Assembly (NCBI GenBank): GCA_019096195.1
Contig: JAGTXK010000157.1
Location: 62,001-126,000, forward strand
Direction of reading: 5' to 3'
DNA: 64,000 nucleotides
Source: Boletus sp. NGJ
Taxonomy: Eukaryota; Basidiomycota; Agaricomycetes; Boletales; Boletaceae
The position numbers were made by a program, and so were the translations under genes. The notes below the pieces were generated by a model. That model searched no databases, was not told where the DNA came from, and worked only from the letters and a program-made list of their open reading frames with translations. Below are positions 1-64,000 of this stretch, one piece after another; the first letter of the stretch is position 1, and each line of letters begins with the position of its first letter.

Positions 1-882
1 CCCATACTCCTTTTGGTGGTGTTATATAGCTATTGAGTTTTTTTTTGAGGATTTGCCAGAGATGTTCAATGGGATTAAGGTCTGGAGATTGTGCTGGCCA
101 GTCAAGAAGCTTGATCCCTTGAGATTCCAGCCACTCCTTGGCTCTTTTAGAGGTGTGCTTGGGGTCATTATCTTGTTAAAAGATAATGCTCTCTTCAGGA
201 ATCCCAGAATTTTCCATGGAAGGAAGCAGATTATCCTCCAAAATGGAGACATACTGCTCAGCATTCATCCTCCCTTCAACCTCTGCAAGAATCCCCACTC
301 CACTCCAACTCATGCATCCCCAAACCATCAAGGAACCTCCTTCAAACTTTACTGTTCCCTGAACTTTCTTGTCTTGCAAAGACTTTCCTGCCAATTTCCA
401 TACATACTTCCTTCCATCTGACCCAATCCTGTTGATCTTGGTTTCATCTGACCATATAACCCTAGTCCAGTCCTCCACAGTCCAATGTTGGTGCTTGAGA
501 GCAAAGGCTAGCCTATGTTGCCTATGCTTCACAGACAAGAGTGGCTTCTTTTTCTTGACTACAGCCTTGAGAGATGCAGACTTGAGAACATTCCTAACAG
601 TTTTTGAGCAGAGACAGGAGAAGAGAGAGTAGAATTGATGAGAAGGGTAGCCTGGACAGCATTTTCAACTTTGCCAGAGGTAATACTAGAGACAATTCTC
701 CTTTTATCAGTAGGAGAAAGTTTAGAAGGACATCCTAATTTGATGTTTTCCTTGCCTGGGTGGATCTCCTTGATAACCCTGGCCACAGTAGACTTCCCCA
801 GACCAGTTTGGAATGATATTTGCCTGGTAGAATCAGAGAGAAAAAGAATATTGACTCTAGTAGAGGAGGGAGTGGATTTCAT
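1..882 (-). pseudogene. Tc1/mariner transposase pseudogene, copy M1
   Basis: Translation from the ATG at 882 gives a helix-turn-helix N-terminus (TRQISFQTGLGKSTVARV), then a DDE domain with the WSDETK aspartate, the QDNDPKH aspartate and the NPIEHLW glutamate, so all three catalytic residues are still present. Compared with copy M2 it has a 9-bp deletion near the N-terminus (SESGLSTRQ reduced to SDSTRQ), a 2-bp insertion in an A-run around 581-585 that shifts the frame, and a CAA-to-TAA stop just before the second catalytic aspartate (about 174-176). The last part of the gene lies before the window. It cannot make active protein. Confidence 0.92.
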
Positions 883-1233
883 AATGAAGTAGGGTTGGCT
901 AAATGGTATCTCTGCTCTTTATACCATTTGGAGTTATGTAAGTGACATAATCAGACAGGGATGAAGCACAGCATCCATCAGAACCTTATGTTATTTACTA
1001 AATGATAGTTGATAATATCAGGGTCAAATAAGTGTCCCAATGACATATCCTTTTAATATGGCTATAACTCAGTACCATGACAACCAACTCACATGACTAA
1101 GGGCTCATCTTCAGGGCACGGATTAGGGCTATCAATGGCCCAGCAAGGGTTAGGGCTAATACCTTTTGGTTCTTTTGCAAATGTCAAGTCTTTGCAAAAT
1201 AGTCAAACATTGGGACACTTTTTTGAGCCACTG
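1..1233 (-). mobile_element. Tc1/mariner transposon copy M1 (cut by window start)
   Basis: The right end reads ...TTTTTTGAGCCACTG followed by TA (1234-1235), the usual mariner target dinucleotide. The sequence matches the complete copy at 46755-48354 almost base for base in reverse orientation. The terminal inverted repeat occupies about 1020-1233. The left end lies outside the window. The element carries a decayed transposase gene on the minus strand. Confidence 0.93.
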
Positions 1234-1235
1234 TA

Positions 1236-2081
1236 GCTTTTCACCATCCCTTCTGCATTTCACTAACGACTAGTATCCAGCTCCTTGACTCGAGAACGAC
1301 AAAGAGACACACCCAGGCTGTACATTGTGATTTATGTGTCATGGCTCTCATGTCTAACTACTCTTTCAATCAGGATGAATTGCACACAGTTGAGGGGGAG
1401 CTTCTTGGCCTCGTATTTGGCTCATTGAAATCCCTCTTGGACTGTTGGCTCTCAACTCCAGGTGAAGGAGGCCAAGGAACCCTTGACAATGGCATCAAAG
1501 AACTCATTCTCTGAGCTGGTGAAGTCCAGAAGTCAGCCAGAGAGATCAAGAGCAATATTTTGCAGCATAGGGGTGCTGGACCTCTTCTGACCTCTGCGTG
1601 AAAAGTGACTGGCCATGTTGCTAGGGCAATCTCCATGCTCAAGGACATACTCATAGCTAACATGAAAGGAAGCTTAGACACGTTGTACCAAAACAATAGT
1701 TTGCTTTATCAGAAGAAAGCTGACATCAGCTACAATAATGGCGTCTTTCAACATTTGGATGATCTGTTGAGGTAGACTATATGCTTTGTGTCTTACCACC
1801 GAAGTTCTCAAATTTGCGAATCATTAATGCAAAGATTGTTGCTTTAACAGTTTTGCCTCAAGAATGAGGACCGCATGTGTGTTGCCCTGCTGAACCCTTG
1901 CCACCAACTACCTCCCACTTGTGTCGACAAGTCCAACAAAAGCGTAAGTCTACCATTTTCCATGGCATCTGTTTCTTAACATTATTTCACCCAAGCTCTT
2001 TTCTATCTACACGCTATACTTGTTCTTTATCAGAGGTTTGTAGATTTATTCTGATCACAGACAATACTCTAACATTTACAA
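1236..2081. other. No confident gene; decayed coding-like stretch
   Basis: Short open stretches on the plus strand can be read at 1330-1500 and 1590-1790 but are interrupted by stops in every frame. No motif was recognised. It may be an old, decayed gene or transposon remnant between the mariner and the gene starting at 2082. Confidence 0.4.
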
Positions 2082-4602
2082 ATGGGCAGACGCGACTGGG
2101 CCACCAATGAGCAGAAGAAATGGCTCCAGGACTACTATGAGCAATACTATGTCAAATATCTACTTAACTGGGACTATATGGAATTCAAGCCCATTTTCTT
2201 CGAAGCATGGTTCCAAAAATGGCCAGAGATCCAGTCAAAGGAATGTGATTTTCCTCTGGGTACAACGCCTGACTCTTTGACACCCATTCAACATGAGCAT
2301 CTTGCATGCCAAATCGAAAAGTGCCAAAAGGTGAGTCTTACATTACAACTTATTGCTCAGCCATTAATTTCATTCTCATCCTCCCAGCAACTTCTTAATG
2401 TGATGCAGTGGAAATCCAATACATGGCATGATAAGCGGAGTGCATCTGTCACGGACCCATTCAAGTCCATGAACCAGCTCATGAAGGATTCTGCAAAGCG
2501 GACACGCAACTTAAGCGAGGAACAAGTCTATTCAAAGTTGTACTATGAGGACGAAATCAAACCAAAGTTCAAGGACGAATGTGCAAGGCTTGGCCTGAGT
2601 ACCAGCTCAAAAAAGGAGCACATAGGTATTTATCACAGGTTGACAAAAGAAGCTTGGGTTGAGTCAGTCAGGGATGAGCATTGGTGATGCAAGGTGCTTG
2701 AAGAAAAAGCGCGACTTGAGGGTGCAAAGGCCAGAGCCGAGTCAGTAGCTGCAGCAACAGCCAGAGCCAAGTCGGTGGCTGCAACAGCGACAGCTAGTCC
2801 CTCTGACTTAAGCCTCAGGACACAGTAAGCACATTCACCAATGCATCGTCTTATGTACAGGCTAATATTGTGCGATTGTCAGGGCTATCAAGGATCTTCC
2901 TGCAATGCTCATGAAACTCTTTGATCACTTTAAAGATGAAACTGGTTGGGCATTCACTATTCTTGCTGGCGGTCCAGATTACTCCAAGGGCGGCAAGATC
3001 AAGACTCTCAGGTAAGCCTCTGCAGTGCTGGATCTACTATAATATCTCATCTCTGTTAGCATACACATTGGCGAGACTCCTTTAGGGATGAGTTTCATGC
3101 AGGCACATAATGCCTTCAGTGAGCAAATCATAAAGCCATTTGACGCATTCATTCGTCACATTCATGGTAAGTTTAGGTTCTCTTCTTCCATTCTATCTTT
3201 CATCGTAACATTTATATTACATAGCTGACTCCATGGCCACTTTGCAAGGCCCTTCTGACGTGGGCACCTCATCTGACCACTCCATTCCTCAACCCCTCCA
3301 ATCAAGTATTGAAGCTGCCAACCTGTCGACTGCGACTCAGCCTATTGATGGGTTTTTCGTAGAAAGCAATGTATCAATGCACTCCGATGGACCAGGACGT
3401 GAAGAGGATGCCATCTCTGTCAGTTCTGACATTTCAATGTTCTCCTAGTGGTCCTTCAATTCTACAGACAATCACCTTTCCTCTCCCGACATCCCTCCTC
3501 ATGGTGTATACCTACCACTATCTTCAAGCGCTCCGTTTTCAGCAACTCCAACATTGATTCCCCCTTTTCCCTCAGAATTTCCTCAGAATATTCTTTCCTC
3601 AATGAATTGAATAGCCCATCCGACTTCGACATCCCTGCTGATTATAGCAATTCTGGAAGTTCTCAGCAATCATCACTTTCCTGGTCTGATTATGCAAGCG
3701 CCTCAGGAAATCTGGCCATATCAGCCTTTGGTATGCCACAGGTAAATATTCTAAATTAAGTAATCCTTAGTGTATCTTTCTGACCATACCTGCAGTCCAC
3801 CCCGACCATTGAGGCTGACTCTACCACCAGATTCTTCAGTGACAACCTGATGGCAGATCCACCCACTTCATTCGCAAGGGACACTGATTCCTTCCACTCC
3901 TACCCACCTAATCTTGCAACTGCCCCCACCCTTCTACCCTCTGCTCCCAATCTCATTCCAATACAGGCACCTGCTCCCATACCAACACCAACACCCATAC
4001 CTTCTGTGACTCCCATGCTGGCACACACTCCATCTCCTGTGTGCATGCCCACTCTAACCTTTGTGCCCACACTCATTCCAAATCCTGCACTAGCATTCAC
4101 CCCATCTCCTACAGCTACTCTCACTCCACCTCCTGCGCCTGTGCTCACACCAACTCCTGTACCCATACCTGCTCCAACCCCCATGCCTGTTCCAACTCCA
4201 CCTATTTTAACTCCCATGTCTATTCCAATGTCTGCACCTGTCCCAATGCCCACGCAGGTTGTCCAAACGTCTGCACCTGCTCCAACTCTCGCCACTGCTC
4301 TGACTCTTGCTCCCCCTCCTGTTCAAATTCCTACTCCAGCTGTGACTCCCACCCCTGCTCCAACCACAGCCATAAATTTATCTGTCTCCCAGCATTTCCC
4401 ACCAAAAAAAAGAAGGAGCAAGCCTGAGCGAACTAAAACACAGTCTGCATCTGTCACCGATGCTGCCCCCTCTGATACAAAAATGCTTGACACATCCAAT
4501 TCAGCTCCTCACAGATCTGGCCGTTCAGTGGTTCCATCCACTCGCAACACCATTGCGAATCAAATTGGAGTCACTACTCCAAAGCGGGGTCAGCATGGCT
4601 AG
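2082..4602 (+). pseudogene. Spliced gene of an uncharacterised Agaricomycete family with a Pro/Thr-rich tail, decayed
   Basis: Function unknown. The start ATG at 2082 opens with MGRRDWATNEQKKWL, a beginning I recall from a large, probably transposon-associated Agaricomycete family. Exons by GT-AG ends: 2082-2330, 2388-2824, 2883-3011, 3060-3166, 3225-3741, 3796-4602, with introns of 48-58 bp. Exons 3-4 encode the most conserved block (DETGWAFTILAGGPDYSKGG, then IHIGETPLGMSF). The last exon has about 160 residues of Pro/Thr repeats, a basic stretch (KKRRSKPERTK) and the ending RSGRSVVPSTRNTIANQIG. In-frame stops at about 2685 (TGA) and 3446 (TAG) and a frame change near 3600 indicate a pseudogene, although the splice sites are intact. 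Family assignment is from memory of sequence style. Confidence 0.6.
3900..4380 (+). repeat. Pro/Thr-coding low-complexity repeat
   Basis: Degenerate units of about 6-12 bp (cccacacca, ccaactcct and variants) encode alternating Pro and Thr/Ala/Ser. This is the disordered region in the last exon of the gene at 2082-4602. Confidence 0.85.
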
Positions 4603-5735
4603 TAGACACTTATGTACCATGTCTAGTTGTGAATTAAAGGTCATTTTTGTCATCATAGTAACAGTGATGCAAGACATTGTAATGGTGTGAAGTGTAATGC
4701 AAATGTACTGTAAGGGTGTAATGCATAATGCAAGATATGACTGTAAGAGAGTGATGCATAATGCAAGACGTACTGTCACACGACTGAAGTACCGAGGCCC
4801 AGGGTTCAGACTGACAATGATGATTTTTCACTAAGTCCAATTTCATTTCCTGGTGATACTAAAATACAAGTAAGGACAATGAACGAGAATGTGAGACAAA
4901 GCAGAAAGAACATGAACAGGAGGGATAATCAGGTAGTGAAATAGCAACAAGGGGGCCATAGAGGACATCTACAAAAGTATGGTATGAGTATGCAGGACAC
5001 AAGAAGCAATGGCGGGATGTGGAGGGAAGGTGTAAGAGCAGCAAAAGAAGCCACCGAACCCAAAGGTAACAGACAATTACTAATATAGTATGTTATAGAC
5101 ATACCAGATCTGCTTCAATCCAATGAGTAGAGGTAAGCCAGGGCATGGAGGAATGATGGCAGGAGAATGGAGGGAGTGCAGAGTCCTGAAAAAAAGCCGC
5201 TGAGCCCCCAAGCAAGTGGACAAAGGCAGAAACAGTTGACCATGGATGCATTAGACTGGCTTTGGTGAGAAATCTTATCAATCCATCAAGTGGAGGTAAA
5301 TGGGGAGCACAAAGGAGCTATGGGGAATGGTGGAGGGGGTGCAGGAACCAGAAAAAAAAAGAAATTTGCAGACCCGAAGGGAGTGGAAGAGTGCAAAATT
5401 AGGAGGCTATAGCCATGTCAGATTGCCAGTGGCAGCTTCGAGAAGATCAATTGATGGTACCTGTCAGAAAGGTCACCATCATTTCGGTGATCAAGAATAG
5501 AAAGTACAAACAGAAGCTGGGTCCATACATCGCTGTGGGAAGCCCATGTGGCAGAGAAATAAGAACTGGCCAATCCAAAGAAGGCAGCTGTGAAATATAC
5601 ATTTGGAAAGGCTTAAGCTCCACTAGGAAGGTACAGGGGATCCACATGTCTTGCACAAGTCGTGCAAAAGTAATGCAGACCTCTTAGTTACAGTAAGCTG
5701 TGCATGACACCATGAATTGCTATTACAATCGATTT
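4603..5735. other. Non-coding stretch with short tandem motifs
   Basis: From about 4665 to 4775 the motif gatgcataatgcaaga/gtaatgcaa recurs several times in divergent form. The remainder (4860-5700) is purine-rich on the plus strand, without a convincing gene. It may be the 3' flank of the preceding gene. Confidence 0.5.
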
Positions 5736-5739
5736 TCTG

Positions 5740-6640
5740 CATTAAAACTACGGGGTGGGCTCGTATGACAACTGCATCCAGTGCAAGGTCTTCCTGCGGA
5801 TGCACGGGAGAAGTCCGATGACTCGCTCTTGAGCCGTCTTTACATGCGCTTGACGCAATGTCTCTCTGTTCGGATCGTGTGATGAAATCATAGGAAAGGA
5901 AAGACTACAAGGCGGGTGGTGCCAGAGCGGCAGATATGAAGAGATACGGGGCATACCCAAAAACAGTGGCAAGCGGACAGGTACTGGTACGCACGGCAAA
6001 GACAGTGGGAGTTCATGGTTCTACGAAGAATCGACCTGTGCAGGCATTCTATTGGAGCCTTGGGAGAGTGGTTGGCGAGCACGGGAACCACCCCAACGAG
6101 GTTGTCAAATGCGATCCAAGGCTCGTCACTGTTAAGAGCGCGATTAAGACGTATTCTGTACTATTACAGATGTTTATCCGTCGGAGTCTCCGAGCCCGAA
6201 AGTAGTAACTTGGAACACTATGAGTTAACTTCGATTGGGATGTCAATGAGGCAGCCATTGTGTCTGTCGTAAAACCGGTGGGATTGTTATGTGGGTTCGA
6301 ACCTGGCCAGCTCCACGCAATCTCCACGGTCGAGTGAGCCCACCAATCGACTGGCTAGTTTGGATGTCCGAGACGGAAGCGGTGGGGTGATCTAGGTGTG
6401 AGCAGCAGTGCAAACATGGGGTGACGGAGCGTGTGGTACCTTTGCACGTCACCCGCGGGCGGCCCACCCTCTGTCTGGTTCGATTCACGACGAAGCACAA
6501 GCCCGAATTCCACACTCGATGTAACCCTCGTCGGTGAAACTCCCCCCTTCAAGTTCGCTTCCCGACGTCGTTCCTCGTGTTCGGTCTACTCCGACTTGCA
6601 GATACTTGATGTTCATCCTCACGGGAGCTCGTAAGCTTTG
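5740..6640 (+). repeat. WD40-unit 5' flank, repeat copy 1
   Basis: 5755-6340 is homologous to 9870-10545 (shared landmarks: gtgcaaggtc, tgcgcttgacgcaatgtctc, ccaaaaacagtggcaagc, agcgcgattaagacg). 6437-6560 also matches 14083-14200 and 51585-51700 (tacctttgcacgtc ... gaagcacaagcccgaattcc). It is the upstream part of a repeated unit that carries the WD40 gene. No open reading frame is shared between copies in a way that suggests protein coding. Confidence 0.7.
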
Positions 6641-6759
6641 CTCGGGAACGTTACGTTTACACTGGCTGTTTTGATCTCGAGATTGGTGTACTTCTTTTTG
6701 CTGTGATCTATGTGCTGAGCGGACTCACCAGATGCCTATCGTGAATAAGAAATATTTCT

Positions 6760-6998
6760 GAGTCACCAGTGTCGAGTACCCTTGCGCGGTCTTACTGAAA
6801 GGTCAGTAATTAACGCCCGTTGATCAGTCCTTGGAGACCGCGTAGTTCGCACACGTTATTCGTCGTCGACGTCCTCAAGAGTACTACAGTCGTATGGAAT
6901 GCCGGACAACCGCGCTAGGTCGGAACGTGAAAAGAGGTTGGGAGCCCTGAGCAAGCACGAGGTATAACGGCCCACACATGCTGCGCAAAGTCGTTCCA
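6760..6998 (-). repeat. Inverted copy of the WD40 gene 5' end (left arm of a foldback)
   Basis: Read on the minus strand, this segment repeats 7114-7342 with scattered differences; for example the complement of 6760-6808 matches the segment around 7290-7342 (actgacctttcagtaagacc, then gggtactcgacactggtgac). The inverted tract continues through the 115-bp loop to about 7113, where the complement matches the upstream region of WD40 copy 2 (10840-10915). Copy 1 therefore has its own 5' part duplicated head-to-head. Confidence 0.85.
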
Positions 6999-7113
6999 GG
7001 GACAAGTTTCCTGAGTCAGAATATAGTCTGCGCACATCGGGCCCTTGACGCGCTTATTCTTACTCGGATCCCTGCGACGTGACTGCGACGACCAGGCAAG
7101 CTGGTCTGCATCG

Positions 7114-7342
7114 GCGAACGACTTGTGCTTGCAGCACGAGTGGGCCGAAATACCTCGTTCTTTCTCTCTCCCAACTTCTTTTCACGTTCCAACCAAGCGC
7201 GGTTGTCCGGCTTTCCATACGACTGTGTACCATTGAGGATGTCGACGACGAATACCGGTGCGTAGCGGCCCCGAAGGAGCGATAGAGGGGCGATACTGAC
7301 CTCTCAGTAAGACCAAGCAAGGGTACTCGACACTGGTGACTC
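7114..7342 (+). repeat. Right arm of the foldback, 5' part of WD40 copy 1
   Basis: Direct-orientation partner of 6760-6998. It holds the tract atgtcgacgacgaataccgg that stands at the 5' end of every WD40 copy in this window, and the beginning of the WD40 reading frame. Confidence 0.85.
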
Positions 7343-9471
7343 TGAAACGGTGTGGACAGTCGCTTTCCACCCCGACGGAAAGCATCTCTTGGGCGGGACC
7401 GACGAGTGGGGTTCGACGATGGCGACTTGATGATGGTCAAGAGGTGGGAAGGCAGAGGGGCATGGACATGTACGCCATTTGTGTGTCGAGTGAATGGCGA
7501 GTGGGTAGTTTGTGCGGCACTCGGGCTGGGGCAAGCGTGTGGGACGGAGAGATGCGCGAAAAGGTCATGGAGGCGGAAGGACACAGAGACGGTGTGGGCA
7601 GTCGACGTCTCCCCAGACTCGACCAAGGTTTGCGACCGGGACTGACGAAGGTGCGAGCATTTGGAGCATCACGAGTGGGCAGCGACTCGTCGGCCCGCTA
7701 CGAACATGGCAGTAGACGGTCGGATCATGGGAATCCGATTCTCTCCGACTGGCAAGCACATCGCAACAGCTGCCTGCGCGAAGAAAGGATCCACGGTCGA
7801 CATTTTCGACAGTCACACCGGTGAACAAGCTCGTTAGCATCGAAATCAGTGATATATCCAACATGGTGTCCACTCCGCTTGCGTGGTCAAGCGACGCCCA
7901 GCAAGTTTTTGCTGCATCCACTGACCACAAAATCAGGTCATTCACTGTCTCCACTGGGTCCCAGCATCTTCAATCGCAGATTCTACGTGACGGCGACAAT
8001 GATGTCCGCTCCATCGCTCTAGCCACCAATGGCAAATTCATTGCTACCTACGCAGGGCATTCCATCTTGTTCCTGGACACATTGACTCTCACACAGATTG
8101 GCTCTGTCATCGAGGACGGTGAACAGATACGATCGATTGCAATATCTGCAGACAGTAGCTACCTTGCGACTGGACAAGAAGGGCGGAAAAATTGCTATTC
8201 GTCATCTCAGCAAGATTCTCCCGGACCCGTATGGTCCATTCCGTGTAAGTAGTCATACTCCTGGCATACTGGATAAGCATTCTGTCACCCATGCTGACAA
8301 ACTATGTAGGTACCGACTAGCGAAGAAGTACAACAAGACGAACAACCCTCGACATCGAGTGGCCACGACAATGAAGTACCGAACTCTAATCCAGTAAGAG
8401 TTTGTCGTTCCGTCATCGCAAGAGCTGTGCTGACTCCATTTTGTACATGCAGCAGGGAAAATCTAGTGCATCCGAGTCTGGGGGACACAGTGAAGATGCC
8501 AATCGTGATCTCCTCGAGGTATGAATTCAATTCATTTCCCCCTCGAAGCGAGTTCTCATAATGGCATAGCACGAGGTGCCGTCGAGCAAACCTGCTCTCG
8601 AGTTCGATTATGACGACGTTGGTGACCACTTCATTCTCCTCTTGCCTCCGCATTGACACTGCCGAAGTCACTATCCTCGGCCCCCTCATCCGAATCCTCA
8701 TGAGGACGAGGCACCACGGCCGGGCCCATCCCACATCATATCGCAGTCAGATGCCCTACCCGTGCCCTCCACTTCAGAGACACGGCCAGAGGGAAATCTG
8801 GACACTGTCGAGCCACCCCAGGGCCGTTCGAGGTTCAAAAAGTGGCGACAGAGGATGGGTAACAAAGCCCCGGCTTCGCATAAACCAGAACGACGTTCTA
8901 CAAAGTCACGCAAGCCTGCGGATCGGCGATCCCCTTCTCCTACCCCAGCGAGAGTGGAGGACATGCAAGAGGGACCTTCCAGGATGGCTGTGAGTGCATT
9001 TCCTTGATGGTCGATCGAATGCGGTGCCGAGCATATCTTATAAGGCGGCGCGTAACAAAATCATTAAACTGCCAACGGTTCGTCATTCCTCGGATATGTA
9101 TGCGAGGGATCCATCACACGACACAGAGTCGGAACAAATCACGCAGCAAGACTAAACATCCGAACAATGATTCTCGTAGTGCAGGGCACGGTGCCGCGAA
9201 TACAAAGGAAGCAGACCCAGTGCGTCTCTTCCTACCGATGGTGGGCCTCGTTACTCCAGCTCACGTCCTATTAGGTGCAACAAGCGACCGATCCATCGCA
9301 ACCCTCGGTCGGGGGAGTCCACCTAATGGTGCGCGTTACGTTCGTTTCATCTCCATTGTTAGACTTACGGTCGATCAGCATCAACAACAAACAGGCATCT
9401 CCACTCTTTCGATCTCGTTTCCTACGTGGATGTTGTGTGTTCGCTCAGGTGCACACGATGCAACGAGTTGA
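7222..9471 (+). pseudogene. WD40-repeat gene, copy 1 (decayed)
   Basis: Beta-propeller type protein; the cellular role of this family is not known to me. Landmarks shared with the other copies: YAICV, ATGTD-like blade ends, STPLAWSSDAQQVF, DPLTLTRIG-like, YLATGQ, then introns at about 8246-8307 and 8394-8451, an acidic segment ending DYDDVGDHFILLLPPH, a stop (TGA 8654), and a basic tail RFKKWRQRMGNK with an SPTPARVED stretch. The first half needs several frame changes relative to copy 5, so it is broken. A further exon-like block at about 9000-9330 (HSAGHGAAN, VRLFLPMVGLVTPAHV) follows, as in copies 2, 4 and 5. Confidence 0.8.
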
Positions 9472-9489
9472 TCCAGGCGATTCAATGTA

Positions 9490-9865
9490 ATACATGTATC
9501 TGATCCCACGTTGGACCATGATTATATGGACATTAATAGTGTCGTATCTCTCGTCTCTTGTCGATCCCTGAGTGCGTCGCAAGACAACGATGATTTCGCA
9601 TCTCTCGAGCGGTCCAGCGCATGGCATGATCAGAACTACTTCACAAACACTTACGCGCAGCTCCGTGCCTCGGATCACGTAGGCTGACACCAGTAGTCAC
9701 AGTTTTGTATGTCAGCCAGCGAGAGTTCGGATGTGGGCCACGTAGTATGCGGGGGACCTGGTCCGAGATGGGCCGGATCAAAGTGCTTGTGGACTATATC
9801 GGGACCAACACATGGAACATGTTGTCTCTCGAGGGCTCGCTTCGTTCTGTGTTCGTCCGCGCCAT
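9490..9865. other. Intergenic, nothing recognised
   Basis: Lies between the 3' flank of WD40 copy 1 and the next repeat unit. No motif or conserved frame seen. Confidence 0.5.
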
Positions 9866-9869
9866 GATC

Positions 9870-10620
9870 AGGTTGTATGACAACTACATCTAGTGCAAGG
9901 TCTCCGCTAAAGGAGTCCGATGACTCGCTCCGAGACGTCTTTACATGCGCTTGACGCAATGTCTCTCCGTTCGGATCGTGTGATGAAATGATAAGACAGG
10001 AAAGAGTCTACCAGGCGAGTGGTGCCAGAGCGTCAGATATAAGATACGGGACATTGCAGTTCAAACACAGCAATCTCGCCGGTTCTGGAGGGATGGATCC
10101 GGGGCTTGGGTCGTAACATTATATTGAACAAGGAACACGGTGTTGGTGAATCATCCAAAAACAGTGGCAAGCAGAAAGGTATTGCACGGCAGGACAGTGC
10201 AGGTTCATAGTTTTGCGAGAAAGCGACCTGTGCAGGCGTTCTGTTGGAACCTCGGGAGAGTGCTTGCCAAGCACGGGAACTACCCCAACGAGTTTCTCGA
10301 ACGCGATCCAAGGTTAATCACTGTTAAGAGCGCGATCAAGATGTGTTCTGTGTCATTACACATGTGCCGTGTACTCAACGGATACTTATCCATCAAGATC
10401 TCCGAAAGTAGTATTGGAACACGAGTTAACTTTGACTGGAATATCAATGAGGCAGTCATTGCGTCTGTAGCAAAATCGGAGGGATTGTTCTGTGGGGTCG
10501 AACTTGCAGGCCGCCTCCACGCAATCTCCATGTTCGAGTGAACTCACCAATCAACGGCCAGTCGGTATTCTTTTTGCTGTGATCCATACGCTGAGCGAAC
10601 TCACCAGACGCCTCTCGTGA
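9870..10620 (+). repeat. WD40-unit 5' flank, repeat copy 2
   Basis: Homologous to 5755-6340 (see there) in the same orientation. It shows that units 1 and 2 are tandem copies with a period of about 4 kb. Confidence 0.75.
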
Positions 10621-10696
10621 ATAAAAAAATACAGCCATCCTTTGCGCGATTCGAAAAAGAAAAAGGTTGACAGTCTCGGAGAACGTGGTGTAGTTC

Positions 10697-13600
10697 GTGC
10701 ACCGTTATGTCGCGAGTTGGTCTAACACTGGATGATACATTCGTCATGAACTGAGCGCCTGCAGCCGAGACATGATGGACACTTGCAAGTCAAATCGCAG
10801 GGTAAGGCTATACGTGGCAACGAGGACAAGTATCGCCGATGCGGACTGCTTGCCTGGTCATCGCAGTCACGTAGCTGGGATCCGAGTAAGAATAGGCGCC
10901 AAGGGCACGATGCGCACAGACCATATTTAAAATAAGGAAACGTGTTTATGGAACGACCTCGTTCTTTCACTCTTCCAACCCGACGATTGTGTACCATTGG
11001 TGAGGATGTCGACGACGAATACCGGTGCGTAGCAGCCCCGAGGAGTGATAGAGTGATGCTGACCATTCAGCAAGACCAAGTGAGGGTACTCGACACCGGT
11101 GACTCTAGTAGGGTGTGGACAGTCGCTTTCCACCCCGACGGAAAGCATCTGCTTGGGCGGGACTAACGATGGGGTTCGACGATGGCGACTTGATGATGGT
11201 CAAGAGGTGGGAAGGCAGATGGGCATGGACATGTACGCCATTTGTGTGTCGATGAATGGCGAGTGGGTAGTGTGCGGGACTGGGAGTGGAGCAAGCGTGT
11301 GGGACGGAGAAATGCACAAGAAGATCATCGACGTGGAGGCACAGAGACAGCGGTGTTTGCGGTCGACGTCTCCCCAGACTCGACCAAGGTTTGCGACCGG
11401 GACTGACAAAGGTGCGAGCATTTGGAGCATCGCGAGTGGGCAGAGACTCGTTGGCCCACTACAACATGACACGGACAGTTGGATCATGGGAATTCGATTC
11501 TCTCCGACTGGCAAGCAGATCGCCACTGCCTGCGCGGGGAGATCCATCAACATTTTCGACAGTACCACGGGCAACAAGCTCGTCACCATCAAAATTGACA
11601 TATCCAGCGTGGTGTCCACTCCGCTTGCGTGGTCAAGCGACGCCCAGCAAGTTTTTGCTGCATCCACTGACAAGAAAATCAGGTCATTCACTGTCTCCAC
11701 TGGGTCCCAGCTTTGCTGAATCGCAGATTCTACGTGACGGCGACAATGATGTCCGCTCTATCGCTCTAGCCGCCAATGGGAAATTCATTGCTACCTATGC
11801 AGGGCAATTCCATCTCGTTCCTGGACCCATTGACGCTCACACGGATTGGCTCTGTCATCGAGGACGGTGAACAGATACGATCAATTGCAATATCTGCAGA
11901 CAGTAGTTACCTTGCGACTGGACAAGTCGGCGGAAAAATTGCTATTCGTCATCTCAGCAAGATTCTCCCGGACCTCGTATGGTCCGTTCCATGTAAGTAG
12001 TCATAATCCTGGCATACTGGATAACCCATTCTGTCACCCATGCTGACAAACTATGTAGGTACCGGCTAGCGAAGAAGTCGACAAGACGAAGAACCTTGAC
12101 CCTCGAGCGGCCGCGACAAGCGAAGTACCAGACTCTAATCCAGTCGGAGTCTGTCATTTCATCACCACAAGAGTTGTACTGACTCCATTTGTACATGCAG
12201 CAGGCTGGAAAATCTAGTGCATCCGAGTCTGGAGGACACAGTGAAGATGGCCATCGTGATCTGCTCGAGGTATCAATTCATTCATTCCCCCCTCGAAACG
12301 AGTTCTCACAATGGCATAGCACGAGGTGCCGTCGAGCAAACCTGCTCTCGAGTTCGATTATGACGACGTTGGTGATCACTTTATTCTCCTCTTGCATCCG
12401 CATTGACACTGCCGAAGTCATTATCCTCGGCCCCCTCTTCCGATGCTCGTGAGGACGAGGCACCACGGCCGGGCCCATCCCACCCACCATATCGCAGCCA
12501 GATGCCCTACCCGTGCCCTCCATTCCAGAGACACGGCCAGAGGAAATCTGGACACTGTCGAGCCACCCCAGGGCCGTTCAGATTCAAAAAGTGGCGACAG
12601 AGAATGGGTAACAAAGCCCCGGCTTCGTATAAACCACAACGACGTTCCACAAAGTCACGCAAGCCTGCGGACCGGCGATCCCCCTCTCCTACCCCAGCGA
12701 GAGTGGAGGACAGGCAAGAGGGACCTTCCAGGATGGCTGTGAGTGCACTTCCTTGATGGTCGATCGAATGCGGTGTCGAACATATCTTATAAGGCGGCGC
12801 GTAACAAAATCATTAAACTGCCAACGGTTCGTCATTCCTCGGATTTGGATGCAGGAACTCATCACATGACACAGAGTCGGGACAAATCACGCAGCAAGAC
12901 TAAGCATCCGAAGAAAGACGATTCTCATAGTGCAGGGCACGGTGCTGCGAATACAACGGAAGCAGACCCCGTGCGTCTCTTCCTGCACATGGTGGGCCTC
13001 GTCACGCCAGCTCACGTCCCATTAGGTGCAACAAGCGAGCAATCCATCCCAACCCTCGACCGGGAGACTCCATCTAGCAGTACGCACCACTTTTCGTTAA
13101 CCTACATTGTGAGACTTACAGTAGATCAGCGTCAGCAAGGTTCAGCTGATGCTACCCTTTCGTTCAGGTTTCCCGCATGGATTTTGTGTGTTCGCTCAAG
13201 TGTGCAAGATGGGACACATTGATACAGGTGGTTAGATGCTGAGCTGAATTGCGAGTATGTGGACTGCATCAGCCACGCATTTCTTTGAGTTTATGTCACG
13301 TCATATGAGCCCTAATAAGCTTCTCGTCATTGAGTTCGCCAGGATATTCACTGAACGGTCACTGACGAAGTCTATATGCACGCAGAGGTTGGATCGGAGA
13401 ACAGGGTCTTACAGCTGGCAACTTCGACGAGGGTATATGTTAGGCCGTCGCGTCCCCCCTGCTTGGATGTTTTTCTTATTTGCCACCGAACCTAGTATCA
13501 CTTAGTTCGAGCATCCGATCCCTGAGGTGACTTCCTCTAGTTGTGAACAGGGACTCGCTACAAGATGGTCGGGTACACTGACGCCGCACCGTCCGTCATC

Positions 13601-14349
13601 AACAAACAGCTCACATTTATCTCTGGTGACGATCCCAATGACCAGGAGGCATATTCACAGTCTGTCCTACCCTCTCTGATCCATCGCACGCGAACAGCAA
13701 ATACAGACGACCCAACGTATTCGATCAACTAATACTACGCGTCCCTTCAAAACATTCGTCGCCGATCATCCATTTGGATAACTCGTACCCAGCAAGTCGG
13801 GACAACGCGAGTGTGATATGCGACGCTGCGAGATACTTTGCCCGCCTCATTTCACGATCGAGGAGAGATCAGAGGATTTGTGAACCCGTGCCAGCTCACC
13901 ATCGCCGGTGAGCTCGTTCTTCCCGCGAGCAAGATGCTTTCTTGCCACACGATTCGGTCATCCCGTTGGGGTGGACGATTGGCTTCCAGGAGGTTACTGC
14001 GTGTTCGTAAAACTCCAGAACGTGTCCCGATCACGTTTCGTCAGCGATTGACAAAGGAGCTGGGTGTTCTCATTGCATTCCTGGTACCTTTGCACGTCCC
14101 CGCGCTCCAACCCTCTGGTTCGATTCATGATGAAGCACAAGCCCGAATTCCATTCTCGACATCACCCTCGCCGACGAAACTTTCCCCTTCGAGTTCGTCG
14201 CGACTTCGCCTGCGTGTGTCCTGGACACGGACGGCTACATGAGAGTCTTACGTCACTCTATGGCAAACGACCCATCGCGAAGGAAGACGATGCGATGATG
14301 ATGAGAGACGCCGCCGCCGGGGCAAGTGCACCGAGCGGGGGAAAGAAGG
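10697..14349 (+). repeat. Segmental duplication, block A (WD40 copy 2 plus 3' flank)
   Basis: Near-identical over its length to 39057-41761 plus 50904-51853. The match starts at gtgcaccgttatgtcgcgag / gtgcaccgtatgtcgcgag and ends at gcaccgagcgggggaaagaa. In block B it is interrupted only by the CACTA element. The site ACAG at 13401-13404 is the empty, uninterrupted version of that insertion site. Confidence 0.93.
11055..13222 (+). pseudogene. WD40-repeat gene, copy 2 (decayed)
   Basis: Starts at ATG 11055 (MLTIQQDQVRVLD, then VWTVAFHPDGKHLL, a clear WD40 blade). Further blades: DDGVRRWRLDDGQEVG, ASVWDGEMHKK, ASIWSIASGQRLVG, SINIFDSTTGNKLV, STPLAWSSDAQQVF, KIRSFTVSTGSQL, YLATGQVGGKIAIRHL. Relative to copy 5 there is an extra base in the tract catctgcttggg at about 11148-11157, another shift near 11340, one near 11715 and one near 11805. 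A stop (TGA, 12404) separates the acidic segment from the basic tail, as in the other copies. The 3' exon-like block is at 12743-13222. Confidence 0.82.
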
Positions 14350-15339
14350 AAAGAGAACTTTGTCACCTCGCATTGGCTGCAAATCCTCGTGAGCCCACAT
14401 GCTCTGTATGGAGCCTTTCGATGAAATGCTAGAAATATCAAGGTCGGATAGTGCACCTGGAATGGTAAATTTGGGCATTAAGCGTCAGTGTCAGTGACTG
14501 GGCATGGGCGACGACGGAAATCCAGGTACAGACGACAATGGAAAATACTAATATATCCAACAGAAACAATAGTGCCATGACTGAAGGAACAAAAAAAATG
14601 AGATGGAATGCAGACTGAGCCGACACTGTCCATAAGCGATTACGAGTCTTTGTTCTGACCCAACACTCTCTGTAACCTGGGTCTCCGTTGTCTAGTCTAT
14701 CCGTAAACAATCGCGGACGAGTCTTTGTTCTTTGTCTAGCTCCGTAACCCAGGTCTCCATTGTCCAGCGTCTGTAACGATCTTCTTTTTGTGTTGATCCG
14801 ATTAGTAGCCTTGCAAAGATTTTGGGGTAAAGTAGATACCTTTCATGTGACTGCTTCCTTGGTGGGTTTTATTGTGTTTATTGTGATCACAAATCCAGGT
14901 GAGGATGACACTGTTTGGAATAATGGGGTATATCAGATCACTCAGAGACAGATCAGAGACCATTACATCACCCACTCACCTTATCTTCAATCAGTGCTGG
15001 ACACCTGCCTAGCAGTCAATTTTTGTTCCACCTATCACACTGTCTGCAATGGTGAATACCCGAGTCTACGTTCTCCCATCCGCCTTGGTAAGAACCATTC
15101 TACTCTGAATAATGGAATTGGCACTCACCTAGTTTGTAGACGGTGGAGCTTCACCTGCAATGCAGACTCTATTCAACCTCATTGATGAGACGTGTCTAGT
15201 GACCGTACCGACACGCTGTACAGATCTATCACGGACAGCAATGCGATTTCCTGTCGCAGAGAGTCTATTTCAAGACTTCTTGGTCCAGCCCTATATCCAC
15301 AACTGTGAGGTCACTGTCCATGAGGGACGACATGTATAT
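14350..15339 (+). other. Inserted unique stretch with remnant of an unrecognised spliced gene
   Basis: This DNA is absent from block B, so it came in with, or before, the LTR element that follows. At about 14840-15339 two coding-like segments flank a good intron (ggtaagaacc ... ctagtttgtag, about 15090-15137). The downstream exon reads GGASPAMQTLFNLIDETC, then LSRTAMRFPVAESLFQDF, and runs straight into the LTR at 15340. I do not recognise the protein. It looks like a host or transposon gene cut by the retroelement. Confidence 0.45.
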
Positions 15340-15786
15340 TGTTATGGTTACCGAAGGGGGTACATCTTTTCCCCTTCCCTCACCTCCTGTAGGACTATGG
15401 GATGATCTATTCTTCGACTCGGACCAGGGATTCCCCCGCAACACCGACTCAGGCATCGCCCCATCTGGAACCTCCTTTCTAGGAAGTTACTCATAACTCC
15501 CTTTTCAGGAAGCTACCTGTTTGGTCTGGACACTGCCTCCCTTATTTCATTGATATATGTCTTCTTCCTTCTTGATCTGATCACAGACATTGCCTCCCTG
15601 GCTGTGCTCTCTTGTACACAGCCTAGTGTTCCTATCCCCTCCATTTTGACTGATGCCTTGATCCACTTATAGTAATCTTTCGTCTGCGACTTACGATTAC
15701 TATATTCGATATGAAGCCTGCCCTAGATGGGTGAGGCCTATAAATAGGGACGCAGGCCCTTCATGTAACCTTAACTTAGATCTACA
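15340..15786 (+). repeat. 5' LTR of element C
   Basis: Begins TGTTATGGTTACCGAAGGGG and ends GATCTACA, giving TG...CA ends over 447 bp. It is homologous to the LTRs at 23273-23718 and 36876-37343 (reverse strand). It contains a TATA-like ctataaatagg at about 15738. Confidence 0.9.
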
Positions 15787-16299
15787 CTTCTTCCTGTGTA
15801 ATCTACCAGCTTCTCCCGCTACCGGTTCCACTTCACCTCAGAAGCCTCGCTCCCACTCTGGAGGTGATCGCCCTTGTGCTTGTGATAATCCTTCTCATCA
15901 CTATGCACTTGTGTGGCCTCATTGCCGTTACCCACTTCTAAAGCTTCAGCAACTCCAACACCAACAGAGGTTGGCCCATATTGGTCAGGACTCCGCCACT
16001 GACCCTGTAAGTCTGGGACTCCGCCACCGGCACTAGGCCATGTAAGCCCAGAGATCTAGTTTCTGGCCTCCACATCCGGTCTGCCCTTCCTTCTTGGAGG
16101 ATTGTGCCACTGTTGGTAAATCCAAGACTCTGCCATTGGTCGTAGAGGTAATGACAGGACTCTACATAAAGCTAGCAGCAGTCCCCAGTCAGAGGAATCA
16201 TTGGGCCTCTGGAGGTATTTTCCCCTCAAGTAAACAGGGTTGATTATATGGAAACGTATCACATTGTTACCCGGCGTAACAAAAGATCTAGGTTATAAA

Positions 16300-17720
16300 T
16301 TCTGAAGACTATTCAGTCTAGCAACTTCCACCACTATTTACGAGGAATAGAACTACCTATCAGAGGATAGGCCCTCGCTCTACGCACTGCACAGAATCAA
16401 CCTTTCCCATCTCCTAGGAGAAGATCAAGAAGAAGAAGCCACATCATCATGGGCTTCTACTCCTATCTCCGATACGTCTTCATCAAGAAGAATTCCAGGG
16501 TCATCATCCCATTACAATGACCCTCCCACCCGTGCATTTCCAGAACAGTCTAGACGACCAGATTTTCCAGGTGGTCTCCACTCTCGAACCTTGACCCTAT
16601 TGGACACTCCCATCCCACTGCCAGCGTTCCAACCGGTTCCCATCAGAGTAGACTCCCTGACCCTCTCTTCTCCAGTCGAAGTGGAAGATCTAGTCCCGAT
16701 CCCGATCCAGGAAATCCTCGGCCTGAAAAAGACACAGACGATGAAGACGATATGATTGAAATTAAAGCTGCCCTGCCTGAGGAGTTCTCAGGGGAGACAA
16801 ATGATGCCAAGAGATGGCTTATGGCTATGGAAGGATACTTCCATCTAGGAGGTGCAAAGAAGTTCACTAAGGAAGCCAAGAGGCTTATCCTATTGAACCG
16901 GATGTCCAAGGGATGAGGAAAAGCGTTTGCAGAAGCCTGGCTAACCAGGCTACTCGACGACACTGTGCCATACACAGACAAGACCTATAACAAAATCAAG
17001 AAAGCCTTCGCCCTCATTTTCACCCCCCACAACACCAGCAACCTAGCAATGGCAGAACTAGGATCCCTCCGACAAGATAAACGGGATCCAAAGGGATTCA
17101 ACAAATTCATTTCCCAGTTCTTGTTGCTGGTGGTTCGCTCGGAACTACAAGAATTCTGCTCTATTCTAGAATTCTTCCTCAGGAGGATTGACCCAAATAT
17201 TGCCCGACAGCTGATCAACAGTGAGACCTTCCAGAAAGCCAAGAAGATGGAAGAAGTCTACGAAGTAGCTGCCAACATCCACGGGGCATGGCAACAAATT
17301 GAAGAAATACAGAAAGGACCCTTTGCATTCTTTGGAAGAGAATGAGGAAATCACCACGATCCAAACGTGATGGACATAGACAGGATCACCCTGTCTCCTA
17401 TCGAACGGGCCAAACGGATGAGAGAGCATAGATGCTTCATCTGCAACAAGATTGGATGCAGTACCAAGAGACACCTAGGATATCAGCCTGTCAGGAAAGA
17501 GGAGTATAGGAAACCACAGGAAATGCACACTAGGGTGGTCATCACCAGGGAAATGCCACAAGATCCCCTCAACAAGTATCTCGCAGAAGTCGCCAGAAAC
17601 AACGGATGAGACAAAGTTCACAGGACGCTCCAGACAGCCTTTGACATGGGGCTGGACAAGCAAGGACTTGTTTTGGAATGAGTACAAGAAGCTGCCACAA
17701 TGGAATGGGAAGAGAATGTC
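16300..17720 (+). pseudogene. gag region of LTR element C (fossil)
   Basis: Capsid-like segment of a Gypsy element, with reading landmarks such as SNLAMAELGSLRQDKRDPKGFNKF and a CCHC-like area near 17430 ([11 protein letters not shown]). It matches the gag part of element B at 35940-36800. Broken fossil; the nucleocapsid is present only in part. Confidence 0.75.
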
Positions 17721-17877
17721 AACTCTCTTGCCCTAGGACCCACTACGCAAATTCCCACTTCTCCCATGGATCAAACATCTTTTTAGGTGGAAGAGATGTA
17801 CCAATGTCACCCCTACATGATTGCCCCTGTATTTATTTCTGGATCGAAGAGTAATTCTATTCGTATTCCTCTCTCAA

Positions 17878-18310
17878 TGAATGCACAATGTGGTCGTGCG
17901 ATGGGATTCATTATGTCTCATCACATCTTCTTAAAACACAATATCGGATAGTGGATATGAGTATGTCACATCTCCGACACTCAGTCGTCCCAATTCACTT
18001 CCTTTCGAAATCAATGCCCTACGTATCAATTCTAGGTACTAGCCACCCTCACGGGCTCTCCGGGTTCCCCTCCTTATCCGTTCTGAGCATGTCACCTCCC
18101 CGACATTTGAGTCATCACCAAAATTGAGTTAAGTCCCACCTGGTCAGTTTTCTAATCCAAACCGTACATTTGATGGATTCATTTCTAGGTACTAACCCTT
18201 CATGGACTCTCAAGTGGCTGACTAACCCATCTCCATAGGCTCTCAGCAGTCGCTTCCTTAGGCACTCAGTGGGCGGTCCGTGCCAACTGCGTGTCCCGAC
18301 ACCTTTTTGC
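17878..18310. repeat. Repetitive non-coding stretch
   Basis: Contains repeated phrases (ttctaggtactaRcc at about 18030 and 18185; ctgagcatgtcacctcc / gagtatgtcacatctcc). No coding signal. Possibly the remnant of a further transposable element. Confidence 0.4.
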
Positions 18311-18640
18311 AAATTTATAATATTAAATTATCCTAACTAGTTTTGTAGTGCCGAAAACTTAATATTTTAAGTATGTGAAAATAAGTTTTCATTAGTTAAT
18401 ATAATATAGGCATCCAAAAACTAATATTTTATAAGCTCACAACAGATAATCTAATATTGTTACATTTTGAAATTACTTTAAGGTATCTTTTTATATTTTC
18501 TAATGTACAGTAGAAAAGTTAGGTGATAATATTAAGTAATGTGAAACATCCTATTTGAGCACAAAACATAATGTTTTAAGTGCCCTCAAAATATTTTGAT
18601 ATAATATCAACTAACATGAATACATTTTGAAACATCTTTT
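18311..18640. other. AT-rich island
   Basis: About 330 bp of strongly AT-rich DNA (runs such as taatattttaa, attttataag, taatataatatagg), unlike the near-balanced DNA around it. No reading frame, RNA gene or terminal repeat seen. Confidence 0.6.
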
Positions 18641-18675
18641 TGGGCCCTGTAAAGTTGGAAAATCCCAGTGTGTTA

Positions 18676-20335
18676 GCTTGCTCGTGTCTCCATGCTCATT
18701 GTGTTTTGTGTTTGCTCTGTCGAATAGATCGCATCCCGGGATCCCTTGTGCGAGACCGTTGGTGGTAACATTGTTCCATTGTCCCACTGTTCGTCTGTCA
18801 GTCCTCCCACCAGCACTGCTGGACATCGACATGTTCTTGTTGGACGGGTTGGGGATGGATGGGGTGTGGTCGACGGATGAGAGTACGATGATCCGGGACA
18901 GGCAGAGAAGAAGCGACAGTTGCTGAGAATGTTGGGCGAGGATGAAGCAGAGGCGGGTGGTGGCTGTGATAGAAAGGCTCGGAGTGGGTGGAGCTGCGCG
19001 GGGTGGTGTTGGCAGTGGTGCGGACGATGTGGGTAGGACGCGACAAGGTCGCTGGATTTAATGAGTAGAATGGGATGTGTTGCAAGTTAAGATGGTGTGA
19101 TCTCGTGGGAATATACATTTCTCAGTGTTTTTCTAGCATTGCATCATTTTGGTCCTTTGACATTCGGAAGGACCCATCCTTCTGGTTGGCTAGCCCAAAC
19201 TAATGAATCAAAAAAAAAAAATGCTTCGCTCTGGACTACAGGTCGGGTGGTTCCGAGGAGCCGTACCTGGGTCTTACAGTAATCGTTGTGAGAGCTTGGT
19301 CAAGTCCCTGGATGGCATTCAATAAGGGCATCGACTGTAACCAGTGGTTTCTGACCCGACAACCCTGCTCGATGTGAATCCAACGAGTTGCTTGGCCATG
19401 TCACGAGACCTCGAGGGAATGAATGATGACCTAGTACGAAGCAGAGTCCGAGTCAGCATTATCGAAATGAAACGTGATCATACCTCAAGATTGAGTTCGA
19501 GTACATCTTTCTGTTCCCGATGTGGACTGCTTGCCTGGTTGTCACAGTCACATAGCTGGGGTCCAAGTAACAATATAAGCGCCAAAGACACGAGGCAAAC
19601 AAACCATATTGAGAACAAGGAAATGTGTTTATCGACTCTCCATAGCACGATTTCACTCTTCCAATCCACAACGATGTCGACGACTAATACCGGTGCATAG
19701 CAGCCCCGTAGAGCGATTGAGCGATACTGACCTTTCAGTAAGACCAAGCAAGGGTACTCGACAGTGGTGACTTCTGAAACGGTGTGGACAGTCGCTTTCC
19801 ATCCTAACGGAAAGCATCTCTTGGGCGGGACCGACGATGGGGTTCGACGATGGCGACTTGATAATGGTCAAGAGGTGGGAAGGCAGATGGGCATGAACAT
19901 GTATGCCATTTGTGTGTCGATGAATGGCGAGTGGGTAGTGTGCAGCACTCAGAATGGGGCAAGCGTGTGGGATGGAGAAATGCACAAAAAGGTCATGGAG
20001 GTGGAGGGCACAAAGACGGTGTTTGTGGTCAATGTCTCCCCAGACTCGACAAGGTTTGCCACTGGGACTAATGAAGATGGAGTGAACATTTGGAGTATCA
20101 CAAATGGGTGGAGACTCATTGACCCACTCAAACACAACGATAATCATGTCACTGGAATCTGTTTCTCTCTGACTGGCAAGCTCATTGCCACCACCTGCAA
20201 GGGGAAATCCATCAACATTTTTGACAGTCATACCGGTGACAAGCTCATCACTGTCGAGATTGACATACCCCACTGGCTGGGCACGCCGCTTACGTGGTCA
20301 AGCGATGGCCAGCGAATTTTTGCCCCAACCACTGC
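18676..20335 (+). repeat. Segmental duplication, block A second part (flank plus WD40 copy 3)
   Basis: Homologous to 51905-53560, starting at tagcttgctcgtgtctccatgc. In block B this follows the first WD40 unit after only about 50 bp; here the intervening 14350-18670 (LTR element C and others) has been inserted. Most differences between the two are C-to-T or G-to-A at CpG sites. Confidence 0.9.
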
Positions 20336-20340
20336 CTCTG
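19764..20340 (+). pseudogene. WD40-repeat gene, copy 3 (3' truncated)
   Basis: The WD40 frame runs from VWTVAFHPNGKHLLGG through RRWRLDNGQEVG, ASVWDGEMHKK, VNIWSITNGWRL and SINIFDSHTGDKLIT to LTWSSDGQRIF, then loses similarity at about 20340 and runs into DNA next to the alcohol oxidase 3' end. The frame stays open for this length, unlike copies 1, 2 and 4, but the second half of the propeller and the basic tail are gone. Confidence 0.85.
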
Positions 20341-20417
20341 CAATAATGGCTGCTGCCTTTTCCCCAATCAACAACGCAGTGGAGTATGTATTCTAACAGT
20401 CAATGAAACAATTAGTG

Positions 20418-22860
20418 ATCTCCAAATTGATCACTACGTTGACTAAAAGAATGTGACGCATGTTTCCAACGTTGGTCGGGCAGATGGACATGTCTGGTAA
20501 GCCCATTGTCAGCAAAAAGGGTCAAGGACAGTTTTATGTATATCACATACCCGCAACCTTCAGGCCTTCCACACCGTATACGTTCAGGCGCGCATCGACC
20601 ACCCCACCTTGGCTACGTGGTTTCATGGCACATGTCCTAAGCTAGATTAAGCCATTCATCAATAACATTCGCAGAAAATGAGTTCGTTGGCAAACTAACC
20701 AAGTGCCAGGTTGCTAGTACTACCACCGTCGTGCAGAAAAGGGGTCACCAATAGAAACGACAAGATCAGACAGTGATGACTCACCTGTATCGTGATGGAA
20801 TTTCGTGATAGCCTCATCGTCCACATCAGAGTACACAATATCTGGTGCATCAATCGGCACAGGGTTCTCCGACTCTCTACAAGCGGCAGGACTACCAGGT
20901 GGAAATTTTGGATGAAAGGCAGCCACCTCTCCATCGATATGCAGGCATACGCCTGAGGAGTTCTGCATGTCATCTTGTATAACAGAGTGAGCTGAGCAAC
21001 ATCGCTGGCTCTGGTGATCAATTTCATGGGCCACATGGCAGCGGAGGAAGTGGAAGGCATACTTGGAGAAAATATCAGGGTCAAAGTCAAGAGGTGAGTT
21101 TGCATCTTCGCCGGACGTGATGTGTGCACTACCAATCGCCTCTGGATACAGCTCGAATGCCAATGTCAGAGCGATGAATGAGCCACAGAGCTGCCGTATG
21201 GCCTTACAATATAGTAGATCGTACAGAGGATTTTCCGACCAACTGACATGGAGGGATCCAATGGGAAGCTAGTGAAGGACAATCAAGGTGAACTATTCAC
21301 AAACCCAGGGTACGACGGTGACCTACCCAGCACTTGCTGCGATGATGCCCATGGGTTTGTCTGGATTGTGCTGAAAGAATCTCTCCCATCTCGATTGTAA
21401 TTCGGGCCCAGCGGATCTCAACTGTTTTACTGTTGGGCGCACTTTCACAATGGCTTCGATCCCACTGATGAAAATTCTCAGTAACCAATGAGAGTAGGAA
21501 ACACATGGTGGCAGACTTCTGAGCAATTTTCCCTGTTCCATTCTCCTCCCATTCTTTTACCCGTACTGACAACCGTGTTGACATGACACCCTGCTTCGTA
21601 TGACTGAATTGATACTCACTAGCGATTGCCTCAGGGTCACTCCATACATCATCCATCGTTTCAGTCTCGTCTGATGCGTAGAATGCCGCACAAACACCAA
21701 AATGGTCTAAAACAACTCAGGTCATTTTGAAACAAGAATACTCCAATGCGCCGACATACCCTGGTAATTTTCTCCAACACCAGGCAGATCAACCAGGACA
21801 TCGATGTTGTTCTTCTCCAGGACGGACGGAGTGCCAATCCCTGACCGTTCCAAGATGGACAGGGGAACCAAAGGCTCCTGCAGAAACAACCACCAACTTG
21901 ATGGCCTTCACAGCAACCGGCTTGTCACTGCCTTGGCATGATATCCCATCTGTCATATATTCAATACCGACTGCACGTCCATTCCTATCAATTACATGAG
22001 TCATTTCATATATATAATGATTTCAGGTGCAATGTACTCGATAATGACGTGTTTGACCCACTTCCCAACCATGATCTTCAAATTCAGATTTCCTGAGTGT
22101 GGGTATAGGTATCGGAAAGCAGCATCGGAGTGCTTTCCGGTCACAGGGTTGATATATCTCCAGTCAATGGCGGATTAGCTGGCAAAAATATGAGATGTTT
22201 CCATTGAAAGCTTACTTGTAACATGGCTGGTGGACAGAAAGGAGGTAAGTCCGCTTGTCAACCAAATCAAAACACTCACAGCTGTACGCATTTGCAGTCT
22301 TGAAGTCATTACTATCGTCGACCTGTGGACGGTCCAGATCGTATGCACTTCCCACGTTTAAGAATTGGCTTCCGAACCCAAGGTCAATTCCACCAGCAGA
22401 TATCTGGATTGGTCCCGAGTAACTGTGGGTTTGTCTGTCTGATAAGGGTGTGAATGTTTCGAGCTACATAACTTGGTTATGAATCATCTCGTTGTGGCTT
22501 CTTGAGGTATTTACCTTCCTAATCAGAGGAAGAACCTGATTAAATCCCCAACCTTTGTTGCCCAACGCTTTCCAATTGTCGTAGTCCGATGTGGCGCCTC
22601 TCACGTACATCATGACTGTATCCAAGATGAAGAGCAGAAATGACATGAATTATATGCCAGTGAAGCGAACTGTATGAAACACTGGTACATATAGTTCACT
22701 GCTGACAACTTACAATTAACAGCAGAACCACCGCCCACAGCTCTGCCAGACTGGAAGACAGGAACACGTCCGCCGAGGTGCGTGCTTGGCTTGCCAACAT
22801 GAAAAGAGATAGTGGTGGTCTTCAGTGCAATGTTCTCGATGTACAGTGGCTCAAAAAAGT
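20418..22860 (-). pseudogene. Alcohol oxidase (GMC oxidoreductase), 5'-truncated
   Basis: GMC flavoenzymes of the alcohol/methanol oxidase type (CAZy AA3) oxidise primary alcohols and release hydrogen peroxide. Seen in order on the minus strand: VPVFQSGRAVGGGSAVN (about 22700-22770), MMYVRGATSDYDNW (22570-22620), GPIQISAGG (22405), WRYINPVTGKHSDAAFRYL (22110-22165), AIKLVVVSAGAFGSPVHLE (about 21865-21920), VPIDAPDIVYSDVDDEAI (20810-20870), TCAMKPRSQGGVVDARLNVYG (about 20575-20640) and, after an intron, DMSICPTNVGN (about 20470-20505). Many short introns interrupt it. The N-terminal FAD-binding (GxGxxG) part is missing: the frame is cut at YIEN by the mariner M3 at TA 22842-22843. The SLGTCAM motif appears to lack one base (about 20640). 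Neighbouring flank ends at the WD40 copy 3 truncation. Confidence 0.85.
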
Positions 22861-23270
22861 GTCCCAATGTTTGACTATTTTGCAAAGACTTGACATTTGC
22901 AAAAGAACCAAAAGGTATTAGCCCTAACCCTTGCTGGGCCATTGATAGCCCTAATCCTTGCCCTGAAGATGAGCCCTTAGTCATGTGAGTTGGTTGTCAT
23001 GGTACTGAGTTATAGCCATATTAAAAGGATATGTCATTGGGACACTTATTTGACTCTGATATTATCAACTATCATTTAGTAAATAACATAAGGTTCTGAT
23101 GGATGCTGTGCTTCAACCCTGTCTGATTATGTCACTTACATAACTCCAAATGGTATAAAGAGCAGAGATACCATTCAGCCAACCCTACTTCATTATGAAA
23201 TCCACTCCCTCCTCTGCTAGAGCCAATATTCTTTTTCTCTCTGAATCTGGCCTTTCTACTAGGCAAATAT
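22844..23270 (+). mobile_element. Tc1/mariner fragment M3
   Basis: Starts with CAGTGGCTCAAAAAAGTGTC after TA and matches 46755-47190 through the terminal repeat, the leader and the first about 25 codons of transposase (ATG at 23195). At 23270-23273 it stops and the LTR of element B begins. The rest of the transposon is absent from the window. Confidence 0.93.
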
Positions 23271-23272
23271 CG

Positions 23273-23718
23273 TGTAGATCTAGGTTAGAGTTACATGAAG
23301 GGCCCACATCCCTATTTATAGGCCTTGCCCATCTAGAGTAGGCTTCGTAATGAATATAGTAATCATAAGTCACAGACGAAAGATTACTATAAAAGGATCA
23401 AGGCATGAGTCTGAATGGGGAAGTAGGAATACTGGGCTGTATACGAGAGAGCACAGCTGGGGAGGCAATGTCTATGATTGGGTCAAGAAGGAAGAAGGCA
23501 TATATCAATGAAATAGGGGAGGCAGTGTTCAGACCAAATGGGTAGCTTCCTGAAAAGGGAGTGACAAGTAACTTCCTAGAAAGGAGGTTCCGGATGGGGT
23601 GATGCCTGAGTCGGTGTCATAGGGGAATCCCTGGTCTGAGTCGAAGAATAGATCGTCCCATAGTTCTACAGGAGGTGAGGGAAGGGGAAAAGATGTACCC
23701 CCTTCAGTAACCGTAACA
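23273..23718 (-). repeat. 3' LTR of element B
   Basis: On the minus strand it starts TGTTACGGTTACTGAAGGGG and ends GATCTACA; 446 bp. Homologous to 36876-37343 and to 15340-15786. Directly abuts the mariner fragment M3. Confidence 0.9.
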
Positions 23719-24909
23719 TTACCCTCCTCGTAGTCTTGAAGTTCCATCTCAAGAACTCCTATCTCCCTCGTTCTGCTCATAGTTGGTAAGGTCCCAGGAG
23801 TTGTCAAAGACTCCCTGACTGGGACATGTCTGATAGCCATGTCCTCGTCCTCCACAGTAGGTGCAAATCCTTCGTGGGCAAGCATACTGTGGATGGTTGG
23901 GGGCAACCACCCTACAGTAGGGGCAACGGTACTGGGGGCAGGCGGGCCGAAGGTGACCTTGATGTCTGCATTCATAGCAGCGGATGCCGGTGAGGGGAGC
24001 TCAATGGTTATGAGGTGATCAGGCGCTGGGCAGGGGATTGGGATGACTAGCCATTGAGTCGGAATGGCTGGTAAGAGAGGTGCCTGCGGTGGCCCCAGGA
24101 ACAGGAATGGAGGAAGGAGGAGGGCTTCTCGTTGTAGAGTTCCCCAATATGTGGAAAAGACCTTGGTTGTTGGGGCGAGAGGGAAGGCCAACTGAGAACA
24201 CCATGGCTCCCTGTCAGTGGAGGGTCCTGGTGGGTTGGGAAATGGCTGGGGGAGGAACTGGAAGGATTGATATTGGGGGGGTTTCCTCGGGAGGAGGGGT
24301 TCAGAGTCATGGAGGAAGAGGAGGCGACAATAGTGTCATCAGAGGACTGGGCTCTCTGTGTTTCTGGAGAGTTTCCATCAACTCCGTCAGTGCTTCTGAT
24401 TCCGTTGATGTTCTCCATGGGTCGCTCCGCCATGGAAGGGGCTTGTCTAGGGGGAACAGGGTAGGAGGGCGTGGTGGTTGACAAGGGGGCAAAGAAAATG
24501 CGACTTTCTTCTTCCGAGAGGGAGAGGATGGTGGGGTGGAGGAGGCGATCACGGGTGTTGATGGGTAGAAGGGCGAGGGAATAGTTGAATCCCTCAATGA
24601 AAAGAAGGTTGAGAACAAGTTTGCGAATCTCAAGGATCCCTTCCATTGCCCTTTCTTCTTCAGCAGTCTGTTGGGCATTGGAGTCATAGGGAGCTGCTGA
24701 GTTCCCGTGGGTCCGGAAGAGAAGGGATTGAAGTGAGGAGTAGGATCTGTAGAGGGCGATGAGCTGGATGAGTGAGTCATCGCAGGAGAAGAAGGGGATA
24801 GTCTGGAGGGTCCAGACTGCGACGGGGTCGTCAAGAATGGCGGCATAGAGATTTTGTCAATGAGCAGGGGAGAGTCGGTTGAGGCGTATGGAAGGGGGGC
24901 GAGAGTCAT
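23719..24909 (-). pseudogene. Region between integrase and 3' LTR of element B (Pro/Ser-rich reading frames)
   Basis: Fossil. Between the chromodomain and the 3' LTR lie about 1.2 kb of Pro/Ser-rich coding-like sequence on the element's sense strand (for example SSSSSPSTDPTPHFNPF and PPSSPSRKKKVAFSLPP). Ordinary chromoviruses have little here. It may be an extra gene of this family or a displaced gag-like piece. Broken. Confidence 0.5.
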
Positions 24910-24949
24910 CTACTAATTATGGTGATAGGGGCAGTAGTCAATTCGGCAG

Positions 24950-27223
24950 AAGCTTCAATGTTCTCTGATATGTTTGGGGATGTCGAGATCTGGGTATTGC
25001 TTTTGAAGGCAGGCTTGGATAAGAGCAGCTGATACGCAGGTGAGTAAAATGAACAGGGAGGTATTATCTTGGGGCATGGGCTCGTCTCAAAGCTTGAGTC
25101 ATCTTTTATACTCCAGGAGTATCTTCTTGGCATTCCCAAGATTGGCCTCTGGTTCCCAAGTTCGTTCTGCTGCGGAGTATCCTTTCCAGTGTGTTAGGTA
25201 CTGCCTTCTTTCCGGTTTTCCCCAATGGTTGATGATGCTGTCCACTTTGTATTCTTCTTCAGTTCCGACAAGTTCCGGTGGTGGTTGAGTGAAATTGGGG
25301 CCATATTCTGTAGTCTCCCAATACGGAGAAAGTAGGGATGTGTGGAACACATCATGGATCTTCCACTGTTTTGGCAACTTGAGTCGGAATGCCATGGAGG
25401 ATACCACTTGAGTAATTTCAAATAGTCCAGTTCGTTTCGGGGACAGCTTTTGAGAGGGGACTTGGAGTTTCAGGTTCTTGGTGTCCAGCCATACCTTATC
25501 TCCGAGTTTCCAGGGTTTGAAGCGAGAGTGGACTCTCTCCTTCATGCATAGTTGTGCCAATTTGTGTGCTGCTTCTGCTTCCTTTCTTGATTCTTCCAGG
25601 AAAGAGAGTCTCTCCTCTAGGGCTGGTAGAAAGGTTTTTCCAATAGAAGGATATGCTCTTGGCTCATATCCAAGGATCAAGGAGAAGGGTGATTTTCCAG
25701 TGACCAAGTGAGTTGCAGAGTTATGAGCGAACTCTGCCATGGGTAATAGTTCCAACCACCTCTGTGGTTGGCCATTGCAGAATATCTGGAGGTAGGTTTC
25801 TAGTTCCTGGTTATATCGTTCCGTTTCACCATCTATTTGTGGGTGATAGGCTGTGGAAAGGGCGATGTCATAGTTCAGGAGCCTAGTGAGCTCCCGAGCG
25901 AACGCAGACGCGAATTGTGGGCCACGATCTGAAACTAGTTTGTTGTGTAAACCATACTGTAGGAAGACTTTTTCAAAGAAAAGACGGGCTATACCAGCCG
26001 TGTCCACTGTTTTTGTGCAAGGGGTGAGAATTACCCCCTTACTAAGCCCATGGTTGACCATGACCATGACTGAATCGAAGCCCTCCACTGGGGGCAGGTC
26101 AGTGATCAAATCCACTGATAGATGTTGGAAAGGGCGGCGGCCCTCAAAAGCCAGGGGGGTGACCAGGGGAACTGTAGGATGTGTTTGAACCTTGTTACTT
26201 TGACAAATGGCGCAACCAGTGATGAATTTCCAGACTCACTACATTTGTCTGGGCCACCAGTAATCCTTGGCCAGGAGCTGAGTGGTATAAAGGTGTCTGC
26301 TGTATCCTCCCTCAAAGAAGGAATAAACCGAGGAAACCAACTCCTGCCGGGCTGGGCCGGGGATGTACATCTGGTTCTTGAAGTAGAGGTTGCCATTGTC
26401 AAAGGTTCAGTTTTCCACATTGGATTGGGTGAAGAGAGGTTCTCCTTGTCCTATGCATTCCATGGCAGAGAGTACCAGTGGATCCTTCTAAGAGGACCCC
26501 TTGATTTTCTTGGCTAATGCTAGGTCGATCATTCATACTTGACAGTCAAATGCATCAGATGGGAGGAGTTGCACATCTTCGTTATCCTTGGAAGTGTCAA
26601 TCTCGTTCCGACAAGACAATGCATCTGCGGGGGCCATTTTCGTTCTGGGTAGAGCCTGGTAGGCCATGTCATAGTCTTGAAGGAACAAAAGCCATCTTGC
26701 TTGTCATCAGGATAACTGTTGGGGTTCCTTGAAGAATGTCAAGTTCTTGTGGTCAGTTAACACTGTTATGGGGTGGGGGGATCCAAGGAGGTATTGCCAC
26801 CACTCTTTCAAGCCTCGTACGACAGCCAATAGTTCCCTGTCATAGATGTCGTAATTTCTCTCAGCTAGAGAGAAAGTCTTGGAGAGGTAACCACATGGTT
26901 GCATGTCTCCGTTATTGTTGTTCTGCATAAGTACTGCTCCTGACGCTGTGAGTGAGGCGTCTGTCATGAGAGTGAAGGGTTTTGAAGTATTGGAGAAGGC
27001 GAGGACAGGTTTCTTGGTGAATGCTGCCTGTAGGGTTCTGAATGATTTTTCTTGAAGTGATCCCCAGGACCAAGTTGTCGTTTGCTTTGTGAGATCCAGC
27101 AAAGGACATGCAATGTTGGAAAAGGAGGGGATGAACTTTCTGTAAAAATTACAGAATCCAATGAAGGACCATATATTCTTTATGTTCACCGGGGGCTTTC
27201 ATTGTTTGATGGCATTGAGCTTG
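24950..27223 (-). pseudogene. RT end, RNase H, integrase and chromodomain of element B (fossil)
   Basis: Sense-strand landmarks from right to left: RT thumb/connection (SFIGFCNFYRKFIPSFSN), RNase H start (TLMTDASLTASGAVLMQ), YDIYDRELLAVVRGLKEWW, integrase core (DRGPQFASAFARELTRLL, then STAYHPQIDGETERYNQ), GKSPFSLILGYEP, and a C-terminal chromodomain (VDSIINHWGKPERRQYLTHW, ending RTWEPEANL). This identifies the chromovirus branch of Ty3/Gypsy. Broken. Confidence 0.9.
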
Positions 27224-27228
27224 ACTGG

Positions 27229-27592
27229 TGAAAGAAAGAAGGCCTCAATATCTCAAGAGTCGCAAGCGCGATATTCGAGAGAGAGAAGAGGAATTCCAAG
27301 ACTAGACTAATACAAGTGCTGGAGCGCTACTTATATACTAACTACTTGATGAGCACGGACCAGCTTAGGGCCGGTCATGGAACCTACTGGAATGTTCCGT
27401 ATGACGTAGGGTGACGTAGTGGGGTCTAGCCTGATCTATGGGTATAGGGGTGTGACGTAGGCTGACTGATGAGCGACGTATGGTCTGGACGTAAGGTCTA
27501 GGCCTAGTGGTAACTACGTAAGGCGTTCGTGGGATCGTCTAAGTGATAGCTAACTACGGTAAAGAAAAGAGAAAATGTCCGAGTTCGTTTCA
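27229..27592 (-). repeat. 3' LTR of inner chromovirus
   Basis: 364 bp. On the plus strand it begins TGAAAGAAAGAAGGCC and ends GAGTTCGTTTCA, so it has TG...CA ends. On the sense strand the LTR is preceded by the polypurine tract taaaaaggggg (27594-27604), the plus-strand primer. Confidence 0.93.
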
Positions 27593-27695
27593 TTACCCCC
27601 TTTTTAGCCATCGAACTCCCGGTCGATGATGATACCGGTAAGTTTGACGTCGCTATGGGGGGTGGGGATCTCGAAGAGTCGGTCGGGGAGGCGGT

Positions 27696-29100
27696 TTAGG
27701 GAGGCCGCGTACGAGCGGAAGGATGCGATCGTCGAATAGGGGGGTTTCGGGGAACGCGCAGGTTGGGCAGTCGCACTCGTTGTCGGCGAGGGTGCGAATG
27801 GCGGTAGGGTTTTCTCGGTGGAACTTCTCGATCGCCTGTGGGGCGTTTGAGACGTTCTTTTTGGGTTCCCATGTGCGTTCTTCGCGGGGGATATCCCTTC
27901 CACTGTACCAGGTACTCGGTTTTACCGCATCGCTTACGTGAGTCGGCGACGTGCTCCACTTCGTACTCTTCTTGCTGTTGGACGATAACCGGGGGGGGCG
28001 GTTTCGGTTTCGTCTGCGAGGGGGAGGTGCCCGGGTGGTAAGGCGTGAGGAGCGACTCGTGGAATACGGGGTGGATCCCCTTCCACGTTCGCGGGAGGTC
28101 CAGCTCGTAGGAGGCCTCGCCGACCTTGCGCTTCACCTTGAATGGGCCGTGTCGTTTGTCGTCGAACTTCTTGGTCGGGCGGTCGGTCCGGATGTGGGTC
28201 CCTTCGAGTAGGACCCGTTTGGCCGACGGTGTATTCGACGGCGGGGGAGGCGCGCTTGTCGTGCGCCTTCTTCATCGCTTCTGCCGCCTTTTCCAGCGCG
28301 TCCTTGGCCGTAGTTGTGGTGGGCTTTCATTGTTTCGGCGAAGGCGGCGGCAGACTCGTTCCTCACTTCCACTCGTTTGTTGGGTATGAGCGGCTGCTGC
28401 CCGTAGTTGAGCAGGAAGGGAGAGACGCCGGTGGCGCTGGTGGTCTGCGAGTTGTGGGCGAACTCGGCCAGGGGTAGCCATTCGGCCCAGTCGGTTTGGC
28501 GATGGTTGACGTAGATGCGGAGGTACTTCTCAACCTCTCGGTTGACGCGTTCCGTCTGCCCGTCGGTTTGAGGGTGGTAGGCGGTGGACGGGTTGGCTTG
28601 GATGCCGAGGAGGGAGTAGAGGTCGCGCATGAACGACGACACGAATTGGGTTCCTCGGTCGGAGATCACCTTGCGGGGGACACCGTGGAGCTTGAAGACC
28701 TGGTCGCGGAAGATCGTCGCGACCCCTTGCGACGTAATGGTGTCCATCACCAGGAGCTAGGTGGATCATTTTGGAGAAACGATCGACGACGACCAGAATG
28801 GCGTTCTTGCCATCTGATTGTGGGAAGGGGGCCGATCAGGTCGACGGAGATGACTTCCCAGGGGGCCGATGGGATCTCATTTGGGTGGAGCGGCGTGTTG
28901 ATTGCCGAGGTCTTGGCTTTGACCTTCTGGCATGTGTCACACCCTTTGACGTAAGCCTCCACGTCGCGTCGAAGCGCGGGCCAGTAGTATTCGCTCATGA
29001 TCAAGTCGCGAGTGCGCCGGATGCCGGGGTGGCCGGCGATCGGATGGTCATGGTTCGCGATGAGGATGTCCTCTCGGAGTTTCGCGTCGTTTGGCACGTA
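27696..29100 (-). pseudogene. Integrase and chromodomain of inner chromovirus (fossil)
   Basis: Sense-strand landmarks: HHCC zinc-binding region (ending CDTCQKVK, about 28920), core with DRGTQFVSSFMRDLYSLLG and STAYHPQTDGQTERVNREVE (about 28530-28670), GVSPFLLNYGQQP, and a chromodomain (EHVADSRKRCGKTEYLVQWK, about 27890-27950). The chromodomain is thought to steer insertion to marked chromatin. Broken. Confidence 0.9.
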
Positions 29101-30770
29101 GACGAGCGACTTCCAGTGGACAAGCCCGTCCTTGCGGGTCCAGGGGGAGTCCTTTTTCTCTAAGCCTTCCTTGGCGAACTGCTCAAGTTTGTACTGTAGT
29201 TTGGTGATCCTTGAGAGCGTGCTCGCTGGTGCGACGGCTTTGAGGGAGACTGTCGTGGAGGTAGGCGACGGTGGGGGCGAAAAAAGGGCGTCAGGCAGTA
29301 GGGTCTGCGCGGTGTTATCGGATGTCACCCCCGTTTCAAAGTCTGGCCTCCGGGACAGAGGATCCGCGGGGTTTGTTTTGCCCGGCCGGTGGCTGATGAC
29401 TACGTGGTACTCCTGTAGTACTTGTTGCCAGCGGGCCTGGCGGCGGGTGAGATCTTGGGGTTTGCGGAAGAACTCGAGGTTCTTGTGGTCCGTCCAGATC
29501 TCGATAGGGTGGGCTGCCTCGAGGAGGTACTGTCGCCATTCGTTGAGGGCGAACATGATGGCGAGCATCTCGAGGTCAGCGGCGTGGTAGTTCCTCTCGG
29601 CGTCGTTGAGGGAACGGGAGATGAAGGCGACGGGGTGCCATATGCCGTCGTGCTCGTTGGGAGAGGATGGCGCCGATGCCGATGCCCGAGCCGTCAGTTT
29701 CGATGCGGTAGGGGTCGGTGTCGGTGGGCATGGCGAGCGCCGGGGCGGAGGAGATGGTGTCCTTGAGGGCTTGGAAGGCCTCCTGGCAGGCGGTCGTCCA
29801 CTCGAAGTCTTTCTTCACCGACGTGAGCGCGTTGAGGGGGCGCGCAATCATTGCGAAGTTCTTGACGAACCGTCGGTAGAAGTTGAGGAATCCGAGGAAA
29901 CCTCGCAGCGTCTTCTTCGAGGTAGGGGCGTTGGCCAGCTCTTGATGGCTTCCACCTTTCTCTCTCGTCCATCTTCACCTTGTCTTGTGCGACGATGAGC
30001 CCGAGGAACTCGGTCTCTTGGACTTCAAAGTCGCATTTGTCGTGGCGCAGGTAGAGGTGGGCGTCGCGGAGGATTTGTAGCACTTCGCGTACTACCTTGC
30101 GGTGTTCTTCGAGTGTCCTCGTGAATATCATGATATCGTCTATGTAGACGACCACTACGCCTCGGTCCACCAGGTGTCTGAACAGCGCGTTCATCATTGT
30201 TTGAAACGTCGCTGGAGAGTTGGTGAGCCCGAAGAACATCACGAGGGGCTCGAATAGCCCGCGATTGGTTCGGAAGGCGGCCTTCCACTCATCGCCTTCT
30301 GCCATTCGTACGTTGTTGTACCCCCATCTCACGTCGAACTTGGTGTAGTACTTGGCCGACTTGAGTTTGTCGACCAGTTCGCTTATGAGTGGGAGCGGGT
30401 AGCGGTTGCGTTTTGTCACCGCGTTTAGCTTGCGGTAATCTTGTACGGGGCGGAGGCGTCCGTCTTTCTTCTTGATGAAGAAGAAGGCTGATGCGAAGGG
30501 TGACTTGGAGGGTCGTATCCTCCCGGATTTAAGGTTCTCCTCGAGGAAGGAGTCCAGTTCTTTTTGTTCGCCCGGGTTAAGAGGATAGACCTTGCAGTCT
30601 ACCTCATGGTTTCCGGGGAGTAGCTCGATGGCGTGATCCCAAGGGCGTCTCGGGGGTAGCGCATCAAAGCTTTCTTTGTCGAAGACGTCTTTATATTCGT
30701 GGACGTACTTCGGGGCGGCTTCCTCGAAGGTTTTCTTCTTTTTCTGGACGTAATCCTTAATGGCCACCTC
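29100..30770 (-). pseudogene. Reverse transcriptase and RNase H of inner chromovirus (fossil)
   Basis: Sense-strand landmarks: DGRLRPVQDYRKLN (about 30440), FDVRWGYNNVRMAEGDEWK, FFGLTNSPATFQTMMNALF, the catalytic box YIDDIM (about 30130-30147), FLGLIVAQDKVKMD, the RNase H start with ETDGSGIGIGAILSQ, and ILAIMFALNEWRQYL (about 29550). Broken. Confidence 0.92.
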
Positions 30771-30869
30771 CGTGGCGACGTTTCGATTTCACATGTACTC
30801 TACTACATCGAGCTCGAATAGTCTGTCACCTTGGGATGGCATGTAATCTACGTCCATCTCGTCTTCCTC

Positions 30870-31530
30870 CTCGTCTACGTTGCTCACGGCGTGATCCCCC
30901 TTGCATCTGAAGGAAATCCTCCCGGTCTTTCCAGTTGATGGCTGGGTTGTGCATCTTCAGCCAGTCGTGTCCCAAGGAATACGGTGTTGGGCCCGAGATT
31001 GGTTACTGCGAGGGCTAACTGTTCCTTGTGGTCGTTCACCTGGAGCTCGAGGATCACGAATTTCTCTACTTTTGCCTCCGGCGTTTGGCGTGCCATCGGC
31101 GTTGTAGACGGTGAGGGGGCGGGGGAGGGGAGTGTGTCTTTTACCCCCTTTTCAGCCACGAACTTCTCGTGGATGGACGATCCGGTGCAGCCTGAATCGA
31201 TCAGTGCCTTGACGTTGGCGGTCTGTCGGTTCAGGAAGGGTTAGTGTCACCGGGATTTCCAACGAGTTTCGCTTCGTGGATCGAGGGGATGCTTTCCGGA
31301 ATTTCGGGGCGTGCTGTAGGTCATGGAGGACCCAGTACGCGTCTTCGTCGGAAAGTCTTCGGAGGTCCTGCACGAGGTCCCGAGATACTTCGATCGTCCG
31401 GCTGTCGTGGACGAAGGACTTCAAGTGGTGGATGCTGCGGTCAACATCCGTGTTCTCCACTTGTGCCTTCATCCAACGTATGGACCAGGGGTCCAACGTG
31501 TTCAGCCAGGAGCGAGAGGACATCTCTTCC
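30870..31530 (-). pseudogene. Protease region of inner chromovirus (fossil)
   Basis: Aspartic protease signature LIDSGCTGSSIHEKF near 31150-31205 on the sense strand, followed by NTVFLGTRLAEDAQPS-like sequence. Lies between gag and RT as expected. Broken. Confidence 0.75.
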
Positions 31531-31769
31531 TTTCGTGCCTCCTTGGGGTGTTTGCGAGGGATGGTGTCCGCGTCGTTCGGGACCGTCGTCTCGCTTTACG
31601 GACGGTGCGAACTTCACTTTTCGCGGCATGATGGTTACTTGTCTTTAGCGGGCGGAGTGCCCGGGAGGTTCACGCGCTTGCTCGTACTTCTCGTCTTCAG
31701 TCTCGTCAATGCTCAGAACGGAGAACAATGTTATTGTGCAATGACTTAGGTGTTGGTACAGCAGGTCGA

Positions 31770-33550
31770 CTGGTGTCTACTGTACAGACTGAAAACCCGA
31801 GTCACTTTGTACATCGGGGGCGTACACTACTGGCTCCTCCATGCGGGAGCCTCCGCGGAGTCCATCATGGCTCCGTATCGTAGCAAACATGTCCGGGGAA
31901 ACTTCCTGGCCGTTTACCGTGATGCTCCTCGCTTGCGGGCGAGGGCGGGGCGGGTGGTCGGCGCAGGGCCAGGGCTTCCTGCATTTTCGGCACAGCCCAG
32001 CTGCGCGTGCCTTGTCGAGCTCCATGGGAGCGCCTTGTCCGGGAAAGACCCCGGTGGTCTGAGGGTGCGGGCGCGCGACGGGCGCCGAGGGGGGCGGGCG
32101 AGTAGGGGGGGGAGCAGCGGGCGGTGCGTAAGAACGGGGACGCGGGATGAAGCGCGGGTTGTAGGTGGGACCGGTGGCGAAGACATTGGAGGCCTTTCTT
32201 GCGCTCTGCGATGGCGCCAAGGACCTCCTCTGCCCGTACCAGGGCGGTCTCCCACTCACGGACGTCGGTGGAGTCGATGAGGTCTGGCTTGTACCTCTCG
32301 ACGTACTCAACCAGTTCGTTCCGGGCCTGGTGCCGGATCTGATTGACGATCGTCCTCCCCGTTGATCCTCACGTCGAATTTGGCCTCGATGGCCAGCTGG
32401 ACACAGGCGCGTGAAGTAGTCCTCCACTGCTGTCCTTCCCTTGGCGAAGGGAGAACAGCTTTCTGTTCAGCCAGGCGAGACGAGGCCGGCGGGTTGGAAC
32501 GTCTTCTTGAGTTTCTCCACGAAGAACTCGAAGTTGACGGCGGCGTAGGCGTCTCCTTCAACCAGGAGGTCTGAGAACCGCCCGGCGGCCGTTGTCGCCT
32601 CGCATGTACGACAGGGTGATGAGTATCTTTTGCCGGTCAGTCGGCGTGCTCTCGAAGCCGTTGAGGTAGGAGATGTGACTGTTCCTCCACCACTGAACGA
32701 ACTTCTCCTTGTTTCCGTCGTAATGCTCAGGCTTCGCGGCCAGGCTCTTCCCGATCCTCAGGGAAGTCGGGGGGAAGCCACGTGCGGCGGGCCGACGGGA
32801 TCCCAGGTGAAGGCCGAGTGGGAGGGGGAGCTCGGCTGCGGGGGCATGGGGAGCGGGCGCGAAGGAGCTGGGCCCTGCGGTGGGACCAGACAGGGAGTCC
32901 TCCCTGGGAGAAGGGATATAGACTCGGATACCGTAGCTCGGGGAGGGGACTGCGTGTGTGGCTGCGGGAGGGTCTACTCGCGGCAGCTCGATCGGCGGGG
33001 GCGGTCCAGCCGCTGCGGCGTCGGCCGCGAATGCTTGGCGCCACAGATTGTAGCGCAGGACGGATTGGTGCAGGAGGTACTGCGCGATGTCCTCTTGGCG
33101 GGTAGGGGACGGAGGGGCCTGCGGTAGGGGGGCCGGGATCGTTTGCGGGGTAGGTTGGACGAGCTGGAGGGTAGGCAGGCCCTGGGCTGCCGCCCGGTTG
33201 GCCAGGTCCCTGAAGCTGCCCGGGGCGGGGGCGGCGGACACGGGGCGAGAGTACGGCAGTTGGGGTTCTTGGCTCATCTCGGCGTAAGTCCTGCGAGCTG
33301 AGCGAGGCGGGTTATAGTGCGGTGTTGGTGATCGTGCGTGGAGTAGGTGGTGAGGACCGTGTGGATGACGAAGGAGTAGTCGGGGTGTACCCAGACGTAG
33401 CGGCATCTGAATACGTTGTACGTGCGGGGGCGTGTCTGAAGACAGGGCTGCAAAGAATAACGGCGGGAAAGACCGCACACCGTCAGGAAGTGGGAGAGTC
33501 GAGCGATAGGAACTGGAGGATGACTCCCGTACTACAGGGAGGTGGTGCAC
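31770..33550 (-). pseudogene. gag region of inner chromovirus (fossil)
   Basis: Pro/Ala-rich N-terminal part (about 32700-33300), capsid-like part with KPEHYDGNKEKFVQWW (about 32690-32740), and a single zinc knuckle CRKCRKPWPCADH near 31960-32000. Broken. Confidence 0.8.
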
Positions 33551-34115
33551 GCTCGAAAGTCGAGGTAAATCGAGTTATCGCACCTACGTGACGTTACGGG
33601 TAATCACGCGAACCCGGGTCCACTATCGTAGCACCAGCGTACGCTCTGGTCGGCAACCACCAGAGAAGTGGGGCTAGTGCACTATGCCCGACAGCAACTT
33701 TATCCTTATTTGTGACGCCGGACGAGCGTATGTGCAAGCGTTTCGCCGAGTGCTTTACTCGCGTACGTCACGTGTACGAGCGGGTTCCTCAAACCTGAGG
33801 TCCGGTATAGGGGTGAACGGCGGCGACGAGCCCACGCGTTCGGAAGTGAATGGAGGGAGGGAGAAGCGAGACCCGAACTCCTTATTCGTTCCCTGCAGTC
33901 GAGGAGATCCCTGCGCTGAGCAACCGCCGTATAGGTCCGGAATTATGCTCTATCGCTAACGGGGGTCCCTCGGTTCCTCTGAGGGTCAGATACGGGGAGC
34001 GTTGGATCGAAGGGCGAGAGCGGTACTAGCGGGCAAAAAGTTTGCTCCGACTAGGCAAAACAGTAGGGGTAGAGGGGAGGAAATGTCCAGAGGCGAAGAG
34101 CCCGGGGACGAGGAA

Positions 34116-34128
34116 TAGTCTTGGAATT
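34116..34128 (-). promoter_or_regulatory. Self-primer binding site of inner chromovirus
   Basis: The 13 bases next to the 5' LTR (sense AATTCCAAGACTA) are the exact reverse complement of 34193-34205 inside the LTR. In Tf1-type elements the 5' end of the RNA folds back on such a site and primes its own reverse transcription. A TATATAA box at about 34230-34236 would place the transcript start at or near 34205, as this model needs. Confidence 0.7.
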
Positions 34129-34489
34129 TGAAAGGAAAGAAGGCCTCAATATCTCAAGAGTCGCAAGCACGATATTCGAGAGAGAGAAGAGGAATTCCAA
34201 GACTAGACTAATACAAGTGTTGGAGCGCTACTTATATACTAACTACTTGTGAGCACGGACCAGCTTAGGGCCGGTCATGGAACCTACTAGAATGTTCCAT
34301 ATGACGTACGGTGACGTAGTGGGGTCTAGCCTGATCTATGGGTATAGGGTTATGACGTAGGCTGACTAATGTGTGACGTAGGTCTAGACTAAGGTCTAGG
34401 TATAATGGTAACTACGTAAGGCGTTCGTGGGATCGTCTAAGTGTTAGCTAACTACGGTAAGTAAAGGAAAAATGTCCGAGTTCGTTTCA
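34129..34489 (-). repeat. 5' LTR of inner chromovirus
   Basis: 361 bp, partner of 27229-27592. It carries the predicted promoter (TATATAA on the sense strand, about 34230) and the 13-base segment complementary to the primer site. Confidence 0.93.
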
Positions 34490-34494
34490 ACTGG

Positions 34495-35500
34495 AGTCCA
34501 TCTGGACTCCGTCCTTCCCTACGATCATCCCGAGATATTCAACTTCTTCGGCTGAGAAGGTGCACTTCTCCAGTTTGAGGTACATTTCATGCTGTCGGAA
34601 GCGTTCTAGGACCTTCCGTGTCCTCTCGTCGTGGGTTATCTGATCTGAAGAGTGAATCAACAGATCGTCCATGTAAATCACCAACCATCCCTCTGCAATA
34701 TAATCTCCAAAGAGATCGTCCATGAATGCCTGGAACGTTGCCGGGGAATTGCACATCCCGAAGAACATGACATTGGGCTCGAACAGCCCGAACGGGGTGA
34801 GGAAAGCCGCCTTCCACCGATCTTCAGGTTTGATCAAGACATGTTAGTTGTAGCCCCACCGTACGTCGAACTTGGTGAAGATCGACGATCCCTTTAATTT
34901 GCCCAGGAGGTCGGAGATTAAGGGGAGAGGGGTAGGCGTTCTTGATCGTGTGGCTGTTGAGGTACCGGTAGTCCTGGCAGGGGCGGAGCTTTCCCATCTT
35001 TCTTCTGCACAAAGAAGCAAGGGGCGGCCTGGGGAGATTTTGATGGCGATATCTTCCCGGTCTCTGAGGTGTTCGAGTGATGAACTCCCGGCATGCCTGT
35101 TGTTCCAGTGGGTTGAGAGGGATACGCCTTGGCTCGTTTCGGAACAAACGAGTCCTTTAACTTCGATGGCGTGGTCGTAGAGCCTGGGAGGGAGGCAGCT
35201 TGGTGATTGTCTTCTCCGTGAAGACGTCCATCGTATTCTTTGAACGCATCTCGGTAATGCGCTCTTTGGCCTTCTGTGCACCTGTTGGGCGATCTCGGTA
35301 GACAGAGTGGTCCTCTTGATGACAAACCCTGGTACATCCCCATGCGCATTGAAGAACTTGGCCCGTTGTAAGGGCGTCCAGTGGCGAAAGGTCTCGTAGA
35401 GTCCGTCTTGCACGTACTCCCTTTCGTCGTGCTCCAGATACCGTCAGCAGGTATCGCTGCTCGAGTGTTCCCGGTGGATCGCCTTGGGTCCACCGGTAGG
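34495..35500 (-). pseudogene. Reverse transcriptase of outer element B, N-terminal side (fossil)
   Basis: Sense-strand landmarks: KDGKAPP-like and CQDYRYLN (about 34970), FTKFDVRWGYN, AAFLTPFGLFEPNVMFFG, NSPATFQAFMDDLF, the YMDDLL box (about 34660-34680) and YLGMIVGKDGVQMDS, ending at the target duplication of the inner element. Broken. Confidence 0.9.
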
Positions 35501-35937
35501 AAGACGGCACTATTGTTATCCTGTCCTTCCGTCCAGTTGATATCAGGGTTCACTGCCCTGAGCCATGGAAGTCCTAGGATGACTTCGTCCTTGCCGCAGT
35601 TGAGGACATAGAGATCCCGCCGTTCTCGTATGCCTCCATAGTCCAACACGATGTTGGTCCTTTCCTTGATGGTCCCAGACTGGTTTTGGGTTCCATCGAC
35701 GTTCCAAGCCCGGACCGGGTTGTCCAGCTTCCATGTGGGTAGCCCCATCTTGTCCACCGCGTGTCTTGAGATGAAGCATCCAGTTGCTCCACTGTCGATT
35801 AAGGGCTTTTGTTCCAACGATGTTGCCATCCTGCTTCCAGATCGAGAGAGGAATGCGAATAGAATTGCTCTTCGATCCGGAGATAAATACAGGGGCAATC
35901 GTGTAGGGAGAGGGTGACGTTGGTACACCTCTTCCAC
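35500..35937 (-). pseudogene. Protease region of element B (fossil)
   Basis: Signature LIDSGATGCFISRHAVDKMG at about 35740-35800 on the sense strand, typical of the pepsin-like retroelement proteases, followed by LYVLNCGKDEVILGLPWL. Broken. Confidence 0.85.
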
Positions 35938-36810
35938 CTAAAAAGACTGTTTGGTCCATGGGAGAAGTGGGGAATTTGCATAGCGGGTGCTGAGGGCAAG
36001 AGAGTTGACGTTCTCATCCCATTCCATTGCGGCAGCTTCTTGTACTCGTTCCAAAACGAGGCCCTGCTCGTCCAGCCCCGTGTCAAAGGCTGTCTGGAGC
36101 GTCCTGAGAACTTTGTCTCGTCCGTTGTTTCTGGCGACTTCCATGCGAGATACTTGTCGAGGGGATCCTGTGGCGTTTCCCAGGTGACGACCACCCTGGT
36201 GTGCGTTTCCTGAGGTTTCCTATATTCCTCTCTCCTGAGCGGGCCGGTATCCTGGGTGGTTCCTGGTACTGCTGCACCCAATCTTGTTGCAGATGAAGCA
36301 TCTACGCTCTCTCATCCGCTTGGCTGCATGCTCGATAGGAGACAAGGTGATCCTGAGTCCACGTCCATCGCGTTTGGATCGTGGTGATTTCCTCAGCCTC
36401 TTCCAAAGGACGCGAAGGGTCCTTTCTGTATTCCTTCGATCCATTGCCATGCCCCGTGGATGTTGGCAGCTACTTCGTAGACCACTTCCATCTTCTTGGC
36501 TTCCTGGAAGGTCTCGCTGTTGACCAGCTGCTCGGGCAATGCTTGGGATCGATCCCCCTGAGGAAGAATTCCAGGATAGAGCAGAATTCCTATGCAGCTC
36601 CGAGCGAACCACCAGCAGTGAGAACTGGGAAATGAATCTGTCGAATCCCTTTTGGGTCCCGTCTGTCTTGTCGGAGGGACCCGAGTTCTGCCATTGCTAG
36701 GTTGCTGGTGTTGTGGAGGGTGAAGGTAGCGGCAACAAGGCCACACAAGTGTGTGATGATGAGAGGGATGATCACGAGCACGAGGGCGAGTCACCTCCAG
36801 AGCATGCGGA
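35938..36810 (-). pseudogene. gag region of element B (fossil)
   Basis: Same capsid and zinc-knuckle region as in element C (HNTSNLAMAELGSLRQD, about 36670-36720; [12 protein letters not shown], about 36280-36310). Broken. Confidence 0.82.
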
Positions 36811-36875
36811 AGAAGGCTTCTGAGGTGAAGTGGAACCTTTAGCGGGAGAAGCTTGGTAGATTACACGGGAAGGAG

Positions 36876-37343
36876 TGTAGATCTAGGTTAGAGGTTACAT
36901 GAAGGGCCCGCGTCCCTATTTATAGGCCTTGCCCATCTAGGGCAGGCTTCGTGACGAATATAGTAATCGTATAGTCGCAGACGAAAGATTACTATAAACG
37001 GATCAAGGCATGAGTCCGAATGGGGAAAGTAGGAGTACTGGGCTGTGTGCGAGAGAGCACAGCCGGGGAGGCAATGTCTATGATCGAGATCAAGAAGGAA
37101 GAAGGCATGTATCAAATGAAATAGGGGAGGCGAGTGTCCAGACCAAGCGGGTAGGTTCCTGAAAGAGGGAGTTACGAAGTAACTTCCTAGAAAGGAAGGT
37201 TCCGGATGGGGCGATGCCTGGGTCGGTGTCGTGGGGGAATCCCAGGGGAATCCCTGGTCGGAGTCGAAGAATAGGTCGTCCCATAGTCCTACAGGAGGGG
37301 AGAAGGAAGGGGAAAAGATGTACCCCCTTCGGTAACCATAACA
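36876..37343 (-). repeat. 5' LTR of element B
   Basis: 468 bp. On the minus strand it begins TGTTATGGTTACCGAAGGGG and ends GATCTACA. Its sequence differs visibly from the 3' LTR at 23273-23718. Confidence 0.9.
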
Positions 37344-38250
37344 GGTACACCTTTTTCCCTCCCTTTCGTACTTCCTCCATTCCCAGTCATCAATGACTTG
37401 TGGGGAGACCTCTCATTCAACTCCTCGGAGATGACATGGGAGAGCTTCCTTATGGGAGAACATCTTGCACTTAGCACTTCCCTTGACAACACTGCCTTCT
37501 AACGCAGTAAACGGCCATCTATGAGATCCCGGATCTCTCTGATGGCTATCCTCTCTATCCTGTGTCTCTTTCATTTCCCGTTTTACTCTTAACCTATGCA
37601 TCATATCAGACACTGCCTCCTTGGCTATGCTCTCTCATACATAGCCTATACTCCATCACTCCCAGCCTCATTCCTAATTTGGTCTCATTTCTCTTTATGG
37701 TAACTCCACTTACGCCTGCCCTAAAGGGGGAAAGCCCTATATATTGACAGTCGATTCCCCTTGTATCTCCTAACCTTGATCTACACCTTACCCCATGTAA
37801 TCTACCCAACTCTCAGTTCCACATTACTTCAGGCGTCTGCATTCACCCTGGAAGTAATATCACTTGTGCTCATGATACTCCTTGTAGTCACTATGCACTG
37901 TGGTATACTTGGTGTCTCCCATGCGCATTAACCAGCGGCAACACCAACGCAGACAGGGTTCTGCACAGATAGGACTGCATCACTATCTTCAAGTCCAAGA
38001 CTCCATCATTGGCACCACTTGTATACGATAGGACTACGCCACTATCGTCAAAGTCCAAGACTCTGCCATTGGTCATAGAAAAGGCTCCAACCCCAAGGGA
38101 GGCTCTACATAAAGCTAGCTGTTGGTACCCCACATCTAGGGAACTCAGGTGTAGGAAGCCAGTTGCTCAAGTCCAGCTAGTCCGGTAATCAACCAGGAGG
38201 TTGATTACTCGGGAACGTGTCACCAAGTTATGAGGTTGTAACACAGGAAT
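37344..38250 (+). mobile_element. LTR remnant D of a related Gypsy family
   Basis: Fossil fragment. Diverged LTR-like DNA up to GATCTACA at about 37785 (agacactgcctcc, gctctctcatacatagcc, cctatatattgac match the LTR of element C in order), followed by a leader homologous to 15787-16290 (gtaatctacc, tgcgctcatgat, ccaagactctgccattgg, cataaagctagc). No gag beyond about 38250. Broken; the 5' side abuts the LTR of element B. Confidence 0.7.
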
Positions 38251-39056
38251 GGCCAAAGTGCATGGATTCAAGATGCTATTGATCATGGCAAGCAGCATTG
38301 TGCATCAAGATGGTCTCCTTGGTTTGCTGTTCACTACACTGGGAGCAGAAAATGTGAGTTGCCATTTATCCCCCTTTAACATGCCTAGGTCACATTATCC
38401 CTGTAGTTTTGTTGGAAGCATTGTCATGCAAATAACAATGATATGCTTGCTCATTTCAAAGTGCACATCTAGTATGTGTGTGTTAGACATGTAATCAAAT
38501 TGATCTAATGGTTTCTAGCAACAAAGTGTCATTGTCTAATGTTGCTCTCACCTTTCCAAGTCAAGAAGGCCCATTCAGAGAGTCTGTGAAGCCATCTAAG
38601 GAGGTTGATGTCAACAAGGTGGTGATTGTAGAAATGCCTGACTTGGATGATCACTCTCATGTGCACAATGTGTTCATTGCTGCCTTGAGTAAGTTGTAGA
38701 CTGAGAATGAATGGCGGACGACCTACGAAATAGGGTCGGCGCCATCGAAGCATACGAACCGTCTAAATCAGATTTCAAGTCACCAGTATTTCCTGCAATT
38801 TTTTTTCGTCAAGGAAATGTATGTCAGACCGATCACGCATGGGTACAGGCCGATGATTACTGTACTTGCTCCTTGTCTCAGGCATGGTAGTGCTGACATC
38901 TATCGCCCTTGACAGACCTTGAACGTTTATCGATTGTAGATCCTTGAGTTCGTAGGCTTTCCTCGGGAACGTTACATTCACACAGGCTGTTGTGGTCTTA
39001 CGTCTTTCTGCTGTGATCCAGACACTGAGGGGACTCACCAGATGAACGAGCCGTGT
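38251..39056. other. Unassigned stretch between LTR remnant D and block B
   Basis: 38251-38700 holds short coding-like pieces (for example SSNKVSLSNVALTFPSQE from about 38508) that I do not recognise. 38930-39045 resembles the WD40-unit flank at 6620-6735 (ctcgggaacgttac, ctgctgtgatc). Confidence 0.4.
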
Positions 39057-39428
39057 TTTGTGCACCGTATGTCGCGAGTTGGTCTAACACGGATGATACA
39101 TTCGTCATGAACTGAGCGCCTGCAGCCGAGACATGATGGACACTTGCAAGTCAAATCGCAGGGTAAGGCTATACGTGGCAACGAGGACAAGTATCGCCGA
39201 TGCGGACTGCTTGCCTGGTCGTCGCAGTCACGTAGCTGGGATCCGAGTAAGAATAGAAGCGCCAAGGGCACGATGCGCAAACAGACCATATTGAGAACGA
39301 GGAAACGTGTTCATGGAACGACTCTCCGTAGCACGATTTCACTCTTCCAACCCGACGATTGTGTACCATTGGTGAGGATGTCGACGACGAATACCGGTGC
39401 GTAGCAGCCCCGTAGGAGCGATAGAGCG

Positions 39429-41579
39429 ATGCTGACCATTCAGCAAGACCAAGCGAGGGTACTCGACAGCGGTGACTCTGAGAAGGGTGTGGACAGTCGC
39501 TTTCCATCCCGACGGAAAGCATCTGCTTGGGCGGGACCGACGATGGGGTTCGACGATGGCGACTTGATGATGGTCAAGAGGTGGGAAGGCAGATGGGCAT
39601 GGACATGTACGCCATTTGTGTGTCGATGAATGGCGAGTGGGTAGTGTGCGGGACTGGGAGTGGGGCAAGCGTGTGGGACGGAGAAATGCACAAGAAGATC
39701 ATCGACGTGGAGGCACAGAAAGACGGTGTTTGCGGTCGACGTCTCCCCAGACTCGACAAGGTTTGCGACCGGGACTGACAAAGGTGCGAGCATTTGGAGT
39801 ATCGCGAGTGGGCAGAGACTCGTTGGCCCACTACAACATGACACGGACAGTTGGATCATGGGAATTCGATTCTCTCCGACTGGCAAGCAGATCGCCACTG
39901 CCTGCGCGGGGAGATCCATCAACATTTTCGACAGTACCACGGGCAACAAGCTTGTCACCATCAAAATTGACATATTCAGCGTGGTGTCCACTCCGCTTGC
40001 GTGGTCAAGCGACGCCCAGCAAGTTTTTGCTGCATCCACTGACAAGAAAATCAAGTCATTCACTGTCTCCACTGGGTCCCAGTTTGCTGAATCACAGATT
40101 CTACGTGACGGCGACAATGATGTCCGCTCTATCGCTCTAGCTGCCAATGGGAAATTCATTGCTACCTATGCAGGGAATTCAATCTCGTTCCTGGACCCAT
40201 TGACGCTCACACGGATTGGCTCTGTCATCGAGGACGGTGAACAGATACGATCAATTGCAATATCTGCAGACAGTAGTTACCTTGCGACTGGACAAGTCGG
40301 CGGAAAAATTGCTATTCGTCATCTCAGCAAGATTTTCCCGGACCTGTATGGTCCGTTCCATGTAAGTAGTCATAATCCTGGCATACTGGATAACATTCTG
40401 TCACCCATGCTGACAAACTATGTAGGTACCGGCTAGCGAAGAAGTACAAGAAGAAGAACGACCCTCGAGTGGCCGCGAAAGCGAAGTACCAGACTCTAAT
40501 CCAGTCGGAGTCTGTCATTTCATCACCACAAGAGTTGTACTGACTCCATTTGTACATGCAGCAGGTAAAATCTAGTGCATCCGAGTCTGGAAGACACAGT
40601 GAAGATGGCCATCGTGATTTGCTCGAGGTATCAATTCATTCATTCCCCCCTCGAAACGAGTTCTCATAATGGCATAGCACGAGGTGCCGTCGAGCAAACC
40701 TGCTCTCGAGTTCGATTATGACGACGTTGGTGATCACTTTATTCTCCTCTTGCATCCGCATTGACACTGCCGAAGTCATTATCCTCGGCCCCCTCTTCCG
40801 ATGCTCGTGAGGACGAGGCACCACGGCCGGGCCCATCCCATCCCATATCGCAGCCAGATGCCCTACCCGTGCCCTCCATTCCAGAGACACGGCCAGAGGA
40901 AATCTGGACACTGTCGAGCCACCCCAGGGCCGTTCGAGATTCAAAAAGTGGCGACAGAGAATGGGTAACAAAGCCCCGGCTTCGTATAAACCACAACGAC
41001 GTTCCACAAAGTCACGCAAGCCTGCGGACCGGCGATCCCCCTCTCCTACCCCAGCGAGAGTGGAGGACAGGCAAGAGGGACCTTCCAGGATGGCTGTGAG
41101 TGCACTTCCTTGATGGTCGATCGAATGCGGTGTCGAACATATCTTATAAGGCGGCGCGTAACAAAATCATTAAACTGCCAACGGTTCGTCATTCCTCGGA
41201 TTTGGATGCAGGAACTCATCACATGACACAGAGTCGGGACAAATCACGCAGCAAGACTAAGCATCCGAAGAAAGACGATTCTCATAGTGCAGGGCACGGT
41301 GCTGCGAATACAACGGAAGCAGACCCCGTGCGTCTCTTCCTGCACATGGTGGGCCTCGTCACGCCAGCTCACGTCCCATTAGGTGCAACAAGCGAGCAAT
41401 CCATCCCAACCCTCGACCGGGAGACTCCATCTAGCAGTACGCACCACTTTTCGTTAACCTACATTGTGAGACTTACAGTAGATCAGCGTCAGCAAGGTTC
41501 AGCTGATGCTACCCTTTCGTTCAGGTTTCCCGCATGGATTTTGTGTGTTCGCTCAAGTGTGCAAGATGGGACACATTGA
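39429..41579 (+). pseudogene. WD40-repeat gene, copy 4 (decayed)
   Basis: Sister of copy 2. Starts MLTIQQDQARVLDSGD (ATG 39429). It carries the same extra base in catctgcttggg as copy 2, plus its own shift near 39482 and one near 39715. After that the frame is open for about 230 residues (TVFAVDVSPDSTRFATGTD to DLYGPFHV), longer than in copy 2. Introns at about 40360-40426 and 40502-40563, then the stop TGA 40762-40764 before the basic tail RFKKWRQRMGNK. The 3' block 41100-41579 is identical in translation to 12743-13222. Confidence 0.82.
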
Positions 41580-41757
41580 TACAGGTGGTTAGATGCTGAG
41601 CTGAATTGCGAGTATGTGGACTGCATCAGCCACGCATTTCTTTGAGTTTATGTCACGTCATATGAGCCCTAATAAGCTTCTCGTCATTGAGTTCGCCAGG
41701 ATATTCACTGAACGGTCACTGACGAAGTCTATATGCACGCAGAGGTTGGATCGGAGA

Positions 41758-41761
41758 ACAG
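41758..41761. repeat. Target duplication ACAG, left of CACTA element
   Basis: ACAG at 41758-41761 and again at 50904-50907. The homologous empty site 13401-13404 has it once. Confidence 0.85.
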
Positions 41762-42189
41762 CACTATGGGAAGTAGGGGACCTTGTTTGCAGTGCAAAAA
41801 AATCAGGTTATCAGTGCCGATGTGACTACGAATCACTGACAGTCAATTAGGATCAGTGTCGGTGAACGACATTGATTTATCATTTTTGCTAGTAAAAATC
41901 AGTGTCAGGGACAACAGTTTGCAGTGCATCGAGCCACTGAATGATGACCCTATACCACTGATTTGTGCTACTATAGGCACTACTAATCAGTTCTTACTGT
42001 GCCTATATTTCATGTTTATGATGCTGATTTTGAACAGCGGTATAACTGATGTCTAGCCACACTGTCCGTCACGATGAGCCACTTTAATATTGATAATTAA
42101 CACTACTAGTCTAGCTCAATAATGACAGCAATAATTTGAACATGGTGCAAACACAGATACATGGGTTGGGACAATGGCGAGCATGAAGC

Positions 42190-42905
42190 ATGAAGCTAGC
42201 CAAAAATGGCAAATGCAGCATACTTTGTGAGTGGTGATACAGAGGCGTTCGTGATAAATGGGCTTACAAGTGATGCGAATGTTCCTGGAGGGACAGAAAT
42301 TCTGGTCTGTTCGAATGAAATGAAGTTGTAGCTTGCATAGCAGTGGGAGAAAGAATAGCCATTAGGGCTGTTTGATACTGAAAAGTTGTCATGCGGAGGA
42401 GTCCAATCTGGCGTCGAGATCGAGATCAAGTTTGATGCTTCTTGACTTGATCCTGTATCAACGTATTTCGTGGTCAGGAACCAAAAACTATGTGCAGTAC
42501 AAATGTTTGAGCTCGAGGGTCCAGCACTGTTTTCAAGTTTCTTCCCCTTCATCTTCTTGGCATCATGCTTGGTGACTTGACTTGGATTATTGTTCCCAGC
42601 GTTCTGGCGACTCTTGCCACTAGCCTGATTAGTCAGATCATCAAGCTACAAGAAAAATCAATCAACATGAATCTCAGGTATATGAATGTACAATGAAGTG
42701 TTACTGCATCTTTGGAAAGCTAAGAAACTGATTGGAGACGAGAACTATCCTATATCCACTGGGCATTAGGACAGAGAAGCCTAATTCTTACTCGTAAATT
42801 TGAGTCATGTCGTTTCAACTCAAGCAAAGCATTTGCTGCATCCTGGGTACTCTCGCCATCATCCCTACCTGACCTAGACTGTTTGGTATGTGTTTTAAAC
42901 AAAGC
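42190..42905 (-). CDS. C-terminal exons of a CACTA companion protein, unassigned
   Basis: On the minus strand an open stretch of about 118 residues ends at 42196 (CYASYNFISFEQTRISVPPG, ending TKYAAFAIFG), preceded by basic exon-like pieces (ASGKSRQNAGNNNPSQ, 42590-42640; SGRDDGESTQDAANALLELK, 42810-42880). It could be a separate gene or further exons of the gene ending at 42915. No domain recognised. Confidence 0.4.
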
Positions 42906-42914
42906 AATGTTCAT

Positions 42915-45600
42915 TCAGTAGATGTTGTCAAGCTCAGGATCATCATCATCCTCGGGGTTGAGTAATACACCGGCTTCACTGCTGGAATTCATGATCATAA
43001 GTCCATTTTGAATGGTCATGTTGCGATCCTCAGTGATGAGTGTTGCAGTGACATGGGGGACAAGAAATACATGAAAAAGTGATAATATGGAAATGGCTTG
43101 AAGGCGTTGATTGGAGTTGTCGCCTGAGGGAAAAGTCCAATCAATGTGTGCATGATGATTGCAGCACCCTTTGTTCCATAACTGAGTCACAGTATAATTA
43201 GTAGCAGAGATGCATGAAGCCGGTTCAAGATAAAATCTGAGAGCACTTGCTATCCCACCTGAGTGTTCCTTGCAGTTGTCGATGTCAGAGGTATCTCTGA
43301 AGGCAAGAGGCAAGCAAATTTTGCAACCATCCATCTTTCCCCCTCGAGATCACCATTGAAACTTGCCCATACAATGAGATTTTCACACTCTTCTCTATAA
43401 AAGATGATATCTTCTAGCTGTGTTGACATCGCAAGGATATGATTGGGGATGCTCTTGAAGTCAATTGATGTGACAGGCCACCTGCGTGCTGTAGCTAGCT
43501 CGATAGCAGCAAGCCTCTTGCACTCTCTTGTGACTAAAGTGCAAATTTCCATTCCTAAGTGGAGAGCAGCATCACAGCCTTTTGCGTGATAGAGTACCGT
43601 ATACCGTTCAAGGCCCACAGATAGCTTGGAAGAAGCTTTGGAGGGAAGTTCATCCCTGCAAGAAAGACCTGGGCAGCAGGGACCGTTTGGAAATTGGTTA
43701 GTATGTACATCATTCTCAATATTGCTGATGTCAGACACACCATTATCCATTATTTCAAGGCCATCTGCATCAAAAGTGGGTTTTGCTAGAGAGTGTTTGG
43801 ATTTGATTGGTAAGACCACCTCATTTTGTTTGCCTTTTCCTCTGTGGCCGCCAGAGTTGGAAAGTGGCTGAGTGATCTATCATGACACCCAAGAGTAATG
43901 ATCAATATATTGAGGGACAAGAAGATTTACCTTAATGTCATTACCACTGGCTTCGTCGTCATGCTTATCAAAGGTGATTGGTAAGGTCACCTTCTTTTGT
44001 TTTCCCTTCTTTTCATGCTCACTGGGATCAGTGGAGGGCTGAGTGACCTGCCACAAGACTCAAGAGTGATGACCAACAAGTTGAGGAATAGGACAATGAC
44101 TTACCTTTATGTGTTTACTGCTAGGTTCATCACTGTGATCATCTGACTCACAGCTGTGCTTTAACTTTTTTCTCCCATCCTTTTCATACTGGTTGTAAAT
44201 ATCACAATATATTCTATAGTGGTGAAACACATACCATAACAGCGGATGAGCTTGAGGCGATTAGTAAGGTCACCTCCTTTTATTTTTCCTTCTTTTCGTG
44301 CTCGCCAGCGTTGGTGGGAGGCTGAGTGACCTGCAGTGAGACCCAAGAGTGACGATCAACAAGTTGAAAAATAGGACGACGACTTACCTTAATGGCCATC
44401 TCCTTTTGTTTTCCCTTTTTTCTGTGCTCACCAGGATCAAAAAGGGGTTGAGTGACCTGCAGCAAGACTCAAGAGTGACAATCAACAAGTTGAGAAATAG
44501 GACGACAACTTACCTTTATGTGTTTACTGCTAGATTCATCACTGTGGTCATCTAACTCACGGCTGCGCTTTGACTGCTTGTTCTTTCGGTGGTGCTCATA
44601 CAAGTGTTTGTGGATTAACTCTTCATCATCTTCATCATCTTCATCCTCTTTGAGTTTATCTTCATCTTTATCCATCTCCTCATTTTCATCCATGTCCTCC
44701 TCATCTGTGTCTTCATCTTCATGTTCTTCAGCTTCAGCTTCAGAATTCATGGCTCGGACTCTTATTTTTTTCTTTGTCTTCACCATGGCTCGTTCTTCCT
44801 ATAGTTGATAACAACAATAAGTAAAATGAGAACTTATTCATACATTCTGATAGTTTACCTGTAACTGCTTGATTATGCCGCACTCTTTTGCAGAGCGATT
44901 CTGCAGGAACTGGGACATCATGTCACAAACTGCCCAGCCACCCTTATACCTCATTAATTCATCATGTTCTAGTTGTGCCTGGAGAGGTAAATAGTGCATA
45001 TATGCACATTCATATTGACCTACTTACCTTTCTAATAACCTTTTCAACGAGCAGCTTGTTCTTTTGCCAAGATAGTGTTTGGGAGGTATTGAGAAACCTC
45101 ATAACAAGCTTTCAAACAGTATCCTGTCCATTAGATAAGCTAGCATGTGAGATGAACCAATGAGACCTAAAAGTACGCACACATAGTATATTATACAATG
45201 CCTTTTTATCTGAAAGCTCCATCACATCTATAAGAGAATAGCCATCACCATGCCCTGAGCGGCCCTTGGGCTTTGGTATAAGTGCTTGAACTTTGACTTT
45301 CTTGTGTTTTTGTGTTTTCTCTTGATGCTTCTCTGCACATTCTTTTTCTGCAAAAAATTAGCAAGAGCCAATGGGGCGTCAGTTTTAATACTCACGGCTG
45401 AACTCATTATACAATGCCTGTAGTTTAGTGAAAGTAATCTCAAGAGCATCAAGATGAGAGGATTTCTTTGGCTTTGGTTTATGGCATAGAGGGTAATTGA
45501 TAAGAACAAAGAGTCCTTGTAGAATGCGATGCAATAATCAATAATCAATATCACATGATCAGTTACCACGTGATCAACAATCCTTTTGAGTCTGAGTCTG
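42915..45600 (-). CDS. CACTA companion gene with acidic region and repeated exons
   Basis: Function unknown; its place opposite the Tnp2 gene is that of the accessory gene of CACTA elements. Exon-like pieces in order: PKPKGRSGHGDGYSLIDVME (45240-45300), CDMMSQFLQNRSAKECG (44870-44930), a Glu/Asp-rich segment (44600-44760), the basic HHRKNKQSKRSRE, then a series of short exons beginning VTQP or ITQP and ending EKKGKQK, and finally a long exon (about 43270-43875) with LERYTVLYHAKGCDAALHLG and WASFNGDLEGERWMVAKF, ending SELDNIY-like at 42915. One repeat exon has an internal stop (about 44281-44284), so part of the array may be skipped or dead. Exact gene ends are uncertain. Confidence 0.55.
43876..44513 (-). 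repeat. Tandem exon-intron units in the CACTA companion gene
   Basis: Four homologous introns (44457-44513, 44331-44387, 44048-44104, each 57 bp, and about 43876-43930) share the text GTAAGTTGTCGTCCTATTTC with scattered changes and end in CAG before GTCACTCAGCC. The exons between them repeat VTQP...GEHxKKGKQK, and the preceding exon DDHSDExSSKHIK is present twice (about 44514-44570 and 44105-44160). Confidence 0.85.
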
Positions 45601-46754
45601 TTTCATATCTTCAAGTTTTTACCATCTCTCTGCTATAGCAATCTTATGGCTGATTCAAACCACAAAAAGTGATGTTGGTGTCAACAAAATTGCGGGAAAA
45701 TCTTAAGTCAAGTCCAGCGCAAATGGCACCATTGGACCGTGGCTATCAATGGCTGTATGAGCGATGCTCAATCATTAGAGACTGTACTCTCTGAAAGTGC
45801 CAGTGAAGACGAGTCAGAATTTGATTCAGAAAGTCGATTACAAGGTAATTCTCCAGCTAATCAGTTTGGTTATGATTAATTTTATATTAGATGTTCAAAT
45901 GCACAATGCTGCTGAAGACCCAGGCCTGACCACCATGACTCAATCATCAGAGCCCAGCAGTTCAGATGCAGACTCAGGCTCAGATGTGGACACAGACTCA
46001 GATACAGACTTAGAGTCCTCAAGCCATGCATCAATAGATGATTGGAACTGGATAGAAGACAATATGCAAGAGGAAAATTTTATCAGTGCTGCTGATGAAC
46101 AACTGCTCGACGAACTAGAGATGGATGAACAGATGCAGATTGAAAACGATCTTACTACCAGTGAGTGTACTTCCTACTAAGATTAATATGGAGAACTTAT
46201 AGCATAGTACTTGTAGGTGATCAAATTCTTTCTAACAATGATCACAACAATGCTCAGGCCTTTAACTTCATCATAAGTAGTGGTATCCCACAATGATCCT
46301 TTGATCTTATGTGATTTTTGTTTTGCCATAAGATGGACATTGACACTGAGTACATCATTCTCTGTTGAATGGGCAATTTGGCAGGATTAAAGCCAGTCAT
46401 GTATGACTGCTGCCCCAACTCATGCATTGCATACACAGAGATATATATCCATCACCAATACTGCCCATTCTGTAACAAACCTTGTCTAAAGTCAAACAGA
46501 GAGGTTCACCGTCAGTTTGTGTACTTTCCATTTATATCACAACTACAAGGCTTTTTCTGAAGCAAAAGCATGATCAAGTTGTTATCATACTGCACATGCT
46601 ACAGGCCAAAGCCCAGAACAATATCCGATGTCTTTGATAGCATACACTATAACCGGCTTTTGGAACGCCATGTTGTTGTTGATGGCAAACAACTCAACCA
46701 CCACTATTTCTCCAACTCATGCGACATTGCACTTGCCCTGTCCACAGATAGCTA

Positions 46755-48354
46755 CAGTGGCTCAAAAAAAGTGTCCCAATGTTTGACTATTTTGCAAAGA
46801 CTTGACATTTGCAAAAGAACCAAAAGGTATCAGCCCTAACCCTTGCTGGGCCATTGATAGCCCTGATCCTTGCCCTGAAGATGAGCCCTTAGTCATGTGA
46901 GTTGGTTGTCATGGTACTGAGTTATAGCCATATTAAAAGGATATGTCATTGGGACACTTATTTGACCCTAATATTATCAACTATCATTTAGTAAATAACA
47001 TAAGGTTCTGATGGATGCTGTGCTTCAACCCTGTCTGATTATGTCACTTACATAACTCCAAATGGTATAAAGAGCAGAGATACCATTCAGCCAACCCTAC
47101 TTTATTATGAAATCCACTCCCTCCTCTGCTAGAGCCAATATTCTTTTTCTCTCTGAATCTGGCCTTTCTACTAGGCAAATATCATTCCAAACTGGTCTGG
47201 GGAAGTCTACTGTGGCCAGGGTTATCAAGGAGATCCACCCAGGCAAGGAAAACATCAAATTAGGATGTCCTTCTAAACTTTCTCCTACTGATAAAAAGAG
47301 AATTGTTTCTAGTATTACCTCTGGCAAAGTTGAAAATGCTGTCCAGGCTACCCATCTCATCAATTCTGCTCTCTCTTCTCCTGTCTCTGCTCAAACTGTT
47401 AGGAATGTTCTCAAGTCTGCATCTCTCAAGGTTGTAGTCAAGAAAAAGAAGCCACTCTTGTCTGTGAAGCATAGGCAACATAGGCTAGCCTTTGCTCTCA
47501 AGCACCAACATTGGACTGTGGAGGACTGGACTAGGGTTATATGGTCAGATGAAACCAAGATCAACAGGATTGGGTCAGATGGAAGGAAGTATGTATGGAA
47601 ATTGGCAGGAAAGTCTTTGCAAGACAAGGAAGTTTAGGGAACAGTAAAGTTTGGAGGAGGTTCCTTGATGGTTTGGGGATGCATGAGTTGGAGTGGAGTG
47701 GGGATTCTCGCAGAGGTTGAAGGGAGGATGAATGCTGAGCAGTATGTCTCCATTTTGGAGGATAATCTGCTTCCTTCCATGGAAAATTCTGGAATTCCTG
47801 AAGAGAGCATTATCTTTCAACAAGATAATGACCCCAAGCACACCTCTAAAAGAGCCAAGGGGTGGCTGGAATCTCAAGGGATCAAGCTTCTTGACTGGCC
47901 AGCACAATCTCCAGACCTTAATCCCATTATACATCTCTGGCAAATCCTCAAAAAAAAACTCAATAGCTATACAACACCACCAAAAGGAGTATGGGAGCTT
48001 TGGGAGAGAATTGAAGTGGAGTGGGGGAAGATAGAGGTTGAGGAGTGTCAAGGATTGATAGAGAGTATACATAGAAGACTAGAGGCAGTGATAAAAGCAA
48101 AGGGAGGGCATACAAAGTACTAAATTGAAGAATAGAAATGTTGCTCAAAAAAGTGTCCCAATGACATGTCACTTTAATATGGCTATATCTCAGTGCCATG
48201 ACAACCAAATTATATGACTAAGGGCTCATCTTCAGGGCAAGGATTAGGGCTATCAATGGCCCAGCAAGGGTTAGGGCTAATACCTTTTGGTTCTTTTGCA
48301 AATGTCAAGTCTTTGCAAAATAGCCAAACATTGGGACACTTTTTTTAGCCACTG
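46755..48354 (+). mobile_element. Complete Tc1/mariner transposon M2
   Basis: 1,600 bp, flanked by TA on both sides (46753-46754 and 48355-48356). Terminal inverted repeats of about 212 bp (46755-46966 and 48142-48354). Each contains two copies of aagtgtcccaatg in opposite orientation, at its outer and inner ends. It is inserted in the Tnp2 transposase gene of the CACTA element, and is therefore younger than it. Confidence 0.96.
47107..48123 (+). pseudogene. Tc1/mariner transposase, copy M2, with stop and lost catalytic Glu
   Basis: The frame runs from ATG 47107 to the stop at 48121-48123, interrupted only by TAG at 47635-47637, where copy M1 has CAG (Gln, in DKKVQGTVK). Domains: helix-turn-helix at residues 18-45 (STRQISFQTGLGKSTVARVI), DDE domain from residue 115. 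First aspartate in WSDETK and second in QDNDPKH are present. The third acidic residue, glutamate of NPIEHLW in M1, is isoleucine here (NPIIHLW, about 47925-47945). Full length would be 338 codons, usual for Tc1 proteins. Two independent reasons make it inactive. Confidence 0.93.
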
Positions 48355-50903
48355 TATGGATTGTACAAGAAGCGATGTGGTGGCCCATCTGCAACACCCA
48401 TCCTTTTGAAAAACTACAACTTACCGCCCCGACTCTGTACCCATCTCAGAAACCTAATATGCATTGGGATTATTCCAGAACCACACCAACCTAAAGATAT
48501 TGGGTCCTTTTTGTCCCCACTTGACAAAGAATGTGTTGATCTTGCTTATGGTGTTCAAACATTCCATGTCATTGAGAAAACTATGTTCAACCTTCATGCC
48601 TATATCATGTTCAAACTTGGAGACATCATCGCCATTGAGAAATTTCTCAATATCAAAGGGCATAATGCTATCTATCCTTGCCATTCATGCAAAATTGAAG
48701 CCATGCGAGGTAAGGGAAAGACATATTATGTTCCACTTCACAGACCAAAGGTCCCTGGTGCTGGTGGTACATTAGTAAAATTACACATGTCTTAATCTGG
48801 CTTATTTTAGCTAATTCTGCTTGTCAAATTGCAAAATATATTCAATACCATGATCATGTGTTCCAGAACATAAGAAACATCAACTACAATCAAACTTCTT
48901 TACTTTTGAACAAAATGAAGCTTAGAATTTGTTTCTGTGTCAGATTTGGAAATGTTGTGCAAGTCGATAAGCTGAATAAGACAGATTAAGATGCATGTAA
49001 TTTTACTGATGTATGCAGGAGCCCGGAGCTCAGCAGTGGAAAGCCGATAACCTGCCTCTGCGAACCCATCAGGATTTCATTGATACCACATCGTTGCTAC
49101 ATGCAGCCTCAACGAAGGCAGCAAGAGCCAGGATTGCGAAGAGAACCGGTATCAAGGGTCTCCCTGGACTGCATCGTGTTGGATCACTTGATTATGCTTA
49201 CTGCGTGCCCTGGGAATGGTTCCATCTTCTCCTTGAGAATGTCATCCCTAATCTCGTCAACTTTTGGACCGGGCAATTCAAAGGTATGAATGCAGGAACT
49301 GAAGATTTCGAAATCGCACCACACATCTGGAAGGAGGTTGGCAAAGAAACTGCAGCCGCCACAGCGCACATCCCTGCGGTGTTTGTTCGTGTCCTCAGTA
49401 ACATTGCTAGCGAACGATCACTCTTCACAGCGGAGTCTTGGGCCTTTTGGTTTATCTATCTTGCTCCAAAACTCCTAGATGGTCGGTTTCCTAGGCCAAA
49501 ATATTACAAGCACATGTGTGAGCTCGGTGAGATAATGAAAATCATGCTCCAATTTCATATCACAACAGAGGAGGTGGATTCAATTGAAAGGCGCCTCATC
49601 AAATGGGTTGAAAAGTATGAAAAGTATGTGTATTTCCATTCAGATCGCAGGTCAACCAACACTCAGTGCTCGATGTTATGCAGATACTATTACCAGTACC
49701 GTATCGAACGTCTTCCTGCCTGCACGCTCACAATACATGGCTTGTTGCATCTTGCACAAGGCATCCGAGACTGTGGACCTGTCTGGACGACCTGGACATT
49801 TTTCATGGAACGATTTTGTGGAATGCTACAGCGTACGACTCGATCCCGTGCTCGCCCATGGAGTAATTTAAATAAGTCCCTCCTTCACACGGTCTACCTT
49901 GAGCAGCTCACTGTGATGATCAGGCAGACGACGGCCCAATTGGCTATGAACGTGTATTGGCAGAATGTGAGTCTAATATGCACTTAGCTTGTGAGTTTGA
50001 CTGATTGTTCTCAGACCCAAACCATGTACTCCGTCCACCGTACAAGATCATGGGGCAAATTGATGATTATCTTCAAGAGAAGATAGCAAAGTACATAGGC
50101 GAAGTACTCGGCAAGCGAAGGTCGGAAGTGAAGCGACACCTACCTGCTCCATCGTATTCAGTGGGTAAGGTCAGAATCCGAGGAGGTGGGGACAGTTTTC
50201 GAACACTGCAAGTCTCTCGTAGATCAGGGACTTCGCAGCGGAGGAACTGCTACATCAAGGTATTCCAACCTACGACAGCCTAAAGTATTTTATGGCTGAT
50301 AGACGAGCGGTCAGTGCAAGATTGTATTCAAAGCAGCCAACAGAACCATCACACACATTCACTATGGTGATCTCGAGCGAATTCTTATCCTAGCGAACCA
50401 TTTTTCTCTCATCTTGGCAGTAAGACACTTGCTCTCATATTGATCACACCATGGGATGTGGACGGCGGCACGGATGCATCTATTGACAACATATACATGA
50501 CTAGTCGAAAAGCAGGCTTCGTAACGGACATCCGCAATCTTCAGTCCGTGGTTGGGCTCGTGGAAACGCGCAAGAGATGGGGAGTCATAGATCGAGTCTT
50601 GGGAACAGCTGCAACGAGTTTCGGCGAGGAAAAAATGGATATGGGCGAGGGGGAGAGTGAAAGCGATGATGATATCTTGAGATGAGGGAGATAGTTGCTT
50701 TTGACGAGCCAGTGGGACTGGAAATGAATATCGCAGCAAAGACATGACAATGAATTTCAGCGACGCCTCGAAGTGGGATTGAAATCCAGTGTCATTCGTC
50801 CGACACTGAAAAGATGTGACAACGAATCCAGTGCCATGAGCACTAATTTTGGCGTGATCAGTGTCACTGCCACCCATTATCCGTGACTCTACTTCCCGCA
50901 GTG

Positions 50904-51853
50904 ACAGGGTCTTACAGCTGGCAACTTCGACGAGGGTATATGTTAGGCCGTCGCGTCCCCCCTGCTTGGATGTTTTTCTTATTTGCCACCGAACATAGTA
51001 TCACTTAGTTCGAGCATCCGATCCCTGAGGTGACTTCCTCTAGTTGTGAACAGGGACTCGCTACAAGATGGTCGGGTACACTGACGCCGCACCGTCCGTA
51101 ATCAACAAACACCTCACATTTATCTCTGGTGACGATCCCTATGACCAGGAGGCATATTCACAGTCTGTCCTACCCTCTCTGATCCATCGCACGCGAACAG
51201 CAAATACAGACGACCCAACGTATTCGATCAACTAATACTACGCGTCCCTTCAAAACATTCGTCGCCGATCATCCATTTGGATAACTCGTACCCAGCAAGT
51301 CGGGACAACGCGAGTGTGATATGCGACGCTGCGAGATACTTTGCCCGCCTCATTTCACGATCGAGGAGAGATCAGAGGATTTGTGAACCCGTGCCAGCTC
51401 ACCATCGCCGGTGAACTCGTTCTTCCCGCGAGCAAGATGCTTTCTTGCCACACGATTCGGTCATCCCGTTGGGGTGGACGATTGGCTTCCAGGAGGTTAC
51501 TGCGTGTTCGTAAAACTCCAGAACGTGTCCCGATCACGTTTCGTCAGCGATTGACAAAGGAGCTGGGTGTTCTCATTGCATTCCTGGTACCTTTGCACGT
51601 CCCCGCGCTCCAACCCTCTGGTTCGATTCATGATGAAGCACAAGCCCGAATTCCATCCTCGACATCATCCTCGCCGACGAAACTTTCCCCTTCGAGTTCG
51701 TCGCGACTTCGCCTGCGTGTGTCCTGGACACGGACGGCTACATGAGAGTCTTACGTCACTCTATCGCAAACGACCCATCGCGAAGGAAGACGATGCGATG
51801 ATGATGAGAGACGCCGCCGCCGGGGCAAGTGCACCGAGCGGGGGAAAGAAGGG
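50904..51853 (+). repeat. Segmental duplication, block B (part after the CACTA insertion)
   Basis: Continues the match to 13401-14349 (ggtcttacagctggcaacttc onward) with only a few differences. No gene recognised in it; the open frame 51341-51745 and its twin 13838-14242 are probably chance. Confidence 0.9.
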
Positions 51854-51904
51854 GAATTAAATGCGGCCCGTCGGGCGGTCCAACGTAAATCGCGTTCCTC
51901 GTGT

Positions 51905-53560
51905 TTAGCTTGCTCGTGTCTCCATGCTTATTGTGTTTTGTGTTTGCTCTGTCGAATAGATCGCATCCCGGGATCCCTCGTGCGAGACCGTTGGCGGTAA
52001 CGTCGCCCCATCGTCCCGCTGTCCGTCCGTCAGTCCTCCCACCAGCACTGCCGGACATCGACATCTTCTTGTTGGACGGGTTGGGGATGGATGGGGTGTG
52101 GTCGACGGATGAGAGTACGATGATCCGGGACAGGCGGAGAAGAAGCGACGGTTGCTGAGGATGTTGGGCGAGGTCCAAGCAGAGGCGGGTGGTGGCTGTG
52201 ATGGAAAGGCTCGGAGTGGGTGGGGCCGCGCGGGGTGGCGTTGGCAGCGGTGCTGACGATGTGGGTAGGACGCGACAAGGTCGCTGGATTTAATGGGTAG
52301 AATGGGACGTGTTGTAAGTTAAGACGGTACGATCTCGTAGGAATATACATTTCTCAGTGTTTTTCTAGCGTTGCATCGTTTTGGTCCTTTGACATTCGGA
52401 AGGACCCATCCTCCTGGTTGGCTAGCCCAAACTAATGAACCAAAAAAAAATGCTTCGCTCTGGACTACAGGTCGGGTGGTTCCGAGGAGCCGTACCTGGG
52501 TCTTACAGTAATCGTTGTGAGAGCTTGGTCAAGTCCCCGGATGGCATTCAATAAGGGCATCGACTATAACCAGTGGTTTCTGACCCGACAACCCTGCTCG
52601 ATGTGAATCCAACGAGTTGCTTGGCCACGTCACGAGACCTCGAGGGAATGAATGACGACCTAGTACGAAGCAGAGTCCGAGTCAGCGTTATCGAAACGAA
52701 ACGTGATCATACCTCGAGATTGAGCTCGAGTACGTCTTTCTGTTCCCGAATGTGGACTGCTTGCCTGGTCGTCGCAGTCACGTAGCTGGGATCCGAGTAA
52801 CAATATAAGCGCCAAAGACACGAGGCAAACAAACCATATTGAGAACGAGGAAACGTGTTCAGCGACTCTCCATAGCACGATTTCACTCTTCCAATCCACG
52901 ACGATGTCGACGACGAATACCGGTGCGTAGCAGCCCCGTAGAGCGATTGAGCGATACTGACCTTTCAGTAAGACCAAGCAAGGGTACTCGACAGTGGTGA
53001 TTCTGAAACGGTGTGGACAGTCGCTTTCCATCCCGACGGAAAGCATCTCTTGGGCGGGACCGACGATGGGGTTCGACGATGGCGACTTGATGATGGTCAA
53101 GAGGTGGGAAGGCAGATGGGCATGGACATGTACGCCATTTGTGTGTCGATGAATCGCGAGTGGGTAGTGTGCGGCACTCAGAATGGGGCAAGCGTGTGGG
53201 ACGGAGAAATGCACGAAAAGGTCATGAAGGTGGAGGGCACAAAGACGGTGTTTGCGGTCGATGTCTCCCCAGACTCGACCAAGTTTGCGACCGGGACTGA
53301 TGAAGATGCGAGCATTTGGAGCATCACGAGTGGGCAGAGACTCGTTGGCCCGCTCGATCGTGATGTCAGGGGAATTCAATTCTCTCCGACTGGCAAGCAG
53401 ATCGCAACAGCTGCCTGCGCGGGGAAATCCATCAACATTTTCGACAGTACCACGGGCAACAAGCTTGTCACCATCAAAATTGACATATTCAGCATGGTGT
53501 CCACTCCGCTTGCGTGGTCAAGCGACGCCCAGCAAGTTTTTGCGACATCCGGTGACGACA
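51905..53560 (+). repeat. Segmental duplication, block B second part (flank plus start of WD40 copy 5)
   Basis: Homologous to 18676-20335. Richer in CpG than that copy. Includes a small coding-like piece at about 52110-52190 (AEKKRRLLRMLGE) that is also present at about 18890-18950. Confidence 0.9.
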
Positions 53561-54997
53561 AAATCAGGGCTTTTGCTGTCTCCACCGGGTCCCAGCTTGC
53601 TGAATCACAGATTCTACGTGACGGCAACAATGATGTACCCTCTATCGCTCTAGCTGCCAACGACAAATTCATCGTTACCTTCTCAGGGAATTCAATCTCG
53701 TTCCTGGACCCATTGACGCTTACACGGATTGGCCCACATGTCATCGAGGACAGTGGCCGGATACAGTCGATTGCCATATCTGCAGACTGCAGCTACCTTG
53801 CGACTGGACAACAGCACGGAAAAATTGGCATTCGTCATCTCAGCAAACTTCTCCCAGACTCGTATGGTCCCTTCCATGTAGGTAGTCATAATCCTGGCAT
53901 GTTGGATAAACTCCATTCTGTTACCATGCTGACAAACCACACAGGCACCCACTAGCGAAGAAGTGCGACAGGACAAGGGGCCTTTGACATCGAGCGGCCA
54001 CGACAACGAACTACCCGACTCTAATCCGGTAGGAAATTGTCGTGTCGTCATGAACGAGTTGTGCTGACTCCATCTTGTACATACAACAGGAACAACCTGG
54101 GAAATCTAGTCCACTCAAGTCGGAGGGACACAGGGAAGATGGCAATCGTGATCTCCTCGAGGTACCAGTTTCTTCATTTCCCCCTCGAAGTGTGTTCTCA
54201 CAATGCCATAGCACGAGGGGCCGCCTGCTCTCCAGTCATTTGACTATAACGAGGTTGGTGATTACTTTATTCTCCTGTTACTTCCGTGTTAACATTGCTG
54301 GAGTCAATGGCCTCCTCTTTCGATTCTCATGAGGGCTCTCATGGGGATGAGGCACCGCCGCTAGGCCCATCTGGGCCATCCCACGCTATATCGCAGTCGG
54401 ATGCCCTACCCGTGCCCTCCACTTTAGAGACGCGTCCAGAAGGAAATCTCGACACTGCTGAGTCACCCCAGGGCCGTTTCATATTCAAAAGGTGGCGACA
54501 GAGAATGGGTAACAAAGGCCCCACTTCGCATAAGCCAGGTCGACCTTCCGGAAAGTCGCACGAGCCTGCCGATCGGAGATCTGCCCCTGCCCCAGCGAGA
54601 GTGGAGGACAGGCAAGAGGAACTTTCCAGGATGGCTGTGAGTGCACTTCCTTGATGGTCGATCGAATGCGGTGTCGAACATATCTTATAAGGCGGCGCGT
54701 AACAAAATCATTAAACTGCCAACGGTTCGTCATTCCTCGGATTTGGATGCAGGAACTCATCACATGACACAGAGTCGGGACAAATCACGCAGCAAGACTA
54801 AGCATCCGAAGAAAGACGATTCTCATAGTGCAGGGCACGGTGCTGCGAATACAACGGAAGCAGACCAAGTGCGTCTCTTCCTGCACATGGTGGGCCTCGT
54901 CACGCCAGCTCACGTCCCATTAGGTGCAACAAGCGACCAATCCATCCGAACCCCCGGCCGGGAGGGTCCATGTAATGGTGCGCGTGATATTCTTTAG
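53011..54997 (+). CDS. WD40-repeat protein gene, copy 5 (best preserved)
   Basis: Beta-propeller scaffold type; role unknown. From MWTVAFHPDGKHLLGG the frame stays open for about 290 residues to DSYGPFHV, covering about seven blades: RRWRLDDGQEVG, ASVWDGEMHEK, ASIWSITSGQRLVG, SINIFDSTTGNKLV, KIRAFAVSTGSQL, SISFLDPLTLTRIG, KIGIRHLSKLLP. Introns at about 53878-53945 and 54029-54091 (GT-AG), then EQPGKSSPLKSEG and, after a third intron, DYNEVGDYFILLLLPC with a stop TAA 54290-54292. A different frame continues downstream with PEGNLDTAESPQGR and KRWRQRMGNK. The true start is unclear: upstream, the conserved ATGCTGACC of copies 2 and 4 reads ATACTGACC followed by TAA in frame. It may be a functional gene with an altered start or a mildly damaged one. 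Confidence 0.6.
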
Positions 54998-54999
54998 CT

Positions 55000-55978
55000 T
55001 ACTTCGTAAGACTCACAGTGCCACATCAGCGAGGATCACGCGGCACCTTCATTGCATTCAGGGTGCCCCCATGGATGATATGTTTTGGCTCAGGTACCGA
55101 AGATGGGGCACATGGAGCCAGGTGATTCAATGCGATGCATGTAGATACCACGAGTATTTGGACACGGACTTTGTGTTCGTGTCACCTCCCCTTGTGAACA
55201 GGGACTTGCTAGTAGATGATCCGAGTCGAGTACATTGACGCGACGCTAGCCTCATCAATGAACCCCCTGGTTACATTCATCCCCCGTTCTGGTGGCTACA
55301 CCAATTACCCAGGAGGTATGCTCTACCCTCTCTGATCCATTACACACAAACAGCAAGTCCAGACGACGACCTGACGTATACGATCAACTATGTGTTAATT
55401 CCTTCGCCTGCTCCCTCCACTCCGAACCCATAGACCTGCACAGCCACATTGTCGGACGAATGTTGTGGAGATTTCAGTGGTCGATCATTCAAATGTCAAA
55501 CATAGGAATTATCGCAAGCCAACCCTGTGACGTGCCATTGAACGACTTTTTTCTGGTCGAAAAATCCCGCTACCTCGGGCAGTGGGCCTTCGACTTGAAA
55601 TCCGGGTGCGGCGCGTGTGTGCGCCGGCCAAGGACACGAGAAGCAATCACATAGTAAATACGTCCTTGACTCAGTAATTTCGCGTACGAGTTCTCCAGTA
55701 TACCTCGGTGCCCTCGGTAATTAGAGGGGACAACTATCCGACTTTCCACCGCACCAAGCATTAAACTTGGATCGACTTCGTGCTCCATGGAAAAAGATCA
55801 CTGCACACGAATTCATTGATTACCATCCTTCCAGCGAATTGGTACAAACTCTAAGAAAGGATAACATGGTCGTACAGGTCATAGAGATAGATACATGTAC
55901 TGATAGATATTTTACGTGCCACAACGTGCCAGGCGGTCCGGGCATTGAGAAATGAACCCGGCTTTCGACACTGATAGG
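55000..55978. other. Intergenic; start resembles WD40-unit 3' flank
   Basis: 55205-55400 is a diverged match to 13560-13715 (gtacattgacgc, tctaccctctctgatcca). From about 55420 on the DNA is no longer repeated in this window and no gene was recognised. Confidence 0.5.
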
Positions 55979-57350
55979 TCAGACTTCCTCTGCGACGTCC
56001 TCGAGCTTGATCTCGCTGAGACGGACAGCCATAGAAACCCTCGGACTCATCAGCGAACGTTGACCATTATCGGTATTGCTATTCTCGACAAAACTCATGC
56101 TGTGAACCTGCGATCTGCTCCTTCTGTCTACACTGACCGTTGACAGTGGTCGCATATCCGTTTGGAGCATACTCATCGTCCGGTTCGCCTGAGTGGCCAA
56201 GGCGACACGAATAATGATCATGTAAAACGTGATGGAGATGATCGGCGTAATCTGGAAAGTCAACAATACCGTTTCACTGGAACTATTCTGTGAATGAGCT
56301 AGGCAGGATGACTGACCATGTCTAGAACCACGTATTGACCGTTGGATCGATTTACAAAGTAACTCAACGCTGCAATCAGGGTGACGGAATATATTATTCC
56401 AGCATCAATAACGATGTGTAGAACGGGCCGAAGTTGGGCCTTGCCATTGCCAGACGAGCTCGTGGTCTTTTGGTCGATATCCCAGATACGGTAGGCCAAC
56501 AGAACTGGTAGGGGAAGAAAGAAGTTGAGATGCACACTCCGACGTACGTCAAAACGCAAGTACGCACTGGTCGTCAATAGGTTGGTGGACAACGTCGATG
56601 CCCAAAACGAGATGATCCAGTACGAGAGGCTCCCATCAAAGACGTCTTTTTGCGTCGTGCGCGATTCGGTATACGGACATGCGAATCCAGTTACTTCAAA
56701 GTGGTCGTTAATGATTTCAGTCCACCCTGGACGTTACCGCACACGTACTAAAAACGGCACACCAAAGCAGCACAGGCAAAATTATGACGAGCCTAGATCG
56801 CCATACTCCATAACAGCGGCAGATCTGCGATGGCGTTAGCGGAAGACGACGCTGATCTGGATGCGATGAAAGCTCACAACGACGCCGTCCCCTAGAAGTG
56901 TCTGCACAGCATACACGTAGTTCTTGGACACGAACGTCCAATGCGAGACATCCGAAAAATACCCAATAGGGCCTCCCGGGGAAGTGTGTTGAGACAAAAT
57001 CAGACCCTCCACAATCCTTATGAGGCAGATAATGAGGTGCTGTATACCCCCCAAGAAATTAATATCCATCCGATGCCCGTCCAGGATAACGAGGAGACAC
57101 GTACCACCGTGCTACACAGTAGCAACAAACATGCTGTCGTAAGCAACCCACGGTTTATTTGGCTGGTGGACCGTTGAAAACACAGCGCCCAAATCGTTCC
57201 CCCGAACATTGGCAACGAGAAGCCTTGCCCCATAAATGTTCAGTATGCTTTGCCCACCATCCATCGTTGAAGGATTTTACCATACAACGACCCTTCGAAT
57301 AGCGTTGCCAGGAGCTCTGCCTTGTCAAGAGAGATGTCACTGGTAGTCAT
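55979..57350 (-). CDS. Seven-helix membrane protein of an Agaricomycete family (seven exons, intact)
   Basis: Uncharacterised integral membrane protein; biochemical role not known. Exons on the minus strand: 57350-57281, 57223-57105, 57039-56878, 56824-56749, 56693-56568, 56504-56317, 56251-55979. All six introns (53-65 bp) have GT-AG ends and every junction keeps the frame, giving 337 residues. Landmarks in order: SLYGFSLPMFGGTIW, a hydrophobic helix TACLLLLCSTVVRV, GGPIGYFSDVSHW, YAVQTLLGD, ICRCYGVW, VIILPVLLW, YWIISFWASTLSTNLL, AYRIWDID, LRPVLHIVIDAGIIYSVTLI, SNGQYVVLDMITPIISITFYM, RVALA, and a hydrophilic C-terminal tail of about 65 residues. The pattern (YFSD, AYRIW, one helix set after another) is that of a large mushroom family, assigned from memory. 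No damage seen. Confidence 0.88.
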
Positions 57351-59200
57351 ATTTTAGGACGTGCACTTGTAGGACACTACGGCGAGCCCGAGACAGGAGA
57401 AGGAACGGAAGGGGAAGAAGACGCGGAAGGGAGAACTCCAGCCTGAGGGGGGCAACATTCTTTGCAATACATATGACATGTCGGGGACGATCGGGTGAAG
57501 GGTCATTGATCCGAAAAAAAAAAAAATCAGGTGCCGTGACAAGAGTTCGAAGAAGAGCTCACTGGGGAAGGGGGCGGTCGATCCCGGACCCCAGAGTGCG
57601 GAGTGGTCTGAAACGAACGAACAGAAGTCGTATCGGATCAGTATTTGAGTGGCGTCCCAGTCGGCGGGGAATATCGCTCGGGTGCTTTGTTTCATCGACT
57701 CGGACCTTGGCAACGTCGCGAATGGTTTCCCCAGCTGGATACAACACTTTTGATCACGAGTCGGTGTGTAGGCTCGAGGTCCGCACGTGCTCCATCGAGG
57801 TTTCCAGGTATCATCATGAGCTTTTCCTCTCCAAACGGGCGGGTTATTGGGCTCCACAGTTCGCTGTGCACTGAGGGAGGTAAAGTCATGAGAAACCAGT
57901 GGTGGCGACACTCAGGCTGATTTTCAGCTTGAGTTGCTTGAGACTGATGATCGGATCTAGCTTGTCACCCTGTAACTAAGCTGAGCTCCATTGACAAGTT
58001 TGTGTACTGTCCATACCAGTGTCAGGGCCAAGATCGCTAATGTCGATGTATGTCGAATACACCACTTATTAACTGTAGGCTAGAGGCGCATGGCGACTGT
58101 GATTTTCTGAGTTCTTGGCGCTTCCAACGGCCCGGGCGAGAAAAGCCAGGTCACATGACCCTGACGCGTGATCCGATCGACCTGTGCTCCTTTCCTCCCC
58201 ATAAATTTAATCCCATTTTCTACTGCGAGTTTAAAAGCCTCCATATCCCAGCCTTATACAAGAACCTCAGCGAGCTTCCCATACTTTGGTTCGCAGCGAG
58301 TCGGATGATACTTCCATGTATCGCCTTAGAACTCCCGCTCTCACTTTATCAAACACATCCGGACCGCATATTACGCAGATATTGATGTTCTTGCCTTCGG
58401 AAAGGTGCAAATAAAGACAAGACAGAATCTGTATTGGTTGAACTCTTTTTCTAGCCGTGAAGATACGCGGGACGGCGAAATCTTGGATGGTGACGTTGCA
58501 GAGCCATCCTTACCTGGCACTGACGGACAGAGGGACGGAACCATCACAACTGACCGCCTGTCTTAACAGCAATTTGATGCACTCACATTCACGCTGGTAT
58601 CGATGGGTCGACGTAATGTCATTATCAGACGCTGTAGAAGTCGGATACTCAATACTTGGATACTCTAAAGTTGCACCACAATCCTTCTTGTCTTTTGCCC
58701 TTTGGAACGAATGAAAGTGTCAATGTCCCAGAACGCCTTTCCAACGGGGAGAGCAGGAGGCAATCTTGATGCATTTTAACGCGACCTTGTCACCGGACCA
58801 GATGTGGGAAATCCGATTACATAAATATTAGCTTAATCAGGATCGACAGGAGATGAGACTTATCTGCTTGACGATGATCCTACGCTCGCCATTCCGCCAC
58901 ATCAATGGCGCATACTTTCGGCGTCCTCTGGGCGTGTCCGAAAATCACATTCGTCTGGGATAGTGATGGTCTATTCAAGTATCTCGAGGCGAATTCTCTT
59001 GGGTGGACCTGCACAAGCCCCGCTAACGTTTGAGTCCACCACAGGAATCTCCTCGTATTCGCCGGCCGTTGTCAGCCTGGGAAATGTTGGAGATAATCCT
59101 GAGTACCTTGAATAGGGTGTGTCGATTGGATCCCAATCGGCGAGCAAGACAACAGGTTAACTTTTATTGCTACAAGCCTGACCGAGAAATACATCTTCCC
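57351..59200. other. Intergenic, no supported gene
   Basis: Several open frames exist on both strands (for example 57354-57911 minus, 58050-58385 plus) but none shows a recognisable motif, signal peptide or good intron structure. 57351-57500 is probably the promoter side of the membrane-protein gene. Confidence 0.5.
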
Positions 59201-59997
59201 CTAGTACACGAACGGTACGAGCTTATACTTTACCCGCCCCGCCCAGCTCTCCCACTCCTTCCCAAATCTTTCCGATAAGAACTGATCCTCCTCCGTTGAA
59301 CGACGAAATAGCGTGACGAGCACCGCCGCTTTGAGCAAACACCATCCAACCGCCACCGCCCTGACCCACCCCCTACTCAGCATACCCGAAGCGCGCAACC
59401 ACGATCCAGCCGCGCCATAAACGATGCACGACCCTAGGATGCACATACATATGCCCGTGTAACCCGGATGACGCACCACGGCGTACGGACCGGTCGTGAC
59501 GAGCTTGTGCTCCTTGCGGATGCACTGCTCAAACGTAAAGTACCGACCCATGGTGTGGTAACATTGGACGCGGAGGATCCCGCCCGCTGTGACTAGAATC
59601 GCGCCGAGGACGAACGGGACTGTCAATTTACTGGCTTCGGCAGGCCCGAGCGCGTTCAGGATTGCCGACATGGTATCGGATGACCGTGGCGTGCCCTCCA
59701 GCGAGCCGATGATGACAATTGACTCCGCCACGGTGGTTAGCCACATGGTGCCCTGATTGGATAGGTGAGTACTTCACAGTTGCACGTCGCTTTGGGGAGA
59801 GAGACCTGTAGGAATACAATGCAAGGTAGCGTAGCGTCTTTCCATATCCGCTCCCGGGTAGATGTCGCTATGATCTTGTCTTCAGGATCAGGATATGATG
59901 TGCGGTAGTGGGCGAAATGATAGGAAATCGACAACGAGAGCAGCAGAGGTAGCTTGAGCAAAGACATGGCGGTGGTAAGCGGATGGGGAGCGAGCAT
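59201..59997 (-). CDS. Isoprenylcysteine carboxyl methyltransferase-like membrane protein
   Basis: ICMT (Ste14-type) enzymes in the ER membrane methylate the C-terminal prenylcysteine of CaaX proteins, including fungal lipopeptide pheromones, using S-adenosylmethionine. Exon 1 59997-59806, intron 59805-59753 (GT-AG), exon 2 59752-59201; 247 residues from the first ATG, or 237 from the better-placed ATG 59967. Family motifs: RVQCYHTMGRYFTFE, TTGPYAVVRHPGYTG (the RHPxYxG signature, about 59445-59490) and the ending RFGKEWESWAGRVKYKLVPF. Hydrophobic segments at the N-terminus, around VPFVLGAILVTAGGIL and at AVGWCLLKAAVLVTLF. The frame is intact. Mushrooms often have several ICMT-like genes, so it need not be the housekeeping one. 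Confidence 0.85.
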
Positions 59998-60975
59998 CGT
60001 AAGTTTTATAACGCTTACTCTGATACAGGGTCAGTGAGCCTAATCTTGATCCAGGTTAAATGGCATGTGTGCGCTCAGATCAGAGTTATGGTAGCGTCAG
60101 ATGATGTGCAACGTTTTATCGCTTGCCGACACCAGCTGCGATCGGAGGGCGCAGCTAATAAAAAAGGAAATGCTAGACTTTTCTGCAATGCTAATTGGCT
60201 ATCACTGGTCTTATCTATGCGAATTTAGAAGACCGAACAGCCAACTATTATATCATCACACATGTGTCAGTACCACGCTGTACCTTCGTGTCTTCCCACT
60301 CGCACGCCAGTGGCTCTTCAAACACTGGTGCAAGGCAATCGATGATATAAAAGAGAATATGTATGAAGGGCGCATCCGCATTCAGTCATAATGCGTTGGC
60401 ACGATTTCGACCCATCAGCAACCCAATTTCCGTCGATCGTATCGCGGAACATGAAGTGATGAAGGTGTACAATATACTATCATTGAAGCGGAACTCGTGT
60501 TTCTATGGGTATTTGTGCCGTGCCGGATAGCGAACGGGTGAGTAGTTGAAGTTCTATTCTCAAAATCTTTGTGGCTTTGATGGAATGATAGCATCAACTG
60601 CGTCCCAATGGATCTGAGCTCGCATCTCGGCCATGATAAAGTGTGCTATCGTAAAAGCGGACTTCGCTCGGTAGCAGTTGTTCCATTTCAGAATTTCTAA
60701 CAAAGACAAAAGAGGTGGCGCATCCAGCAGATTTGAAGCCTTTACTTTAATTGCGCCGACAGAGACATGGAGGGTGAAGCTTTGAAGAAATACATGATAA
60801 AGAGTTTGTACCGTCGTGGTTTCTGTCCGAGGTCTAATTGCTCCAACAGTCCACAAGAGTGCCAATCGCGAATCGTTGGGGCTGATATCGCGAAAGTCAA
60901 TGGAGATATTACGTATGCGTCAGTCAGCATCAACGCTAACACGTTCTCGTCCACGTTTCACTCTCACTCACCACG
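59998..60975. other. Intergenic, nothing recognised
   Basis: Short open frames on both strands without motifs. The part next to 59997 is the presumed promoter of the methyltransferase-like gene. Confidence 0.5.
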
Positions 60976-61152
60976 ATGACAGACTTCAGGCCCAGGCCCC
61001 TCCTCCCCGAGTTCACCGAAGACAATAACCTCCGCACCCTACAGGGGAACAACATTCTGGTCCACTTCAGCGCTTTCATCGTAAACTCGTCGCTTTTAAT
61101 TGCGTTCGTGATCAAAACCAATATTGGGTTAACCACTGATTTTACGACTTAG
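60976..61152 (+). CDS. Possible small protein or first exon, unassigned
   Basis: ATG 60976 after a pyrimidine/CA-rich leader (ctctcactcaccacg) opens MTDFRPRPLLPEFTEDNN and a hydrophobic stretch AFIVNSSLLIAFVI; 58 residues to TAG 61150-61152. An intron (gttcgtgatc ... ttacgacttag) would remove the last part. I do not recognise the product. It could be the start of a longer decayed gene. Confidence 0.3.
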   Translation: MTDFRPRPLLPEFTEDNNLRTLQGNNILVHFSAFIVNSSLLIAFVIKTNIGLTTDFTT

Positions 61153-61644
61153 CATCGATTTCTGCCGTTAATGAACGCGACTGAGGTTACCTTGTCCTCT
61201 TGTGCGAAATGAAACCGGCAGAAGCACCTCACCATGTGTAATTCATAAACACGCACGCTTGGCACAGTCAAGCATACAAATTCCATTTCTCCTGCGCCCC
61301 ACCGATCCTATATTATCTATTAAAACAATAATACTAGGTCGAAGGTCGAAAGTATATATACGTGCAAATGTCGAACGAATAAAGATGTGATGTGCGCCGA
61401 AAATCGAAGAATGGCCTCCCAAGGAATGCAGCAAACTTCGCTACAACGGGACGTGGTATGATGGCGATGGTAATAATGACGACAATGGTGTTAAATGTGT
61501 GTAATGAGGCGTGCGATGCTAAGAATGAGAATAACGGAGGTGAGCGCTGCACGATCAACGTGAATTCACGAATAGATCTACTCACAACAAAAAATACTTT
61601 AGTGCACGGGCGCTTTCTATCGCGTGAGTCCAACGAGTGAACGT

Positions 61645-61767
61645 TCACGCGACGACGCAGTAGCTGCCGCCGGAGTTATTGTTCGAGGACTCGACGGGAA
61701 TCGACGAAGTGACCTCCTCGTGGTCGGAGCTGGTGAAGACAGAAAGGATGGTGCTGAAGGAATCCAT
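61645..61767 (-). CDS. Mating pheromone precursor (CaaX lipopeptide)
   Basis: Forty residues starting MDSFSTIL and ending GGSYCVVA, i.e. a Cys-Val-Val-Ala CaaX box at the very C-terminus. This is the standard layout of basidiomycete pheromone precursors: a short MDSF-type start, a Ser/Thr/Glu-rich middle, a processing site about 10-14 residues before the Cys, and a farnesylated, carboxymethylated mature peptide. A likely cleavage lies near IPVE/SSNNN, though the common Glu-Arg pair is not seen. The ATG at 61767 is chosen because it gives the family start; an upstream in-frame ATG exists at 61857. A TATA box lies upstream. An ICMT-like gene is 1.6 kb away on the same strand. Confidence 0.85.
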   Translation of the reverse strand: MDSFSTILSVFTSSDHEEVTSSIPVESSNNNSGGSYCVVA

Positions 61768-61902
61768 GTCTGACTGGGATGATGAGATGCGGGCGGCACG
61801 CGGAACGAAAGCAAGCAATGCGTTGATGTGCGAGACGGTTCCTAGACGTGAGGACACAGCTGCCTTTTTTAAAGCTGGAGGGGGAACGATACTCTCGTCA
61901 GC

Positions 61903-61911
61903 CTTTTATAA
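61903..61911 (-). promoter_or_regulatory. TATA box of the pheromone precursor gene
   Basis: Minus strand reads gttataaaagg, about 140 bp before the ATG at 61767, a usual distance for a strong, regulated fungal promoter. Confidence 0.5.
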
Positions 61912-61994
61912 CGTTGAGGCTCCTCATACTGAGAACGGGTGTGGGTCCCATGTTTCACAGTGTGAGGTCGCCCCACGGTGCCTGTTGCGTTGAC

Positions 61995-64000
61995 ACTGAT
62001 CATGACCACGGCACTTCCATCGTTTAAACCCATCCCTCCCGGTTACTCCTTGTCCGAAGAGTCCCAAAGGGGCAGCGCAAAACAATAAGCATGATGAATG
62101 GCGGCGCTCCGGCAAAGTGCAGAGTGGCCACATCTATTGCAACGCGAGATCAGCACATATTGTCGCTTCTGTCATTCACAATAAAGCCCATCCAGATGTA
62201 GCAAGCCTAGTAAGATTTAGGGCTAACGTTATTTAATGTCTACGGCCCCGCATGGACGTTGCGAACCGGACCTGAAGGTGAGCCCACGGAACCAGGTTAC
62301 ATGTTACACAGGCTCCTCTGCTATACGTCTTTGATGGGCGAAAACAAAAGAAACGAGGTCCCTCGGCAAAAAATTAAGGCGACATGAAATCATGGTCTCT
62401 CGGATGCAAAACTCTACGTTTTCCGTTGGGACGGATCAACAATTACTCAGTAGCGCGCGACACAGGTAAGTTAGGACTGGACACCGTTTCAACGACCTCA
62501 TCGGATGATCTGTGATACGATCAACACCGCCGTATTCCACTCTACTTGACCGTTGGCTCCCCTTGGCCAAGGGTTCATTTCAAAGTCCAGTGGCCACGTT
62601 ACCAGCGCTCCAGAAATGCACTCGCGACATCTCAAGCCTGCCTGGCACTGCCTACCTGTGATCCGCAGGTACCAACGCCAATGCCCTTTTATGTAGTCGT
62701 GCCTTTTCCCCCGTTGATCGCTCCCGGTCTCGAATTATACATCGTTTCGTGCGTGCCCCTTTTTAATGTTTTACGTCTTCTTCTTTTTTTTGCATGACTT
62801 CTGGAATGTCTCATTGCCATCATTACAAGGTATATTGTGACCCGATTGGGCGACATTTTTGGGGGGAGGGTCGCAGACAAAAAAGAAACAGGAAAGGGTT
62901 GTAGCTGTAAGCATGAACGTTGTTCTCTACCTTCAGGTTGCCAGTGAGTCCGCGCGCGCCGTGGCCCGTTGACGTACCGAGTACACCACTGCGCTCGTGA
63001 CCTCTAGACCTCTCGTCTGGAGCACCTGTCGAGACGCCATGAAATGGAGGGGACGGCGTGTACTCTACGATACGCTGCTGTTTCAGCAGGTTACGTTCGC
63101 TCCACTGCGTGTAACGACCCAAGACTTTGGGAGGTGAGTAATTTCGAGACGAAGAGGAAGAAGAAAATGCTCAGTAGCCCACATTCCCAGCGGGAAAATG
63201 TAAGAAGAGAGGTGACTCTTTCGTGCGTCCTTCCACCTCTCTATGAGAATCGCCCGGCAACGATTTTACATTCACACTTGCCTCTCCCTCTGAGCAAGTC
63301 GTGCGATCAGCTGGTGTACACAGTAAGGTGAGACCGGATACTTGCGATGAACGACTCGGATACAATCACACCACGAACGTATCGAGGTAAGCCTCGGACT
63401 CGGTCGGTTGTGCCATCGCTACTCGACACTATTTTCAAAACACGTCAAGTACGCCCGCCCGTAGCAAGATGCGCAGCGTCCGGTCCGATCCGCAATAGCC
63501 AAGTTCGCGTTCAAAAAGTTACTGTTGCTTGCAGAATCAGCATTCAGCGATTTATATCATCTCTGGTGTACAACCCCGTTGTTCGAGGGCCATGACTGAC
63601 AGCATTGTGTTGGAGATTAAATGTGAGAGGACTTAATACTCCAAGCGTTCTCAGTGCCGTAGAATAGAAGAGACTGGGAGCGTACAAAGGAGCATCGTCC
63701 CGACGGATTTCAGCCTGGTTACGCTTCCGATAGCCTGCCGTACTGCGTTCGTGGTCGTTCGTTCCTTGCCCAGACAATGGCGTCAGATATCGGCATCCGC
63801 TGGTTATTGTGTACAGTGCTCTGACTCAGAGGTTAAAAAAAACTTTGGGTACCTCACTACCGCCATGGTCGTCGGCATGAGTACGACGCCATGTATCCCC
63901 CATGTTGTCATCAACTTTGAACATACCCGGCAAACGCACTCATCGACGTGGCCAGTTGTTGGTAATCCTTCCAGTGGGACTTGTTATCAAATGGAGGGCA
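61995..64000. other. Window end, no supported gene
   Basis: Scanned on both strands for a Ste3-type receptor, further CaaX-ending short genes and other motifs; none found. Open frames such as 63044-63331 (plus) and 62823-63122 (minus) lack recognisable features. Confidence 0.5.

Follow-up and report, generated by a model that had tools for sequence, protein, structure and literature searches.

We analysed a window of 64,000 nucleotides from Boletus sp. NGJ, corresponding to C27:62001-126000 (C27 is contig JAGTXK010000157.1) in a genome of 32,776,125 bases and 141 contigs. A gene for a short lipopeptide ending in a CaaX motif and an ICMT-like gene are found in this window (Table 1). Both genes are on the minus strand, and the distance from the stop codon of the peptide gene to the ATG of the ICMT-like gene is 1677 bp, in agreement with the spacing of 1.6 kb given in a preliminary description of this DNA.

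Table 1. Features at the peptide gene and the ICMT-like gene (window positions)
Feature	Position	Strand	Basis
ICMT-like gene, exon 2, with RHPGY and EED...FG.EW stretches	59201..59752	-	PF04191 51.3 bits, PF04140 48.4 bits
ICMT-like gene, intron, 53 nt, GT...CAG	59753..59805	-	predicted splice model
ICMT-like gene, exon 1	59806..59967	-	splice model from sequence; 39 aa matched at 62% in paralog L016
Duplicated block with the pheromone gene	61130..63263		blastn, 70% identical to C118:98064-100071
Candidate 67-nt 3'UTR intron, GTGAGT...GCTCACC...TTAG	61519..61585	-	alignment read by eye
Pheromone-like lipopeptide precursor, 40 aa, CaaX end CVVA	61645..61767	-	intact frame and genomic relatives
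CaaX motif CVVA	61648..61659	-	same in 3/3 intact loci
Codons 27-36, diverged, expected bulk of the mature peptide	61660..61689	-	tail dN between intact loci
Leader, codons 1-26, constrained	61690..61767	-	low dN relative to dS
TATA box (GTTATAAAA on the minus strand), 137 nt upstream of the ATG	61904..61912	-	identical in 4 aligned loci

The peptide frame is intact, as had been described, and its translation is MDSFSTILSVFTSSDHEEVTSSIPVESSNNNSGGSYCVVA. The N-terminus is MDSF, which is of the MD.F type, and the end is SYCVVA. By a loose pattern there are nine CaaX-ending short frames in the window. By a stricter pattern there are two, where 60 Markov-simulated windows averaged 1.13. A CaaX-ending short frame alone is within chance expectation; paralogs were the deciding evidence for a gene.

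Five matches to the peptide, including itself, were found in its own genome, all with E values of 5.7e-10 or better, and a second query returned the same set. The four further places are C24:17653, C118:99418 (C118a), C118:136059 (C118b), and C118:137456 (C118c). C24:11310-25176 and C118:92001-105883 are 99.8% identical over 13.9 kb, and therefore the C24 copy was counted as a duplicate of C118a. The near-identical stretches could be a haplotig, an assembly duplicate, or a recent duplication. The frame of C118b is broken within the tail. The distinct intact loci are thus three (C27, C118a, and C118c), on two contigs.

The leader (codons 1-26) is constrained among the intact loci (dN 0.017-0.034, dS 0.12-0.45), with a dN of 0.017 and a dS of 0.452 between C27 and C118a, and a dN of 0.034 and a dS of 0.270 between C27 and C118c. 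From codon 27 onwards (the tail, with CVVA), dN was 0.26-0.42 and dS was 0.11-0.50 among the three intact loci. The dN/dS of the tail was about 0.8 to 3.5, so replacement was about as frequent as synonymous change, or more so. The contrast between leader and tail reached significance in one pair, C27/C118a (Fisher p 0.0025), but not in the remaining two (p 0.16 and 0.20), all on small counts of changes. Besides CVVA, the tail residues common to the three intact loci are S27, N30, G33, and Y36. A kept leader, a fixed CVVA, and a mostly changed tail are the pattern expected of basidiomycete pheromone precursors. The paralogs, this selection pattern, and the kept TATA box support the earlier assignment of the frame as a putative pheromone precursor, and the peptide gene is very probably real.

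The three intact members scored 12.5, 11.3, and 12.4 bits with the Pfam Pheromone profile (PF08015), all below the cut-off of 22. A genome-wide search with this profile gave zero matches, which shows little, as the search had no working positive control. Likewise, a genome search with one Rhizopogon peptide for further pheromone families returned nothing and shows little. When the peptide was aligned with six Rhizopogon precursors, M1, D2, F4, and C37 were invariant. In the running text of the literature searched, neither the leader sequence nor the tail sequence together with the word 'pheromone' was present.

The preliminary description had regarded the lack of the usual Glu-Arg processing pair as unusual. 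None of the three intact copies has an ER pair, or any of the pairs ER/DR/EH/NH/EE/DE, 9-14 residues before the cysteine; an EE pair is found 19 residues before it. The absence stood, but it is not decisive, since the cut sites listed for Agaricus in the available part of PMC8305134 include all of these pairs and not ER alone. The Rhizopogon paper states that the precursors carry 'ER' motifs (PMC5473757, available part); by our own reading, one of the 11 sequences fully visible in that passage has a literal ER close to its end. Because published precursors vary, the missing pair was taken as a failed feature that does not exclude a pheromone precursor.

The TATA box was identical in 4/4 loci, with the C24 duplicate left out of the count. 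Both ends of the candidate 3'UTR intron agree in C27 and C118a, while the corresponding ends would be GC-AG in C118c and are lost in the broken copy. Shorter blastn matches to the duplicated block were found around C118b and C118c. For a second coding gene in this block of about 2.1 kb, many frames matched alike and by eye none was outstanding. The C27 contig contains many internal repeats. A Tc1/mariner-type transposase in two frames (HTH_Tnp_Tc3_2 and DDE_3) is at window positions 47107-48123, and DNA 96% identical to this element is present on C118. The window also contains a WD40-repeat frame (53116-53955, 279 aa) and, by eye, a similar frame at 39599. Laccase and peroxidase families were considered as lifestyle markers: nine of 15 rows of laccase-type (Cu-oxidase_2) matches were on contig C74, outside the window, and a genome search for Peroxidase_ext, run without a positive control, gave no match.

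The uninterrupted frame of the ICMT-like gene is 59201-59746 on the minus strand, and GT-AG splicing would extend the gene to an ATG at 59967, giving a predicted protein of 237 aa. The minus-strand frame that had been described is confirmed, and the gene looks intact. Exon 2 scored over the cut-off for both PEMT (PF04191) and ICMT (PF04140). A genome search with PF04140 at E 1 gave 15 rows, which were grouped into 14 places, 10 of them above the cut-off. One of these places, C27:128688-129371, is about 2.7-3.4 kb past the window end and about 4.9 kb from the peptide; it is a further ICMT-like gene or remnant of another subtype, on the opposite strand and with apparent introns or stops. Two of the ICMT-like places, the gene on C124 (exon pieces joined by eye) and the gene in the window, were compared with the solved ICMT/STE14 structure 5v7p. 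The E value was 8.7e-34 for the C124 gene and 0.004 for the protein of the window, whose weak similarity to 5v7p covers the RHP.Y half of its catalytic region. The C124 gene appears to be the STE14/ICMT orthologue, and the window's gene was rejected as the STE14 orthologue, since C124 is far closer to 5v7p. The closest relative of the window's gene is on C42 (134/184 columns identical, dN/dS 0.38). In a tree of nine rows, these two genes paired (85/97), and an ICMT-like gene on C56 clustered with two genes from C10 (96/99). The predicted structure of the window's protein was a poor model (mean pLDDT 63.9 from 8 sequences), and a structure search with it found no PDB match at E 0.001.

A whole-genome profile search for STE3 receptors (PF02076, E 0.001) gave 24 exon matches, on C56, C102, C73, C59, and C16. 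There was none on C27 (139 kb), C118 (231 kb), or C24, and tblastn of eight receptor exons had no hit below E 0.05 in C27:52001-136000, C118:92001-152000, or C24:1-30000. For lack of STE3, a P/R locus within the window is not supported. The preliminary description had seen no Ste3 receptor nearby and had left two possibilities: that the peptide gene marks a B/P-R mating locus, or that it is a satellite pheromone gene outside it. The genome-wide search agrees with the lack of a receptor and speaks against the former, while the latter fits the finding that neither of the two contigs with the three intact loci has a STE3 match.

The STE3 matches on C56 form a cluster of four genes by our own grouping, between 100.5 and 111.7 kb, within about 11 kb. 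CaaX-ending frames near receptors were scanned in C56:82001-122000 and in 10 kb each of C73, C102, C59, and C16. Several were found by the loose scan, none of which resembled the C27/C118 family or was convincing by eye. One of them, C73:389660-389893 (77 aa), starts with MDFD, ends with CIIT, and follows the STE3 match of C73 at a distance of about 0.5 kb. Another, C59:278405-278548 (47 aa), starts with MDRA, ends with CSAT, and precedes the STE3 of C59 by 4.6 kb. For neither frame was there a genomic paralog at E 0.1 or a Pfam match; they may be unrelated pheromones or chance frames, and a pheromone adjoining the C73 or C59 receptors is unsupported. These frames slightly lower our confidence in the satellite reading. 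The available part of PMC9498453 reports that no precursor could be found within about 20 kb of the Gomphus purpuraceus receptors.

We propose that 61645-61767 encodes a farnesylated pheromone precursor that belongs to a satellite, non-mating-type pheromone-like family outside the receptor locus, with a probability of roughly 0.72. A satellite is preferred to a mating-type cassette because the family is small, lies in repeat-rich DNA, and has no receptor match on its contigs. It could be argued instead that the peptide is a mating-type pheromone and that C27 and C118 belong to the active B (P/R) locus, from which they were displaced or wrongly separated, with the receptors on C56. The tails have changed between copies, which could mean different receptor specificities and would suit mating-type pheromones. 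Moreover, the contigs are repeat-rich and short, and C56:82001-122000 has no recognisable pheromone-like CaaX frame, so the pheromones of C56 would be elsewhere or were missed. But in addition to the lack of STE3 matches on C27, C118, and C24, blastn of C56:82001-122000 against C27:52001-136000 or C118:92001-152000 gave one 26-bp match only, and the near identity of C24 and C118 over 13.9 kb is unlike diverged mating-type alleles, though it may be an assembly duplicate. We therefore regard a displaced mating-type locus as unlikely. It is far less probable still that the peptide is a chance open frame inside a duplicated, repeat-rich block. The duplication takes in the whole block of about 2.1 kb, and many non-coding frames in it match too, but a chance frame is not expected to have synonymous change per site far above replacement in the leader together with the tail ratio reported above, and frames with an MD.F start and a CaaX end numbered one in the window and zero in the simulation (60 windows, 3.84 Mb in total). 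The paralogs and the selection pattern thus make a chance frame very improbable.

A further idea, which is compatible with the satellite reading and would add to it, is that the ICMT-like gene encodes a methyltransferase dedicated to the neighbouring pheromone peptide. It is possible that this gene performs the last step of pheromone maturation. It lies close to the peptide gene on the same strand, the nearest STE3 match is about 0.7 kb from the end of a related ICMT-like gene on C56 (C56:99192-111683 region), and the further ICMT-like match on C27 is not far from the peptide. In Boletales, ICMT paralogs distinct from STE14 were found near B-locus genes in all those examined except Pisolithus (PMC5473757, available part). 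ICMT-like places are near pheromone or receptor loci more often than expected by chance: when 10 to 14 ICMT-like places and eight loci for pheromones or receptors are placed at random, the probability of at least two lying within 2 kb was 1.1e-4 to 2.1e-4, for a radius chosen post hoc. The co-location is only suggestive because of this choice of radius and because the search at E 1 gave no ICMT match on C118, the contig of the other intact peptide loci. Several other observations argue against a dedicated enzyme. No pheromone-like frame is present in 9.2 kb around the closest paralog on C42, where a single loose CaaX-ending frame was not pheromone-like. (Around the ICMT-like places on C109, C97, and C124, the CaaX scan covered 1.5 kb per side, and the surroundings of C7 were left out.) The C56 and C27 ICMT-like genes are not sisters in the tree, the PEMT score of exon 2 slightly exceeds its ICMT score, a STE14 orthologue is present on C124, and the poor fold model found no ICMT among the 38 matches listed. 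On balance a dedicated methyltransferase is doubtful. The broader proposal, that divergent ICMT-like enzymes were recruited more than once beside pheromone and receptor genes as pheromone-dedicated C-terminal methyltransferases, is more speculative and quite unlikely. If true, a satellite pheromone with a variable mature region and its own ICMT-like enzyme would have its specificity set by maturation as well as by sequence.

Fungal a-factor maturation proceeds through farnesylation, removal of the last three residues, carboxymethylation, leader cleavage, and export. If the satellite precursor of the window follows this path, the cysteine of the CVVA end would be farnesylated, the last three residues would then be removed, and the new C-terminus would be carboxymethylated (see also the available part of PMC8305134). 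Cutting off the leader would leave a peptide of roughly 9-14 residues, and the mature peptide would be exported, to be recognised by a STE3-type receptor (PMC8305134, available part). We infer expression, processing, export, the receptor, and any part played by the ICMT-like neighbour.

The peptide gene would be of a known kind, and the neighbourhood is interesting, though unproven. Annotation often overlooks pheromone genes of this length (PMC5473757, available part). A family with a fixed leader and a changing tail outside the receptor locus would be a test bed for satellite pheromone roles, for which fruiting, self-signalling, and a source of new mating specificities are candidates, and the ICMT neighbourhood gives a testable idea on dedicated maturation enzymes.

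The following comparisons refer to the available parts of the cited papers. Similar to the B locus of Rhizopogon and other Boletales (PMC5473757), the peptide has an MD.F start and a CaaX end, and non-STE14 ICMT paralogs are near pheromone or receptor genes. In those fungi, however, receptors, precursors, and ICMTs are in one region, while here the peptide and the ICMT-like gene share a contig without a receptor match. The mature stretch differs from the GGGSGNxAYC consensus quoted in PMC8305134, where Agaricus bisporus precursors are given with motifs of Coprinopsis cinerea and Laccaria bicolor, and varies between loci, and unlike in Agaricus precursors, the listed charged pairs are absent before it. 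In Pycnoporus, four alike precursors were read as resembling non-mating-type ones (PMC4101180). In Agaricus bisporus, four precursors are apart from the receptors (PMC8305134). Three of the four are located next to a TE-rich centromere, and three expressed precursor genes have 3'UTR introns. The family described here resembles these non-mating-type precursors in its short MDS/AF...CaaX form, its alike copies, its lack of linkage to receptors, and its TE-rich surroundings, and a candidate 3'UTR intron is found here too.
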